Virus record (IMG/VR): IMGVR_UViG_3300034257_000053
Coordinates: 1-64,000 of that record
Strand: one strand, 5' to 3'
Length of the DNA: 64,000 nucleotides
From: a virus
Position 1 is the first letter of the stretch; the number at the start of each line of letters is the position of its first letter. The notes beneath the pieces are model-generated. The model was not told where the DNA came from. It saw nothing but the letters and a program-made list of their open reading frames with translations, and did not search any database. Position numbers and translations under genes: made by a program. Positions 1-64,000 of the stretch are shown here, in pieces.

Positions 1-155
1 ATGCGGAAGCCCCCACTGTGGATGTCTGGAAAACGTGCAGCCGATGCCCTGGCGCATCGTGCCGCTTTCGATGGCCGAGGCCGAGGCCGAGTTCATCGCC
101 GCGTGCCGGCGCTGGCTGCCGGTTTTCCAGACATCCACAGTGGGGGCTTCCGCAT
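1..155. repeat. 34-bp perfect inverted repeat at the window edge
   Basis: Bases 1-34 are the exact reverse complement of bases 122-155, with 87 bases between the arms. The left arm begins at the first base of the window, so it may continue beyond it. A perfect fold-back at an end can be a real palindrome or an amplification or assembly chimera. The right arm contains the start codon of the gene at 154. Confidence 0.85.
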
Positions 156-157
156 GA
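2..157 (+). CDS. C-terminal part of an unidentified upstream gene
   Basis: An open frame enters from the left edge and stops with TGA at 155-157. It overlaps the ATG at 154 by the ATGA arrangement used throughout this arm, which argues that it is a real gene end. The visible end has an acidic MAEAEAEF stretch and a CRRW motif. The first 34 bases belong to the inverted repeat and may not be native, so only the part after about base 35 is trustworthy. No function recognised. Confidence 0.4.
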   Translation, partial: CGSPHCGCLENVQPMPWRIVPLSMAEAEAEFIAACRRWLPVFQTSTVGASA

Positions 158-330
158 GCAATCCGAGCACGGACAGCTACGTCCGATCGACCGACCACGC
201 GCTGATGGTCCCCATCGCGCCCTGGCAGTTCGTGAGCGAGCACGCCGCAACCGGCGTCGCCGTCAAGGCGGCAGCGCCGCGCGAGCGCCGGCCCTCGCAG
301 ACCAAATCCCCGACCGCGATGGAGGCCTGA
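154..330 (+). CDS. small hypothetical protein
   Basis: A 58-residue protein starting MSNPSTDSY, with a basic C-terminal half. The start at 154 is preferred over earlier starts because it overlaps the upstream stop (ATGA). The next gene begins one base after its stop, so the three are probably translated as a unit. No domain, signal peptide or membrane segment is visible. Confidence 0.5.
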   Translation: MSNPSTDSYVRSTDHALMVPIAPWQFVSEHAATGVAVKAAAPRERRPSQTKSPTAMEA

Positions 331-331
331 C

Positions 332-742
332 ATGGCGAGGAAGTCCGCAGCACAACGCCGCATTGATGCCGGGGTCGACGCCGCATTCGGTCACCTCTGC
401 GATCTGCTCACGACCGAGCGGATGCTTCAACTCCTCAAGACGACGCCGCTTAACGCCATCGCACTCGCGACGATGGCGCTGGTTCACGAGCAGGAGAGCG
501 ATCCCGACGGTATGACCGGGCCTGTGGTCACGCCGATCGAGACGCTCCGCTATGCCCTGCCGCTGCTCAACGATCATGCGCGCAATGCCATCGGGCTGAT
601 CGTGTGCGCGGTGCTCAATCTCCAGCACCGCACGCAGCTCGATCCGAAGCCCGCCTTTCGCCAGGTCAAGCGCGCGCTGAATCGCGGTCGCCGCAAATCC
701 CGGCCGGTGAAGGCGCGCGGCAAGAAGCGCCGCGGGCGCTGA
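332..742 (+). CDS. hypothetical protein with basic tail
   Basis: A 136-residue protein. The first 100 residues look helical, with hydrophobic stretches around TTPLNAIALATMAL and NAIGLIVCAVL. The last 25 residues are almost entirely Arg and Lys (RGRRKSRP, ARGKKRRGR), which suggests contact with nucleic acid. It starts one base after the previous stop and is followed by the DUF5131 gene after 24 bases. Family not recognised. Confidence 0.6.
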   Translation: MARKSAAQRRIDAGVDAAFGHLCDLLTTERMLQLLKTTPLNAIALATMALVHEQESDPDGMTGPVVTPIETLRYALPLLNDHARNAIGLIVCAVLNLQHRTQLDPKPAFRQVKRALNRGRRKSRPVKARGKKRRGR

Positions 743-766
743 CGAGTTACGGGGCAAGGGGCGCTG

Positions 767-1834
767 ATGGTTACCGAGACCAAGATCGGCTGGACCGACT
801 GCACGGTGAATCCGATCCGCGTGCTGCGGCTCGGTCCGGATGGCGAGCCGCTCGATCCGCAGCCGGGCGTTTGGGGCTCGGGCGTGCACTGCGAACATGT
901 CACCGAGGAATGCAAGTTCTGCTGGGCCGAGGGCGAGAACAACAACCGCGGCACGCGCCTGCCGTTCAAGCCCGGCCATCGCAAGAATCTGCGCGTCATC
1001 ATCGACGAGAAGATGCTGCTGTCGCCGCTGCGCCGGCGCAAGCCGAGCATGATCTTCCCGTTTTCGATGACCGACCTGTTCCTCGACTTCTACGACGACG
1101 AAACGGTCGCCCGCGGCATTGCCATGATGGTCGCGGCGCGGCGGCACTTCTTCCAGCCGCTGACCAAGCGCTCGGCGCGGATGGTGTTGCTGCTGAATAG
1201 CGAGGTCTTTTGGGATCGCATCCGGACACACGCGCTGGAAATCCTGGAGGAGGTGAAAAGCCCGCTTTTGAAAGCGCACTGTAGCGGACTCGTGGGGCTC
1301 GACGGCCAAACAATGGTCGGCCCTCGTAATCCGCCGCCGAACATCATGTGGGGCGTGAGTGTCGGCTTCCAGCAAGCCGCCGACCGGGTCATCGACCTGC
1401 TGCGAACGCCTGCGGCGCTTCGCAACGTCTCCTACGAGCCCGCGCTGGGTCCGGTCGACTTCACCGACATCTGCAACGGCCACTTCTTCGCCGATGCGCT
1501 CGCCGGGACGCGCTGGCACGACAATCCCGATGGCCCGAATCCTCAGGAGAAATTCGCACCGGGCCTCGATCAGATCATCTTCGGTGGCGGCGGTCGTGGG
1601 CGGCAGCGCTGTGATGTCGATTGGGGTCGTCCGGCGCTGCGCGCGTGCCGTGCGGTCGGCGCCTCGTTCTTCATGAAGCAGACCGGATCGAACGCGTTCG
1701 ATCGTGGCATCCCGATCGTGCTGCACGGCAAGGATCAGAAGGGCGCAAAGGACTGGAACATTCCGGAGGATCTGCGCGTGCGGGAAATTCCGCCCGCGAT
1801 CGCCGCCTGGCTCACCCGCGAGGTGCGCGCATGA
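767..1834 (+). CDS. phage Gp37/Gp68-like protein (DUF5131)
   Basis: A 355-residue protein of the family found in phages and mobile DNA whose members begin TKIxWTDxTxNP. Here the start reads TKIGWTDCTVNP, followed by a cysteine cluster (HCEHVTEECKFCWAE) that resembles a metal site. Further family-like blocks are MIFPFSMTDLF, IMWGVSVGFQ and FFMKQTGSN. The biochemical role of DUF5131 is not established. The cysteine cluster has prompted comparison with iron-sulfur enzymes, but no activity is asserted here. It overlaps the next gene by ATGA at 1831. Confidence 0.85.
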   Translation: MVTETKIGWTDCTVNPIRVLRLGPDGEPLDPQPGVWGSGVHCEHVTEECKFCWAEGENNNRGTRLPFKPGHRKNLRVIIDEKMLLSPLRRRKPSMIFPFSMTDLFLDFYDDETVARGIAMMVAARRHFFQPLTKRSARMVLLLNSEVFWDRIRTHALEILEEVKSPLLKAHCSGLVGLDGQTMVGPRNPPPNIMWGVSVGFQQAADRVIDLLRTPAALRNVSYEPALGPVDFTDICNGHFFADALAGTRWHDNPDGPNPQEKFAPGLDQIIFGGGGRGRQRCDVDWGRPALRACRAVGASFFMKQTGSNAFDRGIPIVLHGKDQKGAKDWNIPEDLRVREIPPAIAAWLTREVRA

Positions 1835-2040
1835 GCCGGGAGATCGAACAAGCCGTCAGCATCAATGCGCAGGCCTGCGAGTTCTGCCCTGCGGTGCACG
1901 TCAACCTGATCGACGCGGAAGGTGACGTGTTTGCGAGCGGCTCGGTGCCGATCGACACCGTCGAGCCCTTCATCGACCAAATCCGCGCAGCCGTCGCCGA
2001 GTTGGCGAAGCGGCACAGCGCACCGGTGATGCGCCAATGA
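1831..2040 (+). CDS. small hypothetical protein
   Basis: A 69-residue protein, MSREIEQAVSINAQ, with a CEFCP motif near residue 16 followed by alternating hydrophobic residues that suggest a small beta-rich fold and a C-terminal helix. The start overlaps the preceding stop by four bases, and its own stop overlaps the next ATG. Nothing identifies a function. Confidence 0.6.
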   Translation: MSREIEQAVSINAQACEFCPAVHVNLIDAEGDVFASGSVPIDTVEPFIDQIRAAVAELAKRHSAPVMRQ

Positions 2041-2543
2041 CCGCGCCTTATGACATCGCGGAAGTGATCCGCATCTATCAGGGCTCGGACGGCGACGCCA
2101 CGAAGGCGCTCTATCAGCACCTCGATACGACCTACGGCGATCGCGGCGTGCTCGCGGTCAACCTGATGCGCGCCTGCAAGAACTCCGAGCGCGCCAAGGA
2201 ATATCGCACCGGGTCCTCGACCCGAGCTGCCTACGACACCAAGGGCTGGGCGCTCGACAATCTCTGCGCGGTGCTGGCGCGGCTCGTCACGGCTCACACG
2301 CCGCTGCTCACCGACGGCGGTGCGCCGGTCAAATGGGGCTGGGGCGTCGACGACAAGCAGCCGGCGCACCCGCACGTGCTCTACATCGAGCTGCCGACCG
2401 GGCAGGTGAGCTTCCACTCCGGCGTGCGCGGCGAGGGTCCGATCTATCTCGATGCCTGGGACGGCATGGAGGGCCAGAGCGCCGACCGGATCCTGCGTTT
2501 CATCGGCCGGCTGCTGCGCGAACCAGCGGGGCGGCCGTCATGA
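2037..2543 (+). CDS. conserved-type phage hypothetical protein
   Basis: A 168-residue protein. The N-terminal part (RIYQGSDGDATKALYQHL, then RGVLAVNLMRACKNSERAKEYR) is a pattern seen in uncharacterised phage proteins. The C-terminal half has several aromatic, beta-like stretches around VLYIELPTGQVSFHS. It overlaps both neighbours by four bases. No catalytic motif is evident. Confidence 0.65.
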   Translation: MTAPYDIAEVIRIYQGSDGDATKALYQHLDTTYGDRGVLAVNLMRACKNSERAKEYRTGSSTRAAYDTKGWALDNLCAVLARLVTAHTPLLTDGGAPVKWGWGVDDKQPAHPHVLYIELPTGQVSFHSGVRGEGPIYLDAWDGMEGQSADRILRFIGRLLREPAGRPS

Positions 2544-2626
2544 TGACCTTGCTCGCGCTCTCGCTGCTGCTCACCGCGATCTCGCTCGCGCTTCAAGTGC
2601 GGTTGTTGCTGCGAGGTGGCCGATGA
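2540..2626 (+). CDS. 28-residue single-span membrane peptide
   Basis: MMTLLALSLLLTAISLALQV followed by RLLLRGGR: one hydrophobic helix of about 18 residues with a basic tail. It lies between two genes with four-base overlaps at each end (ATG within the previous stop at 2540, own stop within ATGA at 2623), which supports a translated peptide. Predicted inner-membrane location; role unknown. Confidence 0.5.
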   Translation: MMTLLALSLLLTAISLALQVRLLLRGGR

Positions 2627-3174
2627 CCGCCACGCGCATCATGAAGGCGCTGTCGCTCCGTCAGCCGTGGTGGTGGGGCATCCGGCATCTCGGCAAGGAT
2701 GTCGAGAACCGCGACTGGCAGCCGAACAATCCGTCGCTGCATGTGGCGCGCAGGCTCGTCGACAGCGGCGAGCGGTTTCTCTTTCACACGTCACGCACGA
2801 TGACGCTCGCGGACTGGACTTCGTTTCGCCAGACCGTGTCGGACCTGTTCGACGACAGCAAGCTGTCATCCGATTTCGACGTGGCGGTCGGCCAGGTCCG
2901 CATGGGCGGGCCTGAGTTCAAATCGCAACTGCAGTTCGGCGGAATCGTCAGTACCGCGCGGCTCACCTGCGTCATCGCGCGCAACGGGCAAACCGATGGC
3001 CGCTACCCCGGACGCGAGGAGGCGTGCCTGACGACGCGCTGCTCGCCCTGGTTCTTCGGTGAGTATGGCTTCGGACTCGCCGATGTCGTCGATCTGCCGT
3101 TCACGCCGCTCAAAGGCGCGCAGGGCTTCTTCGACGTCGACGTCGACGCGCTCGGGATCGAGGTGCCGGCATGA
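2623..3174 (+). CDS. ASCH/PUA-like domain protein
   Basis: A 183-residue protein. The opening MKALSLRQPWWWGIRHLGKD followed by VENRDW is the hallmark start of ASCH-domain proteins (SLRQPW, then ENR). ASCH domains have a PUA-like fold and are thought to bind RNA or modified nucleotides; some members have nuclease or hydrolase activity. Later blocks FGGIVSTARL and PFTPLKGAQGFF fit the fold. The start at 2623 is fixed by the overlap with the membrane peptide; MTATRI precedes the domain directly. Confidence 0.75.
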   Translation: MTATRIMKALSLRQPWWWGIRHLGKDVENRDWQPNNPSLHVARRLVDSGERFLFHTSRTMTLADWTSFRQTVSDLFDDSKLSSDFDVAVGQVRMGGPEFKSQLQFGGIVSTARLTCVIARNGQTDGRYPGREEACLTTRCSPWFFGEYGFGLADVVDLPFTPLKGAQGFFDVDVDALGIEVPA

Positions 3175-3833
3175 CACCCGTGCGTCTCCAGCGCCAGCGC
3201 ACCGCAGGTTTCCGTCTGCAGACGCTATCGATCGCGATCAACGGTCTCAATGCGCGCTCGGTGACGCGCCCCGGCCGGTGGGGCAACAGTTTCCGCGTCG
3301 GTTGCCGATGCCACTTCTATCCGACCAAGCAGTTCGTCATTCCGAGCACGATTCTGGAATGTGTCGAACTGCATCGCCGCGAGCTGGCGTGGTTCCTGAT
3401 CAACGAACCGGCAATGCAGCAGCGTCTCGAGGAACTGCGCGGGCTCAACCTCGCTTGCTCCTGCGGCACGACGCAGCCCTTCTGCCACGCGGACACGCTC
3501 ATCGCGCTCGCGAACCTTCCCCCGTGGAAACCCGGCGATGCCGCGCCGCTGGTGCTGTGGCCGCACTCGGAACCGCTCGACAAGGTGGCCGAGTGCCTCG
3601 ATTGCCCGCGGCAGCATCTCAACGTCGCGGTCGAGACGAGCATTCGCGACTGGCACGGGCTGTTCGCTCGCTTCTCGCACGCGCCGGTCCTCGACCCGTT
3701 CGGGTGCGCGCGCGGCGAGCACATCAGAGTCCAGGCAGGGCATGAGCCCGCGTTCCTCTACACCGGGCTGACGCAGTCCGCCGCGATCGGCGCGCTGGTC
3801 GCCGCCGCGCACGAACGGCGGGGGTCGGCATGA
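3171..3833 (+). CDS. DUF4326 domain protein
   Basis: A 220-residue protein. Residues about 23-110 carry the DUF4326 pattern: RSVTRPGRWGNSF, then LEELRGLNLACSCG and CHADTLIALAN. The last block (two cysteines and HAD) is the most characteristic. The C-terminal half has no recognised domain. DUF4326 is common in phages and has no firm function. A related but shortened DUF4326-like stretch opens the methyltransferase gene two genes downstream, which suggests local duplication. Confidence 0.75.
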   Translation: MTPVRLQRQRTAGFRLQTLSIAINGLNARSVTRPGRWGNSFRVGCRCHFYPTKQFVIPSTILECVELHRRELAWFLINEPAMQQRLEELRGLNLACSCGTTQPFCHADTLIALANLPPWKPGDAAPLVLWPHSEPLDKVAECLDCPRQHLNVAVETSIRDWHGLFARFSHAPVLDPFGCARGEHIRVQAGHEPAFLYTGLTQSAAIGALVAAAHERRGSA

Positions 3834-4414
3834 TCACCCGCGCCGACTTCGACCGCATTCGCGTGCTGCTCGGTGAGCAGGCCGAGGACGACATCGCGTG
3901 GTCGGAGAACGTGCGCGCGCCGGAGAGCGCCGACGATTTCGCCTCGGAGGCGATCTACGTCATCTGCAATTCCGGCATGAAGCACAAGGTCGCGGTCGGA
4001 ATCTTTCGCAAGGTGATGGCCGCGCTGGAGCTCAACGAGACGTCGGCGAGCGTTTTCAATCACGAGGGCAAGGCGCGCGCCATCGACTGGATTCACACGT
4101 GGCGCGTGCCGCTGTTCGAGTTCTACCGGCTGCCCTGGAGCGACGAGCGAAAGCTCGAGATCCTGCAAATGCTGCCGTGGATCGGCGGCATCACGAAGTA
4201 TCACCTCGCCAAGAACTTCGGGCTCAACTGCGCCAAGCCGGACGTCCACCTCGTTCGCCTCGCCAAGCGTGAGGGCTGCACGGTCGATGTGCTGTGCGCG
4301 CGGCTCGCGGGTGAGACCGGACTGCGCGTCGCGACGGTCGACGTCGTCCTCTGGCGTGCCTGCGCCACGGGCGCCCTCAACTCGAAAACCGGAACCATCA
4401 GGGAGGCCGCATGA
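3830..4414 (+). CDS. helix-hairpin-helix DNA-glycosylase-like protein
   Basis: A 194-residue protein. LPWIGGITKYHLAKNFG (from residue 115) fits the helix-hairpin-helix of the endonuclease III/HhH-GPD fold, and KPDVHLVRLAKREG follows with Asp138 where the catalytic aspartate of that family would be. The C-terminal iron-sulfur cysteines of endonuclease III are absent. It may excise bases. Phage relatives of this fold have also been linked to synthesis of hypermodified pyrimidines, and I cannot tell these apart. It overlaps both neighbours by four bases and sits beside methyltransferases. Confidence 0.6.
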   Translation: MITRADFDRIRVLLGEQAEDDIAWSENVRAPESADDFASEAIYVICNSGMKHKVAVGIFRKVMAALELNETSASVFNHEGKARAIDWIHTWRVPLFEFYRLPWSDERKLEILQMLPWIGGITKYHLAKNFGLNCAKPDVHLVRLAKREGCTVDVLCARLAGETGLRVATVDVVLWRACATGALNSKTGTIREAA

Positions 4415-6120
4415 CGGTGCTGCCTTCACGCATCTCGTGCAAGCGCGCCGAGGCCGAGGGGCTCGGTGCGGTGTGGGTCGGCGCCGCGACGAACTGGTCG
4501 AGCCATTTCGACCAGGGCGAGGCCTCGTCCGCGCAGCGCGTCGCGCTCTACCGCGACTGGTTCAACAGCGACGACCGGCGCGCCGCCATCTGTCGCGACA
4601 ACCTGCACACGCTGCGCGGCCAGACGCTGGCGACCGACGATCCGCTGGAGGAGCCCTGCCACGCCGACGTGCTGATCGAACTCGCCAACGTCGGGCTTGA
4701 AGGCGAGATCGTGAATCCGCCCCTTATGCACTACGACGCGTTTTGCCGCGCCATCGCGGCGGCCGTGGCCGTTGATGAGATCGCGTTGATCCGCAACAAG
4801 GCGGCGGCGCTGCAAGCGGCCGCGCGCGTCGCGAAGAACAAGGTGCCGGAGGTCCAGTGCGCCGAACTCGTGCTCCGCGCCGAGCGGCGCCTGGGTCAGA
4901 TGCTGACCGAGCAGAAGGCGACGGTCGGCATGGCGCCCGGCGGCCAGCCCTATCAGGACGGGACGCCTACCGGTTCCGATCCGGAACAGGTAGCCCGCCG
5001 CGCCCCGACGCTCAAGGAAGTTGGCATCGACCGCAAGCTGTCGATGCGGGCGCAGAAGCTCGCTGCGGTGCCGGCCGACAAATTCGAGGGGATGGTCACG
5101 GAGTGGAAGGGCCGTGTCGCCAAGGAAGGCGAGCGCGTCACCACCAACCTCCTGAAAGAGGGCGAGCAGCAGCTTGAGCGCCAGCGCCGCGCCGAGACCA
5201 AATTGCCGGGCGGCGGGAAGGTCGAGGATCTGCATGCGCTGGTGTCGCAGGGCTACCGCGCAGGCGTGATCTATGCCGACCCCGCGCGGCGCTTCAAGAC
5301 CTGGTCGGAGCGCGGCGAGGATCGCTCCGCCATCCAGCACTACAACATGCAGGCGCTGGAAGAATTGAAGGCGCTGCCGATCCCGGCTCTCGCGGCCGCG
5401 GACTGCGGCTACTTCTCCTGGGTGCTCGATTGGGACCTCGAGCTCGCGTTCGAACTCATCAAGCACTACGGCTTTTCGTTCAAGACCGTCGCGTTCACCT
5501 GGGTGAAGTTGACCGAGGGCCACGACTACACCCCGCGCTTCGACGGCAAGATCAGCGATCGCGATTTTCATTTCGGCATGGGCAAGTGGACCCGCGCCAA
5601 CCCGGAAATGTGTTGGCTCGCAACGCGCGGCTCGCCGCCGCGGCTCGATGCCGGCGTGCGCCAGCTCGTGATCCATCCGCTGATGGAGCACTCGCGCAAG
5701 CCGGATCTGCACGACCGCATCGAACGACTGGCCGGCGGGCCTTACATCGAATTCAACGCGCGCCGCGAGCGTGAGAACTGGCTGACGTGGGGCGACGAAC
5801 TGCCGTTCCCTATGCCGGTGGCCGGTCCGACCGAGCCTGTGCTCACCGAAACGCAGCGCATCACGGCAGCGATCGCGCGAACCGGTCTGCCGAATCCGTT
5901 CTTCGAGGAGCCGTTCGATCCGCCGCCCGGCGTGCCGCGCGAGCAGTGGGCCGCGGAAATGCGGCGGACGTCGGACCTCAGCGAAGTGATCAACGCGCAC
6001 GCGGCGCAGAGCGTGCCGCCGGTTGCCGACGACCAGCTTGAAATTCCGCCATTCCTGCGGCGCTCGCCCGATCCCGAGAAATCGGATTCCCAGCAGCCGG
6101 GCAGCGGTGAGCAGCCATGA
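4411..6120 (+). CDS. MT-A70-like adenine methyltransferase with altered catalytic motif
   Basis: A 569-residue protein. Residues about 40-92 resemble the end of DUF4326 (HTLRGQTLAT, CHADVLIELAN). Residues 100-270 match the region that often precedes phage MT-A70 domains (AERRLGQML, TLKEVGIDRKLSMRAQKLAA). Residues 280-450 are MT-A70-like: VIYADPARRFKTWSE, then CGYFSWVLDW and CWLATRG. Family enzymes carry DPPW at the active site; here residues 290-293 read DPAR, so activity is doubtful. The tail beyond residue 460 is proline-rich. Probably an N6-adenine DNA methyltransferase or a decayed one. Confidence 0.7.
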   Translation: MTVLPSRISCKRAEAEGLGAVWVGAATNWSSHFDQGEASSAQRVALYRDWFNSDDRRAAICRDNLHTLRGQTLATDDPLEEPCHADVLIELANVGLEGEIVNPPLMHYDAFCRAIAAAVAVDEIALIRNKAAALQAAARVAKNKVPEVQCAELVLRAERRLGQMLTEQKATVGMAPGGQPYQDGTPTGSDPEQVARRAPTLKEVGIDRKLSMRAQKLAAVPADKFEGMVTEWKGRVAKEGERVTTNLLKEGEQQLERQRRAETKLPGGGKVEDLHALVSQGYRAGVIYADPARRFKTWSERGEDRSAIQHYNMQALEELKALPIPALAAADCGYFSWVLDWDLELAFELIKHYGFSFKTVAFTWVKLTEGHDYTPRFDGKISDRDFHFGMGKWTRANPEMCWLATRGSPPRLDAGVRQLVIHPLMEHSRKPDLHDRIERLAGGPYIEFNARRERENWLTWGDELPFPMPVAGPTEPVLTETQRITAAIARTGLPNPFFEEPFDPPPGVPREQWAAEMRRTSDLSEVINAHAAQSVPPVADDQLEIPPFLRRSPDPEKSDSQQPGSGEQP

Positions 6121-6311
6121 TGGTCGTGCGCCCCGATCATCCTCCGTACCGTTTCAGCGGCGTGCTGATCCCGGTCGCCGAGAGGCAGGCTCATATCGAG
6201 CGCGGCTGGACCGTGGTCGACGATCTCGACGGCGGTCTCGAGACGCCCGCGTGCGGGCACGGCGCGCTCGTGCTGATGCAGCCGCCCGACGACGATGGGG
6301 CGCTGTCGTGA
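6117..6311 (+). CDS. small hypothetical protein
   Basis: A 64-residue protein (MMVVRPDHPPYRFSGVLIPV). A second ATG follows at 6120; the first overlaps the upstream stop and the second abuts it. It ends within the GTGA that starts the Dam-like gene. Acidic C-terminus. No recognisable family. Confidence 0.5.
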   Translation: MMVVRPDHPPYRFSGVLIPVAERQAHIERGWTVVDDLDGGLETPACGHGALVLMQPPDDDGALS

Positions 6312-7243
6312 ACGCGCTCGCGCACATCGAGACGGCCGATCCTGTTGCACCGCCGCGCGTCACGCGTCCGGTGCTTCGCTACTACGGCGCGAAATACAAA
6401 ATTGCTCCGGACATCATCCGGTATTTCCCGCGGCATCGCACGTACACCGAGGCGTTCGGTGGCGCAGCCGGCGTGCTGCTGCGCAAGCCGCGGTCGCACG
6501 CGGAGGTGTGGAACGATCTCGATCGCGAAGTCGTCATCCTGTTCCGGGTGTTGCAGAACGCGAAGAAAGCAGCGCGCCTCATCGAACTGCTGCGCCTCAC
6601 GCCGTTCGCGCGCGGTGAGTTCGAACTGTCCTACAAGCCTCATGCCGACCACGTGGAAATCGCGCGGCGCTTGATCGTTCGCAGCTTCATGGGTTTCGGC
6701 TCAAACGCGCACGCATCGAGCGAGCGCGGCCATCGCTCGACCGGCTTCCGCGCCAACTCGAACCGATCCGGCACGACGCCGGCACATGATTGGGCGAACT
6801 ATCCCAATGCGCTGCCGGCGATCATCGAGCGGATGCAAGGTGTTGTGATCGAGCGGCGCGATGCCCCGAAGGTGCTCACGCGTCACGACAGCAAGACGAC
6901 GCTGCACTTTGTCGATCCGCCCTACCTGCCCGAGACGCGCTCACCCGCCAATAAATACGATCTCAAACACCGGTTGTATCGCCACGAACTCGATGGGGGG
7001 GGGCACGTCGAACTCCTCGCTCACCTCAAGACTCTTGCCGGCATGGTGGTGCTCTGCTCGTACCCCAACGAGCTTTACGAAGGCGCATTGACCGACTGGC
7101 TGCGCGTCGAGATCGCGGCCTACGCCGACGGCGCACGGCCGCGCATCGAAGTCCTCTGGCTCAACCCTGCCTGCGTTGCCGCGCTCAAGCGCGAGCATGC
7201 GGGCGAGGGCACACCTCTGTTCGCGGGCGGGGGTGAGGCATGA
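6308..7243 (+). CDS. D12-class DNA N6-adenine methyltransferase (Dam-like)
   Basis: A 311-residue protein starting at GTG 6308 inside a GTGA overlap. The N-terminal YYGAKYKIAPDI and EAFGGAAGVLL form the cofactor-binding motif I region. FVDPPYLPETR carries the DPPY catalytic motif (Asp203-Tyr206). VVLCSYPNELYE and IEVLWLNP complete the D12 order. It transfers a methyl group from S-adenosylmethionine to adenine in DNA, probably protecting or marking phage DNA. A run of nine G (6995-7003) lies inside the gene and encodes three glycines where relatives usually have polar residues; slippage there would truncate the enzyme. Confidence 0.85.
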   Translation: MNALAHIETADPVAPPRVTRPVLRYYGAKYKIAPDIIRYFPRHRTYTEAFGGAAGVLLRKPRSHAEVWNDLDREVVILFRVLQNAKKAARLIELLRLTPFARGEFELSYKPHADHVEIARRLIVRSFMGFGSNAHASSERGHRSTGFRANSNRSGTTPAHDWANYPNALPAIIERMQGVVIERRDAPKVLTRHDSKTTLHFVDPPYLPETRSPANKYDLKHRLYRHELDGGGHVELLAHLKTLAGMVVLCSYPNELYEGALTDWLRVEIAAYADGARPRIEVLWLNPACVAALKREHAGEGTPLFAGGGEA

Positions 7244-8520
7244 GCTTCGAAGCCTGCAAATGGGTTTACCGCACGAGGGTCGACGATCCGCTCGCGCAGT
7301 CGATCGCCTGGCAAATGGCGTTCGCGGCCGACAGCCGCACGCATCGCGTGACGATCTCGGTTGCGCGCCTTGCCGAAAAGACCGGCCAGGTGCCGCGCTC
7401 CGTGCGGCGCAAGCTGCGCGATCTCGAACGGCTCGGTGCGGTCACTGTTGTCGGTGACAAGTCCGGCGGGTTGCGGCCGTGCACCTACCAGTTCATGGCG
7501 CCGGTCGATCCGATCTATCTCGAGATCGCCGACGACGGCAGCGATGGGGTTGCCCAAGAGGCGATCGGCCGGCTCGCCGCAAGAGGCGCGAGCCTCGACG
7601 ACACCCCGGACGCAGAGTCCTCCCCCACCCCGGACTCACAGTCCGCCCCCGGGGGGACCTCCAGTCCGGGCTCGGCGGACCCTCGGTCCGGGGAGGGCGG
7701 ACCTGATGACCGGGGAGGGAGGACTGACAGTCCTCCGAATCTTAAAGAAGGGGAAGAATCTAAGAAAGAATCCCCCCTACCCCCCAAGGGGGGTGACGAC
7801 GGTTTGTCTTCGGCTTTGGACGCAAGCGAGCCGGAGGACTTCGGACCGTTCTGGACCGACTACCCCGGCCACAAGGTCATGGACCGGGAGCGGGCGCTTG
7901 AGGCGTTCCGCCTGCTTGAGCGCGAGGACCAGCGCTGGTGCCGCTTCGCTGCCAAACCCTACGGGGCCGAACTCGCCAAGCTGAAAGACCGCAGGCCGAT
8001 CGACGCGCACAAGTGGATCGAGCGCGCGGGCTTCCGTGAATTCACCGAGGCAAAGCCGCGACCGTTGCCGGTCGAGCATTGGGTCACCCCGGGCAGTCTG
8101 GAATTTCGTGCGCGCGCGGTGCTGGCCGGGATCACCGGCCAGGCGCTGCCGCCTGCCGTCGACCGCGGTGAGCCGGGCCTCGTGCGGAGCGTGCTGGTGT
8201 TCGACCGCGCGCTGCCGCCGGAAGCGCTCTCGCTCGCGCAATATGCCACGGCCGAGGGCGATTTCCCGGCGCAATGGGAGGACTTCGAAGTCGGAACGCA
8301 GAATTCGGGGGCGTGGCGCCAGCGCGTGAAGGACTGGACCGGCTACGACGCGCAGCAGCACACGATCGAGACGGGAGAAAAGAAACAGACGCCCGGCCTT
8401 GGCGACAAGGTCTACGAGATCGCGCTGACCAAAAAGGTCATCCGCGTGCCGCAGCCGTGGCCGCCGAGCAAGCGCAGTGTCGAGGGTGGCATCGAGTCGG
8501 ATGACGGGGGCACGTCATGA
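7240..8520 (+). CDS. lambda-O-like replication initiator (winged helix)
   Basis: A 426-residue protein. Residues 1-95 look like a winged-helix DNA-binding domain (VTISVARLAEKTGQ, SVRRKLRDLERLGAVTVVG). Residues 115-190 are low-complexity linker. FGPFWTDYPGHKVMDRERAL then opens a second helical domain, a pattern seen in phage replication proteins. The linker DNA holds regularly spaced iterons followed by an AT-rich tract (7608-7775), as in the lambda O gene, where the protein binds the origin inside its own gene. DnaG and DnaB genes lie 11 kb downstream. The initiator role is inferred; no homology search was possible. Confidence 0.6.
   Translation: MSFEACKWVYRTRVDDPLAQSIAWQMAFAADSRTHRVTISVARLAEKTGQVPRSVRRKLRDLERLGAVTVVGDKSGGLRPCTYQFMAPVDPIYLEIADDGSDGVAQEAIGRLAARGASLDDTPDAESSPTPDSQSAPGGTSSPGSADPRSGEGGPDDRGGRTDSPPNLKEGEESKKESPLPPKGGDDGLSSALDASEPEDFGPFWTDYPGHKVMDRERALEAFRLLEREDQRWCRFAAKPYGAELAKLKDRRPIDAHKWIERAGFREFTEAKPRPLPVEHWVTPGSLEFRARAVLAGITGQALPPAVDRGEPGLVRSVLVFDRALPPEALSLAQYATAEGDFPAQWEDFEVGTQNSGAWRQRVKDWTGYDAQQHTIETGEKKQTPGLGDKVYEIALTKKVIRVPQPWPPSKRSVEGGIESDDGGTS
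7608..7775. other. putative replication origin: iteron array plus AT-rich tract
   Basis: The motif GGAC-N5-GTCC occurs exactly at 7608, 7632, 7655, 7677 and 7721, with a degenerate copy (GGAC-N5-GACC) at 7699, so the spacing is 24, 23, 22, 22 and 22 bases. Each copy is a dyad; the strongest is 7718-7736, with 8-bp arms. Directly after the last copy is a purine-rich, AT-rich stretch (about 7737-7772) in otherwise GC-rich DNA. Iterons next to an AT-rich unwinding region inside an initiator gene is the lambda-type origin design. The role is inferred from this arrangement. Confidence 0.6.
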
Positions 8521-8855
8521 CCGAGGCGGTGCGAGGCGATCCGGTGGTGCGCGCCGCGTTTCTGGCGGGGTGCGGCTATTCGGCCGACGAGATCGCGGCC
8601 GACATCAAGATGAAATCCGGAGACGGCGTCAGCCAGATGCTCGCGCTCTACGGGATCGCTTTGCAGCGCAAGCCGTTCGGCGCGCGGCTCTACCAGGTGC
8701 GCCTGATCAAGAGCGACAACGACAAGCTCGAGCCCGCCGCGGCGAAGCGCGGCATCCACATGGTCGATCTCCTCTCGCGTATCGTCGCAACGGTGGCGCG
8801 CGAGATCAGCGTCGACGGCCTGCTCGACGATGACGACAACAGAGGTGCGACGTGA
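8517..8855 (+). CDS. small putative helix-turn-helix protein
   Basis: A 112-residue protein. AAFLAGCGYSADEIAADIKM followed by SQMLALYGIALQRK resembles a helix-turn-helix. The C-terminus is acidic (DGLLDDDDNRG). It overlaps the initiator gene by ATGA and the next gene by GTGA, so it is probably co-translated with the replication gene. Could be a small DNA-binding accessory protein. Confidence 0.5.
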   Translation: MTEAVRGDPVVRAAFLAGCGYSADEIAADIKMKSGDGVSQMLALYGIALQRKPFGARLYQVRLIKSDNDKLEPAAAKRGIHMVDLLSRIVATVAREISVDGLLDDDDNRGAT

Positions 8856-9664
8856 AGGCGCGCCTCAAAGCCAATCTGCCGCCCGGCACCGTGATCGATG
8901 CGCCGTCGCTCTATCTGACGGCGAAGCGGCCCGAGCATCGCGCGTATCGCGGGCGCAAGGCCGACATTCAGCAGTTCGTGCGCGAGGCCGAACTCGCGCG
9001 GATGCTCGATGCGCAATCCGCGCTGCCGCAACGCTGGACGGTGCAGCATGTCGCGGCGCGGCTGATCGAGGCGTTTCTGGTGATCGCGCGCCTGCCGGCG
9101 GTGCCCGGGCCGGCGAAGGTGAAAAGTCTGTGGCCCGCGCTCAATCGCTCGAACTCGATGGCGCCGCTGCGCCATTTCGCGAGCGAGGAAGCCTGGCGCG
9201 AGGCGCTGGAGGATGTCGCCGCGCAGGAAGCGCTCCGCGATGTCGCGAAGTGGGCGTTCGGAAAATTCAAGGCGCCGCCGCGCCCCGCGGAGATCACGCG
9301 CGCCGACAAGGTGATGAGCTGGCCGGCGCGGTTTCTGACGAAGCACACCGCCTGGGTGCATCACGACGGCCGTCTGACGACGGTGAAGCCGAAGTCCGAC
9401 AGCGTGATGCGGGCGCGCAGCGGCGGGAAGCGGCACGAGCGCGTCGATCTATGGCGCGAGGTGACGATCGACGCGGAGGGCGCCGCGAGGATCCTGCGCG
9501 CCTGGATCATCGCAAAGGCGCGCGGCCGCGCGAACGGCAACGATGACTTGAAGCGGCTCTGCAAGAAACGCGGCTGGGCCTACTCGACCTTCCGCCGCAA
9601 GCGCGCCGCGGCGCTCGCGATCATCGCCGACGGACTCAACCACGCCGGAGAGAAGGTTTTTTGA
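8852..9664 (+). CDS. DUF6362-like protein with C-terminal helix-turn-helix
   Basis: A 270-residue protein starting at GTG 8852. WTVQHVAARLIEAF with LPAVPGPAKVKSLWPAL resembles the N-terminal part of DUF6362 phage proteins. The end (DLKRLCKKRGWAYSTFRRKR, then AALAIIADGL) resembles their DNA-binding helix-turn-helix. Between them is DKVMSWPARFL, also recurrent in phages. A regulator or DNA-binding protein is likely; no experimental role is known to me. It is the last gene before the DGR, and its stop is followed by a GC-rich hairpin. Confidence 0.5.
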   Translation: MKARLKANLPPGTVIDAPSLYLTAKRPEHRAYRGRKADIQQFVREAELARMLDAQSALPQRWTVQHVAARLIEAFLVIARLPAVPGPAKVKSLWPALNRSNSMAPLRHFASEEAWREALEDVAAQEALRDVAKWAFGKFKAPPRPAEITRADKVMSWPARFLTKHTAWVHHDGRLTTVKPKSDSVMRARSGGKRHERVDLWREVTIDAEGAARILRAWIIAKARGRANGNDDLKRLCKKRGWAYSTFRRKRAAALAIIADGLNHAGEKVF

Positions 9665-9667
9665 AAA

Positions 9668-9710
9668 CCCCGCCGGCGGGGCGCCGGCACTTCACAGGAG
9701 GACGACCATG
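9668..9710 (+). promoter_or_regulatory. hairpin leader and strong ribosome binding site of the DGR target gene
   Basis: Bases 9668-9681 are a perfect 14-base GC palindrome (ccccgccggcgggg), followed by AGGAGG at 9697-9702 and the ATG at 9708. The last 17 bases, acaggaggacgaccatg, are identical to the leader of the minus-strand gene starting at 28982, which also has a GC hairpin upstream. The chain of four-base overlaps is broken here, so the target protein is probably translated independently and strongly. Confidence 0.55.
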
Positions 9711-10613
9711 AACAAAGCCACCAATCCAACCGCCGCCGCATCGGCCCTGACCAAGGCCGATCCGACGAGTCCCGCGCTCATCGTCACCGGTCGCGATGCG
9801 ATCGCGATCAAGGCCGGAACAGTTTTTGCCGGCCGCACCTTCGCGGAACAGACCGCGGTGGAGATGCCCTCCGCAGGCCTGACGGCAGGCACGGACTACG
9901 CCGTGATCGTCGATGCGACGACCGTCCGCGCGGAGCCGCTCACGGTCGTGCCGGTGAGCGAGACCTGCCTCGGCGGCTTCCATTTCGCGCCAGGCGGTAA
10001 CGCGGCCGCGCGCTCCGGTGGTGACGACATTCCGGCGATCAATCCGTTCTCGTGCTGGGATGTGAACTTCCGGCCGGCATGCCTCGATCCGCGCGGCATG
10101 ACGCGGGTCGATGGACCGCTGGGGACGTTCTGGTCCGACATCTACCTGCTCGCATCCGATCACCTCGCGAACGGCACCAGCCGGCTCGGCGTCACCATCG
10201 CCGACGGCAACGATCCGCCGGAAAACCCCAAGGGCGGCCGTTTCAAGAAACTCGACTACGCGACCGCCGTCGCGGTGATGGCGCATCACGGCAAGGGCCT
10301 GCACGGTCCCGAGGAGTTTTTCGCCGCGGCCTACGGCGTGACGGAACTCACCGTGCACGACGGCGATCCGAAGGTGACCAAGCTCGATGCGCCGCGCACC
10401 AGCAAGTGGGGCCTGATCCAGCCGGCCGGCAATCTCTGGCAGTGGGGCCACGACGGCGATCCTGACAAACCGCGCGCTTCCTTCTTCGGCGGCTCCTGGT
10501 GGTTCGGCGGCGGCGCCGGCTCGCGCTGCGCGAACGTCGCGTACGGCTTCCCCGACGACTCGAACGTCCGCATCGGGGCGCGCGGCCGCGGTGATCACCT
10601 GCAACTTGCTTAG
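9708..10613 (+). CDS. DGR target protein with lectin/FGE-like variable C-terminus
   Basis: A 301-residue protein. Residues 1-95 are a small beta-rich N-terminal region (TGRDAIAIKAGTVFAGRTF). Residues about 110-301 resemble the formylglycine-generating-enzyme/C-type-lectin fold used by DGR variable proteins: CLDPRGM, then WGLIQPAGNLWQWG, FFGGSWWFGG and IGARGRG. The last 47 residues contain the VR. Eight codons differ from the template (residues 259, 266, 267, 269, 274, 280, 287, 288), all through changes at template adenines. It is probably a displayed ligand-binding protein. The tail genes are 36 kb away, so attachment to the virion is unproven. Confidence 0.85.
   Translation: MNKATNPTAAASALTKADPTSPALIVTGRDAIAIKAGTVFAGRTFAEQTAVEMPSAGLTAGTDYAVIVDATTVRAEPLTVVPVSETCLGGFHFAPGGNAAARSGGDDIPAINPFSCWDVNFRPACLDPRGMTRVDGPLGTFWSDIYLLASDHLANGTSRLGVTIADGNDPPENPKGGRFKKLDYATAVAVMAHHGKGLHGPEEFFAAAYGVTELTVHDGDPKVTKLDAPRTSKWGLIQPAGNLWQWGHDGDPDKPRASFFGGSWWFGGGAGSRCANVAYGFPDDSNVRIGARGRGDHLQLA
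10470..10594 (+). repeat. DGR variable repeat (VR)
   Basis: 125 bp, colinear with the TR at 11049-11173 at a constant offset of 579 bases and no gaps. The 11 mismatches are at 10482, 10503, 10504, 10507, 10512, 10513, 10528, 10546, 10567, 10569 and 10570. In every case the TR base is A (4 A to T, 6 A to G, 1 A to C). The last 24 bases (10571-10594) are identical to the TR and GC-rich, as expected for the homing-initiation region. Confidence 0.95.
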
Positions 10614-10631
10614 CCGTTGCGACAGCGACGG
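10614..10631 (+). promoter_or_regulatory. DGR target-site hairpin downstream of VR
   Basis: The sequence ccgttgc-GACA-gcgacgg folds into a 7-bp stem (one T-G pair) with the four-base loop GACA. It starts directly after the TAG at 10611-10613 and 19 bases after the VR. In the Bordetella phage BPP-1 DGR, a short hairpin/cruciform with a GRNA-type loop just downstream of VR is needed for efficient retrohoming; GACA fits that pattern. Function here is inferred from position and shape. Confidence 0.6.
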
Positions 10632-10647
10632 CAACTGAGCCGCCACG

Positions 10648-11046
10648 ATGGACAAGGCAGAAAATCTCGCGACCGACGCCTTGGTCATCGTCCAAAAATA
10701 CGAGGCCTTTGTGCACTACCTCTATCCGATCCTGCAGAGCAGCCCGCGCAAGCACGGCGTCGTTCGCGACATCGTGCTTGCCGCGCTGTTCGCGCCGGTC
10801 GAGGGCCTCTATCGCGCCGCACGTTCGCGACAGGTGTCGCGCCTTCATGACGTCGACGGTCAGTTCGCGACGCTGCGGTTCCATCTTCGCTTCCTCGCCC
10901 TCCCCACCATCCGGATCGTTTCTCCGAAACAGCACCCCATCGCACTCGCGATGCTGTCGGAGGCGGGAAAGATGCTCGGGGCGTGGCAACGGAAGCTCAA
11001 TGACTTGGGCGCGCGTGCGCGTCCAAGAGGGCAGGCGGGGATATGA
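10648..11046 (+). CDS. avd: Avd, DGR accessory variability determinant
   Basis: A 132-residue, highly basic, all-helical protein. IVQKYEAFVHYLYPIL, RDIVLAALFAPVEGLYRAA, DVDGQFATLRFHLRFLA and IVSPKQHPIALAMLSEAG reproduce the Avd four-helix-bundle pattern (KYE-FVHYLYPI and IS-KQY-). In known DGRs, Avd forms a pentamer that binds the reverse transcriptase and template RNA and is required for mutagenic cDNA synthesis. It lies between the VR gene and the TR; its TGA is two bases before the TR begins. The start at 10648 is 34 bases after the target gene stop. Confidence 0.9.
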   Translation: MDKAENLATDALVIVQKYEAFVHYLYPILQSSPRKHGVVRDIVLAALFAPVEGLYRAARSRQVSRLHDVDGQFATLRFHLRFLALPTIRIVSPKQHPIALAMLSEAGKMLGAWQRKLNDLGARARPRGQAGI

Positions 11047-11048
11047 TG

Positions 11049-11173
11049 CCGCGCGCTTCCATCTTCGGCGGCTCCTGGTGGAACGACGGCAACGCCGGCT
11101 CGCGCTACGCGAACGTCGCGTACGACTTCCCCGACGACTCGAACGACAACATCGGGGCGCGCGGCCGCGGTGA
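11049..11173 (+). repeat. DGR template repeat (TR)
   Basis: 125 bp non-coding template matching the VR. It has 20 adenines, of which 11 differ in the VR. AAC and GAC codons sit at the mutated positions (N, D, N, Y, D, D, N in VR frame), the usual DGR design that maximises amino-acid diversity without creating stops. It is transcribed as part of the template RNA between avd and the reverse transcriptase. The frame is open through the TR, but I see no sign it is translated. Confidence 0.95.
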
Positions 11174-11184
11174 CGACCGGATGC

Positions 11185-11204
11185 CGGGACTCTGCGGAGT
11201 CCCG
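11185..11204 (+). other. hairpin downstream of TR
   Basis: cgggactc-tgcg-gagtcccg: a perfect 8-bp stem with a 4-base loop, 11 bases after the TR. It has no counterpart after the VR at this position. It probably shapes the 3' part of the template RNA, which in studied DGRs extends past the TR and is recognised by the reverse transcriptase and Avd. No T-run follows, so it is not a typical terminator. Confidence 0.55.
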
Positions 11205-11387
11205 TCGGCTCGACGACGATCACGGTCCCGTCGGCCGACCACGAGCGATCAAGGTCGGTGGTCAGCCCGCCGGTCCTGCTTCGGCGAACACACTCCACGG
11301 TCCGGCAGAGCGGGGCGTAGCAGGCGATGCCTTCGGGCACGCCTGTCGAGACCCGCGGCCGGCTTCTTCATGGATGGGACGCCCGTT

Positions 11388-12398
11388 ATGGCGAAGCGCT
11401 ACCGCAACCTCATCGGCGCGATCACGTCCGATGCCACGATGCGCAAGGCTTACCGCCTCACCGCGAGCGGCAAGCGGCTCACGGCCGGTTATCTGCAATT
11501 CAAGGAATACGATGCGTTGAACCTGGCGGTGCTCGCCGAGGAGATGGCGAACGGCACCTATCGGCCCGGTATTCCGGGCACGTTCTACGTGTTCGATCCC
11601 AAGCTGCGGCTGATCTCGGCGCTGCCGTTCCGCGATCGTGTCGCCCAGCAAGCACTCTGCCTCATCATCGCACCGATCTTCGATCGCGCGCTGCTGCCGC
11701 GCTGCTTTGCCGGCCGCCCCGGAAAGGGCACGCATGCCGCCGTGATCGCGCTGCAACGCGACCTGCGGCACCTGTCGCGCAGCGGCCCGGTGTATTTCCT
11801 GAAGACGGATTTCTCGCGCTACTTCGCGTCGATCGAGCTTTCGCAGTTGTGGAAGCTGATCGAGGCCAAGATCAGTTGCCGTGCGACGCTGCGGCTGATC
11901 GAGGCGATCGTGCCGCGGTCCGGCATCGGCCTGCCGATCGGAAGTCTCACATCGCAGATCTTCGCCAACCTGTACGCCGGCGCCACGCTCGACCGCCACC
12001 TGCAGCAGACGCTCGGCGAGACCTACTGGTATCGCTACATGGACGATGTCGTCGTCCTCGGCGCGAGCAGCGAACACCTGCGGCTGGTGAAAGCGAGCAT
12101 CGAGACCTTCTCACGCGACCAACTCAGCCTGCGCTTCTCGAAATGGCAGATCGCGCCGGCGACGCGGGGCATCAACTTCGTCGGCTACCGCACATGGTCA
12201 AGCCACAAGCTGCTGCGGCGTGACAGCGTCATCCGCGCGCGCCGCAAGATCGCGGCCTATCGCGCGAACGGTGATGACGAGCGGCTGCGCAAGTTCATCG
12301 CGGCCTGGTTCGGGCACGCGCAGTTCGCCGACAGCGGAAATCTGATCCGCAGCCTCGGCTTGCGACCGATGACACGCAACGGGGACGCACGCGCATGA
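11388..12398 (+). CDS. DGR reverse transcriptase
   Basis: A 336-residue protein of the DGR reverse-transcriptase group. FLKTDFSRYFASI gives the first catalytic aspartate (Asp141). GLPIGSLTSQIFANLY (from residue 181) has the GxxxSQ form typical of DGR and retron/group II enzymes. RYMDDVVVL carries the YMDD box (residues 217-220). The thumb region is short, and there is no RNase H or endonuclease domain. It copies the template RNA with frequent misincorporation opposite adenine. ATG 11388 is chosen because MAKRYRNLIGAI is the usual enzyme start; ATG 11370 is an alternative. The 214 bases before it hold the template RNA 3' part. Confidence 0.93.
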   Translation: MAKRYRNLIGAITSDATMRKAYRLTASGKRLTAGYLQFKEYDALNLAVLAEEMANGTYRPGIPGTFYVFDPKLRLISALPFRDRVAQQALCLIIAPIFDRALLPRCFAGRPGKGTHAAVIALQRDLRHLSRSGPVYFLKTDFSRYFASIELSQLWKLIEAKISCRATLRLIEAIVPRSGIGLPIGSLTSQIFANLYAGATLDRHLQQTLGETYWYRYMDDVVVLGASSEHLRLVKASIETFSRDQLSLRFSKWQIAPATRGINFVGYRTWSSHKLLRRDSVIRARRKIAAYRANGDDERLRKFIAAWFGHAQFADSGNLIRSLGLRPMTRNGDARA

Positions 12399-12622
12399 GC
12401 GCGCATCCGCTCGACGCCGAACACGAGCACGTGGCGGACATCGCGATCTATCGCGGGCCGTACGGCGTCTACGGCGTGCCGGACTTCATCGCGGAGTCGG
12501 TCGTCACGGGAAAAGACGCGCAGGCCATGATGATCGTGGTGGCGACGCTGATGAAGGCCGCAGCCGAAGGCACGCGCGCGTTCGCAGGAGAAATCTCGGT
12601 GCAGAAGGTCGAGCGCGCATGA
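12395..12622 (+). CDS. small hypothetical protein
   Basis: A 75-residue acidic protein, MSAHPLDAEHEHVADIA. A hydrophobic helix around AQAMMIVVATLMKAAAEG is amphipathic rather than membrane-spanning. It overlaps the reverse transcriptase and the cytosine methyltransferase by four bases each, so the plus-strand operon resumes here. No family recognised, and no evidence that it belongs to the DGR. Confidence 0.55.
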   Translation: MSAHPLDAEHEHVADIAIYRGPYGVYGVPDFIAESVVTGKDAQAMMIVVATLMKAAAEGTRAFAGEISVQKVERA

Positions 12623-14958
12623 GCCGGGACATTCTCGTCGGCGACCTCTTGCGTGACACCGCTGGAGCCACGGAGGAGATGCTGGTTGCCGATCTCCTGT
12701 GCGGCGCTGGCGGGTCCTCGACCGGTTGCGAGCAGGCGCTCGCCGAACTCGGCCTCAAGATGAAACTGGTGTGTGTCAACCATTGGCCGATCGCGATCGA
12801 GACACACAAGGCGAACCACCCGCTGGCGCGCCACTACTGCCAGGACATCGCGACGGTGCGGCCGCACATCGTGGTCCCGGAGGGCTATCTCGATCTCCTG
12901 CTCGCCTCGCCGACGTGCACGCATCACAGCGTGGCGCGCGGCGGTAAGCCGACGAGCGATCAGCAGCGCTCGGACCCGTGGCACATCATCACCTGGTTCA
13001 CCGAACTGCGCGTCAAGCGCGCGATCATCGAGAACGTGTGGGAGTTCACCGGCTGGGGTCCGGTCGATCCGGCAACCGGGCGTCCGATCAAGGATCGCAA
13101 AGGCGAGTATCACGCCGCGTGGATCGACACGATCCGGAAGCTCGGTGCGACCAGCATCGAATGGCGCAAGCTCAACTCGGCGATGTTCGGTGCGGCGACG
13201 ACGCGCCAGCGCTACTTCTGCATCATCCGGTTCGACGGGAAGCCGATCGTATTTCCGGCGGCGACACACCGCAAGCGCGAGCCCGGCGTCACGATCATCC
13301 CGGGCGGCCTCAAGCCATGGCGCGCGGCGCGCGAGATCATCGACTGGTCGATCAAGGGCAAGTCGATCTTCAGTCGCAAAACTCCGCTCGCGCCCAAGAC
13401 GCTCGATCGGTTGCTCGCCGGAGCGCTGAAATTCGACTGGCCGGTGGAACTGGTCGCGATGATCGCGGGCGAGCTTGAGCGCTCGCTGCTGTTCTTCATC
13501 GCGCTGCTGTTCAACGCGCGGAACAAGCAGACCAAGGCCGAGGCGCGCCGCAAGTGCCTCTCGCGCCTTGGGCAGAATGTCGTGCGGCTGCGCCGGCTGC
13601 GAACCGAGGCGATCATGGTGCGCGCGTCGGGCTCGAGCGGCCCGATGCTGGTGACCCTGCGGCGCAATGCCGACGCCCGCTCGATCGACCTGCCCATCCC
13701 AGCACTCGCGGCGGCCGGCACGCACGTCGCCCTGGCGCAGCCGGTGATGCTGGCCAATCGCAGCAACAATGTGCCGAAGGCGCCCGATGCCGATCCGGCT
13801 CCGTGTTTCACCACCGCACCCGGCGGCGGAATCGCGCTTGCCGAGGCGATGATCATTTCGCCGCGCCACGGCAAGGAGGGCGCAGGTCCGCGGCCGCGCG
13901 CAGCAAGCGAGCCGGTGCCGACGATCAGCGCCGGTGGCAGCCAGTTCGCGGTCGCCGAGCCGGTGATGGTCAACGGCCGCAAGAACAACAAAGCGAAACC
14001 TGTCTCGACCGAGCCCGTTCCGGCGCTCGACACCAAGGGCGGTGTCTGGCTCGCCGAACCGTTCGTGCTCGCGACGGGCAGCTCGGGAGCGCCGCGTGCG
14101 ACGAGCGAGCCGTTACCGACAGCGACGACCGGCGGTGCTGGAACCGAGGACCACCCCGGTTGCGCCCGGCCGATGCTGGCCGAGCCATTCGTCGCAACCG
14201 TGGCGCACGGCAATGATGCCGACGACGCGACCGCGAACGTGAGGCGATCGCAAAGCGTCGAACAGCCGCTGGGCACGGTCCAGGCCCTGGGCGGAAAGTT
14301 CGGCCTTGCCGAAGCCTTCGTCCTCTCGCGACAGGGTGGCGGCGCGCCGCGCTCCGTCGACGATCCGACGCCGGCGCAGGTCGCGAAGCACTCGCGCATC
14401 CTGATCATGCCGTATTACGGCTCGGGCAGTGGCGAGACCTGCGGCACGGTCGAGAATCCGCTCCCGGCATGCACCGCGAAGGCCCGCTTCGGCATCGTGA
14501 TGCCGGTCACGCACAGCGACAGCAGCAACCGCGCTCGCGATGTTGAGGTCGATCCGCTGCCGACCTTGACGACCGCGCGGCGCGGTGAGCTGGCCTTCAT
14601 CGCGGCACAGTTCGGCGAACGCGAAGGCCAGGAGCCGCGCGTGCACGATCTCGATGAACCGCTGCCGACGCCGTGCGCGACCGGGCACGTCAACCTGGTG
14701 CAGGGCGTCGTCTACCACCTCGATCTCGATGCGTGCCGCAAGGTCTACGACGTGCTGTTCCGCATGCTCGAGCCGCACGAACTCGCCGCCGCGATGGGCT
14801 TCACCAGCGACGAGGCGCGTTACGTTTTTGCCGGCAACAAAACCGAGCAGGTCAAGCAGATCGGCAATGCCGTCGAGGTGCGCACGATGCGCGCGCTGGT
14901 GCGCGCGGTGATGGCCGACGAGGCATGCGACGTCGAGCAACTGATAGCTGCGGAATGA
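12619..14958 (+). CDS. C5-cytosine DNA methyltransferase with repeat-rich target region
   Basis: A 779-residue protein. Motif I is VADLLCGAGGSSTG (Asp25 onward). The catalytic cysteine is Cys100 in LLLASPTCTHHSVARG, the variant of motif IV seen in this phage/rhizobial group. IIENVWEF is motif VI and TTRQRYFCIIRF is motif VIII. Residues about 335-695 contain nine or ten imperfect repeats of 30-45 residues built on LAEPFV then EPLPT, forming an unusually long target-recognition region. GNKTEQVKQIGNAV (motif X) closes the protein. It methylates cytosine in DNA, probably to shield phage DNA from host restriction. Confidence 0.88.
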   Translation: MSRDILVGDLLRDTAGATEEMLVADLLCGAGGSSTGCEQALAELGLKMKLVCVNHWPIAIETHKANHPLARHYCQDIATVRPHIVVPEGYLDLLLASPTCTHHSVARGGKPTSDQQRSDPWHIITWFTELRVKRAIIENVWEFTGWGPVDPATGRPIKDRKGEYHAAWIDTIRKLGATSIEWRKLNSAMFGAATTRQRYFCIIRFDGKPIVFPAATHRKREPGVTIIPGGLKPWRAAREIIDWSIKGKSIFSRKTPLAPKTLDRLLAGALKFDWPVELVAMIAGELERSLLFFIALLFNARNKQTKAEARRKCLSRLGQNVVRLRRLRTEAIMVRASGSSGPMLVTLRRNADARSIDLPIPALAAAGTHVALAQPVMLANRSNNVPKAPDADPAPCFTTAPGGGIALAEAMIISPRHGKEGAGPRPRAASEPVPTISAGGSQFAVAEPVMVNGRKNNKAKPVSTEPVPALDTKGGVWLAEPFVLATGSSGAPRATSEPLPTATTGGAGTEDHPGCARPMLAEPFVATVAHGNDADDATANVRRSQSVEQPLGTVQALGGKFGLAEAFVLSRQGGGAPRSVDDPTPAQVAKHSRILIMPYYGSGSGETCGTVENPLPACTAKARFGIVMPVTHSDSSNRARDVEVDPLPTLTTARRGELAFIAAQFGEREGQEPRVHDLDEPLPTPCATGHVNLVQGVVYHLDLDACRKVYDVLFRMLEPHELAAAMGFTSDEARYVFAGNKTEQVKQIGNAVEVRTMRALVRAVMADEACDVEQLIAAE

Positions 14959-15004
14959 GCGTTCGTTGCGTGTGTGCGTTCACAACTCAGGCAGGGAGAG
15001 CGAC

Positions 15005-15178
15005 ATGCTCCAAGCGCACTACGTGGTCGACATCACCTGGACCGGCCCCGACGACCAGCCGGTCACCAAGGAAGGGCTCTACTTCAAGGACGAGGCACTC
15101 GCGAACGCCGCCGTCACCACCATCAACGGCGTCGGCTTTGCCTCCGCCGCCGTCCGTCCGATCGCGGTTTTCGTTTGA
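15005..15178 (+). CDS. small hypothetical protein
   Basis: A 57-residue protein, MLQAHYVVDITWTGPDDQPV, predicted as two or three beta strands and one helix. It starts 46 bases after the methyltransferase stop and has its own ribosome binding site (gggagag), unlike the overlapped genes around it. Function unknown. Confidence 0.6.
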   Translation: MLQAHYVVDITWTGPDDQPVTKEGLYFKDEALANAAVTTINGVGFASAAVRPIAVFV

Positions 15179-15192
15179 TCGCGGGATGCCGC

Positions 15193-15215
15193 CGGTGCGG
15201 ATCAACTCCGCACCG
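15193..15215 (+). terminator. GC-rich hairpin between operon segments
   Basis: cggtgcgga-tcaac-tccgcaccg: a perfect 9-bp stem with a 5-base loop in the 76-base gap after the small gene. No T-run follows, so it may be an attenuator, a processing site or an mRNA-stabilising stem rather than an intrinsic terminator. Confidence 0.4.
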
Positions 15216-15254
15216 CGCGGCGCTCGGCATTTCGGAACAGCGGTGAGGTAGGCC

Positions 15255-15803
15255 ATGGCCACCAAAAATGATCCGGGCAAATTCGACTGCTACGGCGCCG
15301 CGCGCTGGGACGAGCCGTTGTTCGTCTTGCTCGCGCGCGACATCAGCGCCCCGCTGGTCGTGATGTTCTGGGGGCTGTGCCGCGCGGTTCTGATCCTGAT
15401 CCGTGTGAAACCCTCCACCGACTGGCCGATGGTGCGCGAGGCGTTTGCATGCGCGCGATCAATGTGGCGCTACGAAAGGCCGAGCCGGTGGCGGGACGCG
15501 GGGCGGTCGAGCGACACGACGGTGAAGATCGACGTGGCGGGGACCACGATCGAGGTGTTCGTCGAATACACATTCTCGGCGGGCGGCTCTGATTTCTTTG
15601 CCGGCGGGTGCTGGCAGCCGGGTGATGGCGACGACATCCAGTTCCTCGACATCTGGGTGGTCAACCCGGTCGACGGCAAGCACGTGCTCGCGCCGCCATG
15701 GCTCACCGAGATCGTGAGCAACAGCGCGCCGGTCTACCAGCAGATTTGCGATGCCGAGTTCGACAGCGCCGCCTCCGATGACGAGGAGCGGTATCGCCCA
15801 TGA
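15255..15803 (+). CDS. hypothetical protein, DPGKFDCY type
   Basis: A 182-residue protein. NDPGKFDCYGAARWDEPLFV then LARDISAPLVVMFWGLCRAV is a stretch recurrent in short phage proteins of unknown role, often as a stand-alone 80-residue protein. The second half (VKIDVAGTTIEVFVEYTFSA and later) is a separate beta-rich region, so the gene looks like a fusion. ATG 15255 has a weak upstream gag/gg site. Confidence 0.55.
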   Translation: MATKNDPGKFDCYGAARWDEPLFVLLARDISAPLVVMFWGLCRAVLILIRVKPSTDWPMVREAFACARSMWRYERPSRWRDAGRSSDTTVKIDVAGTTIEVFVEYTFSAGGSDFFAGGCWQPGDGDDIQFLDIWVVNPVDGKHVLAPPWLTEIVSNSAPVYQQICDAEFDSAASDDEERYRP

Positions 15804-16078
15804 CGCGCCAGGCCGCAGCTTTTCGAAATCCGTGGGGCGATCTGCCGATGCCGCCGACGCCGGACGGTTTCAAGACGATCGACTGTGCGCCGCGCGACGG
15901 CACGTTCGTGCGGCTGCGCTTTCGTCCCGGGATTCTCATGATGGGCGACCACGAGGAGCTCGGTGCGTGGCGTCCCGACGCGAGCATGATCGCGGGCGGT
16001 TGGTGGTTCAACCGCGGCGGCTTCTACGTCACGCCCGGCCCGCTGTTCTGGGCGCCGGAGGAAGGGGGTTTTCAATGA
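15800..16078 (+). CDS. small hypothetical protein
   Basis: A 92-residue protein, rich in Trp, Pro and Gly (MIAGGWWFNRGGFYV, GPLFWAPEEGG), with the segment DGFKTIDCAPRDGTFVRLRF. The pattern APRDGTxVRL is shared with many small phage and rhizobial proteins that lack known function. It overlaps both neighbours by four bases. Confidence 0.55.
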   Translation: MTRQAAAFRNPWGDLPMPPTPDGFKTIDCAPRDGTFVRLRFRPGILMMGDHEELGAWRPDASMIAGGWWFNRGGFYVTPGPLFWAPEEGGFQ

Positions 16079-16332
16079 GCCAGGAACTTTATCGCGATCA
16101 GGACAGCCCGGTGCCGATGGTTGATGCGCGCAACACCGTCACGGTGGCTGATCTCGCGAAACTGTTGGCGTTCACGCTCGGCGCCGAGGTTCTGATCGGA
16201 CTCGCCACCGAGATCGAGTGGGCGACGATCCTGTATGGGGTGGGGACCACGCTTTCGTTCGGCGTCGGCACGATCGTGTTCGTCGCGATCAAGACCAAGC
16301 GCCGAATCCAATGGCCGGCGAGGCGCGCATGA
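16075..16332 (+). CDS. small two-span membrane protein
   Basis: An 85-residue protein with two hydrophobic segments, about residues 25-46 (LAKLLAFTLGAEVLIGLATE) and 50-72 (TILYGVGTTLSFGVGTIVFV), then a basic tail KTKRRIQWPARRA. The topology would suit a holin or a membrane anchor, but it sits in the replication/methylation arm rather than in a lysis cassette, so holin function is only a guess. The start overlaps the preceding stop. Confidence 0.55.
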   Translation: MSQELYRDQDSPVPMVDARNTVTVADLAKLLAFTLGAEVLIGLATEIEWATILYGVGTTLSFGVGTIVFVAIKTKRRIQWPARRA

Positions 16333-17051
16333 CGCTCGGCTCGCACCAGCAGTCGATCGGCCGGAGCCAGGTGGCGATCACGCCGCGCATCATCATCGCG
16401 CGGACCGGGCCATACGATCTCGACCCCTGCGCCAGCGACCCGCAGCCGTGGCCGTGTGCGGCGGTGAGCTACACCGAGGCCGACGACGGGTTGTCGCTGC
16501 CGTGGTTCGGCCGCGTCTTTCTCAACCCGCCGTTCGATCGCCGCGTCGTCGGCGCCTGGATCATGCGCATGATCGCGCACGGGCACGGCACGCTGCTGGT
16601 GCACGCGCGCACCGAGACCAACTGGTTCTGGCCGATCTGGGATACGGCCGCGGCGCTCCTGTTCCTGCGCCGGCGGCAGCGCTTTCACCAGCCCGACGGC
16701 TCGCTGTTTCTCAACCGGCAGGGTCAGCCGAAGGACTCCGGCGCGCCAGTGGTCCTCGCCGCGTTCGGCTTCCGCGATGCCGAGATTCTCGCCGACTGCG
16801 GGCTTGAGGGAAAGCTCGTGCCGCTGCTGCTGCCGCGCGGCGTGCTGATCACGGCGCTCGCCGAGCCGACTTGGGTAGGCCTCGTCTCCGCGTTCGTGCA
16901 CGAGCGCGGCCGCGCCTCGATCGACGAGATCCTTCGCTTCGTCTCCGCGCATCGCAAGGCGCGCGGCAACAACCACGTGCGCGCGAAGCTGCGCCAGATC
17001 CTCAACAGCGACGGCTTCCGGCGCGACGGCAGCGAATGGGTGACGGCATGA
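16329..17051 (+). CDS. phage-type DNA N6-adenine methyltransferase, copy 1
   Basis: A 240-residue protein of the phage Dam family. TPRIIIARTGPYDLDPCAS is the usual opening (LDPCA), GRVFLNPPFDRR carries the NPPF catalytic motif, and LLVHARTETNWFWPIW and FLRRRQRF match later family blocks. The last 60 residues (RGRASIDEILRFVSAHRKAR) look like a winged helix. It uses S-adenosylmethionine to methylate adenine. A diverged copy follows at 17410, separated by one small gene. Confidence 0.82.
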   Translation: MTLGSHQQSIGRSQVAITPRIIIARTGPYDLDPCASDPQPWPCAAVSYTEADDGLSLPWFGRVFLNPPFDRRVVGAWIMRMIAHGHGTLLVHARTETNWFWPIWDTAAALLFLRRRQRFHQPDGSLFLNRQGQPKDSGAPVVLAAFGFRDAEILADCGLEGKLVPLLLPRGVLITALAEPTWVGLVSAFVHERGRASIDEILRFVSAHRKARGNNHVRAKLRQILNSDGFRRDGSEWVTA

Positions 17052-17413
17052 CCGAAGCGCTGCTGCGCAGAGTGGTCGATCTCACATGGGCCCATGCCTT
17101 TGAGAACGAGAGCGTGCAGTCAAGCGAGGTGGCGACCAGGATCATCGACGCCGCACGCGCAAGCTTCGTTGCGGATGCAAAGTTCGCGTTCGTGGAAGCG
17201 GGTCATCCGCTTCCCGACTATATCATCGAGCGCATACGCCCCGGTGACCGGGTGCTGGTCGAGGCCATCGTCCGGACCGGCTTTAACGGTGCCGTGTGCA
17301 CGAATTGGCCGATCAGGATTGAACTCGACACTGGCGAGTCCGACACCGTCGATATCAAGGGCAACGTGCATCGCTCCGCGCTCCGCGCCGTGGTGGAGCG
17401 CGCGAAGCCATGA
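17048..17413 (+). CDS. hypothetical protein between tandem methyltransferases
   Basis: A 121-residue protein. The N-terminal helix (LLRRVVDLTWAHAFENE) is followed by a beta-rich region (RVLVEAIVRTGFNGAV, IRIELDTGESDTVDIK). It overlaps both flanking methyltransferase genes by four bases. No domain recognised; it could be an accessory subunit, but this is guesswork. Confidence 0.5.
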   Translation: MTEALLRRVVDLTWAHAFENESVQSSEVATRIIDAARASFVADAKFAFVEAGHPLPDYIIERIRPGDRVLVEAIVRTGFNGAVCTNWPIRIELDTGESDTVDIKGNVHRSALRAVVERAKP

Positions 17414-18195
17414 CGATGGGCTCGCACCAAACGTCCGTCGGCAAGAACGACAGCCGCTTCACGCCGCAGTGGCTTTGGCGGCCGCTCAATCCTTTCGCTA
17501 CCGACGCGGCGACCGGCGCCGTGCGGCCATGGGACATCGGGACCGAGCGCAACATCACGATCGCCGACAACTGCCTTGCGATGGACTGGCAGCCGTTCGG
17601 GCGGACCTGGCTCAATCCCCCGTTCAACCGCTTCGGCGTCGGCGCGTTCGTCAGGAAGATGTGCGAGCACAACCACGGCATCATGCTGTTGCACAATCGT
17701 CCCGAGACGAAGTGGTTTCGGCCGATCTTCGGTGCGGCGACGGCAAGGCTCTATCTCGATCGCCGCGTCATTTTCTGCAACGCCGACGGCTCGCCATGCA
17801 CGATCGAGAATCCGGAGGCGAAGCACTACGGCAAACAGGCCAATTCCGGCGCGCCGGTAGTGCTGATCGCCTTCGGTTTCCCGGATGCCGACGTGCTCTA
17901 CGGTTTCGATATCGCCAACAACCCGCCCGGTGAACTGCACGGCAATTTCGAAGCGATGATGCTGCCGGTGTCGGTGCTGGTGCGCATGATCGAGGCGCCG
18001 CCGTCCTGGCGCGCGCTGGTCGCCTCATTCCTGCGCTCGGTGAACCGGCCGGTGTCGGTCGCCGAGGTCTACGAGTTCGTGCGCGGCCACGACAAGACGC
18101 GCGATCGCGCGCACTGGCGCGAGAAGGTGCGCCAGACACTCGTCCGCGGCGCGGGCCTGCGCATCGCCCCGAACCAATGGGTGGCGGCCGCATGA
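17410..18195 (+). CDS. phage-type DNA N6-adenine methyltransferase, copy 2
   Basis: A 261-residue paralogue of the 16329 gene. Both begin with GSHQ-S-G; here RTWLNPPFNRFGVGAFV carries NPPF, and IMLLHNRPETKWFRPIF and the C-terminal winged-helix-like RPVSVAEVYEFVRGHDK align in order with copy 1. The LDPCA opening is replaced by WDIGTERN, so cofactor or target details may differ. Tandem placement suggests duplication followed by divergence, perhaps with two sequence specificities. Confidence 0.8.
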   Translation: MTMGSHQTSVGKNDSRFTPQWLWRPLNPFATDAATGAVRPWDIGTERNITIADNCLAMDWQPFGRTWLNPPFNRFGVGAFVRKMCEHNHGIMLLHNRPETKWFRPIFGAATARLYLDRRVIFCNADGSPCTIENPEAKHYGKQANSGAPVVLIAFGFPDADVLYGFDIANNPPGELHGNFEAMMLPVSVLVRMIEAPPSWRALVASFLRSVNRPVSVAEVYEFVRGHDKTRDRAHWREKVRQTLVRGAGLRIAPNQWVAAA

Positions 18196-18557
18196 TGGTC
18201 ACCTACGACGCGATGCGGGTGCTGCGGGAATTTCTGCTCGCCAGCGAGCCGCGGTGCGGTGCCGAGATCATCCGGGCGCTGAAGGAAGCGCCGGACCCGT
18301 TCCGATCCTGGCTCAAGAAGCCGACCATAGGGGCCGGCACGCTCTACCCGATGCTGGCACGCTTGAAGGGGGCGGGCTTCATCGCGCTCGTCGCGTCGTT
18401 GCCGGCGCCTGACGCCCCGACCGCGCACTTCTACCGGATCACACCGGAGGGCCGCGTCGTTTTTCTCGAGAAGCTTTGTCGGCTCACGATACCGACCACC
18501 GAATGGAACAGTGAGGAGTTCGAGCAGCGGCAGAGTGCAATGGGGGCCGCCCCATGA
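18192..18557 (+). CDS. PadR-like winged-helix regulator
   Basis: A 121-residue protein. CGAEIIRALKEA, then TIGAGTLYPMLARLKGAGFI and AHFYRITPEGRVVF match the PadR winged-helix order (helix, GTLYP-L-RLE-GLI, wing YYxLTxxG). The dimerising C-terminal part of PadR is short here. It could regulate phage transcription or act as a DNA-bound accessory factor. ATG 18192 overlaps the preceding stop. Confidence 0.6.
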   Translation: MMVTYDAMRVLREFLLASEPRCGAEIIRALKEAPDPFRSWLKKPTIGAGTLYPMLARLKGAGFIALVASLPAPDAPTAHFYRITPEGRVVFLEKLCRLTIPTTEWNSEEFEQRQSAMGAAP

Positions 18558-19369
18558 GCATCCGCGCGCCCGACATCATCGCTGCGATGAAACTCCGGTA
18601 TCCGCTGCCGGAGTGGGCGCTGATGTTCCAGGTAGCAAACGGCACCGGTGCCAGCCAGTCGCGCTATGCCGATGCGCTTGCGATGAACCTGTATCCGTCG
18701 CGCGGGCTCGAACTGCACGGTTTCGAGATCAAGGTCGATCGCCGCGACTGGCAGCGCGAACTCGCCAATCCGGACAAGGCAGAGTCCATCGCGCGGTTCT
18801 GCGAGCGCTGGTGGGTCGCGGCGCCGAAGGAGATCGTGAAGCGTGAAGAACTACCCGCGGGCTGGGGGCTGATCGAGTTCGACGGCAAGACGCTCAAGCA
18901 GGCGGTCGCCGCGCCACTCCTGACAGCGCAACCTCTCGACCGACCGTTCATCGCCGCAATGCTGCGCCGCTCGGCCGAAATCGACCAAGCCGTCGTGAAG
19001 GCCGTTGTTGACGCCAAGGTCGCCGAACTGCGCGCAAGGGACGAGCAGCACCAGGAGGAAGCCCTCCGCCAGCGAACGCGCGACTTGCAGGCGAAAATTG
19101 ATCGAGTTGATGCCATCGAGCGCCAGATAGGCATGCCGCTCGTGAACATCGACTTCAACAACTACGGCACCGGCGAGGACATCGGTCGCGCGATCAAGAT
19201 GATCATCGCGACGGGGTTGCCGGCGGTGCACTCGGGCCTGCGCAGGTTCGCGGTCGAGCAACGGGAGACTGCCGACAAGCTCGACCGCCATTTCGCGGTG
19301 ATTGATGGCGTTGCGCCACACGTTGAGCATCCTGAATTGTTGGCGCCAGGTCGGAGGCGGCGGGCATGA
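18554..19369 (+). CDS. putative PD-(D/E)XK nuclease-like protein
   Basis: A 271-residue protein. SRYADALAMNLYPSRGLELH then GFEIKVDRRDWQREL has the Asp and ExK spacing of the PD-(D/E)XK nuclease fold (Asp in YADAL, Glu and Lys in FEIK), with ARFCERWWVAAPKEIV following. Residues 130-190 are a predicted coiled coil (KVAELRARDEQHQEE). Similar uncharacterised proteins occur in phages and rhizobia. Nuclease activity is inferred from the motif only. Confidence 0.55.
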   Translation: MSIRAPDIIAAMKLRYPLPEWALMFQVANGTGASQSRYADALAMNLYPSRGLELHGFEIKVDRRDWQRELANPDKAESIARFCERWWVAAPKEIVKREELPAGWGLIEFDGKTLKQAVAAPLLTAQPLDRPFIAAMLRRSAEIDQAVVKAVVDAKVAELRARDEQHQEEALRQRTRDLQAKIDRVDAIERQIGMPLVNIDFNNYGTGEDIGRAIKMIIATGLPAVHSGLRRFAVEQRETADKLDRHFAVIDGVAPHVEHPELLAPGRRRRA

Positions 19370-19590
19370 TGACAGCGTTCATCAGTGGCTATCACCTCTG
19401 CCTCCTCGTCGCCGGTTCCCTGCTGACGTGCTCCATGATCTTCGGGATGTACCGCGGTGACTTTGCGCGCGGGACGTTCTTCGCCGCGTGGGCAATCGTC
19501 GCGATCGGCGCGGCGGTGCTGCACCAGCTCAATGTGTTGGTGGATGGGATCACTGTCGTGCTCTACGTGCTGGGAGCGCGGCCGCTATGA
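19366..19590 (+). CDS. small membrane protein
   Basis: A 74-residue protein with two or three hydrophobic spans (ISGYHLCLLVAGSLLTCSMI, TFFAAWAIVAIGAAVL, ITVVLYVLGA). It lies directly upstream of the primase with four-base overlaps on both sides. Inner-membrane location predicted; role unknown. Confidence 0.55.
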   Translation: MMTAFISGYHLCLLVAGSLLTCSMIFGMYRGDFARGTFFAAWAIVAIGAAVLHQLNVLVDGITVVLYVLGARPL

Positions 19591-21365
19591 GGTTCTCGCA
19601 AGACTTCCTCGACGAACTGCGCGCCCGGCTGCCGGTGTCCGAGGTGGTCGGCCGGCGCGTCAAGCTGAAAAAGGCCGGCCGCGAGTGGAAGGGCCTCTCG
19701 CCGTTCAACAAGGAGAACACCGCCTCGCTGTTCTGCAACGACCAGAAGATGGCGTGGTTCGATTTTTCCAGCGGCAAGAACGGCACGATCTTCGACTTCG
19801 TGATGCTGACCGAGGGCGTGACGTTCCCCGAGGCGGTGGAGCGGCTGGCCGTTATGGCAGGTCTGCCGCTACCGCAGCGGTCACCTGACGAAGACGAGCG
19901 CGCGGAGCGGCGCAAGACGATCTACGAAGTGCTCGAACTCGCCGCCAAGTTCTTCGAGGCTACGCTGACGGCGCGCACCGGTGCGCAGGCCCGCGGTTAT
20001 TGCGCCGATCGTCAGCTCGATCCCAAGACACAGCTTGCCTTCCGCATCGGCTACGCGCCGGCCGAGCGCTTCGCCCTGAAAGAACATCTCGGCAGCCAGG
20101 GCATCTCGACCCCCGACATGATCGCGGCCGGGCTCCTGGTGCATGGCGACGACATCCCGGTGCCCTACGATCGCTTCCGCCAGCGGGTGATGTTCCCGAT
20201 CACCGACCTGCGCGGCCGCGTGGTCGGCTTCGGCGGCCGCGCGCTGCATCCCGACGCGAAGGCGAAGTATCTCAATTCGCCGGAGACCGAACTCTTTCAC
20301 AAGGGCGCGCTGCTCTACAACGGAGCGGCCGCGCGCAAGGCCATCCTGGAAGCCAAAAGCGGCGCGCGCGACCCGACGCTGGTCGTGGTCGAGGGCTACA
20401 CCGACGTCGTCTCGATGGTGCGCGAGGGATTCCCCGCAACCGTAGCCCCGCTCGGCACGGCGCTGACCGAGGATCAGCTCGCGCTGCTCTGGAAGCTCTC
20501 CGACGAGCCGGTGCTGTGTTTCGACGGCGATCCGGCCGGGCGGCGCGCCGCCTACCGCGCCATCGACCTTGCGCTCCCGCATATCAGCGCCGGCAAGAGC
20601 CTTCGTTTTGCGTCGATGCCGTCGGGTCACGATCCCGACGATGTCGCACGCCGCGGTGGCCACCAGGCGCTCGCGCTCGTGATCGGCGCGGCGGTGCCGA
20701 TGGCCGACATGCTGTGGCGCCGGGAAACCGAAGCCGGTGGCTTCGATACGCCGGAACGCCGCGCCGCGCTCGAGGCGCGCTTCGAGGCCGCCGCCTCAAC
20801 GATCGGCGATCGCCGTGTCGCCTATCAATACCGCCAGGAAATGCGGCAACGTTGCTGGCACACGTTCCGCGGTGTGAAGCGCAAGGCGTTCGCCGGCGGG
20901 CAGCCGAGCGATGAACTCGCGAACACACGTCTGGTGGTCGACGGCCTCGCGGCCGCGGGCGAGCTGGCGGTGGTCGCCGCGCTGCTGCGCTGGCCCGCGC
21001 TGATCGAACAGCACGCCGAGGCCGTTGCCAACATTCCGTTCCGCGATCCCGATGCGAACGCGCTGGTCGAGGTGCTGCTCGGCTGGGTCGCCAGCGGTTT
21101 CAAGGGCCCGGTGCGCGACGCGCTTGCCGGGATGCACGAGGCCGCGCTGGCGCGGTGCGACGCCGCCGCGCGGCTGTTGCCCGGGGAGGATGACGTGCCG
21201 GCGTGGTGGGAGCGCTCCGTCGCGCTGCTGCTTGCGCAGCAGGAGGCGCGAGACGCCGCGGCCGATCTCGAACGCGAACCGACCGAGGAAGCGGTGCGGC
21301 GGCTGCGCGATGCGCACGTCGCACTGGAGCGCGCTGGCAAGGTGCCGGCACAGGAGGCGCTATGA
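19587..21365 (+). CDS. dnaG: DnaG-type DNA primase
   Basis: A 592-residue protein. It begins with the primase N-terminal region (VSEVVGRRVKLKKAGREWKG), but the zinc ligands are replaced (LSPFNKENTASLF, FDFSSGKNGTIF), as I recall for alphaproteobacterial DnaG. The catalytic core has RVVGFGGRALHP and the Toprim motif VVVEGYTDVVSM (Glu269), then CFDGDPAGRRAA. The C-terminal helical region (400-592) should contact DnaB, which is the next gene. It makes RNA primers for the phage fork. It was probably acquired from an alphaproteobacterial host. Confidence 0.92.
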   Translation: MRFSQDFLDELRARLPVSEVVGRRVKLKKAGREWKGLSPFNKENTASLFCNDQKMAWFDFSSGKNGTIFDFVMLTEGVTFPEAVERLAVMAGLPLPQRSPDEDERAERRKTIYEVLELAAKFFEATLTARTGAQARGYCADRQLDPKTQLAFRIGYAPAERFALKEHLGSQGISTPDMIAAGLLVHGDDIPVPYDRFRQRVMFPITDLRGRVVGFGGRALHPDAKAKYLNSPETELFHKGALLYNGAAARKAILEAKSGARDPTLVVVEGYTDVVSMVREGFPATVAPLGTALTEDQLALLWKLSDEPVLCFDGDPAGRRAAYRAIDLALPHISAGKSLRFASMPSGHDPDDVARRGGHQALALVIGAAVPMADMLWRRETEAGGFDTPERRAALEARFEAAASTIGDRRVAYQYRQEMRQRCWHTFRGVKRKAFAGGQPSDELANTRLVVDGLAAAGELAVVAALLRWPALIEQHAEAVANIPFRDPDANALVEVLLGWVASGFKGPVRDALAGMHEAALARCDAAARLLPGEDDVPAWWERSVALLLAQQEARDAAADLEREPTEEAVRRLRDAHVALERAGKVPAQEAL

Positions 21366-22837
21366 ACGACATGACCCCGATCGCCACCCCGGTGCAGCGC
21401 GTGGCGCCGCACAATACCGAGGCCGAGCAGGCGCTGCTCGGTGCGATCCTGATGAACAACGACGCGTTCTATCGGGTGTCGGACTATCTCGAGCCGCAGC
21501 ACTTTTACGAAGGGGTGCACCAGAAGATCTTCGAACTGGCGGGCGCGCTCATTCGCGCCGGCAAGCTGGCAAGCCCGCTCACCATCAAGACGTTCCTGCC
21601 GGGCGATCTCGAGATCGGCGGCTTGAGCGCGCAGCAGTATCTCTCGCGGCTCGCGTCCGAAGCCTCGACGGTGATGAACGCTTCGGACTACGGCCGCGCG
21701 GTGTACGAGCTCGCCGGCCGCCGCTCCCTGATCGCCACGGCAGAGGACATGTTCGCCGCGGGCTACGACGCCCCGGCCGACGCCACGCTCGGAGACCTGA
21801 TCGAGGATGCCGAGCGCGCGCTCTATTCGATTGCCGAGCGGTCGCGCTACGAAGGCGGATTCCAGCGGTTCGCGACGGCGCTGACCACCGCCGTCGACAT
21901 GGCGGCGCGCGCCTATCAGCGCGACGGCAAGCTGTCGGGGCTCGCGACGGGGTTGCACGATCTCGATCGCATGATGGGCGGCTTGCAGAACTCCGACCTG
22001 GTTGTGCTCGGCGGCCGCCCCGGGATGGGCAAGACCGCGCTCGCCACCAACATCGCCTACAACGTCGCCAAGGCGTGGCGCGGCGAGATCCGGCCCGACG
22101 GGACGGTGGAGAGTGTCAACGGCGGCATCGTCGGGTTCTTCTCGCTGGAGATGTCGGCCGAGCAGCTCGCGACGCGCATCATCTCCGAACAGACCGAAAT
22201 CCCCTCCTTCCGCATTCGCCGCGGCGAGATCGACCCGACCGACTTCGACCGCATCGCGCAGATCGCGCGCGAGATGGAGACGATGCCACTCTACATCGAC
22301 GAGACGGGCGGGGTATCGATTGCCCAGCTCGTTGCGCGCGCGCGCCGCTTGAAGCGTCAGCGCGGACTCGACCTGATGGTGGTCGACTACATCCAGTTGA
22401 TGCGCGGGTCCGCGAAGCCAGGCCGCGACAACCGGGTGCAGGAGGTGACCGAGATCACCACGGCGCTCAAGGCGCTGGCGAAGGAACTCAACATCCCGAT
22501 CCTCGCGCTGTCGCAATTGAACCGCGCGCTGGAAAGCCGCGACGACAAGCGCCCGCAGCTTTCCGACCTGCGCGAGTCCGGCTCGATCGAGCAGGACGCC
22601 GACGTCGTGATGTTCGTCTACCGCGAGGAGTATTACCTCAGGAATCAGGAGCCCCGCCCCGGCACCGAGGAGCACTTCAAGTGGATCGCCGACATGGAGG
22701 GCGTGCACGGCAAGGGTGACGTGATCGTCAGCAAGCAGCGCCATGGCCCGACCGGCACGGTGAATCTTGCCTTCAAGGCCGACGTGACGCGCTGGGCCGA
22801 TCTCGCCGACGGCGGCCGGCTGCCGGAGAGGAACTGA
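21362..22837 (+). CDS. dnaB: DnaB-type replicative helicase
   Basis: A 491-residue protein. The N-terminal domain opens APHNTEAEQALLGAILM, and the RecA-like domain has Walker A GRPGMGKT (residues 218-225), FSLEMSAEQLATRI, LDLMVVDYIQLM and LSQLNRALESR. The order and length match bacterial and phage DnaB hexameric 5'-3' helicases. It overlaps dnaG by four bases (ATGA at 21362). With the initiator and primase it forms a lambda-like replication set; no DNA polymerase is present in the window. Confidence 0.95.
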   Translation: MNDMTPIATPVQRVAPHNTEAEQALLGAILMNNDAFYRVSDYLEPQHFYEGVHQKIFELAGALIRAGKLASPLTIKTFLPGDLEIGGLSAQQYLSRLASEASTVMNASDYGRAVYELAGRRSLIATAEDMFAAGYDAPADATLGDLIEDAERALYSIAERSRYEGGFQRFATALTTAVDMAARAYQRDGKLSGLATGLHDLDRMMGGLQNSDLVVLGGRPGMGKTALATNIAYNVAKAWRGEIRPDGTVESVNGGIVGFFSLEMSAEQLATRIISEQTEIPSFRIRRGEIDPTDFDRIAQIAREMETMPLYIDETGGVSIAQLVARARRLKRQRGLDLMVVDYIQLMRGSAKPGRDNRVQEVTEITTALKALAKELNIPILALSQLNRALESRDDKRPQLSDLRESGSIEQDADVVMFVYREEYYLRNQEPRPGTEEHFKWIADMEGVHGKGDVIVSKQRHGPTGTVNLAFKADVTRWADLADGGRLPERN

Positions 22838-22840
22838 GCC

Positions 22841-23251
22841 ATGCAGAAAATTGATCTGGTGAAGCTTGTCATCGGTAGGCTGGAGAGCGCGACCGGGCCC
22901 GATCGCGAGACCGATGCGTACATCCACTGCCTCAAGCACGGGTATCAATTCGTTCGGTACGAGCGATGGAATGAACATGCGGGGAGGCTCTACTACAAGA
23001 TCCCGGGCATTACCTCCGAGTGGGCACTCGATGGTGCCGCTCGATTCACCGGCTCCTTCGACGCGGCGGTGACGCTGTTGCCGGACGGATGGTTCTGGGA
23101 GGCGGCGCAAAATCCCGTCTTCGCGAAAGTCTGGAGGGAAGGAAACCGCGCGTATTGGATGCCGCGCCAGCCTGAGGAGAAGCGCCCGGCTACTCCGACA
23201 TTGGCGATCTGTATCGGCGCCATTCAGGCCATCGAGGAGTCGGTCGCATGA
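22841..23251 (+). CDS. hypothetical phage protein
   Basis: A 136-residue protein. LVKLVIGRLESATGPDRETD near the start and FTGSFDAAVTLLPDGWFWEA in the middle follow a pattern of small phage proteins of unknown function (LEAATGPDRELD, SLDAALTLVPEG). It starts three bases after dnaB and overlaps the DUF1643 gene. Confidence 0.6.
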   Translation: MQKIDLVKLVIGRLESATGPDRETDAYIHCLKHGYQFVRYERWNEHAGRLYYKIPGITSEWALDGAARFTGSFDAAVTLLPDGWFWEAAQNPVFAKVWREGNRAYWMPRQPEEKRPATPTLAICIGAIQAIEESVA

Positions 23252-23847
23252 CAGCGATCGCGCGCAGCAGCGACTTCGCGCTCACGCCTCCGCCGGAGCC
23301 GAAGGGTCCTCGGCCGCGCATCATCGGGTCCGATGCGCTGTTCGAGAACGGCATGCGCTTCTGCCTCACCCGCACGCTCGGGCCCGGCAAGGCGGTCGCG
23401 TTCTGCGGCTGCAACCCGAGCGTTGCCGGCCATGTCAAGAACGATCCGACGATCCTGCGCGAGGCGGTGTTCACACGATCGTGGGGCTACGGCCGGTTTT
23501 ACAAGGTGAACGTCTATCCGTTTCCCGCCGCCAAGATGAAAGACCTTCACGCCTGGCTGCGCGGCGATCGGGAAGCGGTCGAGCGCGCGTGGAAGCGCAA
23601 CATCGAGCTCGTCTCGTACATGCTGATCGGTGCGGACTTCTTCGTCGCATGCTGGGGCAACCTGGTCGAGCCGGAAGTCGCGGCACGCTTCATCGCTGAT
23701 CTCGATGCGCGGATGGCGCGACCGATCCAATGGCATTGCATCGGCACCACGAACTCCGGCGCGCCGACGCACCCGATGGCGCGCGGCCGGCATCGCGTGC
23801 CGGACGACGTCAAACCGGTGCGCTGGCCGGTTGTGGCGGAGGATTGA
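23248..23847 (+). CDS. DUF1643 protein
   Basis: A 199-residue protein. RFCLTRTLGPGKAVAFCGCN then NPSVAGHVKNDPTILREAVF and GYGRFYKVNVYPFPA reproduce the DUF1643 family (cysteine-containing LNPS-A---DPT--R, then VNLF--RAT). The family is found in phages and mobile elements, and its activity is not known to me. Its recurrence beside DUF4326 and methyltransferases hints at a nucleotide- or DNA-modification role, which is only an inference. Confidence 0.8.
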   Translation: MTAIARSSDFALTPPPEPKGPRPRIIGSDALFENGMRFCLTRTLGPGKAVAFCGCNPSVAGHVKNDPTILREAVFTRSWGYGRFYKVNVYPFPAAKMKDLHAWLRGDREAVERAWKRNIELVSYMLIGADFFVACWGNLVEPEVAARFIADLDARMARPIQWHCIGTTNSGAPTHPMARGRHRVPDDVKPVRWPVVAED

Positions 23848-23848
23848 G

Positions 23849-24040
23849 ATGGCGGACCCGATGACGCGGCGCTGGGCTTGCTTGAACTGCGGATGGAAGG
23901 GCGCGCTCGGCGAGATGTTCGCGGGTGCGACGTGGAACGACCCGCCGCAATGTCCGAAGTGCAGGAGCGGCAACACGTCAACAGCCGAGGGTGTGCACGA
24001 CGTGCCGGCGTATCGCGGCGAAATTGGCACGCGAAACTAG
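23849..24040 (+). CDS. small zinc-ribbon protein
   Basis: A 63-residue protein with two CxxC knuckles (WACLNCGWKG and PQCPKCRSGN) about 30 residues apart, forming a likely zinc ribbon. Such small ribbons bind nucleic acid or other proteins. ATG 23849 is one base after the DUF1643 stop. Confidence 0.65.
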   Translation: MADPMTRRWACLNCGWKGALGEMFAGATWNDPPQCPKCRSGNTSTAEGVHDVPAYRGEIGTRN

Positions 24041-24049
24041 GAGAGCGCG

Positions 24050-24298
24050 ATGGCCGTTGACCTCCTTCAATCCTGCGGAGTGACCGTGGCCGATGCCGAT
24101 GCTGCGATGGGACACCTGCGCGATCGGCTGCGCGATCACGGCAAGCTCACCGGCTGCACCAGCTACGTGCAGCGCCGGATGGGCATCGGCTACAACCACG
24201 CGGCCCGCATCCTCGGCTATCTCGAGCTCACGCGCCGCATCAGCGAGCCGGACCAAAACGCCGCGCGCCACTTTCGCGACGATGCGGGAGAGCCATGA
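24050..24298 (+). CDS. FtsK-gamma-like winged-helix protein
   Basis: An 82-residue protein. CTSYVQRRMGIGYNHAARIL then GYLELTRRISEPD resembles the gamma winged helix of FtsK (SYLQRRLRIGYNRAARLME-LE--G-I). The FtsK motor domains are absent, so it is a stand-alone DNA-binding module. In FtsK this domain recognises short polar sequences; the target here is unknown. It has a gagag ribosome binding site before ATG 24050. Confidence 0.6.
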   Translation: MAVDLLQSCGVTVADADAAMGHLRDRLRDHGKLTGCTSYVQRRMGIGYNHAARILGYLELTRRISEPDQNAARHFRDDAGEP

Positions 24299-24480
24299 TG
24301 TATGTCCTGCCGCCTTCGCAAAAGTGGTCCATCGGGACGAGACAGTTTTTCAAGTTCATGCGCGACAACGGCTGGGCCGGCGACTTCATGATGTTCGGCC
24401 GCGTGTTCCGGATCGTCGGCATGCCGCACCCGTGGCAAGCCGACCTATGGGGTCACAACGATAACGGAGCGGCGGCATGA
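24295..24480 (+). CDS. small hypothetical protein
   Basis: A 61-residue protein, MMYVLPPSQKWSIGTRQFFK, rich in aromatic residues (GRVFRIVGMPHPWQADLWG). The start overlaps the preceding stop and its stop overlaps the next ATG. Nothing more can be said. Confidence 0.5.
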   Translation: MMYVLPPSQKWSIGTRQFFKFMRDNGWAGDFMMFGRVFRIVGMPHPWQADLWGHNDNGAAA

Positions 24481-24761
24481 GCGCGCGGCAATGGCGGCCG
24501 GTGCTCACGCCTGCGCGGGGCCGGTGGCTGCGTACGCTGGCGCGCGAGGGCGTGGCGAAACGCGGCCGCGGCCGCACCGGCTTTGAGTGCATGCAGCTCC
24601 GCTGGACCACCTGGCTCTACCGCCTGCCCAGCGGCAGCGTGGTGACGTACGCCGAGATCGACCAGTTGAAGAAAGAGACGCCCGAGATCTGGACCGACGC
24701 GGTGAACATCGGCGAGGTGCTGACCGAGGAAGGCCGGCGCGTGCTGCGAGGTGGCTCATGA
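24477..24761 (+). CDS. small hypothetical protein
   Basis: A 94-residue basic protein. TPARGRWLRTLAREGVAKRG suggests an N-terminal helix-turn-helix-like region. A beta segment follows (TTWLYRLPSGSVVTYAE), then LTEEGRRVLRGG. ITExGRxxL endings are common in small phage proteins with winged-helix character. Coupled by overlap to both neighbours. Confidence 0.5.
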   Translation: MSARQWRPVLTPARGRWLRTLAREGVAKRGRGRTGFECMQLRWTTWLYRLPSGSVVTYAEIDQLKKETPEIWTDAVNIGEVLTEEGRRVLRGGS

Positions 24762-25093
24762 GCCGGGAACCCGAGCGCGGCCGTCTCCACGCCCAAGAGA
24801 TCGCGGATGCGATCGATCAGGCGCTCGCTGCTGGCGATGCGGTGTTCGAACAGGAGTGCGGCGACAGCTATTTGACTTTGAAGTGGCGCGGCTGGTCGAT
24901 CGTGTTCTTTCTCGACGCGGGCGACTGCGACTACGTCGAGAAGGCAAGCGATCCCAACCTGCGCGTCGCGGAATCGGACGTCGACTGGTTCAACGGAGAG
25001 GACCCGCCGCGGCCCGAGCCGCTCGACCTGCGCGACACGCATTCGAGCGACATCGTGATCGCGGCCGAGAAATATCTCGGGAGGCCGCTGTGA
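24758..25093 (+). CDS. hypothetical protein
   Basis: A 111-residue acidic protein. Two strands with many aromatics (SYLTLKWRGWSIVFFLDAGD) lie between an N-terminal helix and a C-terminal segment DLRDTHSSDIVIAAEKYLG. No domain recognised. The start overlaps the preceding stop by four bases. Confidence 0.55.
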   Translation: MSREPERGRLHAQEIADAIDQALAAGDAVFEQECGDSYLTLKWRGWSIVFFLDAGDCDYVEKASDPNLRVAESDVDWFNGEDPPRPEPLDLRDTHSSDIVIAAEKYLGRPL

Positions 25094-25410
25094 ACGTCAT
25101 CGCGCGCGGGTTCATCGGTACGCGTATTTCGGTGGTGGTGCGCAGTCGGCGACGCCCGGTGGCGCGGCGGAGCCAGCGCCTTGCGGCGATATTCAGGATG
25201 ATGACCGAACAGCGCGTTCGCGTGGTGCGTGCGCTCGCCGGCCAGGCCGAAGGATTGTCGGCGGCGCAGATCGGCGACCTGTGCAAGATCGCGAGCCACG
25301 AGCTCGATCCGCTGCTGGTGCGGCTGACCGCGCGCGGAAAGATCGTTGCGGTATGGGACCATGCGCGCATCGCGCGCCGCCGGCTGTACCGGTCCTGCAC
25401 CAAGACTTGA
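25090..25410 (+). CDS. putative winged-helix protein
   Basis: A 106-residue protein from GTG 25090 (GTGA overlap). The N-terminal 35 residues are strongly basic (RSRRRPVARRSQRL). EGLSAAQIGDLCKIASHELD then LLVRLTARGKIVAVW and RRLYR looks like a winged helix. ATG 25198 would give only the winged-helix part and cannot be excluded as the real start. Confidence 0.5.
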   Translation: MNVIARGFIGTRISVVVRSRRRPVARRSQRLAAIFRMMTEQRVRVVRALAGQAEGLSAAQIGDLCKIASHELDPLLVRLTARGKIVAVWDHARIARRRLYRSCTKT

Positions 25411-25425
25411 TGGGGAAATAAGCAG

Positions 25426-25521
25426 ATGCAGCACGATCAACACGTCAAACGCTACATCCGTTATTGCCTTGTGATGGCGACGATGGGTCATCCGCTGTGG
25501 GGATGGCTGCCAGCCGCGTAG
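25426..25521 (+). CDS. possible 31-residue peptide
   Basis: A short open frame, MQHDQHVKRYIRYCLVMATM, then GHPLWGWLPAA, between two convincing genes. The ribosome binding site is weak (gggaaataagcag). It fills a 120-base gap, but its coding status is uncertain. Confidence 0.25.
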   Translation: MQHDQHVKRYIRYCLVMATMGHPLWGWLPAA

Positions 25522-25530
25522 GATACTGCA

Positions 25531-25746
25531 GTGAAGCAACCGTGGCTTTCATGCGCTGACTGCGATCTGCCGTATTCTGACGATGGCTTTGCCGACTTCG
25601 TTGTGTCGGACGACGTTTGGAAGCGGATCACGGCCGACGATGGCGCGAACATCCTCTGCGCCAATTGCATGATCCGGCGGGCGGTACGCGTGGGCATCGA
25701 AACTGCGAGCGGAAAATTCACGTCCGGACCTTTTGCGGTCCCGTGA
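25531..25746 (+). CDS. small zinc-knuckle protein
   Basis: A 71-residue protein from GTG 25531. CADCDLPYSDDGFADFVVSD and ILCANCMIRRAVRVG place two CxxC pairs about 34 residues apart around a VWKRITADDGANI segment, a layout seen in small phage zinc proteins. Probably a structural zinc site; role unknown. Confidence 0.6.
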   Translation: MKQPWLSCADCDLPYSDDGFADFVVSDDVWKRITADDGANILCANCMIRRAVRVGIETASGKFTSGPFAVP

Positions 25747-25759
25747 TGCGGGGAGCACA

Positions 25760-26089
25760 GTGACGCCGCCGGTCCTGTTCAATCGCTTCATGACGCTCGC
25801 CCGGCTGACGCGCGGCGATCGCATCATCTGGCAGCATCGCGGTGATGAGTGCACGCCGGAGGCGGTGTGGTGGGATCAGCCGCCGCAGATGGGCCGCCCG
25901 GTGCTCTGGCTCTCGACGGTGAAGTTGTTTCAGCGGCGCGCGCTGATCATCAAGACGGACCTGCGGCCGGCAACCGCGAACATCCGCCGGGACTGGACAC
26001 ACGCCAGTCTCTATGTGGCGACGCCTGCCGCCACCGATGCCTGGCTTGCCATGGACACGCCGGCGGGCGTGCCGAAGGGCGCACGATAA
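25760..26089 (+). CDS. hypothetical protein, last of the left plus-strand operon
   Basis: A 109-residue protein from GTG 25760 with ggggag upstream. RLTRGDRIIWQHRGDECTPE suggests a small beta-barrel-like opening. Its stop at 26089 lies one base from the stop of the oppositely oriented gene at 26091, so two operons converge tail to tail here. I see no hairpin terminator at the junction. Confidence 0.5.
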   Translation: MTPPVLFNRFMTLARLTRGDRIIWQHRGDECTPEAVWWDQPPQMGRPVLWLSTVKLFQRRALIIKTDLRPATANIRRDWTHASLYVATPAATDAWLAMDTPAGVPKGAR

Positions 26090-26090
26090 C

Positions 26091-26294
26091 TCAGGTCTGC
26101 TTGTTGCAGGTGTGAACGATGCCGGTGCAGCCGCACGATGGCGGTGCGGGCTCGATCCCCGGGCCGACAATCATCTTGGTGAGGGTCTGCTCGGCCAGCT
26201 TGTCGAGCTTTCGCGCGATGTGCCGCCGGGTCGTCGCCCGAAGGCGGCCCGGCAGGTCGAGATCGGCGACGATGTGGCGTCGGGTGATCTGCAT
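26091..26294 (-). CDS. small basic protein, end of the minus-strand operon
   Basis: A 67-residue protein, MQITRRHIVADLDLPGRL, with a helical basic middle (TRRHIARKLDKLAEQTL) and a C-terminal pair of CGC and HTC motifs that could bind a metal. ATG at 26294 shares one base with the preceding gene's stop. Function unknown. Confidence 0.5.
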   Translation of the reverse strand: MQITRRHIVADLDLPGRLRATTRRHIARKLDKLAEQTLTKMIVGPGIEPAPPSCGCTGIVHTCNKQT

Positions 26295-26626
26295 CAGGAG
26301 CGCTCCTTGCCGCGTGCTTTCAGGCACCGACTCACGTCCTCGCCGGCAAGGCGTAGCATCGTGCGGGCGCGTTCGTCGAGCCGCGCAGTCAGGTCCGCGG
26401 TGAACGGTGGTAGCCCGGCGAGCGCGGCGGTGAGGCCGAGCAGCTCCAGATGCGACAGCTTGCGGGAGCCGCGGTTCATCGCGCCGGCCACCTGGTTGCC
26501 GAGCCCGACCGACGCACCCGCCTCGGCGACCTGCTTGCCGTTGAAGCCCATGGCGTCGCGCCACGCCGCGAACGGTGTCGCCGGAATATTTTCGGGAATT
26601 TTTGTCGCGCGTTTCGGCTTAGCCAT
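26294..26626 (-). CDS. putative helix-turn-helix protein
   Basis: A 110-residue protein from ATG 26626. After a basic start (MAKPKRATKIP), the segment WRDAMGFNGKQVAEAGASVG then LSHLELLGLTAALAGLPPF resembles a Cro/CI-type helix-turn-helix region. It could be a transcriptional regulator, but the match is by eye only. Confidence 0.5.
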   Translation of the reverse strand: MAKPKRATKIPENIPATPFAAWRDAMGFNGKQVAEAGASVGLGNQVAGAMNRGSRKLSHLELLGLTAALAGLPPFTADLTARLDERARTMLRLAGEDVSRCLKARGKERS

Positions 26627-26972
26627 CGTTGCACCTGCAATAGTACGGGCTGCGCTGGCAGTTCGGGCAGACCTTGAAGAACGGCCGGTTGATAGGTCGT
26701 GAATAGCCCACGCAGTGCGCCGACTCGGTGAACTCTTGCTGGGGCACGCCGTCGGTGAAGCCGACAACACCCCATTTGGTCGTTACGAGATACGTGTCCT
26801 GCCAGTCAACGCGTTCGCCGTGTCGATGGAATTTGAGGTCGGCGAGTTCGATGCCTGGCCCCACGCCCGGCAGTCCTCGCACGTGCGTGAGCAGATCGGG
26901 CCAACTCGCGAACTCCTGCATGGTGGTTAGCGCTTCGGCAAGGCTGCCGCGTTGCTCGCGAAACTTGATCAT
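26619..26972 (-). CDS. hypothetical protein with C-terminal cysteine cluster
   Basis: A 117-residue protein from ATG 26972. It ends VCPNCQRSPYYCRCNDG, a compact four-cysteine cluster likely to bind zinc. Before it, DWQDTYLVTTKWGVVGFTDG is beta-rich. It overlaps both neighbours by a few bases. Confidence 0.55.
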   Translation of the reverse strand: MIKFREQRGSLAEALTTMQEFASWPDLLTHVRGLPGVGPGIELADLKFHRHGERVDWQDTYLVTTKWGVVGFTDGVPQQEFTESAHCVGYSRPINRPFFKVCPNCQRSPYYCRCNDG

Positions 26973-27394
26973 GCCGCTGCCCTCCCTGCACAGTCGGCGC
27001 GGTGGCCCGTGGCGGGGTCGATGCCGCGCTCGCGCTGGCTTTCCCACCATTCGGGAGCGAAGGCGCCGAACATCGGTTTCCAGCCCGCTACTCTTGCACC
27101 ACACGATGGGCATTCGCCACGGGTCGCCGCCTCCAACCGACGCACCGGCTCGGCCATCTCTCGCCCCTGCGGCGAAGGCTCGGCATCGTAGCGCCGCCAG
27201 TGAACGCGCACGCCTTTGTGGCCGGAGCGGGTGACCTCCTCGAACCAATCGACGACCACCGGGAAATTCAGCGTGCGCCCGACATGTTCGCGCGAATTCT
27301 CGACTGACATTGAGAACGCGCCCCGCGACTGTTCGCAGTCGATCTCGAAGATCTCGGTCATGATGTCGGTGGCGGGATCAGGTAGGGCGCTCAT
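26969..27394 (-). CDS. hypothetical protein with CPSC motif
   Basis: A 141-residue protein from ATG 27394. The first half is beta-rich (EIFEIDCEQSRGAFSMSVE). GECPSCGARVAGWKPMFGAF is followed by HRADCAG near the C-terminus, giving cysteines and a histidine that may form a zinc site. It follows the ATPase gene with a four-base overlap. Role unknown. Confidence 0.5.
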   Translation of the reverse strand: MSALPDPATDIMTEIFEIDCEQSRGAFSMSVENSREHVGRTLNFPVVVDWFEEVTRSGHKGVRVHWRRYDAEPSPQGREMAEPVRRLEAATRGECPSCGARVAGWKPMFGAFAPEWWESQRERGIDPATGHRADCAGRAAA

Positions 27395-28785
27395 GCTGCC
27401 CTCCCGATCAGCGACCACAGCCACGCGATCGGCTTCGGCCTGGCCGGTGGCGTGCCTGGCGTTGGGGGCTTCGGCGCTGCCGGCGGCCGCGGCAGGTCGC
27501 CCCGCTCGGTGAGCCGCTCGACGAACGCGTCGAACTGCGCCTCGCGGCTCGTCTCGCGCCCGTAGCGCGTGCGCAGCGGGCAGGCCCGCATCAGCGCGTC
27601 ACGTTCGAAATCCGAGACCGGACCGATCTGCGCGGCGGGCGGTGCCACCATCACGCGCTCGACCGGTGTCGGCGTGCCGTCGAGGGCGAGGAACGAGACC
27701 AGCGCCTCGCCGGTGCCGAGCGCGGTGACGGCCTCGGTGACCTTGAACGCCGGGTTGGGGCGGAAGCCGTCCTCGATCGCCTTCAAGGTGCGGCGGTCCT
27801 TCGGGGTGAACACGCGCAGCGCATGCTGCACGCGATTGCCGAGCTGGGCGGCGACGTTGTCCGGCACGTCGCGCGGCGACTGCGTCACGAAATAGACCCC
27901 GACGCCCTTCGAGCGGATCAGGCGCACGACTCGCTCGATGGTTTCCAGAAGGCGCGGTGAGGCCTCGGCGAACAACAGGTGCGCCTCGTCGAAGAAGAAC
28001 ACGAGCTTGGGCTTGTCGAGATCGCCCGCCTCGGGTAGCACATTGAACAGCGAGGAGAGCAGCCACAGCAGGAAGGTGCCGTAGAGCCGCGGCGTATCCA
28101 TCAGCCGATCGGCGTGCAGCAAGTTGATGATGCCGCGGCCGTCCTCGTCGGTGCGCAGGAAATCATTGATGTCGAGCGCGGGCTCGCCGAACAGGTTGTG
28201 CCCGCCCTGCGCCTCCAGCACCAGGATGGCGCGCTGGATCGTGCCGATCGACGTGCTGGAGATGTTGCCGTAGGACGCGCGGATATCGTCGGCGAAGTCC
28301 GGCATCAGCGAGAGCCTGGCGCGCAGGTCGTGCAGGTCGCACATCGGCACGTTCTCGCCCCACGGCGACCATCTAAACGCGATGTTGAGCACGCCTTCCT
28401 GCGTTTCGTTGAGCTTGAGCATGCGCGCGAGCAGCAGCGGCCCCATTTCGTGCACGCTGGTGCGGATCGGCAGGCCCGCATCGCCCCACAGGTCCCAGAA
28501 CACGACGGGGAATTTCTCTGGCGTGCGTGCGAGCCCGAGCGCGGCCGCACGGTCAGCGGCTTTGCCATCGAATGCGCCGGCGGCGGCAAGGCCGGAGAGG
28601 TCGCCCTTGATGTCGGAGGCGAACACCGGCACGCCGGCGCGGGAGAACTCCTCGGCCAGGCGCTGCAAGGTGACGGTCTTGCCGGTGCCGGTCGCGCCGG
28701 TGACGAGACCGTGGCGGTTGGCGAGCCGCAAGGGCAGCGCGATCGCGGTGCCGGCGGCGGTGAGCCCGAGGGTGATGGCGGTCAT
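27391..28785 (-). CDS. HerA/DUF853-like ATPase
   Basis: A 464-residue protein. LANRHGLVTGATGTGKTVTL is Walker A (residues 30-37), and KLVFFFDEAHLLF is Walker B near residue 260. FASDIKGDLSGLA, RLIRSKGVGVYFVTQSP and NRVQHALRVFTPKD match the DUF853 (YjgR-type) group of HerA/FtsK-like ATPases. The C-terminus is proline-rich. DUF853 proteins are usually host genes of uncertain role; HerA relatives translocate on DNA. A phage copy might act in DNA processing or packaging, which is inference. It lies in the same operon as the sliding clamp. Confidence 0.85.
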   Translation of the reverse strand: MTAITLGLTAAGTAIALPLRLANRHGLVTGATGTGKTVTLQRLAEEFSRAGVPVFASDIKGDLSGLAAAGAFDGKAADRAAALGLARTPEKFPVVFWDLWGDAGLPIRTSVHEMGPLLLARMLKLNETQEGVLNIAFRWSPWGENVPMCDLHDLRARLSLMPDFADDIRASYGNISSTSIGTIQRAILVLEAQGGHNLFGEPALDINDFLRTDEDGRGIINLLHADRLMDTPRLYGTFLLWLLSSLFNVLPEAGDLDKPKLVFFFDEAHLLFAEASPRLLETIERVVRLIRSKGVGVYFVTQSPRDVPDNVAAQLGNRVQHALRVFTPKDRRTLKAIEDGFRPNPAFKVTEAVTALGTGEALVSFLALDGTPTPVERVMVAPPAAQIGPVSDFERDALMRACPLRTRYGRETSREAQFDAFVERLTERGDLPRPPAAPKPPTPGTPPARPKPIAWLWSLIGRAA

Positions 28786-28982
28786 GATCCGCTCCGTTTC
28801 TGTGCCGAGCTGGGAACGGCATCATGAATGCGAGAGATCGTGCCATCGAGCGAGGATAAAGCCTCATTCGCCGACGCAAGTTCGCTGTCCATGTCCGCTG
28901 TGATGGTCACGCCAGCCGACGTGAGTGCCAGTCGGATGTAGTGATCGTAGATGCTCGCCGCTTTTGTGAAGTTGATCGCCAT
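28782..28982 (-). CDS. small hypothetical protein
   Basis: A 66-residue protein, MAINFTKAASIYDHYIRLAL, mostly helical. It overlaps the ATPase gene by four bases and has the strong ribosome binding site aggagg, part of a 17-base leader shared with the DGR target gene. Role unknown. Confidence 0.6.
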   Translation of the reverse strand: MAINFTKAASIYDHYIRLALTSAGVTITADMDSELASANEALSSLDGTISRIHDAVPSSAQKRSGS

Positions 28983-28999
28983 GGTCGTCCTCCTGTTCT

Positions 29000-29017
29000 G
29001 CCCGCAGGATCGCGGGC
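29000..29017 (-). promoter_or_regulatory. leader hairpin, copy 1 (GCCCGC-GATCCT-GCGGGC)
   Basis: A perfect 6-bp stem with loop GATCCT on the minus strand, 17 bases before the start codon of the gene at 28982 and directly before its ribosome binding site. The identical 18 bases recur at 31746, 32403 and 32744, each time just upstream of a minus-strand gene. Confidence 0.7.
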
Positions 29018-29029
29018 GGCGGTGAAATC

Positions 29030-29623
29030 TCAGTTCTCGTCCCTGCGGCCCGGCATCGGCATGCCGGGGCGCGACTTGATGATCGGGCGGTAGTCGGCGG
29101 CCCAGGCGAGGCGGGTCGCATCGTCGTCGGGCAGGTTCTTGCCGGCGCGAAACTCCTCGTAGGGCGTCGGCACCAGCTCCATCACCTCCGGGCGGTGGCC
29201 CGAGGCCATCCACGCATCGAGCAGCCGCGCGGTGAACAGCAGGTGCGCGGAATTGAACTGCATCCACGCGTGCCAGTCCGGCGCATAGTCGCGGAACGCG
29301 CCGTCGTTCGGGAACGTGATCAGGAATGCGGGCGGCGCGCCCTGCAAAGAGGCGTCGATCTCCCGGTTGACGCGCACGAGCAGGCCTTCCAGCAGGTCGA
29401 CGTGCCCCTGGAAGGTGAACCACGTGCGGCTGCGCTCGATCTTGCGCACGTCGTCGGCCGAGAGGCCGCCGAGCAGCCCGCCCAACTCCTCGCGCGTGTA
29501 GCCGAGCAGGTTGCGCATCGCGCGCAGGTCGGCAGGCGTCGGCATCGGTCGGGCTCCGGTGGCGGCCGGACTATCGACGAGGCGGCGCGCGGCGGCAAGG
29601 CTGGTTGCGAGGGCCCGGGTCAT
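29030..29623 (-). CDS. hypothetical protein with XRE-like helix-turn-helix
   Basis: A 197-residue protein from ATG 29623. DLRAMRNLLGYTREELGGLL then LSADDVRKIERSRTWF resembles an XRE-type helix-turn-helix. The remainder (WHAWMQFNSAHLLFTARLL, VPTPYEEFRAGK) resembles phage proteins that join this helix-turn-helix to a DUF-type domain. Possible regulator. A later start (MPTPADLRAM) is also plausible. Confidence 0.5.
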   Translation of the reverse strand: MTRALATSLAAARRLVDSPAATGARPMPTPADLRAMRNLLGYTREELGGLLGGLSADDVRKIERSRTWFTFQGHVDLLEGLLVRVNREIDASLQGAPPAFLITFPNDGAFRDYAPDWHAWMQFNSAHLLFTARLLDAWMASGHRPEVMELVPTPYEEFRAGKNLPDDDATRLAWAADYRPIIKSRPGMPMPGRRDEN

Positions 29624-29808
29624 GACGCTGCGTCCCGCAAGCATTGCCGCTCGAACCGCAGTTCGGCGTCGCAGTCGCGCCAGCCTTGGCGCTCCTGCGG
29701 CGACCGGCAGGACTTCCTCGCGCCGCCGTCATAGCGCCGCCAGTAGCCACGATCGTAGGGGTGACGCTCGATCACGATGCCTCGGCGGGCGGTGCGGGTG
29801 CGGGTCAT
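29620..29808 (-). CDS. small basic protein
   Basis: A 62-residue, very basic protein (MTRTRTARRGIVIERHPYDR) with two cysteines that could pair. It overlaps both neighbours by four bases. No family recognised. Confidence 0.5.
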   Translation of the reverse strand: MTRTRTARRGIVIERHPYDRGYWRRYDGGARKSCRSPQERQGWRDCDAELRFERQCLRDAAS

Positions 29809-30098
29809 GACTCGGGCTCCGCTTTCTTGCGCGAGGCCGATGCGCTCGCCTTCTCGATGGCGATCTGCGCCTGGCAGTGCGCGATGTTGAACTCCAGCAG
29901 CGCGATCATGATGGGCACGTTGATCGTCTGGCCCTGCGCCAGGCCGAACTCGGCCATCGCTGCGGCGGTGACGGAAACGCGCTGACCATCGAGCATGACG
30001 AAGGCAATGCGCCCCTCGTCCATGCCGCGCTCGCACTCGATAAGCGCGCGGATTTCGTCCTCGGTGAATCGTCGAGGGGGGGGGGCGTCGGTTGTCAT
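29805..30098 (-). CDS. hypothetical protein with C10 tract near its start
   Basis: A 97-residue protein. Codons 5-8 (APPP) are encoded by a run of ten C on the coding strand (G at 30076-30085), a length prone to slippage; a change of one base would stop translation early. The rest is helical with a basic end (EKASASASRKKAEPES). It is in frame as written. Confidence 0.5.
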   Translation of the reverse strand: MTTDAPPPRRFTEDEIRALIECERGMDEGRIAFVMLDGQRVSVTAAAMAEFGLAQGQTINVPIMIALLEFNIAHCQAQIAIEKASASASRKKAEPES

Positions 30099-30394
30099 CG
30101 CTTTGCTCCCCGGTAGTAATCCTCGGGGACCGCGCGCTGTACCAGCAACGCCGCGCGGAACCATTCGGTGCCGAGCCGCTCGACCGCTTCGAGCATGGTG
30201 TAGCCGTTGCCCTGCTGGAACAGGTCAGGACGGTCGAGCACGAGCGCGACGGCAAGGCTTTCGCCGGTGGAGAACACACCGATGCGCCTTTCGTCGGCAC
30301 GTACAGCATCGACCAGTTTGAGGATGCGCTCGGCGGCGTCGGTGACCGGATCGACGGGGTTGGCTGGCGGTTGTTTTGGCTGGCGGATCGTCAT
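30095..30394 (-). CDS. hypothetical protein
   Basis: A 99-residue, mainly helical protein (DPVTDAAERILKLVDAVRAD, GYTMLEAVERLGTEWFRAAL). It overlaps both neighbours. No motif identifies a function. Confidence 0.5.
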   Translation of the reverse strand: MTIRQPKQPPANPVDPVTDAAERILKLVDAVRADERRIGVFSTGESLAVALVLDRPDLFQQGNGYTMLEAVERLGTEWFRAALLVQRAVPEDYYRGAKR

Positions 30395-30645
30395 GGCCTA
30401 ACCTCCTGCGCGCGCGTTGTGCCAGCGGTGGTGAGCCGATAGGCGGGATCGCCAAGGCGCGTCGTGCCCCATGGCTCGATCAATCCGAGACCGAGAAACT
30501 TGTCGGCGATGAGATCGCCGAACAGCGTGCGGTGCACGCGGTCGCCGAACGCTTCCTTGCCGCCGTGCGTGTTGATCGACCATCTCGTGTAGCGCAGCAG
30601 GTAGAGCTCGTAGTCGGTGAGGGGGGGGGTGCCGATTTCAGTCAT
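30391..30645 (-). CDS. hypothetical protein with C9 tract near its start
   Basis: An 84-residue protein, MTEIGTPPLTDYELYLLRYT, ending in LTTAGTTRAQEVRP. The middle (RTLFGDLIADKFLGLGLIEP, then YRLTTAG) suggests a winged helix. Codons 6-8 contain nine C in a row (G at 30621-30629), another possible slippage site. In frame as written. Confidence 0.5.
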   Translation of the reverse strand: MTEIGTPPLTDYELYLLRYTRWSINTHGGKEAFGDRVHRTLFGDLIADKFLGLGLIEPWGTTRLGDPAYRLTTAGTTRAQEVRP

Positions 30646-31220
30646 GATGCCACCACCGGCTTCACCGCGTTCATGATGATCTTGGTGCGGTCCTCAATAA
30701 GCACCCCGGGCAAGGTTGGGCCGAGCGCGCGAGCGGCCTTGAAGGCGTCGGCCTTGCGGGTGAACTTGCGCCATCCGCCTTTTTGCCCATTCGGTGCGAC
30801 GCAGTTTGGGTCATAGCCGACCATCAGGGCGTAACGCTCACCGGCCACGTCGACGAGGCGGGCGACATAGTAGTCGTGACCGCTGACATAGGTTGCGAGC
30901 ACGACCGCGTAGAGCGGTTCGGCCTCGACGCGCGCCATCAGCTCGCGCGCGGCGCGGATCATGCACCAGAGGGCGGTGGCCTCGCCGTTGAGGTAGTCGT
31001 CGCTGAGATCGGCCAGCACGTCATCCTCGGTGACCGTCGAGAGGGGCCGCCGGTAATCCTTGGCGTATTCGCGCCGCCGCTCCAGCAGTTCCGCAGCGTC
31101 GGTCGGTGTGGTGCAGCGCGCCATGCCACTCACAAATTTCTGGAGCTCGGTCACGAGATCGGTGGCCGATGCGATTGCCGGCAACGGCGGTGCGGCGGGC
31201 TTTGCGGTGATGTCGTTCAT
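30642..31220 (-). CDS. hypothetical protein, paralogue of the 34256 gene
   Basis: A 192-residue protein. The C-terminal part (YAVVLATYVSG, then KADAFKAARALGPTLPGV, then IEDRTK) aligns with the smaller gene at 34256-34621 (YAVIQTHTRRP, RDAFTYARSLGPVLPDV, VKDYTR). The repeated block probably forms a small alpha/beta domain. The pair suggests duplication within the minus-strand operon. Function unknown. Confidence 0.55.
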   Translation of the reverse strand: MNDITAKPAAPPLPAIASATDLVTELQKFVSGMARCTTPTDAAELLERRREYAKDYRRPLSTVTEDDVLADLSDDYLNGEATALWCMIRAARELMARVEAEPLYAVVLATYVSGHDYYVARLVDVAGERYALMVGYDPNCVAPNGQKGGWRKFTRKADAFKAARALGPTLPGVLIEDRTKIIMNAVKPVVAS

Positions 31221-31723
31221 CGTGCCGCTCCCTTCGCGATGATGTCACCGCGCGAGGCGTGGCGGTGCGCGCCTTCGGCCGACTTGATCGCACGGGCGAC
31301 GTAGTCGGCAGCGCGCTGGCTGCCGCAGGTGCGCAGCATGTCGCGTGCGCTGCGCAGGTGACCGATGGCTTTGGTGATGATGCCCGGTCGCGTCGGCGCG
31401 CTGGCCGCTACGGTGATGTTGAGGCGCTCGCACAGCGCATCAATGTCCTCGACGGTCAGCTCGGTGATGGTGTTGCTAATGGTCGCGATGTCGGCAAGGT
31501 CCGCGTCCCACGGTGCCCGCTGGTAACAGCGCAGCCCCGCCAGCACGGTGGCAAGCTCGCGATCATCGAGCGCATGCGGCCGGGCCGCGAGCGCGCTGCA
31601 CGCGGCTTCGATGGCGATGTCCCATTCGGCGGGGTCGAGCGCGGAGCCTTCGGCTGCGCACGACTCGGCGGCTTGGAGCCGCAGGTCGCGCAGGGCGGCG
31701 GTGAAACGTTCGGTGTCGTTCAT
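31217..31723 (-). CDS. hypothetical protein
   Basis: A 168-residue, almost wholly helical protein (MNDTERFTAALRDLRLQAAE, then ELTVEDIDALCERLNITVA). It has the strong site aaggagg before the ATG, with leader hairpin copy 2 upstream. No domain recognised. Confidence 0.55.
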   Translation of the reverse strand: MNDTERFTAALRDLRLQAAESCAAEGSALDPAEWDIAIEAACSALAARPHALDDRELATVLAGLRCYQRAPWDADLADIATISNTITELTVEDIDALCERLNITVAASAPTRPGIITKAIGHLRSARDMLRTCGSQRAADYVARAIKSAEGAHRHASRGDIIAKGAAR

Positions 31724-31745
31724 TGGAAGTTCCTCCTTGTGGGCT

Positions 31746-31763
31746 GCCCGCAGGATCGCGGGC
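31746..31763 (-). promoter_or_regulatory. leader hairpin, copy 2
   Basis: The same 18 bases as at 29000-29017, here 22 bases before the ATG at 31723 and just upstream of its aaggagg site. Confidence 0.65.
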
Positions 31764-31770
31764 GGTCGGG

Positions 31771-32385
31771 TTAAGCTTTGCCAGCGGCGCGCGCGTGTTT
31801 CTGTGATGGCGCGCCCGCCAGCTTGCGGCGGATCACCTCGGCGAGGTTGATGCCAGGCGCATCGGGCGCGCCGTGGTTGGCTACCGCAGCGGCTTCCTCG
31901 CGGCCGTCACCCTGCGTCACGTCGGTGAGATCGGCCGCGTCCGCACCGTCGGTGTCGTAGTCGATCACCCATGCGTCACCGACCGCACCGGGGCGGTCGG
32001 TCACGATGTCCTGCACCATGCCGCCTTCGAGCACGATGGCGATTGTCGGTGGCGTTGCGCCAGAGACTGCCAATTCGTTGACCCATACGTCGGCATCATC
32101 GTCGTCGAGGTCGAACGATGCGCCCGCCTTAACGGCGATGCCCAAGTCGCGCGCGCGTTTGCGGCGCGCCTGTAGCAGCGAGGCTTCCCAATTGGCGGTG
32201 GTCGCGGTCGGCTTCAAGTCGACATCCGTCCGGAGAAGATTGACGTAGGCGGCGGCGGCGGTGTTGGCATCGGCGCGCGTCGCGTACGCCATCATCGGCT
32301 GGCCAGGCGTAAACCAATGTGTGGCCTGCAGGATGAAAACGGCGGGTGGCGGCGCGGTGACCGGCTTGGCCTTTGATTTTGTCAT
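31771..32385 (-). CDS. hypothetical acidic protein
   Basis: A 204-residue protein. The N-terminal part (PPAVFILQATHWFTPGQPMM) and NTAAAAYVNLLRTDVDL are moderately conserved in character. The centre is strongly acidic (ASFDLDDDDADVWVNELAVS). The C-terminus is basic (IRRKLAGAPSQKHARAAG). It has its own leader with tggagg and hairpin copy 3. Role unknown. Confidence 0.55.
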   Translation of the reverse strand: MTKSKAKPVTAPPPAVFILQATHWFTPGQPMMAYATRADANTAAAAYVNLLRTDVDLKPTATTANWEASLLQARRKRARDLGIAVKAGASFDLDDDDADVWVNELAVSGATPPTIAIVLEGGMVQDIVTDRPGAVGDAWVIDYDTDGADAADLTDVTQGDGREEAAAVANHGAPDAPGINLAEVIRRKLAGAPSQKHARAAGKA

Positions 32386-32402
32386 GATGGTCCTCCAGTT
32401 CT

Positions 32403-32420
32403 GCCCGCAGGATCGCGGGC
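32403..32420 (-). promoter_or_regulatory. leader hairpin, copy 3
   Basis: The same 18 bases as copies 1 and 2, 17 bases before the ATG at 32385 and directly upstream of its ribosome binding site. Confidence 0.65.
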
Positions 32421-32431
32421 GACGGTGTGTT

Positions 32432-32728
32432 TCAGCCTTTCGACATCGGGAGGCCGGAGATCCGGCACAGTTCGGCGGCTACCTGTTCCGCGCGGGAACG
32501 GGTAGGGCAATCGGTGATCGCTTCGGCCTCGCCGCTATGGTGGCGGCCGTAGACGGTGAAAAACTCCGCCTCCGCGTCATCGGTGAGCAATCCGATGGTA
32601 TGGCCCGGATCGGCGGGGTCATCCTTGCAGGCACCGATTTCCAGCGTGGCGAACTGCGACCATTCCGGCGCGCGGTGGTCCGTGCAGTTGTTGAATAGAT
32701 CGGAGGCGGTGAAGGTCTCGGTGGTCAT
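32432..32728 (-). CDS. hypothetical protein
   Basis: A 98-residue protein from ATG 32728: MTTETFTASDLFNNCTDHRA, a beta-rich middle (HTIGLLTDDAEAEFFTVYGR) and a C-terminal helix (RAEQVAAELCRISGLP). Preceded by hairpin copy 4 and a ggag site. Function not recognised. Confidence 0.55.
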   Translation of the reverse strand: MTTETFTASDLFNNCTDHRAPEWSQFATLEIGACKDDPADPGHTIGLLTDDAEAEFFTVYGRHHSGEAEAITDCPTRSRAEQVAAELCRISGLPMSKG

Positions 32729-32743
32729 TCGTGCTCCTGTTCT

Positions 32744-32761
32744 GCCCGCAGGATCGCGGGC
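32744..32761 (-). promoter_or_regulatory. leader hairpin, copy 4
   Basis: The same 18 bases again, 15 bases before the ATG at 32728. Here it is directly preceded by the terminator-like hairpin that follows the clamp gene, so both halves of the intergenic cassette are visible. Confidence 0.65.
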
Positions 32762-32770
32762 CGGTGGCGG

Positions 32771-32825
32771 TGGCGTTCCGGGGTGCACCGGGCGGGCATT
32801 GTTGCCCGGTGCACGGCCGCAACGT
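32771..32825 (-). terminator. terminator-like hairpin A after the clamp gene
   Basis: Arms gtgcaccgggc (32783-32793) and gcccggtgcac (32804-32814) form an 11-bp stem. The flanks tggcgttccg and cgcaacgtc match those of elements B (34211) and C (35081), although the stem sequence differs, so base pairing has been kept while sequence changed. No T-run is present. Confidence 0.55.
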
Positions 32826-32830
32826 CGCCG

Positions 32831-34162
32831 CTAGACGCGCATCGGCATGAGAACGAACAGCGGGCCGCTATTGTCCGCCGCGCGCACCAGCGTCGGCGAA
32901 CCGGGATCAGCGAGCATGAGGGTCACACGCTCGCCGCCGACCTGTTCCAGAATGTCGGCGAAGTAGCGGCCATTGAATCCGATGTCCATCGGATCGCCGG
33001 ACCAGTCGCATTCGATCTGCTCGCGCGTGTCGCCCGCGTCGGGGTTTTGCACGGTGAGGGTGAGGCGGTTGCCCTCAATCGAGAACTTCACCGCGCGACC
33101 GCGCTCGCTCGATACGGTGCTCACGCGGTCGACGGCCGCCGCCAGCTCACCAAGGTCGACGGTGAGGCGGTGCGGGTTGCCGAGCGGGATCACGCGCCCA
33201 TAGTCGGGGAACGTGCCGTCGATCAGCTTTGAAATCAGCGTGACGTTGCCGCTGCTAAAGATGATGCCAGCCGGACCGACCGACACGGTCAACATGACCG
33301 ACGGCGCGGCAGTCTCGCCCTTTTTCGCCTTGCGCGGCTTGGTGCCGAACATCGCGATCACGCAATCGACCGCCTTGCTGGGCACGATCACGCCCGGCAT
33401 GTCGGCCGCGCCCTCGGGCATCGCCATATCGACCTGGGCCAGGCGGTGGCCATCGGTCGCGACCATGCGCAACGCGCCGGGGTTGCCGTTGTAGCGCTGC
33501 ACGCCATTCGACTTGATCGCGTGCAGGTAAATGCCGTTCAAATAATAGCGGGTTTCCTCTGTCGAGATCGCGAAGCGCGCGCGTCGCAGCGCATTGCAGA
33601 ATGTCAGCGCGTCGACCGTGAAGGTCGCGGGCGCGGCAAACTCGCGATCCTTCGGCCAATCGGCGGGCAGCGCGGTGGAAAGCGCGCCGTTTGATGCGCC
33701 AAGGCGCACCGCCACCCGGCCGGGGTTGACGGTGTACCATGGCGCGGCGTTCGCGGGCTTGTGCTCGATCTTCTCCGGCTGTTTCGTGATGTCGAGTGCG
33801 ACGGTATCGGCTCCGGACTTGCGCAGCATGTCGCGGAACATGTGAGCCGGGACCGCAAGCGCGAAGCCCGCGCCGACGGTGGCCGGGATCGTGACGCGCG
33901 CGGTCAGGTCGAGATCGGTGGTTTCGATCATGAGGCCGCCGCCATGCTCGCGCAGCAGCACATTCGACAGGATTGGAATCGTGTTGCGCTTTTCGGTGAC
34001 GATGGTGGCGAGCTGCATCGCGCTTGCGAGCGCGGTACGGTCGACGCGCGCGGATGGTAGCGGCGCGGGGTTTTCATTCGCGGCCAACACCGCCGCGATG
34101 TCCGCCACGATGGCGGGCGGCGCGACGGTGGCGGTGGCAAGGTTTACGCGGTCCTGTTGCAT
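32831..34162 (-). CDS. dnaN: DNA polymerase III beta subunit (sliding clamp)
   Basis: A 443-residue protein from ATG 34162, longer than the usual 365-380 residues because of an N-terminal extension of about 50 and an insertion. LASAMQLATIVTEKRNTIPI then LSNVLLREHGGGLMIETTDL, ATDGHRLAQVDMAMPEG, SKLIDGTFPDYGRVIP and the terminal LFVLMPMRV are classic beta-clamp blocks. It encircles DNA and tethers polymerase. A phage-encoded clamp of the bacterial type is uncommon. It may serve the host polymerase at the phage fork, or a phage polymerase encoded outside the window. Confidence 0.9.
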   Translation of the reverse strand: MQQDRVNLATATVAPPAIVADIAAVLAANENPAPLPSARVDRTALASAMQLATIVTEKRNTIPILSNVLLREHGGGLMIETTDLDLTARVTIPATVGAGFALAVPAHMFRDMLRKSGADTVALDITKQPEKIEHKPANAAPWYTVNPGRVAVRLGASNGALSTALPADWPKDREFAAPATFTVDALTFCNALRRARFAISTEETRYYLNGIYLHAIKSNGVQRYNGNPGALRMVATDGHRLAQVDMAMPEGAADMPGVIVPSKAVDCVIAMFGTKPRKAKKGETAAPSVMLTVSVGPAGIIFSSGNVTLISKLIDGTFPDYGRVIPLGNPHRLTVDLGELAAAVDRVSTVSSERGRAVKFSIEGNRLTLTVQNPDAGDTREQIECDWSGDPMDIGFNGRYFADILEQVGGERVTLMLADPGSPTLVRAADNSGPLFVLMPMRV

Positions 34163-34182
34163 GTCGACTCCTTTCAGTAAGC

Positions 34183-34198
34183 CCCGCACGATCGCGGG
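34183..34198 (-). promoter_or_regulatory. leader hairpin variant before the clamp gene
   Basis: cccgc-acgatc-gcggg, a 5-bp stem 20 bases upstream of ATG 34162. It occupies the same position as leader hairpins 1-4 and shares the cgatc core, with a one-base change in the loop. Confidence 0.5.
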
Positions 34199-34210
34199 CG
34201 CTTGGAACAC

Positions 34211-34258
34211 TGGCGTTCCGGAGTGCAGCGCGCGAAGCGCTGCACGGTCGCAACGTCA
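34211..34258 (-). terminator. terminator-like hairpin B (48-bp repeat)
   Basis: Arms gtgcagcgc (34223-34231) and gcgctgcac (34237-34245) with a 5-base loop. All 48 bases, including the TGA stop of the upstream gene, are identical to 35081-35128. Confidence 0.65.
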
Positions 34259-34621
34259 GTTCTGCGGGACGGGCGGCACCTTGAAGGCGAAGCCTTCGGG
34301 GCGCGTGTAGTCTTTCACGTGAACGTCAGGCAGCACCGGCCCGAGCGAGCGGGCATAGGTGAAGGCATCGCGCTTGTTGCCGAACTGCACATGCCAAGAC
34401 TTCCCGTCAGAGATCGGGAACACGTAGTCGGTGAGATCGAGCGTGACCACGCGGCCGACGGTGTACGCAGGGCGCCGCGTGTGCGTTTGAATGACCGCAT
34501 AGCGGCGCGGCTCGGTCGCATCGCACGGGTGCGGCGCGTCGGCGGCCAGGCGGTCGAATAGCGCCGCCACGGCTTCATTGCTTTGGCGCGCGCGGGCGAT
34601 CTTGTTGGGGTCAAGGTTCAT
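34256..34621 (-). CDS. hypothetical protein, paralogue of the 30642 gene
   Basis: A 121-residue protein (MNLDPNKIARARQSNEAVAA). The block RDAFTYARSLGPVLPDV and the following VKDYTRPE align with the C-terminal domain of the 192-residue protein at 30642-31220. Its stop codon lies inside repeat B. Function unknown. Confidence 0.55.
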   Translation of the reverse strand: MNLDPNKIARARQSNEAVAALFDRLAADAPHPCDATEPRRYAVIQTHTRRPAYTVGRVVTLDLTDYVFPISDGKSWHVQFGNKRDAFTYARSLGPVLPDVHVKDYTRPEGFAFKVPPVPQN

Positions 34622-35034
34622 GCCACGCCCCAGCCGGATTCGCGGCCGCCCATGCTGTTGCTGGTGCCGGATTTCAGATGCAGGTGCAGCACGTAGCCGC
34701 GCGGGTCTCCGCCGACGCTGGCGGTTGCGCTGTATTGCGCGGCGATCAAGTCGGCCGCGGCCTTGATGCGCTTTTCCGCCTGTTCCGCGCGGGCTTCATC
34801 TTCATCGGTCCAATCGGGGAAGCGCCCGCCGCGCGTGGCGTCGTAACGCTCGACACCATTGCACCGCTGCACGGCCAGGCGCGACGCGCGCAAGCCGAGT
34901 CGGCGGAGTGTGATGGCATCGTCGGCGATCATGAACGGAGCCGGGTTCGTGCGATCCGGTACGCCATGGCCTAACGCGATTTCGCGGGCGAGAAGCGCAG
35001 CCAGCTCGGCGGTCGCCCTAGTTTTTGCGTTCAT
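34618..35034 (-). CDS. hypothetical protein
   Basis: A 138-residue protein. ATG 35034 is chosen over the ATG six bases earlier because it sits seven bases from ggagg, while the earlier one is only one base away. The C-terminal part is helical and acidic (DEDEARAEQAEKRIKAAADL), then ends GYVLHLHLKSGTSNSMGG. No domain recognised. Confidence 0.5.
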   Translation of the reverse strand: MNAKTRATAELAALLAREIALGHGVPDRTNPAPFMIADDAITLRRLGLRASRLAVQRCNGVERYDATRGGRFPDWTDEDEARAEQAEKRIKAAADLIAAQYSATASVGGDPRGYVLHLHLKSGTSNSMGGRESGWGVA

Positions 35035-35052
35035 CGTCATTCCTCCAGTCGG

Positions 35053-35071
35053 CCCCAGCACAATCGCGGGG
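35053..35071 (-). promoter_or_regulatory. short leader hairpin variant
   Basis: A cccc/gggg pairing around agcacaatcgc, upstream of the gene at 35034. A near-identical block, gccccagcacaatcgcgggg, is at 35450-35469 before the gene at 35431. It is a weaker relative of the GCCCGC hairpins in the same position. Confidence 0.4.
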
Positions 35072-35080
35072 CGGGAACAG

Positions 35081-35128
35081 TGGCGTTCCGGAGTGCAGCG
35101 CGCGAAGCGCTGCACGGTCGCAACGTCA
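35081..35128 (-). terminator. terminator-like hairpin C (48-bp repeat)
   Basis: Identical in all 48 bases to element B. It carries the TGA stop of the 35126 gene and a 9-bp stem (gtgcagcgc/gcgctgcac). The exact copy suggests recent duplication of an intergenic cassette. Confidence 0.65.
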
Positions 35129-35431
35129 CGTTCCTGCGAAACAATCGACCATGAACGTCGGCCGACGATTCTTATCGGGCGCGGGCACGAAGCCGGGAGG
35201 AGCTGCGGCCTTGGCCGCCTTCTGCTGATCCTTGTATTTCCGCTCGCATGCGCGGCACTTGTCCATCTCCACATCGGTCGCGGCGTACGACGGCGCGGCG
35301 GATGCGAGCGTGCCAAGGGTGAGCATGACGGCAAGCGCACCGTTGAGCCAGGCGCGCTTTCCGGTGAGCACGAAGCGCCGCACGCGGCGACGGTCGTTGT
35401 GGCTTTGGCTACTGCGGCGAGTGTGAGACAT
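35126..35431 (-). CDS. small exported protein with CxxC motif
   Basis: A 101-residue protein from ATG 35431 (ggagg seven bases upstream). The long basic N-terminus (SHNDRRRVRRFVLTGKR) is followed by the hydrophobic ALAVMLTLGTLASAAPSYA, a likely signal peptide cleaved after SYA. The mature part has KCRACERKYKD. It is the first gene after the promoter at 35503-35531. Function unknown. Confidence 0.6.
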   Translation of the reverse strand: MSHTRRSSQSHNDRRRVRRFVLTGKRAWLNGALAVMLTLGTLASAAPSYAATDVEMDKCRACERKYKDQQKAAKAAAPPGFVPAPDKNRRPTFMVDCFAGT

Positions 35432-35502
35432 CGTGTTTCCTCCAGTGACGCCCCAGCACAATCGCGGGGCAGGTCCATGCCGACATGATCGCGGCATGAA
35501 CG

Positions 35503-35531
35503 TATAATATGTATTCTCATATTATAGTCAA
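35503..35531 (-). promoter_or_regulatory. promoter with internal palindrome heading the minus-strand operon
   Basis: On the minus strand, TTGACT (35531-35526) and TATTAT (35509-35504) are 16 bases apart, a near-consensus sigma-70 promoter in a short AT-rich island. The perfect palindrome tataatatg-N6-catattata (35503-35526) fills the spacer and overlaps the -10 box, exactly where a repressor would block polymerase. No matching repressor gene is identified. Confidence 0.6.
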
Positions 35532-36294
35532 GCCTTCAGGGTGAGAATAGTGGGAAAGATTATTGCTTTTTGATTCGTCAAATGCCTGTTGTCCGGACAA
35601 GGTGGGTTTGACGGGCGAGCGCTTTCCCCCCTCTATGGCCACTATCACCTCTAGAGTCGGACAGTCGCGCGGGCCGGTGCAGTGCACCGAGCTCGAGATG
35701 GCCAGGCGCGACCGTCGCCCAACTCCTCAACCTGACAAGTGCCGAGCAGCTCCGCCCGAAGGTAGGGCGGGCGATCTGCTGGCGTGTGTGCCATGGCGTG
35801 CCCGCCTCGTCCTTCGCTGCAGGCACAGCCCACGTGCGCCGCTGCGCAACTGTGCCGGCATCTAGCGCCAATCACTCGCCGCGCGGGTCCTTACCCGCCG
35901 GCGGGGGACCCGCGATGCCGTCGCGGCCCGTCGCTTGAGCGTATTTGGAACGCGAAAATTTTCACTTCGCTTCGTTTTCGGTCGAATGCGATCGATTTCG
36001 TCATGAGCCGATCGAGGAGCCCGTACGGATTTCGGTCGCCCCCCGATCCAAAAGCGGTGCGAGACGGTCGGTTCTTGAGGAAATCGAGGAATTTGGGCGC
36101 TTGAAGCGCCGCGTTCCGGTGGTCGGAGCCCGGAGCAATGTCGGTGACGATGAGCACCGCGGCCGCCTGCGCCGGCAGGAGCGCAGATTTTTCCAAGACC
36201 CCATCGGCTTCGGCCGACGGCGGGGTCGATGACGGCACCGAGGGAGGTCGTCGTCTTGGAAATGGTGCGGCTCACTTCCGCGCCATTTTCGTTT
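35532..36294. other. largely non-coding junction
   Basis: About 760 bases between the leftward promoter and the tRNA. Several open frames exist on both strands, but none has a ribosome binding site, recognisable domain or protein-like composition; the longest minus-strand one runs antisense through the tRNA. It contains the nested dyad at 35882-35914 and a small palindrome at 36095-36115 (ggcgctt-g-aagcgcc). A packaging or control region is more likely than genes. Confidence 0.5.
35882..35914. other. nested dyad, candidate cos/packaging site
   Basis: Arms cgcgggtcc (35882-35890) and ggacccgcg (35906-35914) are perfect 9-bp inverted repeats enclosing a second perfect palindrome, cccgccggcggg (35894-35905). 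It lies in the non-coding junction 1.25 kb upstream of the small terminase gene. Dyad-symmetric GC-rich sites near terminase genes are typical of cos nicking sites, but no terminase-binding repeats were confirmed. It could also be a terminator. Confidence 0.4.
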
Positions 36295-36371
36295 CGCGGG
36301 ATAGCGCAGCCCGGTAGCGTGCTTGGCTCATAACCAGGAGGTCGCGAGTTCAAATCTCGCTCCCGCAACCA
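36295..36371 (+). tRNA. tRNA-Met (CAT), initiator-like
   Basis: A 77-base cloverleaf with encoded CCA. Acceptor stem CGCGGGA/TCCCGCA has a C1-A72 mismatch, the hallmark of bacterial initiator tRNA. D-stem is GCGC/GCGT; anticodon stem CTTGG/CCAGG holds loop CTCATAA (anticodon CAT at 36329-36331). T-stem is GCGAG/CTCGC with loop TTCAAAT. Only two of the three G-C pairs normal in initiator anticodon stems are present, and the 11-24 pair is C-G rather than A-T, so it is a mixed initiator/elongator form. Confidence 0.9.
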
Positions 36372-36470
36372 AGTTGCCGGTGCAGGTTCACGCGCCGCGT
36401 CATTCAACGCCCGTCAAAAGGCGGACGCTTACCAGCCCCACTACGAGGGCCCCGGCACCGATAGGTCACG

Positions 36471-37019
36471 ATGCTCAAGATTCAGGTCCGCGCCGAACGT
36501 ATGGGCGATCTCGGCACGTTCGTGCGCCGGCTCGACTCTCCGGAGATGCGCATCGCCGGTGCGCGCGGCTTGAACGAGCACATCCGGCAGCAAGAAAAAG
36601 ATTCGATCGCGACGGTGTCGGGGCAAACGCGCGTTCCGGCATCGCGGGTCAAGTCGATCTCGCGTGTGAGACTTACATCGCCGTCGGCGTTCATGAGCGC
36701 GGCGGTCGAGTTTCGCGACAAGGCGATCCCGCTAGGCGAATACACCTATCGCGCCTGGTCGCGTTCGATGCCTGGCGCGCGCGCCGGCGATTGGGGTGGC
36801 AAGACGCACAAGGGTGCGTTCACCGTCTCGCGCTACGGCGGCCGCATCTTCAGGCGTACCGGCAAGTCGCGATTTCCGATTCAGCAGTTGTGGGGGCCGG
36901 TGCTGCCGAACGAATTGTTGCGGCGGGACATGCCTAACCTACGACAGCGCGAGGCGTTCGCGGCGCGCGATCTCGAGCAACGCGTGTTGCGCAACATGCT
37001 TCACGTTTTTGGTTTTTGA
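36471..37019 (+). CDS. minor tail protein Z-like
   Basis: A 182-residue protein. RIFRRTGKSRFPIQQLWGP then LPNELLRRD matches the C-terminal signature of phage minor tail protein Z/tail-completion proteins (GKSRxPIxxLxGPs). The N-terminal half is helical. In lambda-like phages Z lies after the head genes; here it precedes the terminase, so the order is rearranged. It would act at tail completion or head-tail joining. Confidence 0.6.
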   Translation: MLKIQVRAERMGDLGTFVRRLDSPEMRIAGARGLNEHIRQQEKDSIATVSGQTRVPASRVKSISRVRLTSPSAFMSAAVEFRDKAIPLGEYTYRAWSRSMPGARAGDWGGKTHKGAFTVSRYGGRIFRRTGKSRFPIQQLWGPVLPNELLRRDMPNLRQREAFAARDLEQRVLRNMLHVFGF

Positions 37020-37050
37020 GAACGGGCCGCTCGGTCCGCTCGATCACGTC

Positions 37051-37167
37051 ATGAACCCCAGCCGCGAAGTGAAGCGTCGACCGGGCTCGATCGTCACCTC
37101 GGTGCCGATCGAGCCCGCGTGCTGGGCACACGGTGGTGCGTATCTGCGCACGAGACTGCATGAATGA
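37051..37167 (+). CDS. possible 38-residue peptide
   Basis: MNPSREVKRRPGSIVTSVPI, then a C-terminal half with one Cys and one Trp. Its stop overlaps the ATG of the small terminase gene by ATGA, which is the only support beyond the open frame. No function. Confidence 0.35.
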   Translation: MNPSREVKRRPGSIVTSVPIEPACWAHGGAYLRTRLHE

Positions 37168-37733
37168 GTTCGGATCCAACGCGACGAAAAAAGCCATCCG
37201 GCTCTGCGCGCGAACGTACCGAACGAACGAAACAGAAACCCGGCGTTGTAGATGGCCCGCAAAAGCCGTCTCGCGACGCTCCGTCGCCGCTCGACGCGAT
37301 GATTGGCGTCAGCGACGCCAAGAAGCTGCTCAAGTGGACACCGCGCTTCATTCAGCAGCTTGTCGCCGAAGGCTATATCAAGAAAACCGCGCACGGCACC
37401 TACCGGCTGATCGACCTGGTGCACGGCGCGATCGACTACTTGAAGGACGAGGACCGGAGGGCCTCGAAGTCCGCCGCCGCCGGCCGCCTTCGCGACGTCC
37501 GCACGGCCGAGATCGAACAGCGCATGGCTGCGAGATCGGGCACTCTGAAAGAGCAGGCGCGCGACGATGCCTTCGCGGTTCTCGAGAGATTTTCCGGCCC
37601 TCTACAATCCGAGCTGCTGGCCCTACCGGCGCGCGTGACCAAGGATCTTCCGCTCCGGCGAAAGATCGAGAACGGTATCCGTGACGCATTCGCCGGCGCA
37701 TCAAAGCGAGCGCGAGCGGCATCGGACTCTTGA
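37164..37733 (+). CDS. terminase small subunit (Nu1-like)
   Basis: A 189-residue protein. A basic, disordered N-terminus (RRKKPSGSARERTERTKQK) is followed by a winged-helix region (VSDAKKLLKWTPRFIQQLVA, GYIKKTAHGTYRLIDLV) as in lambda Nu1, then a helical C-terminal part (KSAAAGRLRDVRTAEIEQRM) that should oligomerise and bind the large subunit. It would recognise phage DNA for packaging. The large-subunit gene overlaps its last 53 bases. Confidence 0.75.
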   Translation: MSSDPTRRKKPSGSARERTERTKQKPGVVDGPQKPSRDAPSPLDAMIGVSDAKKLLKWTPRFIQQLVAEGYIKKTAHGTYRLIDLVHGAIDYLKDEDRRASKSAAAGRLRDVRTAEIEQRMAARSGTLKEQARDDAFAVLERFSGPLQSELLALPARVTKDLPLRRKIENGIRDAFAGASKRARAASDS

Positions 37734-39690
37734 GCGAAGGCTCGCCGAGCTTTTCGATCTCGCGCCGATCGTGCAGGCCCATACTTGGGGGCACGAGAAC
37801 CGGACCTATCCGCCGACCTCGGGCGTGCCGGGCAAGCGCGATCCTGCGCTGACGCCGTACATCATTCCGTTCGAGCGGTTCTTCGACCTGCCGTGCGAGG
37901 AGGTCCCGGAATCTCGTTACGAAACCTGTGTGCTGATCACCGGCACGCAGATGTCCAAGACCGACGCAATTCTCGATGCGATCGGAAGCCGCCTCGATAC
38001 GCGGCCGCGGCCGCAACTCTATGTCGGTCCGTCGAAAGATTTCGTGACGGACCAATTCGAGCCGCGTCTGATGACGCTGTTCGATGAAGCGCCGCGGCTG
38101 GCAGCGCGGGTAGCGCGCGGCAAGCGCAACAAGAAGGTCAAGAAATACGTCAACGGGGTTGGCGTCCGCCTCGCCTGGGCGGGATCGCCGACGTCGCTGT
38201 CATCGGATCAGGCCGGCGACATCTATGTCGATGAGTACGACAAGATGTTCGCGTCTGGGCGCGGCAACCCGTTCGTCAAAGCCAAGGCGCGCGCCGACAC
38301 CTACGACGATCGCAAGATCGCCCTCACCTCGACGCCGAGCAAGGGTCTTGTCGGCATCGAGAAGGACGCGAAGTCGGGCCTTGAGTTCTGGCAGCTCGTC
38401 GACCCGAAGGATCTGCAGAGCCCGATTTGGGTGCGCTGGCAAACCGGCACGCGGCATCACTTCGCATGGTGCTGTCCGCATTGCGATGGCTGGTTCATTC
38501 CGCGCTATCGCAACCTCGCGCATCCGAAGGACGCGTCGCCGGCCGAAGCCCGGCGCAACACCTGGCTGGTGTGTCCGCGCTGCGAGAAGAAGATCGACGA
38601 GCGCCACAAGACCGCGATGAACACACGCGGCGACATCGTGGCGCCGGGTCAGAAATTCGACAGGAGCGGAAAGGTCGTCGGCGATCCGATCGACTCGACC
38701 GTGCTGTCGCTATGGGTGTCCGGTCTGTGCTCACCGTTCGTCACTTGGGGCGAGCGCGTCGAGGAAGTGATGCTCGCGAAAGCGAGCGGCGACAGCGAAG
38801 CCGAGGCCGATGCGTTCAACAAGGTCGGCGAACTGTATTCGCCGCTCGGCCTCAACGTCGCCGAGTGGAAAACCGTCGCCGATCACCGTGCGCCATACCG
38901 TGTCGGCGAAGTGCCGGATGACGCGGTCTATCTCGCGCTCACGGTCGACGTGCAGAAAAATCGCCTGCCATGGGTGATCCGCGGGCACGGCGCGCGCGCA
39001 ACGTCTTGGCTGATCGACTCCGGAAACCTGCTCGGCGAGACCGTCGAGGAACTGGTCTGGGACGAGCTTGCCGATCTGCTGCAGGATCCGATCAACGGCA
39101 TTCCGATCCGACTGTGCCTGATCGACTCCGGCTTCCGACCCGGCAAGCCGATCACGCTGCCGCTGAATCGCATCTACGAGTTCTGCCGCCGCTTCCCGCG
39201 GCAGGTGCGCCCGACCAAGGGCTCGTCGAACCCGATGCGCGTGCCGCTGGTGACGTCGAAGATCGAAGTCACGACCGCCGGCACGAAGTCGAAATACGGT
39301 CTCGAGCTCCTGCGGCTCGATCCCGATCACTTCAAGTCCTGGGTGCACGAGCGCCTTGAATGGCCGTCGGACAAGCCCGGCGCCTGGCATCTCTATGAAG
39401 GGGTGTCGGAGGACTACTGCAAGCAGATCGTTTCGGAAGTTCGCGTGGTAGCGCCGTCGGGCAAGGCCGCATGGGTGCAGCGATCGCGCGAGAACCACTT
39501 CCTCGACTGCGAGGCGCTGCAGGCCGCGGCCAGTTGGGTGATGAACATGCAGCGGATGACCGAGGACGCTGCGCAGCGCCTTATTCGCCAGCGCGACGCA
39601 CTCAGGGTCTCGAAAGAAGAATTGCCTGCGCCGGCCGCGATGAAGGCGAAGGGTGTTCGGCGACTGTCACAACTTAACAAGCGGACATGA
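37681..39690 (+). CDS. terminase large subunit (lambda GpA family)
   Basis: A 669-residue protein from GTG 37681. The ATPase N-terminal half has CVLITGTQMSKTDAI in the Walker A position and GDIYVDEYDKMF as the Walker B region. CCPHCDGWF and CPRCEKKID form the zinc-binding site usual in GpA. The C-terminal half holds the nuclease (LALTVDVQKNRLPWV, IDSGFRPGK). It cuts and pumps DNA into the prohead. The overlap with the small subunit gene suggests coupled expression; no ATG lies near the start. Confidence 0.9.
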   Translation: MTHSPAHQSERERHRTLERRLAELFDLAPIVQAHTWGHENRTYPPTSGVPGKRDPALTPYIIPFERFFDLPCEEVPESRYETCVLITGTQMSKTDAILDAIGSRLDTRPRPQLYVGPSKDFVTDQFEPRLMTLFDEAPRLAARVARGKRNKKVKKYVNGVGVRLAWAGSPTSLSSDQAGDIYVDEYDKMFASGRGNPFVKAKARADTYDDRKIALTSTPSKGLVGIEKDAKSGLEFWQLVDPKDLQSPIWVRWQTGTRHHFAWCCPHCDGWFIPRYRNLAHPKDASPAEARRNTWLVCPRCEKKIDERHKTAMNTRGDIVAPGQKFDRSGKVVGDPIDSTVLSLWVSGLCSPFVTWGERVEEVMLAKASGDSEAEADAFNKVGELYSPLGLNVAEWKTVADHRAPYRVGEVPDDAVYLALTVDVQKNRLPWVIRGHGARATSWLIDSGNLLGETVEELVWDELADLLQDPINGIPIRLCLIDSGFRPGKPITLPLNRIYEFCRRFPRQVRPTKGSSNPMRVPLVTSKIEVTTAGTKSKYGLELLRLDPDHFKSWVHERLEWPSDKPGAWHLYEGVSEDYCKQIVSEVRVVAPSGKAAWVQRSRENHFLDCEALQAAASWVMNMQRMTEDAAQRLIRQRDALRVSKEELPAPAAMKAKGVRRLSQLNKRT

Positions 39691-39697
39691 GGGCGAA

Positions 39698-39949
39698 ATG
39701 GACCGCAGGAAATTCCTCGCCGGCAGCGCTGCCGCCGCCGCGCTTGTGCTCGTGCCGGCCGACGCCTTGCGGCGCGTGGTCGACGTCGCGCCGAGGCTCG
39801 CGGACGCGAATGATTTTCAGAGCTTCCAGGCGATGTTGCTGCGGAAGGTCGCGGACGCGATGGCAATGCCGTACGAGGCGTTGATCGCAGACTTCAACGC
39901 CGCGTCCTACAGCGCTTGTCGCGCTCGCGTTGCGGAGCTTGCGGCCTGA
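39698..39949 (+). CDS. small protein: Tat-like signal plus portal-like motif
   Basis: An 83-residue protein. It begins MDRRKFLAGSAAAAALVLV, a textbook twin-arginine export signal (RRxFL plus hydrophobic stretch). The rest (LLRKVADAMAMPYEALIADF then NAASYSACRARVAELA) resembles the GLSYEQLSxDxxxxNYSSARAALIE block of the portal protein encoded two genes later. The combination may be a mosaic remnant or a real small export protein. It sits between the terminase and the head-joining gene. Confidence 0.45.
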   Translation: MDRRKFLAGSAAAAALVLVPADALRRVVDVAPRLADANDFQSFQAMLLRKVADAMAMPYEALIADFNAASYSACRARVAELAA

Positions 39950-39950
39950 C

Positions 39951-40169
39951 ATGGCGACGACCGAGGAGCTCGAGGAGGCGAGACGCATTCGCCGCGTGCT
40001 GATCACCCAGGGCGGCGTGAAAAAGCTGACCGAAGGCGACCGCACGATGGAGTTCTCGCTGCCGTCGATCAGCACACTCGACGCCTACATCAACCGGCTC
40101 GAGTCCGAACTCGGAGTTCCGCTCACCTCGTTCACCAAGCGCATCCAGTCGCGCCCGGTCTGGTTCTGA
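39951..40169 (+). CDS. head-to-tail joining protein (lambda gpW-like)
   Basis: A 72-residue protein. EELEEARRIRRVLITQGGVK, then TMEFSLPSISTLDAYINRLE and the end SRPVWF follow the size and pattern of lambda gpW (helix, beta hairpin with EF, helix with YI-LE). Position between terminase and portal is also as in lambda. gpW plugs the portal after packaging. Confidence 0.75.
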   Translation: MATTEELEEARRIRRVLITQGGVKKLTEGDRTMEFSLPSISTLDAYINRLESELGVPLTSFTKRIQSRPVWF

Positions 40170-40181
40170 TCGAGGGTCAGC

Positions 40182-41801
40182 ATGGACAACGCGCCGGCCA
40201 TTCTCGGACCGGACGGCCTGGCCGTTCGCCGCCGCCCCCGTATGGGCGCGAACGCTTTCGTCGGAGCGTCGCGCACGCATCCTGACCTTGCGCTGTGGAC
40301 GCCGTGGAATTATTCGCCGGCGACGGCAATGCATCAGGATCGCGACATGCTCATGTCGCGCATCCACGACGTCGGCCGGAATGACGGCTGGGCGTCCGCC
40401 GGCATGTCGCGGATGGTCGATGCGGCGATCGGCGCGAAGCTCAATCTGTCGGCGACGCCCATCGCGAGCCGGCTTGGCATCGAGCAAGAAGAAGCCGACG
40501 ACCTCGCGGATAAGATCGAGGATGCGTTCGACGAGTACGCGAACGATCCGCGCTTCTACAACGACGCGCAGCGTCGCCAGCCGTTGGGCGGGCAGATCGC
40601 GACGGCGTTCCGTCATCGTCTCGGAGATGGTGAGGCCTTCGGCGTTCTGCACTTCGACGAGAGCCAGCCAATCTCGACTTGTCTCGAGGTCGTACATCCG
40701 GATCGCTGCAAGACGCCGAAGGGACGTCGCGAAGGGGATGGCGTTCGAACGGGCGTAGAACTTGGCAAACGCGGCGCGCCGATCGGCTATCACTTTCTGA
40801 CGCAGCATCCCGGCGAACGCACGTTCGGATTTCCGGGGCTCAATCAGCAGACGGCCTACGTGCCGCGCTGGACATCGTTCGGCCGGCCGATCGTCGTGCA
40901 CATGTTCGAGACGACGGAAGCCGGGCAGGTGCGCGGCGTCCCGGTGCTGGCGACGGTTGTCAAGAAACTGCGCATGCTCGGCCGCTACGATGAGGCCGAA
41001 CTGCAGGCGGCCGTACTGAATGCGGTGCTTGCTGCCTTCATCGAGTCGCCGAACGACCCCGAGCAGATTGCCAACGCGATCGGCGCCGGCGGTCCGGAAA
41101 ATGCGGATCTGTCCGCGCGGCAGGAATTGCGCACCACGATCTATGACGAGGTGCCGGTCAAGGTCGACGGCGTTCGGATCAACTTCCTTGCGCCTGGCGA
41201 CAAGGCGAACTTTCTTGATGCGAAGCACCCGAACGCGGTCTACGAGCCGTTCGTTCGCGCGGCGCTTCGCAACATCGCATCGGCCCTTGGCCTCTCCTAC
41301 GAGCAGCTCTCGATGGATTGGGGCCAGGTCAACTATTCGTCGGCGCGCGCGGCGCTGATCGAGGTCTGGCGCGGTGTTACGGCGCGGCGCGACCTGTTCG
41401 CCGCGATGTATCTGCAGCCGATCTATTCCGCCTGGCTCGAGGAAGTGCTCGACAAGCGCATCGTCATTGCGCCGAAGAAGGCGAAGCCGTTCCGCGAGGC
41501 GGTCGGTGCATGGACCAGCGCGGAATGGATCGGCCCCGGCCGCGGCTGGGTCGATCCGTTGAAGGAAGCGAATGCGGCGATCGCGCGCATCGCCTCCGGT
41601 CTGTCCAACTACAAGCGTGAGTGCGCCGAGCAAGGCATCGACTGGAAGGACAACTTCCGTCAGGTCTCGCGCGAGCGCCGTTGGATGGACCAGCACAAGG
41701 AACTGCAGTTCTCACTCGACGGCGTGCCGATGCCGCCGGAGCCGGATCAAGACACGCAAGACGCAAATGTGCGTCGCACTGCGGCAGGGGCAGCGGCATG
41801 A
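40182..41801 (+). CDS. portal protein (lambda GpB family)
   Basis: A 539-residue protein. The N-terminal part has RDMLMSRIHDVGRNDGWASA. IASALGLSYEQLSMDWGQVN then YSSARAALIEVWRG is the strongest family signature, followed by DLFAAMYLQPIYSAWLEEVL. The dodecameric ring forms the DNA entry vertex and docks terminase, then gpW. The C-terminus is proline- and Asp-rich. It overlaps the protease gene by four bases. Confidence 0.9.
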   Translation: MDNAPAILGPDGLAVRRRPRMGANAFVGASRTHPDLALWTPWNYSPATAMHQDRDMLMSRIHDVGRNDGWASAGMSRMVDAAIGAKLNLSATPIASRLGIEQEEADDLADKIEDAFDEYANDPRFYNDAQRRQPLGGQIATAFRHRLGDGEAFGVLHFDESQPISTCLEVVHPDRCKTPKGRREGDGVRTGVELGKRGAPIGYHFLTQHPGERTFGFPGLNQQTAYVPRWTSFGRPIVVHMFETTEAGQVRGVPVLATVVKKLRMLGRYDEAELQAAVLNAVLAAFIESPNDPEQIANAIGAGGPENADLSARQELRTTIYDEVPVKVDGVRINFLAPGDKANFLDAKHPNAVYEPFVRAALRNIASALGLSYEQLSMDWGQVNYSSARAALIEVWRGVTARRDLFAAMYLQPIYSAWLEEVLDKRIVIAPKKAKPFREAVGAWTSAEWIGPGRGWVDPLKEANAAIARIASGLSNYKRECAEQGIDWKDNFRQVSRERRWMDQHKELQFSLDGVPMPPEPDQDTQDANVRRTAAGAAA

Positions 41802-43219
41802 TCCCATTCCATCAGGTGCGGCGTCGGTTGTTCAATCAGCCACTCTTGGTGACGCAAGCCGCTGGCGAGGCTGTCAGCACCGTCGTGCTTGAGCGGCTGA
41901 TGGAAGGCCGCGGTGGCCAGGGCAGTGCGGAGGATAGCGGCGAAACGCGACAGGGTTTTCGCGGCACTCAGCGCGCAGACGGGTCGGTGGAAGTCTACAA
42001 GGCGCGCACCAGTCGCTTCTACGGCGACTATCCGATCGATCCCGACTCAAACGGCCGCCCAAAACCCTATCGCCGCACCGAGCAGGGTACGGCGATTATC
42101 ACGATCATCGGCGAACTGGTGAATCGCGGTGCTTGGGTCGGTGCATCGTCCGGGCTCGTGTCCTATGAGGGCATCAAGCACCAAGTGCTGACGGCGCTTG
42201 CCGACGCGCGCGTGCGCAACGTCATCATGGACTACGAGACGCCTGGCGGCGAGGTGGTCGGCGCGATGGAGTGCGCCGCGGAGATCCGCAAGCTCGCTGC
42301 CGAGAAGAATGTCGTCGCGGTGGTCAACGGCATGGCGTGCTCGGGTGGCTACAAGCTTGCCACGGGCGCCCGGCGCATCGTCACGATGGCAAGCGGCCTT
42401 TCCGCGCACATCGGCGTGGTGATGCTGCATATGGACTGGTCGGCGTGGCTTAAAGACAACGGCATCAAGCCGACCTTCATCTTCGTCGGCGACCACAAGG
42501 TCGACGGAAATCCGTTCGAGGTGTTGCCCGAGTCCGTGCGCGCGAGATTTAAGGGCGAGTGCGAAAAGTATTACGCGGATTTCGTCGCGACGGTTCTCGC
42601 GGGCCGCAAGAATCTGACCGAGCAGCAGGTCCGCGCGACGCAGGCGCTCGCCTACAAGGGCGACGATGCGGTCAAGCTCGGTCTCGCCGACGAGATCGGC
42701 ACCTTCGAGGATGTTCTGGCCGAGCTGTCTCGGCCGACCACGCGTTCCACCTCCAAACCGATGAGGAGCTCGACCATGGCCAACGAGAATACGGCCGAAA
42801 ATCCGGACGTCGTCACGCGCGGCGATCACGACAAGGCCGTGAAGACGGCAGGCGACACCGCCCGCACCGAGGGTGAGTCCGTCGGTGTCAAGAAGGGCGA
42901 AGATGCCGCGAAAGCGCGTGTCTCGGCGATCATGAATCACGAGGAAGCGAAGGGTCGCGAAGCGACCGCGCAGAGCTTCGCCCTCAATACCGCGATGACG
43001 GTCGACGAGGCCGTTGCGGCGCTCAAGACCGTGCCGAAGGCCGAGGCCGGCAAGCCGTCGTTGGCTGCCGAGATGCGCAGCGAGCCGAAGCCGAATCTCG
43101 GCGAGCCGCCGGCGCCTGCCGGCACCCAAGGCGCCAAGAGCAACTACGACAAGGGCCGCGAGATCGCGATGCGCGCCAAGGGCAAGGATCCGGCCGCTGC
43201 GGCTGCCGCCGCGAGGTAA
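41798..43219 (+). CDS. prohead protease (S49/SppA-like) with C-terminal scaffold
   Basis: A 473-residue protein. Residues 100-310 form the S49 peptidase: VRNVIMDYETPGGEVVGAME, then VVNGMACSGGYKLATGA with nucleophile Ser182, and LSAHIGVVMLHMDWSAWL. In phage members a lysine completes the dyad. Residues 327-473 are a charged, helical scaffold-like region. The layout matches lambda C with the Nu3 scaffold nested in its end. It processes head proteins and shapes the prohead. Confidence 0.88.
   Translation: MIPFHQVRRRLFNQPLLVTQAAGEAVSTVVLERLMEGRGGQGSAEDSGETRQGFRGTQRADGSVEVYKARTSRFYGDYPIDPDSNGRPKPYRRTEQGTAIITIIGELVNRGAWVGASSGLVSYEGIKHQVLTALADARVRNVIMDYETPGGEVVGAMECAAEIRKLAAEKNVVAVVNGMACSGGYKLATGARRIVTMASGLSAHIGVVMLHMDWSAWLKDNGIKPTFIFVGDHKVDGNPFEVLPESVRARFKGECEKYYADFVATVLAGRKNLTEQQVRATQALAYKGDDAVKLGLADEIGTFEDVLAELSRPTTRSTSKPMRSSTMANENTAENPDVVTRGDHDKAVKTAGDTARTEGESVGVKKGEDAAKARVSAIMNHEEAKGREATAQSFALNTAMTVDEAVAALKTVPKAEAGKPSLAAEMRSEPKPNLGEPPAPAGTQGAKSNYDKGREIAMRAKGKDPAAAAAAAR
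42776..43219 (+). CDS. internal start: scaffold protein (Nu3-like)
   Basis: In-frame ATG 42776 within the protease gene is preceded by gaggag (42763-42768) at seven bases, an ideal ribosome binding site. It would produce a 147-residue protein (MANENTAENPDVVTRGDHDK), very charged, with SNYDKGREIAMRAKGKD near its end. Lambda makes its scaffold Nu3 in the same way from inside gene C. Expression is inferred from the site. Confidence 0.65.
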   Translation: MANENTAENPDVVTRGDHDKAVKTAGDTARTEGESVGVKKGEDAAKARVSAIMNHEEAKGREATAQSFALNTAMTVDEAVAALKTVPKAEAGKPSLAAEMRSEPKPNLGEPPAPAGTQGAKSNYDKGREIAMRAKGKDPAAAAAAAR

Positions 43220-43288
43220 CGACGTCCAGTAGCGCGACGACATTCCGTGCCGCGCGCATATCCCCGAAACGCTAACGGAGGTTAGGTC

Positions 43289-43942
43289 ATGGAGACCGCC
43301 ACGTACGATCCCACCGGCCTGATCGCCGGGCCGTTCCCCATCGTGTCGAAGTCCGGCACGGTTCTCACCGGGCAAAATCTCGTGCGTGGCACCGCGCTCG
43401 GCCGCATCCTTGCCGGCGCCGTGACCGTCGCGGCCAAGGCCGGCGGCAACACCGGCGGCGGCACGCTCACGCTCGATGCGACCACGCCGAAGCTCGCCGG
43501 TGCGAAGCCTTCGGTCATCGAAGTGCGGGCCATCGCGGCCGCGACCAACAGCGGAACCTTCCGCGCGACGGAAGTCGCCGGCGGGGTCCGCACGTTCCTC
43601 GGCGATTTCGCGGTCGGCGACACCTTTGCCAACAAGGTCAAGTTCGTCGTCGCCGACGTCGGCGCCGACTTCATCGTGGGCGACGGGTTCGACATCACGA
43701 TCGCCGCCGGCAGCAAGAAGCTGGTGAAGTCGCTCGCCGCGGCGGTCGACGGCTCCGAAAAGCCGTTCGCGGTCCTCGCGGCCGACGTCGATGCGACCGA
43801 TGCCGATCGCGCCGCGCCCTATTACGTGTCGGGCGAGTTCGCCACCAGCAAGATGACCTTCGGTGCCGGCCATACGGCCGACACGGTCGAGGACGCGTTC
43901 CGCGACAACAACACGCCGATCTTCCTCAAAGTCCTCAACTGA
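43289..43942 (+). CDS. head decoration protein (lambda GpD-like)
   Basis: A 217-residue protein. PIVSKSGTVLTGQNLVRGTA then LGRILAGAVTVAAKAGGNTG and VLAADVDATDADRAAPYYVS follow the head-decoration family; lambda GpD is about half as long. A strong ggaggt site precedes the ATG. Trimers would stud and stabilise the expanded capsid. A central beta-rich insertion (residues about 60-150) accounts for the extra length. Confidence 0.8.
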   Translation: METATYDPTGLIAGPFPIVSKSGTVLTGQNLVRGTALGRILAGAVTVAAKAGGNTGGGTLTLDATTPKLAGAKPSVIEVRAIAAATNSGTFRATEVAGGVRTFLGDFAVGDTFANKVKFVVADVGADFIVGDGFDITIAAGSKKLVKSLAAAVDGSEKPFAVLAADVDATDADRAAPYYVSGEFATSKMTFGAGHTADTVEDAFRDNNTPIFLKVLN

Positions 43943-44054
43943 TCCGGCGGGCTGTTCCGCCGAACGCGTTTCCCGAAATCACCAGCGGGCTTTTGGGGCG
44001 CGGCTGCAGCGATGCGGCCGCGTCACGGCCTCGCTCATTTTCACGGAGGTTGCT

Positions 44055-45077
44055 GTGCAACTCTACGATACGATGACCCTGCTGGGGATGGTCGATGCGC
44101 TCGACAAGCCGCGCCGCTTCATCTTCGACCGCTTCTTCTCCACGGCGACGATCACGTTCGACACCGAGGAGATCATGTTCGACAAGATCTCCTCGTCGCG
44201 CCGCATCGCGCCCTATGTGTCGCCCGACATTCCCGGCAAAGCGCAGGCTCTGCGCGGGTCGGTCGCGCAGACCTTCAAACCGGCTTATGTGAAGCCGAAG
44301 TCTCCGATTGCGCCCGGTGCGGTGATCAAGCGCCGGCCCGGCGAGCGGATCTCGGGCGAGATGTCGCCCGCGGAGCGGTTCGACCGCATCATCGTGCAGA
44401 CGCTCGAGGACCACGACAGTGAGATCGCCCGCCGCGAGGAACTCATGGCGATCGAGATCATGCGCACCGGGAAGGTGATCGTGGAGTCCGAAGACTTCCC
44501 GCGCATGGTGGTCGACTTCGTACGCCCCGCGGGGCACACCAAGTTGCTCACCAGCGGCGATCGCTGGGGCGAGACCGGCGTGGTGCCCAGCGAGAACATC
44601 GTGACGTGGGCGCAGGAAGTGCATGATGGCTCCGGCGCGCATCCGAGCCAGGTCATCATGGACCCGCTCGCGGCCGGCTTGTTCATCAAGGACGAGAAGG
44701 TCCAGAAGATCCTCGACAACCGCCGGCAGCGCGGCGGCGAGATGCAGTTCATGGGCCAGAACACCGGCCAGGGCATCGAAGCCGTGAGCCTCGGCTCGAT
44801 CGGCCAGTTCGAGTTCTTCCAGTACCAGCAGCTCTACAAAGAGGGCGGCACCACCAAGAAGATGATGCCCGACTACACGGTGCTGCTCGGCTCCGCCGGT
44901 ATCGAGGGTTACGCCACCTACGGCGCCATCCAGGATCTCGAGGCGCTGCGCGCGATGGAGCGCTTCTCCAAGATGTGGGAGGAGAAGGACCCCTCCGTCG
45001 CGATGCTGCTGACGCAGTCCGCGCCGCTGCCGGTGCCGGCGCGCGTCGAAGCGTCGGCCTGCATCACGGTCCGCTAG
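44055..45077 (+). CDS. major capsid protein (lambda GpE family)
   Basis: A 340-residue protein from GTG 44055 with cggaggt just upstream. FDTEEIMFDKISSSRRIAPY then VSPDIPGKAQALRGSVAQTF, DHDSEIARREELMAIEIMRT and VIMDPLAAGLFIKDEKV match the GpE capsid family in order and length. It forms the icosahedral shell together with the decoration protein upstream. The 112-base gap before it is non-coding. Confidence 0.9.
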   Translation: MQLYDTMTLLGMVDALDKPRRFIFDRFFSTATITFDTEEIMFDKISSSRRIAPYVSPDIPGKAQALRGSVAQTFKPAYVKPKSPIAPGAVIKRRPGERISGEMSPAERFDRIIVQTLEDHDSEIARREELMAIEIMRTGKVIVESEDFPRMVVDFVRPAGHTKLLTSGDRWGETGVVPSENIVTWAQEVHDGSGAHPSQVIMDPLAAGLFIKDEKVQKILDNRRQRGGEMQFMGQNTGQGIEAVSLGSIGQFEFFQYQQLYKEGGTTKKMMPDYTVLLGSAGIEGYATYGAIQDLEALRAMERFSKMWEEKDPSVAMLLTQSAPLPVPARVEASACITVR

Positions 45078-45170
45078 GCCGCCCTCACTCCCGAATGAAG
45101 GTCACCCCGCGCCGGCGGTGTCGGCGCGGGGATGTTCGCGTTTCTGCGGTCATCTGAATTTGAGGGCGCC

Positions 45171-45548
45171 ATGGCGAACGCACTGAAAAAGACAATCACG
45201 ACCACGGTCACGCTGACCGTCGGCAAGGACGACAGGGGCCAGCCGATCGAGAAGCCGCCCGGTACGCCGGTCGAGCTCGATGCGGATGAGGCCGACTCGA
45301 TCCTCAAGCGCTTCGGAGGCGCGGAGGTCGGGAAGAAAGGGGTGACGGCCGCGGAGGCCCCCTCCCAGCAGCAGAAAAAGGAAGCTGGGGGCGATGGCGG
45401 CGGCGATGAGAAGGTCAATCTCGGTGACATGACGCGCAAGCAGCTCGACGCGTATGCGCAAGAGCGTCACGAACTCGACACCACCAAGCTGCAAAGCAAG
45501 GGCGATGTGATCGAGGCGATTGAGGCGGCCGCGAAGCCGAAGGGCTGA
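45171..45548 (+). CDS. lambda FI-like head completion protein
   Basis: A 125-residue protein. ATG 45171 (MANALKKTITTTVTLTVGKD) is preferred over 45132 because of the gaggg site and protein-like start. The middle is disordered and Gln/Gly-rich (APSQQQKKEAGGDGGGDEK). The end (MTRKQLDAYAQERHELDTTK, then VIEAIEAAA) is a small helical SAP/FI-like domain. Lambda FI aids DNA packaging; the match here is by position and shape. Confidence 0.5.
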   Translation: MANALKKTITTTVTLTVGKDDRGQPIEKPPGTPVELDADEADSILKRFGGAEVGKKGVTAAEAPSQQQKKEAGGDGGGDEKVNLGDMTRKQLDAYAQERHELDTTKLQSKGDVIEAIEAAAKPKG

Positions 45549-45952
45549 TGCCCTCGCGGTTTGCAACCGAATTGGCGGCTCGGTCTCCAGTTCTCGACGA
45601 TTATTTCGGCGAGATGCTGCGGATCGAGCCGCAATCGGAGGGCGGGGAGTTCCTTGCCGAAGGCGCCGATCCTGATCGCCCGGCATACGATATCGTCGGC
45701 ACGTTCCGGCCCAAGACCTCTCTCGTGCCGATGCGGCAGACGCTCGGCGGTTCATCGGCCGATGCGGTGAACGTTACCGCGTCGCTGGACCATTTCAGTT
45801 TCCTCAAGTCGGTGCTCGGCGATCCCGCGCGCTGGCCGCGTGCGGGGGACCGTATCGTGCGCACGGAAGAACCGGGCACGCCGCGCTTCAAGGTCTCGCG
45901 CGTGTTCGATGACGGGCTCGTCCGGCACGGCTGCGTCGTGGTGCCGGTCTAA
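45548..45952 (+). CDS. head-tail joining protein (lambda FII-like)
   Basis: A 134-residue protein sharing one base with its neighbour at each end. It is beta-rich (LRIEPQSEGGEFLAEGADPD, FRPKTSLVPMRQTLGG) and ends RFKVSRVFDDGLVRHGCVVV. Size and position after the FI-like gene suit the FII connector that seals the filled head and receives the tail. Sequence similarity is weak by eye. Confidence 0.5.
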   Translation: MPSRFATELAARSPVLDDYFGEMLRIEPQSEGGEFLAEGADPDRPAYDIVGTFRPKTSLVPMRQTLGGSSADAVNVTASLDHFSFLKSVLGDPARWPRAGDRIVRTEEPGTPRFKVSRVFDDGLVRHGCVVVPV

Positions 45953-46764
45953 TGAGCAACCTGGTTTCATTCGCGCTGCGGCTGATCGTATGCCGCGCGC
46001 TGCTCAACAAGACCTTCGCCGGTGCGCGCGTGCTCAATCAACCCGTCGAACCGCTCGACGATCTGCTGGCTGACGGCGCGCCAAAGATTCCGCTGCTCGC
46101 CGTGTTCACCTCCGATGTCGAGCGCGATGGAGAAGGCCGCGACCTGACGGGCGCGGAACAGACGATCGGCATCTCGATCCAGGTGCTGATCCCGCCGGAA
46201 GTCGAGATTGCCGCGCTGGCGTTCAAGGCGCGCGGCGCGGGAGCGGCCGCGCTGATCGACTTTACCTGGCGCCAGGTTGCCCGCGCGCTCGTGGTCGAGA
46301 CCGGCCCGTGGGCGAAGCTGTTCTCGCTATTCGTCGCTCACATTGAAAAGATAATGTCGAACTCGGTCCTCTATGAAGTGACCGACGATGCGACACGCCG
46401 CGGCCTGCGTATCCCCGCGGCGGAGTTCAGCATGTCGTGCCGCACCGTGATGGAGCCGAAGTGGGGCCGCCCGCTGGCCAACCATTGGCTTGCGCTCGAC
46501 GAAGCGATGCGCACCGAGGCCGAACTCGTGCCGCTGGCCGACATGGTCAAGGATCTGATCGAGAAACCCGATGGCATGCCAAACTGGCGCGTCATTCAGG
46601 CAGCGTTCGGCTTTGGCGACGCGGAGATGCGGGCGTCGGGCCTGATGCCGGCCGACATCACCGAATCCGGCGAACCTGCGCTGCTTGAGGAGGATGGGCT
46701 TACGATCGAGCCTGCCGATCTCACGATCTCGACCCCGTTCACGCCGACTCCCACTGTTCCATGA
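45952..46764 (+). CDS. hypothetical structural protein between head and tail modules
   Basis: A 270-residue protein. Residues 1-170 (FALRLIVCRALLNKTFAGAR, IGISIQVLIPPEVEIAALAF) look like a globular alpha/beta domain. The C-terminal part contains MPNWRVIQAAFGFGDAEM. It lies exactly where the lambda-type head genes give way to the P2-type tail genes, so it may adapt the two. No family recognised. Confidence 0.45.
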   Translation: MSNLVSFALRLIVCRALLNKTFAGARVLNQPVEPLDDLLADGAPKIPLLAVFTSDVERDGEGRDLTGAEQTIGISIQVLIPPEVEIAALAFKARGAGAAALIDFTWRQVARALVVETGPWAKLFSLFVAHIEKIMSNSVLYEVTDDATRRGLRIPAAEFSMSCRTVMEPKWGRPLANHWLALDEAMRTEAELVPLADMVKDLIEKPDGMPNWRVIQAAFGFGDAEMRASGLMPADITESGEPALLEEDGLTIEPADLTISTPFTPTPTVP

Positions 46765-47462
46765 GTGCGCTGGGTGAACTGGTCGAGCGCGTCGCGGAGG
46801 TCGAGCGGCGTCAGTCGCGCATGATGCTGGCTGGGCCGGTTACCGATGTCGACGGCGAGAAGCACGTGGTGCGGATGCGCATCGGCGGCACCGACCAGGA
46901 GCCGATGAAGTCGCCGTGGATTCGTTACGCGCAGGTCGCCGGCAAGCTGAAACTGCACAGCATGCCGTCGGTCGGCCAGCAGATGATGATGATGGCGCCC
47001 GACGGCGTTAGCGAGCAGGGGCTCGCGGTGCCGATGTATTGGTCCGACGACAATGCGGCGCCGTCGAACGATCCGGAGGAGCACGTCATCACGCTGGGTG
47101 ATGCGCGCATCAGCCTGAAGAAGGACAAGATCTCGCTCAAGGTCGGCAACAGCGAGGTCGAGATCAAGAACGGCCACATCAACATCGTCTCGCCGAAGGT
47201 GCACACGGTGGGCAAGACGCATCTCGCTGTGACGGCGAAGGATGCGGAAGTCGAGGACAAGAAGATCGTGACGACCGCCGGGCCGTCGAAGCGCGCGTTC
47301 GCCGAGATCGACGGCGAGGACACTCAGAACGACCCCGATCCGCAACCGAGCAGCGTCATCCCGAACCGTACCGAAGTCGCGGCCATGATCGCCGCGGCCG
47401 CGCCGCCGCCAGGTGATGGTGGCGGAGGCGGCGGCGGTGGTGGTGGTGGCGGTTCCGTCTAA
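46761..47462 (+). CDS. V: baseplate assembly protein V (tail spike)
   Basis: A 233-residue protein. The N-terminal OB-fold-like part (VTDVDGEKHVVRMRIGGTDQ, then KSPWIRYAQVAGKLKLHSMP and VGQQMMMMAPDG) and the beta-helical HVITLGDARISLKKDKISLK belong to the P2 GpV/Mu gp45 spike family. As a trimer it pierces the outer membrane after sheath contraction. The C-terminus ends in about 12 glycines encoded by GGC/GGT repeats, an unusual flexible or slippage-prone tail. Confidence 0.85.
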   Translation: MSALGELVERVAEVERRQSRMMLAGPVTDVDGEKHVVRMRIGGTDQEPMKSPWIRYAQVAGKLKLHSMPSVGQQMMMMAPDGVSEQGLAVPMYWSDDNAAPSNDPEEHVITLGDARISLKKDKISLKVGNSEVEIKNGHINIVSPKVHTVGKTHLAVTAKDAEVEDKKIVTTAGPSKRAFAEIDGEDTQNDPDPQPSSVIPNRTEVAAMIAAAAPPPGDGGGGGGGGGGGGSV

Positions 47463-47477
47463 CCCAGCGAGCACCCC

Positions 47478-47846
47478 ATGACGAAAACCTACATCATCAC
47501 CGACGCAGCCGGCGAATGGGTTGCGGGCATCCGCGTGCGCCAGGGCAAGGTCGTGCTCAAGACCGAACTCGAATTGACCGTGGCGCAGGCCGAGCGCCCG
47601 CTGCGCGACGGCGATATCGTGGAACATTTGGTCACCAAGACCTACACCGTCACCAGCGAGGCCGGCGAATGGGTTGCCGGCGTGCGCGTGCGCCAGGGCA
47701 AGGTTATGCTCAAGGACGAACTCGAATTGACCGCCGCGCAGGCCGAGCATCCGCTCCGTGTCGGCGAGATCGTCTTGAAGTCGGCCGCCGCGGCGCAGAA
47801 GCCAGCGCCCGCGAAGGCGCCGCCGAAGGAAGCCAAAGAGAAGTGA
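47478..47846 (+). CDS. tandemly duplicated small structural protein
   Basis: A 122-residue protein made of two copies of a 51-residue unit, each with TKTY, GEWVAG, RVRQGKV, ELELT, AQAE and PLR, then an Ala/Lys/Pro tail (APAKAPPKEAKEK). The DNA period is 153 bases (47481 and 47634), and the copies are still very similar, so the duplication is recent. Located between V and W of the baseplate; role unknown. Confidence 0.65.
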   Translation: MTKTYIITDAAGEWVAGIRVRQGKVVLKTELELTVAQAERPLRDGDIVEHLVTKTYTVTSEAGEWVAGVRVRQGKVMLKDELELTAAQAEHPLRVGEIVLKSAAAAQKPAPAKAPPKEAKEK

Positions 47847-47847
47847 T

Positions 47848-48273
47848 GTGGCCTCGTTCGGCACCGACGCCGAGACCGGCCGCGGGCTTTCCGATTTCGA
47901 CCATGTCGTGCAGTCGATCGGGATCATCCTGACGACCGGCATCGGTGAGCGGATCATGCGCGAGTGGTTCGGCTATCCGGGCCTCGCGCTGCTTGGAGAA
48001 CTCGCCAATGAGTTCACCATCATCCGCTTCTGGAATGCGGTGCTGACTGCGCTGACCGTGACGCAATTGAACGGACTGCCGACCGAGCCGCGCTTCCGCA
48101 TCATCAAGATCGGCACCAGGACGATCGACCGTTCCGGCCTCTACGAATGCTCGATCGAGGGCCAATACATGCCGCGCGGTCATCTTGGGGACTTCACCGT
48201 CGAGGCGCGCCGCACCATCCGCGTGGTGCGCGAGGGGCAGGACGCCTTCCAGATCAGCGCGTTCGCGGTGTGA
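47848..48273 (+). CDS. W: baseplate wedge protein W (gp25-like)
   Basis: A 141-residue protein from GTG 47848. GRGLSDFDHVVQSIGIILTT then GIGERIMREWFGY is the P2 GpW/T4 gp25 motif (helical start, ILTTxxGERxMRPxFG). It forms the baseplate wedge that triggers sheath contraction. The gene follows its neighbour after one base. Confidence 0.88.
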   Translation: MASFGTDAETGRGLSDFDHVVQSIGIILTTGIGERIMREWFGYPGLALLGELANEFTIIRFWNAVLTALTVTQLNGLPTEPRFRIIKIGTRTIDRSGLYECSIEGQYMPRGHLGDFTVEARRTIRVVREGQDAFQISAFAV

Positions 48274-48279
48274 TCGACG

Positions 48280-49197
48280 ATGGCAAGCCGATTCACGGCC
48301 GTCGACCTCTCGCAGTTGCCGCCGCCGCAACTGATCGAGGAACTCGACTACGAGGCCGTGCTCGCGGCCGCGAAGGCCTACGTGCTGGTGGTGTGGGAAG
48401 CGGTGCGCGCGCGCCGTCCCGACTTGCCGCCGCTCGACACGCTCGATCTCGAGCAAGAGCCGATCGCGATCGTGCTCCAGGCGCTCGCCTATCGCGAGCT
48501 TCTGCTGCGCGCGCTGGTCAACGACAAGGCACGCGCGGTGCTGCTCGCGAAGGCGGTCGGCACCGATCTTGAGCATATCGGTGTGTTCTTTGGCGTGAGC
48601 CGGATGCCGGCGGTGGAAAATCCGCGCGGCACCTCGGTAGAGTTTCCGCAGGATTTCGAGACTGACGATCGCCTGCGCCGGCGCATCCAGCTCGCACCCG
48701 AGGCGTTCTCGGTCGCCGGTCCGGCCGGGGCTTACGAGTTTCACGCGATCACGTTGTCGATCGATATCGACGATGCGCACGCGTTCTCGCCCGAGGACGG
48801 GCACGTCACGCTGGTGCTCGCCGGCAAGGATGGCGAGCCCGTTTCGGATGGGATCATCGCCGCGGTGACGAACCGTCTGGCGCGCGACGACGTGCGGCCG
48901 CTGACCGACGTCGTCGTGGTTCGCCGCGCCGACATCGTGACCTATGACGTTGCGCTCGATCTGAAAATTCTGCGCGGACCGGATCCCGTGCTGATCGCGC
49001 TCGCGGCCGAGACATCGATCCGCAAATACGCTGCCGAGCGCTATCGCATCGGCGCGGAGGTCTATCGCGCCGGCATCATCGCGGCCGCGAAGGTCGCGGG
49101 CGTCGAGGATGTCACCACGAATTTCGCCGACGTGATCTGCGGCGACACCGAAATCCCCGTGCTTGGGGATGTGCCGATCACGACCACCATCCTGTGA
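48280..49197 (+). CDS. J: baseplate protein J
   Basis: A 305-residue protein. PPPQLIEELDYEAVLAAAKA then ALAYRELLLRALVNDKARAV, GTDLEHIGVFFGVSR and AGAYEFHAITLSIDIDDAHA follow the P2 GpJ/Mu gp47 baseplate family. It bridges wedge and tail-fibre attachment. It follows W after six bases, as in P2. Confidence 0.88.
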   Translation: MASRFTAVDLSQLPPPQLIEELDYEAVLAAAKAYVLVVWEAVRARRPDLPPLDTLDLEQEPIAIVLQALAYRELLLRALVNDKARAVLLAKAVGTDLEHIGVFFGVSRMPAVENPRGTSVEFPQDFETDDRLRRRIQLAPEAFSVAGPAGAYEFHAITLSIDIDDAHAFSPEDGHVTLVLAGKDGEPVSDGIIAAVTNRLARDDVRPLTDVVVVRRADIVTYDVALDLKILRGPDPVLIALAAETSIRKYAAERYRIGAEVYRAGIIAAAKVAGVEDVTTNFADVICGDTEIPVLGDVPITTTIL

Positions 49198-49206
49198 GAG
49201 GGCGCG

Positions 49207-49575
49207 ATGCCGATCACTTATTCAAATGCTTTTGCGGCCGCACGGCTGGAGGCTGTTCTCGATCTGCTGGCGGGCGGCAGTCTCGAGATCGGTACGGCCG
49301 GCTTCGGGGCCGTGCTGGCGCAGATCCCGCTCGCGAGCCCCGCGGGCAGCGTTACCAACAAGGTGCTGACGCTCACCATGCCGGCCTCCGACACCGACGC
49401 GAACGCGGACGGGACTGCGGCCGCCGCGCGGATCAAGGATTCGGGCGGGACCGCGCAGATCACAGGACTGACGGTCGGCGTGGCCGGCTCCGGCGCGGAC
49501 ATCATCATGAATTCGGTTGCGATCGCCGAGCACGCGGCGGTCACGATTTCTGCGGCCACCATCACGCATCCGTAG
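49207..49575 (+). CDS. hypothetical virion-associated protein
   Basis: A 122-residue beta-rich, Ala/Gly/Thr-rich protein (MPITYSNAFAAARLEAVLDL, then GSVTNKVLTLTMPASDTDAN). It has the look of small baseplate or fibre-associated proteins of rhizobial phages. Positioned between J and I. Function unknown. Confidence 0.5.
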   Translation: MPITYSNAFAAARLEAVLDLLAGGSLEIGTAGFGAVLAQIPLASPAGSVTNKVLTLTMPASDTDANADGTAAAARIKDSGGTAQITGLTVGVAGSGADIIMNSVAIAEHAAVTISAATITHP

Positions 49576-49599
49576 CCGCGCGGCGGCAGAAGAAGGTCC

Positions 49600-51960
49600 G
49601 TGCCCGAGATCGTCATATTCCTGACCTCCGGGACGAATTTTGTCGTCCCGGCAGACTGGAATGATGCCAACAACAAAATTGAGTTGTGGGGCGCAGGCGC
49701 GAACGCATCGGGGGCTAGCGGCGGGCGTGGCGGCGGTGGTGGCGCGTTCGCGGCGGAGAACAATTACCCGCTGACCCCCGGCGCAAACATCACCTACCAG
49801 ATCGGCGCGGTTAGCACGCTCGCTAGCGCTAACCGTACCTTCTTCAATAGCACGGCGATTGTCGCTGCTGGATCAGCAAATCATCTTGGGGGGACGACAA
49901 CCAATTCAACCGGCACCATAAAGTTTGCTGGCGGCAACGGTGTTTTGGGCGCTAATGGTGCAGGCGGTGGAGCCGCTGGTCCGAATGGGGCCGGTGGAAA
50001 TGCAGTCACGACTACCGGCGGTACGGGAGATAACGGTTCGGGCGGCGCCGGAGGAGTGACGGCCGGCCAGAATGGCTCCCCGGGAGCGGAGCGGACCCAG
50101 ACCAGCGATAGCGCAACGGCAGGGTCCGGCGGCGGTGGTGCTGGCGGCTCGGGGAATCCCGGAGGTTCGGGCGGGCTCTACGGCAGCGGCGGCGCTCACG
50201 GCACCTCGATAGGGTCCGGCCGCGCGGGCTTGATCGTCATCAGCTATACGCCGGCATCCAGCGACACGACCGGGACGCTGGCGGTCACCGAAGGCGCGGA
50301 TACATTCGCCAGCGCCGGCGCGTCGTGGAGCGGCGCGCTCGCGGCGACGGAATCGGCGGATACGTTTGCGGCGCTTGGCGCGCTGTCATTCTCCGGCGCG
50401 TTCGCGGCGACCGAGGCGAGCGATGCCGGCGCCGCGGCCGCTACGCTGACGTTCCATGGCGACATGGCGGCGACCGAAGCGGGTGACGTCGTCGCGGCGG
50501 CGGGGACGGTCTTCGGCGGACAGCTCGCGGCAGTTGAGACCGCCGACGGCTTTGCGGCAAATGCGCTGCTGTTCACGCAGGGCAATTTTTCCGCCTCCGA
50601 GTTCGATGATATCGCGCAGTTCGCGGGCATCCTGGATTTTCGCGGCGCGCTGAATGTCATCGAGCCGGATGCGCCCGATACGGTGAGCGGCGCCGGGCAT
50701 GTCTACATCGGCAGTCTCGCGGTGTCGGAAGCATCCGACGTCGCGGCCATGCGGCTGCTGACCTATCGGCGCTACGACGATCTGCTGCCGCAGAACGCGA
50801 CGCCGCTGCTGCGCACCTTCGCGATGGCGATGGGGCGCATCCAGGACATTCCGGTCCCGATCGACACGGCCAAGCAGCCGTTGATCGTGACGGCGTCGTT
50901 CCTGCCGTTCGTCGCCTGGGAATATTCGGTCGACGTCTGGTTCACCAAATGGCCGGAAGCGACGAAGCGCGCGATCGCGCAGCGCTCGATCCAACTGCAC
51001 CAGCGCAAGGGTACGCTCTACGCGATCAGCGAATATATCCGGTACGCCGGCGGCGTGGTGCTGGGCGTCACCCGGCCGCCGATGACGGTGTTCTCCGGTC
51101 CGTCGCTCACCCGCGCGCAGCGCCAGGCCTGGCTTGCAACGCTGCCGCAGGTGCGCGTGTGGCTGATCCGCGAAGAGGCCCGCTTCGGTCCCGCGAAGGC
51201 GTTTCATGGCTGCCAGCGCGGCGGCCTGTTCGTCGAGCGGTCCTATGCGGTTCCCTCGACCGCGCTGTCGCGCCTGCGGCGCCGCGCGCGCTGGGTCGTC
51301 GATGGCGTCGAGACCGACGTGCCGGTCAAGACGTTCGACAGCTATTACCGGCTGCACCTGCGCAGCACGGAAGGGCGCTCGGTCTTCGTCTCGCGTCCGT
51401 TCGGCCGGCGGTTCTTCATTCCGTCGAGTGCCTGGCGCCGTCTTGTCACGATCCGGCCGCAAGCGCGGCTGCCGTGGCGATCGCCGTCGGGCCCGACGCT
51501 CACGCCCGTGAGCAACGAGCCCGAACGCATCAAGGTCGCGGGCAATCGCGGCCGCAGCGTGTTCGAGAACATGACGATCGGGGGTTACTTCGTTCCTTCG
51601 AGCGCGAAGTACCGCATCTTCGATCGCTTCGCGGTGCACGACGGATCGCGTCCGCTGCGCAACCCGGCCTGCCAGTTCATGGGAACCGGCCGCTACGGCT
51701 TCCCGATGCACACGGCGTGGCTGCGCCTCTCGGTGCCGGGCAAGGCCTCGCCTCGTGCGGCCGGCCGCGGTTTCTTTACGCCGCGCACCAAGTTCTGGCT
51801 GCCGCATGACGGTGAGCCGTTGCAGCGCGTTCGCCGTGCGGCGCAAAGCGCGAAACGCTTGAGCGACCGCGTGCTCCTCGACATCGGGCCGAAACCGCGA
51901 CTGATCGCGGGGCGGCCTTTCATAGCCGGCACCGACCGCTTCGTGGTCGGCCGACCCTAG
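49600..51960 (+). CDS. I: large tail protein: glycine-rich domain, 20-residue repeats and P2 GpI-like domain
   Basis: A 786-residue protein from GTG 49600. Residues 1-210 are a glycine-rich beta domain (GGRGGGGGAFAAENNYPLTP). Residues 225-385 are about eight 20-23-residue repeats of the type LAATESADTFAALGA. Residues 388-540 match P2 tail protein I: RRYDDLLPQNATPLLRTFAM then FLPFVAWEYSVDVWFTKWPE and HQRKGTLYAISEYI. The C-terminal 240 residues are basic and beta-like, with no known family. P2 GpI is only about 180 residues, so this is a fusion of fibre-like and baseplate functions. Confidence 0.75.
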   Translation: MPEIVIFLTSGTNFVVPADWNDANNKIELWGAGANASGASGGRGGGGGAFAAENNYPLTPGANITYQIGAVSTLASANRTFFNSTAIVAAGSANHLGGTTTNSTGTIKFAGGNGVLGANGAGGGAAGPNGAGGNAVTTTGGTGDNGSGGAGGVTAGQNGSPGAERTQTSDSATAGSGGGGAGGSGNPGGSGGLYGSGGAHGTSIGSGRAGLIVISYTPASSDTTGTLAVTEGADTFASAGASWSGALAATESADTFAALGALSFSGAFAATEASDAGAAAATLTFHGDMAATEAGDVVAAAGTVFGGQLAAVETADGFAANALLFTQGNFSASEFDDIAQFAGILDFRGALNVIEPDAPDTVSGAGHVYIGSLAVSEASDVAAMRLLTYRRYDDLLPQNATPLLRTFAMAMGRIQDIPVPIDTAKQPLIVTASFLPFVAWEYSVDVWFTKWPEATKRAIAQRSIQLHQRKGTLYAISEYIRYAGGVVLGVTRPPMTVFSGPSLTRAQRQAWLATLPQVRVWLIREEARFGPAKAFHGCQRGGLFVERSYAVPSTALSRLRRRARWVVDGVETDVPVKTFDSYYRLHLRSTEGRSVFVSRPFGRRFFIPSSAWRRLVTIRPQARLPWRSPSGPTLTPVSNEPERIKVAGNRGRSVFENMTIGGYFVPSSAKYRIFDRFAVHDGSRPLRNPACQFMGTGRYGFPMHTAWLRLSVPGKASPRAAGRGFFTPRTKFWLPHDGEPLQRVRRAAQSAKRLSDRVLLDIGPKPRLIAGRPFIAGTDRFVVGRP

Positions 51961-52032
51961 TTTCGTGGTCGCATTTCCTGCGGCGAACCGGCTCCCACTT
52001 CGCCGGGAACTGCTCCTTAGACGAGGACCGTG

Positions 52033-54324
52033 ATGGAACGCCAGATCATCTTCCGCGACTTTCAGGAACAGCAGTCGGCCGACCACAACGACATGCAGAC
52101 CTTCGGGCGCCGTTCGCTCGACAGCGTCGTGAAGGATGCGGTCACGGCGGCGCGGCGGTTTGCCGGCTTCGCGGTCGTGAAGTCGGCGCAGGCCGAGATC
52201 ACGGTGGCGCCCGGGCGCATGTATGGCCCGAGCGACGTGCAGACCGAGACCGGAACCGCCGTCTATGCGCGCAACTCCGCCGTCGTGCAGTCGGTGGTGC
52301 AGTTTCTGCCCGCCGCGGCGAAGCGCATCGTCTCGATTTCTGCCTCCGGCGTCGAGAACGAGACCGATATCGCGGAACGCGACTTCCTGGTGAATGTCGA
52401 GACCGGGCAGACCGAGCCCGACGCCGTGCCGATGGTGCGCTCGCGCGACGCCGTGATTTCGTTCACGCAAGGCTCGGAAGCCGCCGATCCGCAGCCGCCG
52501 GCGTTGCCGGTGACGCATGTCGAGATCGCGCGCGTGCTGCTCGACAATCTCCAGGTCGTCTCGGTCACCATGATGGAGGCGAACAAGGTCGTCTCGACCG
52601 ACGCCCTCGATCACCGCACCGACGGGCTCGAGGACTTCCGCGACCGCATCGGCCCGCGCGTCGACAGTCTGGCGTCGGATCTTGCAGCGCTCGCCAATGC
52701 CTTGAAAACCAAGGGGCAGGCGCGGGCCATCACGCAACTCTATCAGGACGTCGCGCGCCTGAAGGATATCGCGCGCCTTCCCGACGACGCCTCGGACTAC
52801 GGCGCCGACCGGTTTCTCGTCACGGATGAAAGCGACATCACCAACAGCGCGAGCCTCGGTTATGACGCGCTGGTCGAGGAGGGCTTGCGCTTTCCGGCGG
52901 CGAACGAGGACGAGTTCGAACTCGACATTTTCAGCGCCAACGACCCGAACGCCGCCAAGCAGGGCGGCCTGCTGCTGCCGGCCTACGATCACGAACTCAA
53001 GCTCGCGATCGACACCTTCGACAGCGACCTCGGCATGGCGCAATACGGCTTCCAGTCGATCGATATCGTGCAGCGCTCGATGTCGCGGCAGCGGTTGCGC
53101 TACGGCTCGATCTTCACGTCCTGCTCGAATTCGGCGTGGTGGCAATCCGGCACCTACGACTCCGCGGCCGGCACGTTCGCAAAGGATGGCGAGACGTTCG
53201 AGGTGCTCGACTTCGACCGGCACACGGCGGACGGACAGCATGTCTGGATTCGCATGCGGCAGGTCTGGGTCGACAGCTATCAGGAGCCCTATTGGGACTA
53301 CGTGAAAACCGACTTCGCGATCGTCGGCGCGCAGGTTGCGCAGAGCTTCCTGTGCGCGAACGACACGTGGATGACCAAGTTCGGCTTCTATCTCACCGTC
53401 AAGGCGGCGAACGAAGCCGTGCACGTGACGATCGCCGAAGTGATCAGCGGCGTTCCCGATCTCGAAAAGGCGGTGTTGCACCAGACCGTGCCGCACGGCG
53501 ATCTCGAGGTGAACGGCTGGACCGAAGTGGCCTGCATGCCGACCTTCCTCAAGTCCGGCAAGCGCTACGCGATGGTGCTGACGTCGAATGCGAACCACAA
53601 GGTCGGGCTCGCCAGCGGCCAGCGCTATCTCGACGGCACGTTCTTCTTCTCGACCGACGGCGCCTACTACATCGGCGACCTCACCAAGGACATGATGCTG
53701 CGCATCTACGGCGCCCGGTTCCGCGCGCCGCAGGTGACGATCGAGCTCGAGGCGATCAATCTCGACGGCGGCATCCGCACCATCGACATCCTGGCGCCGA
53801 TGATCGTGCCGGCATCGACGAACCTGGTGTTCGAGGTACAGCCGGGCGGATCGGGAGCCTGGATTGCGCTTACGTCGGACGACCTCACGGCCTTCGCCTC
53901 GACGCCCCCGCTCGCACATTTCCGTGTCCGGTTCGTCGGGACGCGCGACATCATGCCGGGCCTGATGCTCACCGGCTCGCGGGCGAAGATCGCGCGGCCG
54001 AAGGTCGCCTTCAAGCACGTGTCGACCCTGATCACGCTGGCCGCTGCCAGCGACAACATCACGGTGATCTATACGCTCGAGGGTTTCGACGAGACGCCGC
54101 ACGATTTTGCGGTCCTGCTGCGCCAGGGCGCGACCAACGAGACGGCGGACACCATCAGCACCAAGGCGCTGCCGGATCTGCCCAATGTCGGCGGCCGGTG
54201 GGAGCGGACCTTCAACTACCAGCTCGGCGCGCCGATCACGACGTTCCGCCTGATCGCGGACGGCGCGACCAACTCCGCCGGCAACACCTTTCACGCCGCC
54301 GAGCGCGTGCACTTCGCGCAGTAA
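52033..54324 (+). CDS. large baseplate/tail-fibre-network protein
   Basis: A 763-residue protein occupying the place of P2 gene H. ATG 52033 is used (GTG three bases earlier is possible). RDFQEQQSADHNDMQTFGRR then SAQAEITVAPGRMYGPSDVQ and LPVTHVEIARVLLDNLQ resemble DUF4815-like phage structural proteins. A coiled-coil-like region covers residues 185-240, and the rest is beta-rich. Probably part of the host-adhesion apparatus; exact role unknown. Confidence 0.55.
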   Translation: MERQIIFRDFQEQQSADHNDMQTFGRRSLDSVVKDAVTAARRFAGFAVVKSAQAEITVAPGRMYGPSDVQTETGTAVYARNSAVVQSVVQFLPAAAKRIVSISASGVENETDIAERDFLVNVETGQTEPDAVPMVRSRDAVISFTQGSEAADPQPPALPVTHVEIARVLLDNLQVVSVTMMEANKVVSTDALDHRTDGLEDFRDRIGPRVDSLASDLAALANALKTKGQARAITQLYQDVARLKDIARLPDDASDYGADRFLVTDESDITNSASLGYDALVEEGLRFPAANEDEFELDIFSANDPNAAKQGGLLLPAYDHELKLAIDTFDSDLGMAQYGFQSIDIVQRSMSRQRLRYGSIFTSCSNSAWWQSGTYDSAAGTFAKDGETFEVLDFDRHTADGQHVWIRMRQVWVDSYQEPYWDYVKTDFAIVGAQVAQSFLCANDTWMTKFGFYLTVKAANEAVHVTIAEVISGVPDLEKAVLHQTVPHGDLEVNGWTEVACMPTFLKSGKRYAMVLTSNANHKVGLASGQRYLDGTFFFSTDGAYYIGDLTKDMMLRIYGARFRAPQVTIELEAINLDGGIRTIDILAPMIVPASTNLVFEVQPGGSGAWIALTSDDLTAFASTPPLAHFRVRFVGTRDIMPGLMLTGSRAKIARPKVAFKHVSTLITLAAASDNITVIYTLEGFDETPHDFAVLLRQGATNETADTISTKALPDLPNVGGRWERTFNYQLGAPITTFRLIADGATNSAGNTFHAAERVHFAQ

Positions 54325-54336
54325 CAGGGGCCACCC

Positions 54337-54528
54337 ATGGCAAAAAACGACGGCAAGAAGCCGGCTGAAGGCGCGACATTCGAGCCCGAGGCGCAATACC
54401 GCGTCAAGCTCAACAAGCGCGTGGATCTCGGCAAGGGCAAGTATCTGTTCCCTGGCGAGGACAATGTCGTGAAGGGCAAGGTCGCGCAGGGCTTTGGCGA
54501 CGCGATCGAAAGCGCCGAGCGGATCTGA
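54337..54528 (+). CDS. small hypothetical virion-region protein
   Basis: A 63-residue basic protein, MAKNDGKKPAEGATFEPEAQ, then YRVKLNKRVDLGKGKYLFPG. It lies between two fibre-type genes and could be a small connector, but nothing identifies it. Confidence 0.5.
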   Translation: MAKNDGKKPAEGATFEPEAQYRVKLNKRVDLGKGKYLFPGEDNVVKGKVAQGFGDAIESAERI

Positions 54529-54531
54529 CGC

Positions 54532-56145
54532 ATGCCGCAGCGTTTCGAGCCGTCCTACAAGGTCACGCGCGGCGACAACCTGGGCGATCCGGAGTTCTGG
54601 AATCGCCGTTTTCAGGATGTCGATCTGCGCCTGGCCTCGCGCGAAAGCGATGCCGAGAACCTCGCGCGGGCGGCCGACATCCTGCTTGCGGTCGGACTGC
54701 AGCGGCTCAACGACACCTTTACGCCGCTCATTCTGGAGGCGCGCACGCAGCTCGCCAACTTCGGCGTGCTGTTCACGGCCGTTTCCGACAGCAATGTCAC
54801 GATCGGGCTTGGCGAGAAGTCGTTCGTTCTGAGCGAGGATAGCGGCCCCGCCTTCGTCTTTACCGATTATGCCTATGCGCGCGCGACCGGGGATGAGACC
54901 GCCGGCGTGGTCGGGCGCGTCTTGTCCTACGACAAGGAAGCGCGGCTCCTGACCCTCGACGTGGTGCTGGTCGACGGTACGGGAACATTCGATAGCTGGG
55001 ACATCGGGCCGTCGGTGAAGCCCGACACGGTGCACGCAACGCGCACCGACAACCCGCATCAGACCACCGCCGCGCAGGTTGGCAGCTATACGACAGAACA
55101 AGTCGACGCGTTCATCAGCGGCATCGACCTCGCGCTGGCGCTGCTCGCGCCGAAGAACAGCCCCGTGTTCACGGGCGCGCCGCAGGGCCCGACGCCGCCG
55201 AGCAATGAAAACTCGGCGCGGTTCGCGACGACGGGGTGGGCGGTCAACTACGTCAACGCACGCATCGCCGAGATCGTCGGTGCGGCGCCTGGCTCGCTCG
55301 ATACGCTCGCCGAACTCGCGGCCGCGCTCAATGCTAACCCGGCGCAGATCGACGATATCCTGACGGCGTTGAGCAACCGGCTGCGCTTCGATGCCGCCGA
55401 TGTGCTCGACACGACCGAGCGCACGCGCCTGTTCGACAATCTGAGCCTCGTTACGGCGGTCAAGTCGCTTTTGGCCGCGGCCGACCAGGCCGGCATGCGC
55501 ACGGCGATGGGCCTCGGCAGCGCCGCGACGCACGCCCATGCCGAGTACCAACCAGCCGGCAACTACCAGATCGCCGGGAACTACGCTAACGGAGTGTTTC
55601 ACAATTTCACCGGAGGCATTCACGCCGCCGGTGTTTTAACTACTACAGCATTATATTTTGAAAACACCAGCTTGTTAATTCAGTTTCGAGGAGACCTTGG
55701 CGCCCTCTACACGCCGAACGGATGGTATGTCGACAACAACATCCACGCGACGGGAGGCATCTCCTGCGGTGGCGTCAAGTCGTTCAAGATCCCGCACCCG
55801 ACGCAAGCGCAGCACGACCTTGTGCACGTCTGCCTCGAAGGTCCGGAAGCCGCGGTGTTCTATCGCGGCAAGGGCCGGCTCACGAATGGCGTCGCCCGGA
55901 TCGAGTTGCCGCGGTATTTCACTGCCCTCGTCGATGAGGCGAGCATCACGGTTGGCGTGACGCCGATCTGGGAAAACGGCCGGGCGGGCGATCTTGCTCC
56001 CGAGCCGGTGGTCGACGGCGTGCTTGTGGTGCACGCGCGGAATGCGGAATGCCCTGACGATCAACTGTTCGACTGGCGCGTCGAGGCAACCCGCACGGAC
56101 GTGCCGCCCCTCGAGGTCGAGCCGGTCAGCACCGGCACAATCTGA
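54532..56145 (+). CDS. tail fibre protein
   Basis: A 537-residue protein. The N-terminal part (GDPEFWNRRFQDVDLRLASR) has the look of a baseplate-attachment domain. APKNSPVFTGAPQGPTPPS is the fibre repeat motif common in caudoviral tail fibres. The tip domain begins KSFKIPHPTQAQHDLVHVC, LEGPEAAVFYRGKG, a C-terminal module found on many viral fibres and probably involved in folding or receptor contact. Bases 55631-55686, just before the tip, are strikingly AT-rich, so this section may have been swapped in. Confidence 0.8.
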   Translation: MPQRFEPSYKVTRGDNLGDPEFWNRRFQDVDLRLASRESDAENLARAADILLAVGLQRLNDTFTPLILEARTQLANFGVLFTAVSDSNVTIGLGEKSFVLSEDSGPAFVFTDYAYARATGDETAGVVGRVLSYDKEARLLTLDVVLVDGTGTFDSWDIGPSVKPDTVHATRTDNPHQTTAAQVGSYTTEQVDAFISGIDLALALLAPKNSPVFTGAPQGPTPPSNENSARFATTGWAVNYVNARIAEIVGAAPGSLDTLAELAAALNANPAQIDDILTALSNRLRFDAADVLDTTERTRLFDNLSLVTAVKSLLAAADQAGMRTAMGLGSAATHAHAEYQPAGNYQIAGNYANGVFHNFTGGIHAAGVLTTTALYFENTSLLIQFRGDLGALYTPNGWYVDNNIHATGGISCGGVKSFKIPHPTQAQHDLVHVCLEGPEAAVFYRGKGRLTNGVARIELPRYFTALVDEASITVGVTPIWENGRAGDLAPEPVVDGVLVVHARNAECPDDQLFDWRVEATRTDVPPLEVEPVSTGTI

Positions 56146-56193
56146 AATTCCGAAGGGCCGCTGCGGCGGCTTCTTTCACACTGGAGAGACGCA

Positions 56194-57684
56194 ATGACCG
56201 ACCTCATCGTTGGTATCAAACACGTACGCGATGAAATCGAGATCCTTCCCATCGCCGGGATCGAGATGTCGGTTGCCGGCTTCATCGGCACGGCGCCGGA
56301 TGCGGATGAGGACGCCTTCCCGCTCAATACCGCGATCTATCTGACGACCAATATGGCGGCGGAGATCGTGCTGCTCGGCGACACCGGCACGCTTCCCGAT
56401 GCAATCCGCGGCGTCACCGACCAGCTCGGTGTCGATCAGCGCGCCGCGCGCATCGTGATCGTGCGCGTCGAGGAAGGTCCCGATGTTGCCCAGACGATCG
56501 GCAACATCATCGGCGAGGAGGACGACAAGACCGGCATCTGGGCCTTCCTCGACTCCGCGACGGTGCTCGGCGTCACGCCGCGGCTCTGCGCCGCTCCCGG
56601 CTTCACCTCGCAGCGCTACGCGCCGCTGGAGAACCCGGTGATCAGCAATGGCGGCACCGGCTACAGCGGCACCATCAACGTCGTGTTCACCGGCGGCACG
56701 CCGGTCCGCCCGGCCGCGGCGACCGCCGTTCTGGCGACCGGCGTGGTGACAGGCTTCACCTGGACCGATCGCGGTCTCTACACCACACCCCCGGCGATCA
56801 GCCTGTCCGGCGGTGGCGGCACCGGCTTTGCCGCCACGGTCACGCTGGACGATCTGGCAAACCCGGTGTGCGCGGCGATCCCCACTATTCTCGACCGCAT
56901 GCGCGCGATGTTCATTGCAGACGGCCCGGCCTCAAGCCGGCAGGCCTGGATCGACTGGCGCGAGACCATCCAGTCGGACCGCATCATTCCGCTCGCGATC
57001 GACGTCAAGATCGCGATCGGCGATGGCAGCATCGTGGTGAAGCCGGCGAGCCCGCGCGTGATCGGCATCGGCATTCGCCGGGATCACGAGTTCGACGGCC
57101 GTCCGTTCCATTCCTGGGCGAACCAGCCGGTGCGCGGCATTGTCGGCCCGTCGCGGCCGATCGCCTTCTCGCTGACCGATGGCGCGGTCGAGGCGCAGGA
57201 TCTGATCTCGCGCAATGCCGGCGTGATCGTGCGCGGCGAATCCGGCGTGGAGGACGCCATCGCCGAGGGCGGTTTCGTGTTCTGGGGTACGGACACCTGC
57301 TCGGAAGATCCGCTGTGGATGTTCTATCACGTGATGCGCGGCCGCGATTACATCGAGCTCGGCCAGATCAAGACGCTGCGCTTCTATCTCGGCCGTTTCA
57401 ACATCACGACGCAGACGGTGCAGGCCATCCTCAATACGATGGACAGCGGCCTTTCGATCCTGCGCGCGCGAGGCGACATCCTCGACTACCGCGTCGGGTT
57501 CGAGGCCGACAAAAACTCACCGGAGGAACTGCGTGTCGGTCATGTGCAGGTGATGTTCCGCGCCGAGGAGCCGCCGGTGCTGCGCAAGATCATCATCTCC
57601 TCGCGCCGCTACCGCGAGGCGCTGGTCAACCTCACGCGCACGATCGCCACGCAACTCAGCAGCGTCGGCACGACCAACTTCTAG
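56194..57684 (+). CDS. FI: contractile tail sheath protein (P2 FI-like)
   Basis: A 496-residue protein. GIEMSVAGFIGTAPDADEDA, FPLNTAIYLTTN, then FYLGRFNITTQTVQAILN and KIIISSRRYREALVNLTRTI are sheath signatures. An extra 73-codon segment (56641-56859), Gly-rich with GGTGYSGT and LYTTPPAISLSGGGGTGF, is inserted after ENPV and is bounded by the 9-bp direct repeat aacccggtg. The rest matches sheath order. Sheath subunits polymerise around the tube and contract at infection. Confidence 0.9.
   Translation: MTDLIVGIKHVRDEIEILPIAGIEMSVAGFIGTAPDADEDAFPLNTAIYLTTNMAAEIVLLGDTGTLPDAIRGVTDQLGVDQRAARIVIVRVEEGPDVAQTIGNIIGEEDDKTGIWAFLDSATVLGVTPRLCAAPGFTSQRYAPLENPVISNGGTGYSGTINVVFTGGTPVRPAAATAVLATGVVTGFTWTDRGLYTTPPAISLSGGGGTGFAATVTLDDLANPVCAAIPTILDRMRAMFIADGPASSRQAWIDWRETIQSDRIIPLAIDVKIAIGDGSIVVKPASPRVIGIGIRRDHEFDGRPFHSWANQPVRGIVGPSRPIAFSLTDGAVEAQDLISRNAGVIVRGESGVEDAIAEGGFVFWGTDTCSEDPLWMFYHVMRGRDYIELGQIKTLRFYLGRFNITTQTVQAILNTMDSGLSILRARGDILDYRVGFEADKNSPEELRVGHVQVMFRAEEPPVLRKIIISSRRYREALVNLTRTIATQLSSVGTTNF
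56641..56859 (+). other. insertion domain in the sheath bounded by 9-bp direct repeats
   Basis: 219 bases (73 codons, frame kept) between aacccggtg at 56632-56640 and the same 9 bases at 56860-56868. Removing the segment together with one repeat joins the text LENPV to CAAIPTILDRM, which reads as an uninterrupted sheath. The inserted product resembles the Gly-Tyr-Thr-Pro-rich beta repeats seen on phage surface proteins. Confidence 0.6.
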
Positions 57685-57725
57685 CCGCCGCGCCGCACCA
57701 GGACCCGCTCACCGGAGACACGACG

Positions 57726-58268
57726 ATGGCCGTCAGCACGATCTACGAACTCGACATGGCGAACCTGTTCGCCGGCGACGACGATCCCACGAAGTCGCAG
57801 TTCATGGTCATCGAGACCATCAAGCTGCCAATGCTGCAGGAAAAGACCAAGGAGCATATGCCGGGCGGCGGCGTCATGGGCGTGAAGATCGGCATGCGCG
57901 CGATCGAACCGCTCGAGGTCACCTTCAAGCTGCGCGGCTTCAATCCGGACGTGATGAATAAGTTCGGCCTTTCGAGCCCGCACCGGCATCGGTACACGAT
58001 CCGCGGCAGCGTGCGTGACCTGCGCGAGGGCAATTCGTTCCCGGTGGTTGCCGTCGTCGAGGGCCGCCTGGTGAAGGTGGCGGCCGACGACTTCCGGCGC
58101 GAGGACGGCATCGCGCACGACTACGAGATCGCGGAGATCATGAAGTATCAACTGATGTGGAACAATCAGGAGAAGTATTACATCGACTTCTTCGCGGGGC
58201 CGATCGGCTGGCGCGTCGACGGCAGGGTCGCCTTCCAGCAGGAAGCGGCGCATCTCGGTCTTTCGTAA
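57726..58268 (+). CDS. FII: tail tube protein (P2 FII-like)
   Basis: A 180-residue protein. STIYELDMANLFAGDDDPTK then IKLPMLQEKTKEHMPGGGVM and IEPLEVTFKLRGFNPDV are typical of the P2-type tail tube (KLPxLxxxTxEHxxGG). It forms the inner tube inside the sheath encoded just upstream. ATG 57726 is the start consistent with the family length. Confidence 0.9.
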   Translation: MAVSTIYELDMANLFAGDDDPTKSQFMVIETIKLPMLQEKTKEHMPGGGVMGVKIGMRAIEPLEVTFKLRGFNPDVMNKFGLSSPHRHRYTIRGSVRDLREGNSFPVVAVVEGRLVKVAADDFRREDGIAHDYEIAEIMKYQLMWNNQEKYYIDFFAGPIGWRVDGRVAFQQEAAHLGLS

Positions 58269-58285
58269 CGGAGGCGCGTTGAAGC

Positions 58286-58720
58286 ATGCAGAAGCCCGAA
58301 CCGGCTCTGGTCACGGCCGAGCCCGCAGCCGAGCAGCCAGCGCCGGCGCCGCCCAAGTTTGCCGACGGCGGCAAGCCGCGCGCACAGACCGTCAAGCTCA
58401 ACTATCCGGTCGAGTATGACGGCAAGATTTACAACGAGATCACGGTGCGGCGGCTGACCGCAACCGAGGTCGACCAATTCTGCACAGCACTCGTTGCGCG
58501 CGTCCCGACCGACACGAGCGCGATGCCGCGGCTGCCGATGTTCGACGTGCCGTTCGCGGTGCTCGATGCGCTCGACGCCGACGATGACGATGCCGTGCAG
58601 GAGGTCATCACAAGTTTTTTGCCCCGTCGCTTGCGGCAGGCGGTCGAGCAAAGCCAACAGAGTGGCGGGCCTACGCCGCCTTTATCGCCGCAACTCTCGG
58701 GTGGTCCCGCCAAGACCTGA
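58286..58720 (+). CDS. E: tail assembly chaperone E
   Basis: A 144-residue zero-frame product. A Pro/Ala-rich start (EPAAEQPAPAPPKFADGGK) is followed by the E domain: AQTVKLNYPVEYDGKIYNEI then VRRLTATEVDQFC and FLPRRLRQAVEQSQ. In P2, E and the frameshifted E-E' are tape-measure chaperones. The slippery site at 58615-58621 lies within the codons for FL in SFLPRR, 33 codons before the stop. Confidence 0.82.
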   Translation: MQKPEPALVTAEPAAEQPAPAPPKFADGGKPRAQTVKLNYPVEYDGKIYNEITVRRLTATEVDQFCTALVARVPTDTSAMPRLPMFDVPFAVLDALDADDDDAVQEVITSFLPRRLRQAVEQSQQSGGPTPPLSPQLSGGPAKT

Positions 58721-58845
58721 TGGCGATGGACTTTCCGGAACTTGTGCAGTGGTTCGAATACGCCGTCGAGATTGAGAAATCCCGCACGCGCTCGATGAGC
58801 GTCGCTACGGCGAACGCCCTCGGCCGCATGTTCCGCAAGAGGTAG
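58286..58845 (+). CDS. E': E-E' fusion by programmed -1 frameshift
   Basis: A -1 shift at 58615-58621 adds 74 codons and gives a 186-residue protein. The added part, with WRAYAAFIAATLGWSRQDLM then AMDFPELVQWFEYAVEIEKS, looks like genuine protein and ends at TAG 58843-58845, four bases before the tape-measure start. A short stand-alone frame from ATG 58720 is the alternative. P2 uses the same T TTT TTG mechanism at the same gene. Confidence 0.75.
58615..58621 (+). promoter_or_regulatory. -1 frameshift slippery heptamer T TTT TTG
   Basis: In the E reading frame the codons are AGT TTT TTG, giving the heptamer T TTT TTG in the correct register for a -1 shift. Six T in a row are rare in this GC-rich DNA. 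The same heptamer serves the P2 E/E' frameshift. Confidence 0.8.
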
Positions 58846-58849
58846 ACCT

Positions 58850-61231
58850 TTGGCCCGCACGATCGTCGGTCAGCTCGTCGTCAATCTGATCGACGGCGTC
58901 ACGGGCAAGGCCAAGGGCATCGCGGCCGCGATCAAGGCGATCGAGAATTCGGTCACCGGCCTCGGCAAGGTCAACGTCAAGGGCGGTGGCGTCGACGGCC
59001 TCGCGACGTCGCTCAAGAACGCCGAGAAAGCAGCGCGCGATCTTGCGGCGACGGGCAAGGGCCTGGACGATTGGGGTAGCCGGTTCTCGGGCAATCTCGG
59101 CCGGCTGCGCGCAACGCCTGGCGAAATCGACAAGATCAGGGACTCGTGGCGCCGGCTGCAAGGCGACATGCGCGGCGGCCGCCTCGACGAGGCCTTCCGC
59201 GTCAACGCGGTGCGGCAGTGGCAGGCTTCGGCGATCGCCGGGCTCGCAGCCGTTCGGCGGGAGCATGAAAAGACCGAGCGCGCGATTACCGCGGCATCGG
59301 TGTCGCGGCTCGGCCGCAATGCGGCAATCGTCGCCGGCGCGGTGCCGACCGCGTACGGCGCGCAGCGTGCGACGCGCTACGGCCTCACACATGGCGCCGA
59401 GCTTCCCCGCGAAACGACGCGGCAGTTCCTCGGCGGTATGACGCCGGAGGAACAGGCGACCGCCGCGATCAAGGCGCGCGAACTCTCGACGCGCTTCCCG
59501 TCGATCGGACAGGTCGGGGCGATGGAGCACATCCGCCAGCTCCGCGCGCGGTTCGGCGACTTCCCTCACGCGATCGACGGTGTCGAAAGCCTGGTGCGGG
59601 CGCAGGTCATCTTGCAGAACCTCAAGGGCGGGGAACAGGCCGGGCACGATCTCGAACGGCTGGTGCTCGGTCTTGAAGGCCTCGGGGCCGGCGCCGACCC
59701 GAAGAAGTTCAAGCAGTATCTCGACGCCTTCGTGAAGGCGAAGTCGCTGTTCCCCGATCTGCGCGGCGAGGATTTCCGTCAATATCTGCAGACGTCGAAG
59801 GCCTCGAAATACGGCCTTTCGGACGACTATCTGACCAACGTCGCGCCGACGATGATGCAGCACGAAGGCGCTGCCAAGTTCGGCACCATGCAGCAGACCG
59901 CGTTCGGTGCGCTGGTCGGCTTGCGCACCCGCAAGCGGTCGGTCGAACAGCTCATCGAGCACGGTCTCGCCGAGAAGTGGCACAAGAACGCCAGGGGTGA
60001 GGTGTTGCTCGACAAGATCGTCGGCGAGCAGGATCTGATCAGCAACCCGTTCAAGTGGGCGACGGAGGTTCTCGCACCGGCGCTGGAAAAGAAGGGAGTC
60101 AGCTTCACCGGCGACAAGGAGAAATTCGTCTCGACCGTCACGAAGATGTTCTCGGATCGCAACGCGGCCGAATTCTTCACGACGCTGCTCGCCAACAAGT
60201 CGGTGATCGAAAAGGACCGCGCGATGCTCGCCACGGCGCGCGGCACCGAGTCGGCGGAGGAAGTGCGGGTGCGCGATCCGTTCGTCGCATTCGACGGTGT
60301 GAAGCAGCAACTCATCAACGTCGTGCAGAACGCGCTCGAGCCCCAGGCGGCGCGCGCGACCGCGGCCCTCAACAGCGTCGCCGACGCGCTCGGCCGGCTG
60401 GCGGCGATCAACCTCAGTCAGACGGGGTGGTTCAAAGAGCCTGCAAAGCAATTCATGCAGGACGTGAGCGACACCTCGCTGACCAAGATCCTGTTCAAGC
60501 CCTTCGAGGCGTGGAAGCTGCTGCTCGGTGCCGACAAGGCGTGGTGGTCCATGGCCACCGAAGGACAATCGAATTGGGGCGGCAGGTCCAAGCGCCCGCC
60601 GGAGGACTTCACCTTCGCGTCGACCGGCCGCTTCCGCGGCGGCGCGGCGGCGCCAAGCGACACGGGGCTTTTCAATGTGCCGGCGGCGGCGCCTGGCCGC
60701 TTTCCGAACCTGCCGATGTTCCAGGCGCCGATCCAGCCGTTCGATCTGTCGGCCACGGCAGGCTCGACGATGGACAGCTACAACGAAGTCCTGCGCGCCA
60801 AGGGTGAGGAAGCAAAGGGAATCGGTGCGAGCATCGCTTCCGCGCTGCGCTCGCTTCTGAGCTTCACGGCGACGCCCAACATCCAGATGCCAAGCGTGCC
60901 TGGCGCGCCCGCGGCTGCAACCGGAACGCCCTCGGCGCCGGCGCGCGCATCCGGAGGCAGCGTCTACGCCGGGCAGCTCTACCAGGTCTCCGAGCATGGG
61001 CCGGAACTGTTCGTGCCCGGCACGGACGGTTCGATCGTTCCCGATCCTGGAGGCGCTGGCGGCGGCAGCGCGGCCGGTGGGCGGTCAGTCTCGGTGTCGT
61101 TTGGTGAAATGCACTTCCACGGCGTGCACGACACCGCCGCTGTCGCATCGAGCGTCGTCGGCACCCTCAACGACAAGGTCAACGACGAAATCCGCAGCCT
61201 GTTCTCCGACTACGGCGTCGAGGTGGTGTGA
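58850..61231 (+). CDS. T: tail tape measure protein
   Basis: A 793-residue protein from TTG 58850 with gagg eight bases upstream. The N-terminus (VVNLIDGVTGKAKGIAAAIK) and long helical stretches are typical. The terminal SGGSVYAGQLYQVSEHGPEL, FVPGTDGSIVPDPGG is the usual tape-measure ending in alphaproteobacterial phages. It sets tail length and is ejected ahead of the DNA. It follows the E/E' chaperones, as in P2. Confidence 0.85.
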   Translation: MARTIVGQLVVNLIDGVTGKAKGIAAAIKAIENSVTGLGKVNVKGGGVDGLATSLKNAEKAARDLAATGKGLDDWGSRFSGNLGRLRATPGEIDKIRDSWRRLQGDMRGGRLDEAFRVNAVRQWQASAIAGLAAVRREHEKTERAITAASVSRLGRNAAIVAGAVPTAYGAQRATRYGLTHGAELPRETTRQFLGGMTPEEQATAAIKARELSTRFPSIGQVGAMEHIRQLRARFGDFPHAIDGVESLVRAQVILQNLKGGEQAGHDLERLVLGLEGLGAGADPKKFKQYLDAFVKAKSLFPDLRGEDFRQYLQTSKASKYGLSDDYLTNVAPTMMQHEGAAKFGTMQQTAFGALVGLRTRKRSVEQLIEHGLAEKWHKNARGEVLLDKIVGEQDLISNPFKWATEVLAPALEKKGVSFTGDKEKFVSTVTKMFSDRNAAEFFTTLLANKSVIEKDRAMLATARGTESAEEVRVRDPFVAFDGVKQQLINVVQNALEPQAARATAALNSVADALGRLAAINLSQTGWFKEPAKQFMQDVSDTSLTKILFKPFEAWKLLLGADKAWWSMATEGQSNWGGRSKRPPEDFTFASTGRFRGGAAAPSDTGLFNVPAAAPGRFPNLPMFQAPIQPFDLSATAGSTMDSYNEVLRAKGEEAKGIGASIASALRSLLSFTATPNIQMPSVPGAPAAATGTPSAPARASGGSVYAGQLYQVSEHGPELFVPGTDGSIVPDPGGAGGGSAAGGRSVSVSFGEMHFHGVHDTAAVASSVVGTLNDKVNDEIRSLFSDYGVEVV

Positions 61232-61653
61232 TGCTGTACGCGCTCGGGCCGGTGGTTTTCACCGTCGCGCCGCTCAACGCCGACAAAATCGGCCGCGAAG
61301 GCGAAACGCGTCATGCCCAGCACGCGGTGATGGGCGCCGCCCCCGTCTATGAGTTCATGGGCGAGGGTCAGCGCGAGTTCACGATCAAGGGCGCGGTGTT
61401 TCCGGAGCACTTCGGCGGACTAGGCGAGCTCGAGACGATCGAGGCATTGCGCCGCGCCGGCATGCCGCAGCACCTGATCCGCGGCGACGGCAAGCCGATC
61501 GGCTGGGTGCTGATCCAGAAAGTGAAGGAAGACGGCGACCATCTCGGCTTCTCCGGCGTGCCGCGCCACATCAGCTATTCGATCGACATGAAAATCACGG
61601 ACGCGCCGAGCGGTGCGGGGCTGATCGACGTGGTGGGAGGCTTCCTGCGGTGA
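61231..61653 (+). CDS. U: tail protein U
   Basis: A 140-residue protein. MLYALGPVVFTVAPLNADKI, then FTIKGAVFPEHFGGLGELET and DGKPIGWVLIQKVKED is the P2 GpU pattern (PxxFGxxxxxxLR..G.P..L..g.G...G). It completes the tail terminus. The ATG shares one base with the preceding TGA. Confidence 0.88.
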   Translation: MLYALGPVVFTVAPLNADKIGREGETRHAQHAVMGAAPVYEFMGEGQREFTIKGAVFPEHFGGLGELETIEALRRAGMPQHLIRGDGKPIGWVLIQKVKEDGDHLGFSGVPRHISYSIDMKITDAPSGAGLIDVVGGFLR

Positions 61654-61877
61654 CGACGTTCGAGACGATCGCCGTGAAGGCGGAGGGCCTCACGGTGTCG
61701 CGCATCGTGTGGCGCCGCTTTCGCCGCTACATGCCCGGCCTCGTCGCGCGCGTGCTCGACATTAACCCGGGGCTCGCGGGAGCCGGACCGATCCTGCCGT
61801 ACGGAACCAAGTTCACGATGCCGATCGAGCCGCCCCCGCAGACCATCATCCGGCCCGTCGTGAACATCTGGGATTGA
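61650..61877 (+). CDS. X: tail protein X (LysM-like)
   Basis: A 75-residue protein from GTG 61650. TVSRIVWRRFRRYMPGLVAR then VLDINPGLAGAGPILPYGTK and the end VVNIWD match P2 GpX, a small LysM-like protein (D-I-W-R-Y, NPGLA, LPxGxxI-LP). It is part of the baseplate hub. GTGA overlap with U. Confidence 0.85.
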   Translation: MTTFETIAVKAEGLTVSRIVWRRFRRYMPGLVARVLDINPGLAGAGPILPYGTKFTMPIEPPPQTIIRPVVNIWD

Positions 61878-61878
61878 C

Positions 61879-62916
61879 GTGCTCGAGCCCGATTTTCAGG
61901 TTCTGATTGGCGGTCGCGACGTCAGCTCCAAGATCCGCCCGCTGTTGGAGTCGATCACCGTCGAGGACAAGGACGGCGTTGCGTCCGACAGTTGCGAGAT
62001 CGTGCTCGCCGATCCCGACGGCTCGGTGCTGATGCCCGAGAAGGACGACACGATCAGCATCTTGCTCGGCCACAAGGGCAAGGGCGTCGGGCTGGTGTTC
62101 GAGGGCTTTGTCGACGGAACGACATCGGCCGGTGCCAAGGGCAGCGGCCGCAAGCTCACGGTGAAAGGCAAGAGCGCGCGGCAGAAGTCGAAGGCCAAGG
62201 AGCCGCGCGAAAAGCATTGGGACAAAAAGACGTTCGGTGAGGTCGCGAAGGATGCGGCTTCGTACGCCGGACTGTCGGCAACCGTCGACGGCTCGCTCGC
62301 GTCGCTCAAGCGCGAGTATTGGTCGATGAAGAACGAAAGCTTCCAGCATTGGGGTCAGCGTATGGCCCGGCAGCTCGGAGCGACGTTCAAGATCGCCGGC
62401 AACCGCGCGGTGTTCATGAAGCGCAACGCCGGTGCCGGCGCGGGCGGGACCGCGCTCGCAACGGTGCGAGCGGTGTACGGCGACAACATGGTCAACTGGT
62501 CGATCTCGCCGGACCTTGGTCAGCCGCAGTTTCGCAAGGTCAAGACGCGCTACTACGACCCGAAGTCGGCCAAGTGGAAGACCGAGGAGCGCGACGTCGA
62601 CGGCACCGATGCGCCGGCGGTGCGCACACTACGCTTCCAGGCGGGCGATAAGGACAACGCCAAACAGAACTCCGATGCCGAGGCGGGCGCGAGCGAGCGG
62701 AACAAGGGATCCGGCAGCGTTCAAATCCTCGGCGATGCGGCCGCAAAGCCCGAAGGCACGCTGACGATCGAGGGAGCCAGGCCCGGCATCGACGGCGAAT
62801 ACGCGATCGACAGCGTCAAGCATCACCTGACGAAGTCGGGCGGTTACACCTGCGACATCTCGATCGGGAAGCCGAAGGGCAAGGCCGGCAAGGACGGCCG
62901 GGGCAAGAAAAAATGA
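61879..62916 (+). CDS. D: baseplate hub protein D (P2 late protein D)
   Basis: A 345-residue protein from GTG 61879. EPDFQVLIGGRDVSSKIRPL then LESITVEDKDGVASDSCEIV, FEGFVDGTTSAGAKGSGRKL and YWSMKNESFQHWGQRMARQL match the hub family (Vgr/gp27-like). The C-terminus is Lys/Gly-rich (GKPKGKAGKDGRGKKK). It connects the tail tube to the spike V. U-X-D order is as in P2. Confidence 0.88.
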   Translation: MLEPDFQVLIGGRDVSSKIRPLLESITVEDKDGVASDSCEIVLADPDGSVLMPEKDDTISILLGHKGKGVGLVFEGFVDGTTSAGAKGSGRKLTVKGKSARQKSKAKEPREKHWDKKTFGEVAKDAASYAGLSATVDGSLASLKREYWSMKNESFQHWGQRMARQLGATFKIAGNRAVFMKRNAGAGAGGTALATVRAVYGDNMVNWSISPDLGQPQFRKVKTRYYDPKSAKWKTEERDVDGTDAPAVRTLRFQAGDKDNAKQNSDAEAGASERNKGSGSVQILGDAAAKPEGTLTIEGARPGIDGEYAIDSVKHHLTKSGGYTCDISIGKPKGKAGKDGRGKKK

Positions 62917-62931
62917 GTGGAGAGGTTCAAC

Positions 62932-63301
62932 ATGCGGGGGGGGGGGGGCACGTCTGGTCGTGCTTGTGCTGCTGCTCGCACCGACGGCGCAGGCGGTCGC
63001 GCAGTCGCATCACGGCCGTCATCACGCGTTCTACCAGAACTGGATCAACAAGGCGGACAAGGGCTGCTGCAACGATCAGGATTGCGGCGAGCTAGCCGAG
63101 AACGATGAGCGCACGATCGGCGATCGCGTTGAAGTCCTGGTCGAGGGCACGACGTGGTGCCCGGTCGAGCCACACCACTACTTGAAGCGCGGCAACGCCC
63201 CGAATTGGGCCACGGCGCATGTCTGTGTGCGGAAGTGGCGGCAGCCGGACGAGCCCGCATGCGCGCGGTTGCTCTGTTACCAACCGAAGCCGGGGACGTG
63301 A
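62932..63301 (+). CDS. small secreted cysteine-rich protein, split by a 13-G tract
   Basis: ATG 62932 has a good site (gagagg) six bases upstream, but the 13 G that follow (62936-62948) put it out of frame with the protein, which is open from 62960 to 63301. With 11 or 14 G the two join, giving MRGGG-ARLVVLVLLLAPTAQAVA, a complete signal peptide, then a mature domain with GCCNDQDCGE, TTWCPVEPHHYLKRGNAPNW and CARLLCYQPKPG. As written, only a start at GTG 62960 works, lacking the basic n-region. It may be an off-phase gene or an assembly length error. Confidence 0.6.
62936..62948 (+). repeat. 13-base G tract in the 5' end of a signal-peptide gene
   Basis: Thirteen consecutive G starting one base after ATG 62932-62934. 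It is the longest of four G/C runs of nine or more in the window (others 6995-7003, 30076-30085 and 30621-30629). Such runs slip in replication and are also hard to sequence exactly. Confidence 0.8.
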
Positions 63302-63774
63302 CCGTGACCGACTATCCGACGACCTGGTGGGAACGCACCGGCAATACGACGCCGTGGGTTGATCATCCGGGCGGCGGGCGGAGCTGTTCGCAAATCTTCC
63401 GGTGCATCGCGACTGGCGAGGAGTGCCCCTCGACCGAGCTTCCGATCGGTGCGCTGTTCGCTGCCGAACGCGACGCCGACGATGAACCGAACGGCTTTCC
63501 GCCTGTCGGCCACGACGGGTTGTCGATCGTCTGCGTCTGCATCGGCAACAGTGGCCCCGGCAGCCGGCATCACTGGTACATCGACTATCGCGCCAGCAAC
63601 TGCACCATGAAGGACGACAAGGAACATCGGTGCTGGGTGCGCCACGGCACCGTCGGCGAGAAGGTGACGGTCGACAAGAACGGCAAGACATGCGGCGCCG
63701 GTGCCGGATCCTTCTACATGGATAACCAGCGCTGGCACGGCTTCCTGCGCAACGGCGCGCTCGTCCAAGGCTGA
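63298..63774 (+). CDS. hypothetical protein with many cysteines
   Basis: A 158-residue protein from GTG 63298 (GTGA overlap; GTG 63304 also possible). Residues such as RSCSQIFRCIATGEECPS, LSIVCVCIGNSGPGSRHHWY and NCTMKDDKEHRCWV give eight cysteines, suggesting disulfides in an exported or virion-surface protein, although no signal peptide is evident. It pairs with the upstream cysteine-rich gene. Function unknown. Confidence 0.5.
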   Translation: MTVTDYPTTWWERTGNTTPWVDHPGGGRSCSQIFRCIATGEECPSTELPIGALFAAERDADDEPNGFPPVGHDGLSIVCVCIGNSGPGSRHHWYIDYRASNCTMKDDKEHRCWVRHGTVGEKVTVDKNGKTCGAGAGSFYMDNQRWHGFLRNGALVQG

Positions 63775-63805
63775 TCGTCCCGGAAACCAATCAAGGGTGA
63801 TCTGA

Positions 63806-64000
63806 ATGCGAGTCCTTCTCGCCACGCTGGCGTTTGCCGGCGCGCTCGTTTCGTGCGCGCCGCCCTTGCAGGCACAGCCCGACGAGCGGCTGTTCTTCGT
63901 GCAGGGCGGCACGCATCCGAACGACGTGCTGGACGCGCGGAAATGCCCGCCGCCGTTCTCGCGGGCGCGCTGCAAGCGCGAGCGCGTCAAGAAGTCTCCG
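63806..64000 (+). CDS. partial lipoprotein-like gene running off the right edge
   Basis: Sixty-five codons without a stop from ATG 63806, with aaggg upstream. MRVLLATLAFAGALVSCAPP is a lipoprotein-type signal (lipobox LVSC), followed by LQAQPDERLFFVQGGTHPND. A small outer-membrane lipoprotein, possibly of a lysis (spanin) system, is conceivable, but the rest lies outside the window. Confidence 0.5.
   Translation, partial: MRVLLATLAFAGALVSCAPPLQAQPDERLFFVQGGTHPNDVLDARKCPPPFSRARCKRERVKKSP

Follow-up and report, generated by a model that had tools for sequence, protein, structure and literature searches.

Bordetella phage BPP-1 (NC_005357) carries a diversity-generating retroelement (DGR) with the gene order mtd-avd-TR-brt, in which the template repeat (TR) precedes the reverse transcriptase (RT) gene. 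A hairpin at the target site is required for efficient homing in BPP-1 (Guo et al., PMC3240598), and hairpins of this type have a stem of 7-10 bp, a GRNA loop and a position 4-34 bp 3' of the variable repeat (VR) (PMC3240598). The N-terminal β-prism of Mtd, presumed to be the attachment point of the protein to the tail fibre (PMC10743442), is a feature of BPP-1 Mtd and does not define a DGR. In the DiGReF survey (2012), structural group 3 comprises DGRs in which the TR overlaps the annotated RT open reading frame, 5' or 3' (PMC3521204).

Here, we describe a cassette found in a window of 64 kb (the whole stretch of DNA analysed, from a record of 69,485 bp). The cassette is almost certainly a complete DGR of the BPP-1 type, in which an adenine-misread cDNA replaces the VR of an Mtd-like tail protein gene. 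It is an ordinary example apart from one feature, shared with most of its close relatives: the template is part of a protein-reading frame that continues into the RT gene. The carrier is a contractile-tailed phage and, by analogy with BPP-1, the tip of its host-recognition protein would be rewritten at random by a machine of a known kind.

Comparison set

Relatives were collected by an RT scan of IMG/VR (42 loci), a target scan of IMG/VR (58 loci) and a GTDB genome scan (four loci, in Xanthobacteraceae, Rhodopseudomonas and other Alphaproteobacteria). The resulting non-redundant set, which counts BPP-1 and the window among its members, comprised 64 cassettes and 92 VRs. The nearest relatives with known hosts belong to the Alphaproteobacteria (Xanthobacteraceae/Rhizobiales). 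One public T7 record (L109; LR745708.1) contains a laboratory-made gp17-Mtd chimera, so that the match to Mtd in T7 is not natural.

Cassette organization and repeats

The earlier note had described target gene, avd, TR and RT gene as a contiguous and complete DGR in canonical order, and all of its coordinates hold. The VR (10470-10594, plus strand) is identified from the VR/TR alignment and from homologous VRs in relatives, and the TR (11049-11173, plus strand) from the same alignment. As previously reported, the ungapped alignment of the two repeats spans 125 bp and contains 11 mismatches, every one at a TR adenine, and 11 of the 20 TR adenines are changed; the hypergeometric probability of such a restriction is 9e-11 (20 TR adenines in 125 bp). 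Opposite these adenines the VR has T at 10482, 10503, 10504 and 10567, G at 10507, 10512, 10513, 10528, 10546 and 10570, and C at 10569, and the peptides encoded by TR and VR differ at eight residues inside the repeat. A pair of repeats with adenine-confined mismatches is a hallmark of membership in the DGRs.

A scan of the 64 kb window that allowed any base at TR adenines revealed no third copy of the repeat, and a BLAST search of the whole record with the TR returned the TR and VR only. Nor did the window scan or the whole-record search reveal a further target or an additional VR in the phage.

Target gene

The target gene (9708-10613, plus strand) encodes a 301-residue Mtd homologue and is preceded by a ribosome-binding site recognizable from its sequence, AGGAGG (9696-9701, plus strand). 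Its identity is established by matches to Pfam (PF21916, mtd_2nd, E 3.9e-8), PHROG (phrog_11262, tail protein, E 2.9e-77) and PDB sequences (Mtd variants, best E 3e-54 for 1yu2), together with an alignment to relatives and BPP-1. An AlphaFold2 model built on a 46-row alignment (pLDDT 86.6) matched 1yu0-1yu4 at TM 0.83-0.85. The VR falls in the C-terminal C-type-lectin-like domain, at the 3' end of the gene, as is characteristic of a DGR target.

Residue 11 of the target aligns with residue 54 of Mtd, so that about 43 N-terminal residues, corresponding to the β-prism, are missing; the target is thus not a full-length Mtd, and every relative examined is short in the same way. The target and the examined relatives also lack an insertion of roughly 20 residues seen before the VR in BPP-1 Mtd. 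Since the gene is found in the early region, roughly 40 kb away from the tail module, and its product is without the N-terminal domain, we infer rather than observe that the protein is a receptor-binding protein of the virion.

Avd and reverse transcriptase

The avd gene (accessory variability determinant; 10648-11046, plus strand) was identified by PF22296 (E 1.4e-24), by the NCBIfam equivalog NF033474 above its cut-off and by a match to the solved Avd of BPP-1 (PDB codes 8ub7_B and 4dwl), as expected of a DGR. The RT gene (11388-12398, plus strand; 336 residues) matches PF00078, phrog_1423 (E 1e-103) and 8ub7_A, the RT of the solved BPP-1 complex (E 1.6e-105). All RT boxes are present, including the GxxxSQ and YMDD boxes that the earlier note had read from the translation, which occur here as IGSLTSQ and YMDD. 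NCBIfam matches to group II, retron and Drt types of RT were all far under their cut-offs, and these assignments were rejected.

In a maximum-likelihood tree that also contains RTs of phage DGRs and of group II introns, the RT is placed inside the DGR clade, beside that of BPP-1, with the group II intron RTs outside on a 100/100 branch; the objection that the enzyme might belong outside the clade therefore falls away. Compared with relatives, both proteins are under purifying selection, with dN/dS of about 0.15-0.22 for RT and about 0.22-0.42 for Avd.

Target-site signals

At its 3' end, the VR contains an 18-nt run of G and C only (10574-10591, plus strand), identical in the TR. By analogy with BPP-1, and with the definition taken from PMC3240598, it would constitute the IMH (GC) element; divergence between VR and TR starts at 10595, after the run, as in an IMH of the BPP-1 type.

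Downstream lies a hairpin (10613-10632, no strand assigned), GCCGTTGC-GACA-GCGACGGC, with an 8-bp stem that includes one G-T pair and a loop of GRNA type. Its first base is the last base of the TAG stop codon of the target gene, 18 nt after the VR, and in stem, loop and distance it agrees with the hairpins described for BPP-1. Hairpins with at least seven of eight pairs follow 85 of the 92 VRs in the relatives, compared with 11 of the 92 TRs. Covariation among 32 different hairpins points the same way, with 96.9% of cells able to pair and two-sided changes in 57 cells, compared with 14 after shuffling. Loops other than GRNA (GCAA and GCCA) occur at L009, L012 and a few other VRs and may broaden the loop consensus of PMC3240598. 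Neither this hairpin nor the open frame described below was part of the earlier note.

Recent activity of the family and probable activity of the window copy

By analogy with BPP-1, the RT-Avd complex would copy the avd-TR-spacer-RT transcript with misreading of adenines, and at the 3' end of the gene for the Mtd-like tail protein the cDNA would take the place of the VR, with the G/C-rich 3' terminus of this repeat and the stop-codon hairpin as anchors. Such replacement would randomize residues on the surface of the receptor-binding lectin domain and leave the TR unchanged. We present these biochemical steps as the probable course of events in the window DGR.

Across the 64 non-redundant cassettes and their 92 VRs, 1061 of 1088 VR/TR mismatches fall at TR adenines; as the search that supplied the cassettes demanded that 75% or more of the mismatches fall at adenines, this share of 97.5% is descriptive and not a test. 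Pairs of related cassettes are more telling. L036 and L043 differ at 15 of 17 VR adenine sites, at none of 69 TR positions and at 8 of 5095 other positions. In two pairs of about 91-92% identity (L024/L090 and L078/L083), 58-59% of VR adenine sites differ, compared with 0-2% of other VR sites, while in L015/L016 and L101/L030 the VR is unchanged. The IMG/VR sequences L036, L037 and L043 are near-identical, with nearly all differences at VR adenine sites, and appear as snapshots of recent DGR activity. This concentration of differences between near-identical relatives indicates that the DGR family has recently been active. The adenine-directed mutagenic retrohoming proposed in the earlier note thus stands at the level of the family, with retrohoming itself deduced by homology; its further claim, that the process has acted in this lineage, is borne out in the window by a single sign, the difference between VR and TR.

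An exact pattern scan of IMG/VR gave no match to the window VR/TR pair. Since the nearest relative of the window RT is only 81% identical, recent activity of this particular copy is something we infer. None of the defining DGR features examined in the cassette failed to appear, and the window DGR is very probably functional.

Two other explanations of the cassette can be weighed against an active DGR. It might be decayed or dormant, with its parts present, the VR differences old and diversification at an end. The lack of a near-identical relative with recent change and the G-T pair in the hairpin stem would fit this reading, but the three genes are intact, every RT box is present, dN/dS is well below 1 for RT and Avd, and there are no non-adenine mismatches over the 125 bp of VR/TR, although such mismatches accumulate once homing has long stopped. 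We therefore consider dormancy quite improbable. Far less credible still is an ordinary duplication followed by biased mutation, with no retroelement involved: one segment is indeed present in two copies, 579 bp apart, but mismatches confined to the adenines of one copy (P 9e-11), a DGR-type RT and Avd next to the repeats and the recurrence of the adenine pattern in 64 cassettes leave this explanation with a vanishing probability, and the adenine restriction refutes it.

A reading frame across template and spacer

The RT start assigned by homology is the methionine of MAKRYRNL at 11388, with an alternative in-frame ATG at 11370. The RT frame is, however, open back to 11043, so that the mechanical open reading frame, 11043-12398, includes the TR. 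It begins at a tandem ATGATG (11043-11048, plus strand), in the frame of TR and VR, the first ATG of which overlaps the avd stop codon (ATGA); the ATG is conserved in the clade. From the frame and from codon-position counts, the spacer between TR and RT (Sp; 11174-11387, plus strand) is open and continuous with both. A structured spacer RNA from which cDNA synthesis is primed belongs to the features of DGRs, and the spacer present here may play this part.

For each non-redundant relative, the TR frame was taken from the frame of its own target gene. In 57 of the 58 cassettes of the clade, an ATG in this frame lies at most 20 nt 5' of the TR; in the two alternative frames the counts are 0 and 1. 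The spacer can be read through without a stop in the TR frame in 56 of 58, compared with 19 and 4 of 58 in the alternative frames and about 26 of 58 (about 44%) predicted by composition. TR and RT frames are fused in 46 of the 62 cassettes scored. Ten of the 11 cassettes with a shifted frame keep the TR frame open as far as the RT start codon, where it meets a stop at +1 or +5, the place at which the end of a coupled gene would be expected; in L079, also frame-shifted, it ends 13 nt short of that codon. Since a second RT codon that begins with A makes the +1 stop automatic, openness up to the RT start is what counts.

These raw counts overstate independence, because the sequences are related, and a comparison of indels is a fairer test. 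Mapped on the RT tree, the spacer shows 39 length changes and seven frame changes, whereas the gap between target and avd, used as a control, shows 37 and 21 (Fisher P 7e-4); if two-thirds are expected to change the frame, the binomial P for the spacer is about 5e-10. Differences by codon position are 0.20/0.165/0.20 in the spacer and 0.15/0.12/0.42 in RT, which has the third-position excess that the spacer lacks. Coding conservation of the spacer is ruled out by this absence, and the peptide is accordingly not the thing that is kept; the spacer appears to be conserved at the RNA and not the protein level. Our reading is that the TR frame would be under selection and the peptide not, with translational coupling from avd to RT as the proposed cause.

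We give an even chance to the proposal that the TR itself is translated in the clade. Ribosomes leaving avd would restart at the ATG before the TR (in the window, through the ATGA overlap), pass over TR and spacer and then either carry on into RT, yielding a fusion, or end and reinitiate at its start codon, or do both. One RNA would then be both mRNA and template for mutagenesis, and RT translation would be linked to ribosome transit across the template. That the short RT is made too is suggested by the conserved methionine of MAKRYRNL and by runs resembling a Shine-Dalgarno sequence, which precede it in about half of the relatives but not in the window.

The frame might instead be a chance opening in GC-rich DNA, kept by common ancestry and without a role in translation. 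The GC-rich spacer, with its compositional expectation of about 44% open, the absence of a synonymous excess and the lack of the ATG in basal relatives and BPP-1 all speak for chance, and yet neither the excess of open TR frames over the other two (56 of 58 against 19 and 4), nor the few frame changes in the spacer set beside those of the control gap, nor the persistence of the frame up to the RT start in ten of 11 frame-shifted cassettes is what chance would lead us to expect. We regard it as possible but doubtful.

The translated template, a statistical signal in sequences, might be the one point here that is new to a specialist. If true, it would raise a question that goes beyond BPP-1, that of one RNA acting as mRNA, as binding scaffold for RT-Avd and as template for reverse transcription, and coupled translation would offer a simple control on the timing of RT production.

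Genomic context

The cassette is located in an early-gene region (window 1-21000) rich in DNA methyltransferase domains: MT-A70 (4411-6120), D12 (6023-7243), C5 (12619-14958) and Dam-like (16218-17051 and 17410-18195). Near the cassette are also a DnaG primase and a gene resembling a replication initiator, and contractile tail genes lie about 40 kb away. Elsewhere, on the minus strand, the window encodes a DNA polymerase III sliding clamp with all three domains (32831-34210) and a phage HerA-like ATPase (27391-28785; PF05872, E 1e-183).

Comparison with known systems

With the window, a large and little-described clade of alphaproteobacterial phages and prophages, whose DGR family bears direct genomic signs of recent activity, gains a well-supported BPP-1-like DGR. 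Members of this clade from IMG/VR and GTDB (for example, L041, L002-L005 and L100-L103) have the architecture of the window, mostly at 66-81% RT identity. Two VRs are present in 28 of the 64 non-redundant cassettes, compared with one in the window; in L007, L008, L034 and L103, for instance, one TR serves two Mtd-like targets with separate VRs, the second of which is mostly just upstream, and in some cases about 2-5 kb off.

As in structural group 3 of DiGReF, the window TR lies inside an open reading frame that contains RT, but in the section consulted of that survey (PMC3521204) the group is an annotation class with no test of frame conservation. No further treatment of this class was found in the literature searched, which covered few subscription papers. 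In four phage DGRs besides BPP-1 the TR-RT frame arrangement is missing or partial; VHML has an ATG before the TR, and its TR frame overlaps the RT start.

BPP-1 resembles the window in gene order and in the pattern of adenine mutagenesis, with 42-44% identity between Mtd and the target and 52% between the RTs, which belong to neighbouring clades. Both have Avd, a G/C-only segment at the 3' end of the VR and an 8-bp hairpin with a GRNA loop that starts at the last base of a TAG stop codon. The BPP-1 cassette adjoins tail and lysis genes, whereas that of the window lies amid replication and methyltransferase genes, and the BPP-1 TR has no ATG of its own and is out of frame with RT, whereas the window TR has an ATG and a frame open into RT.
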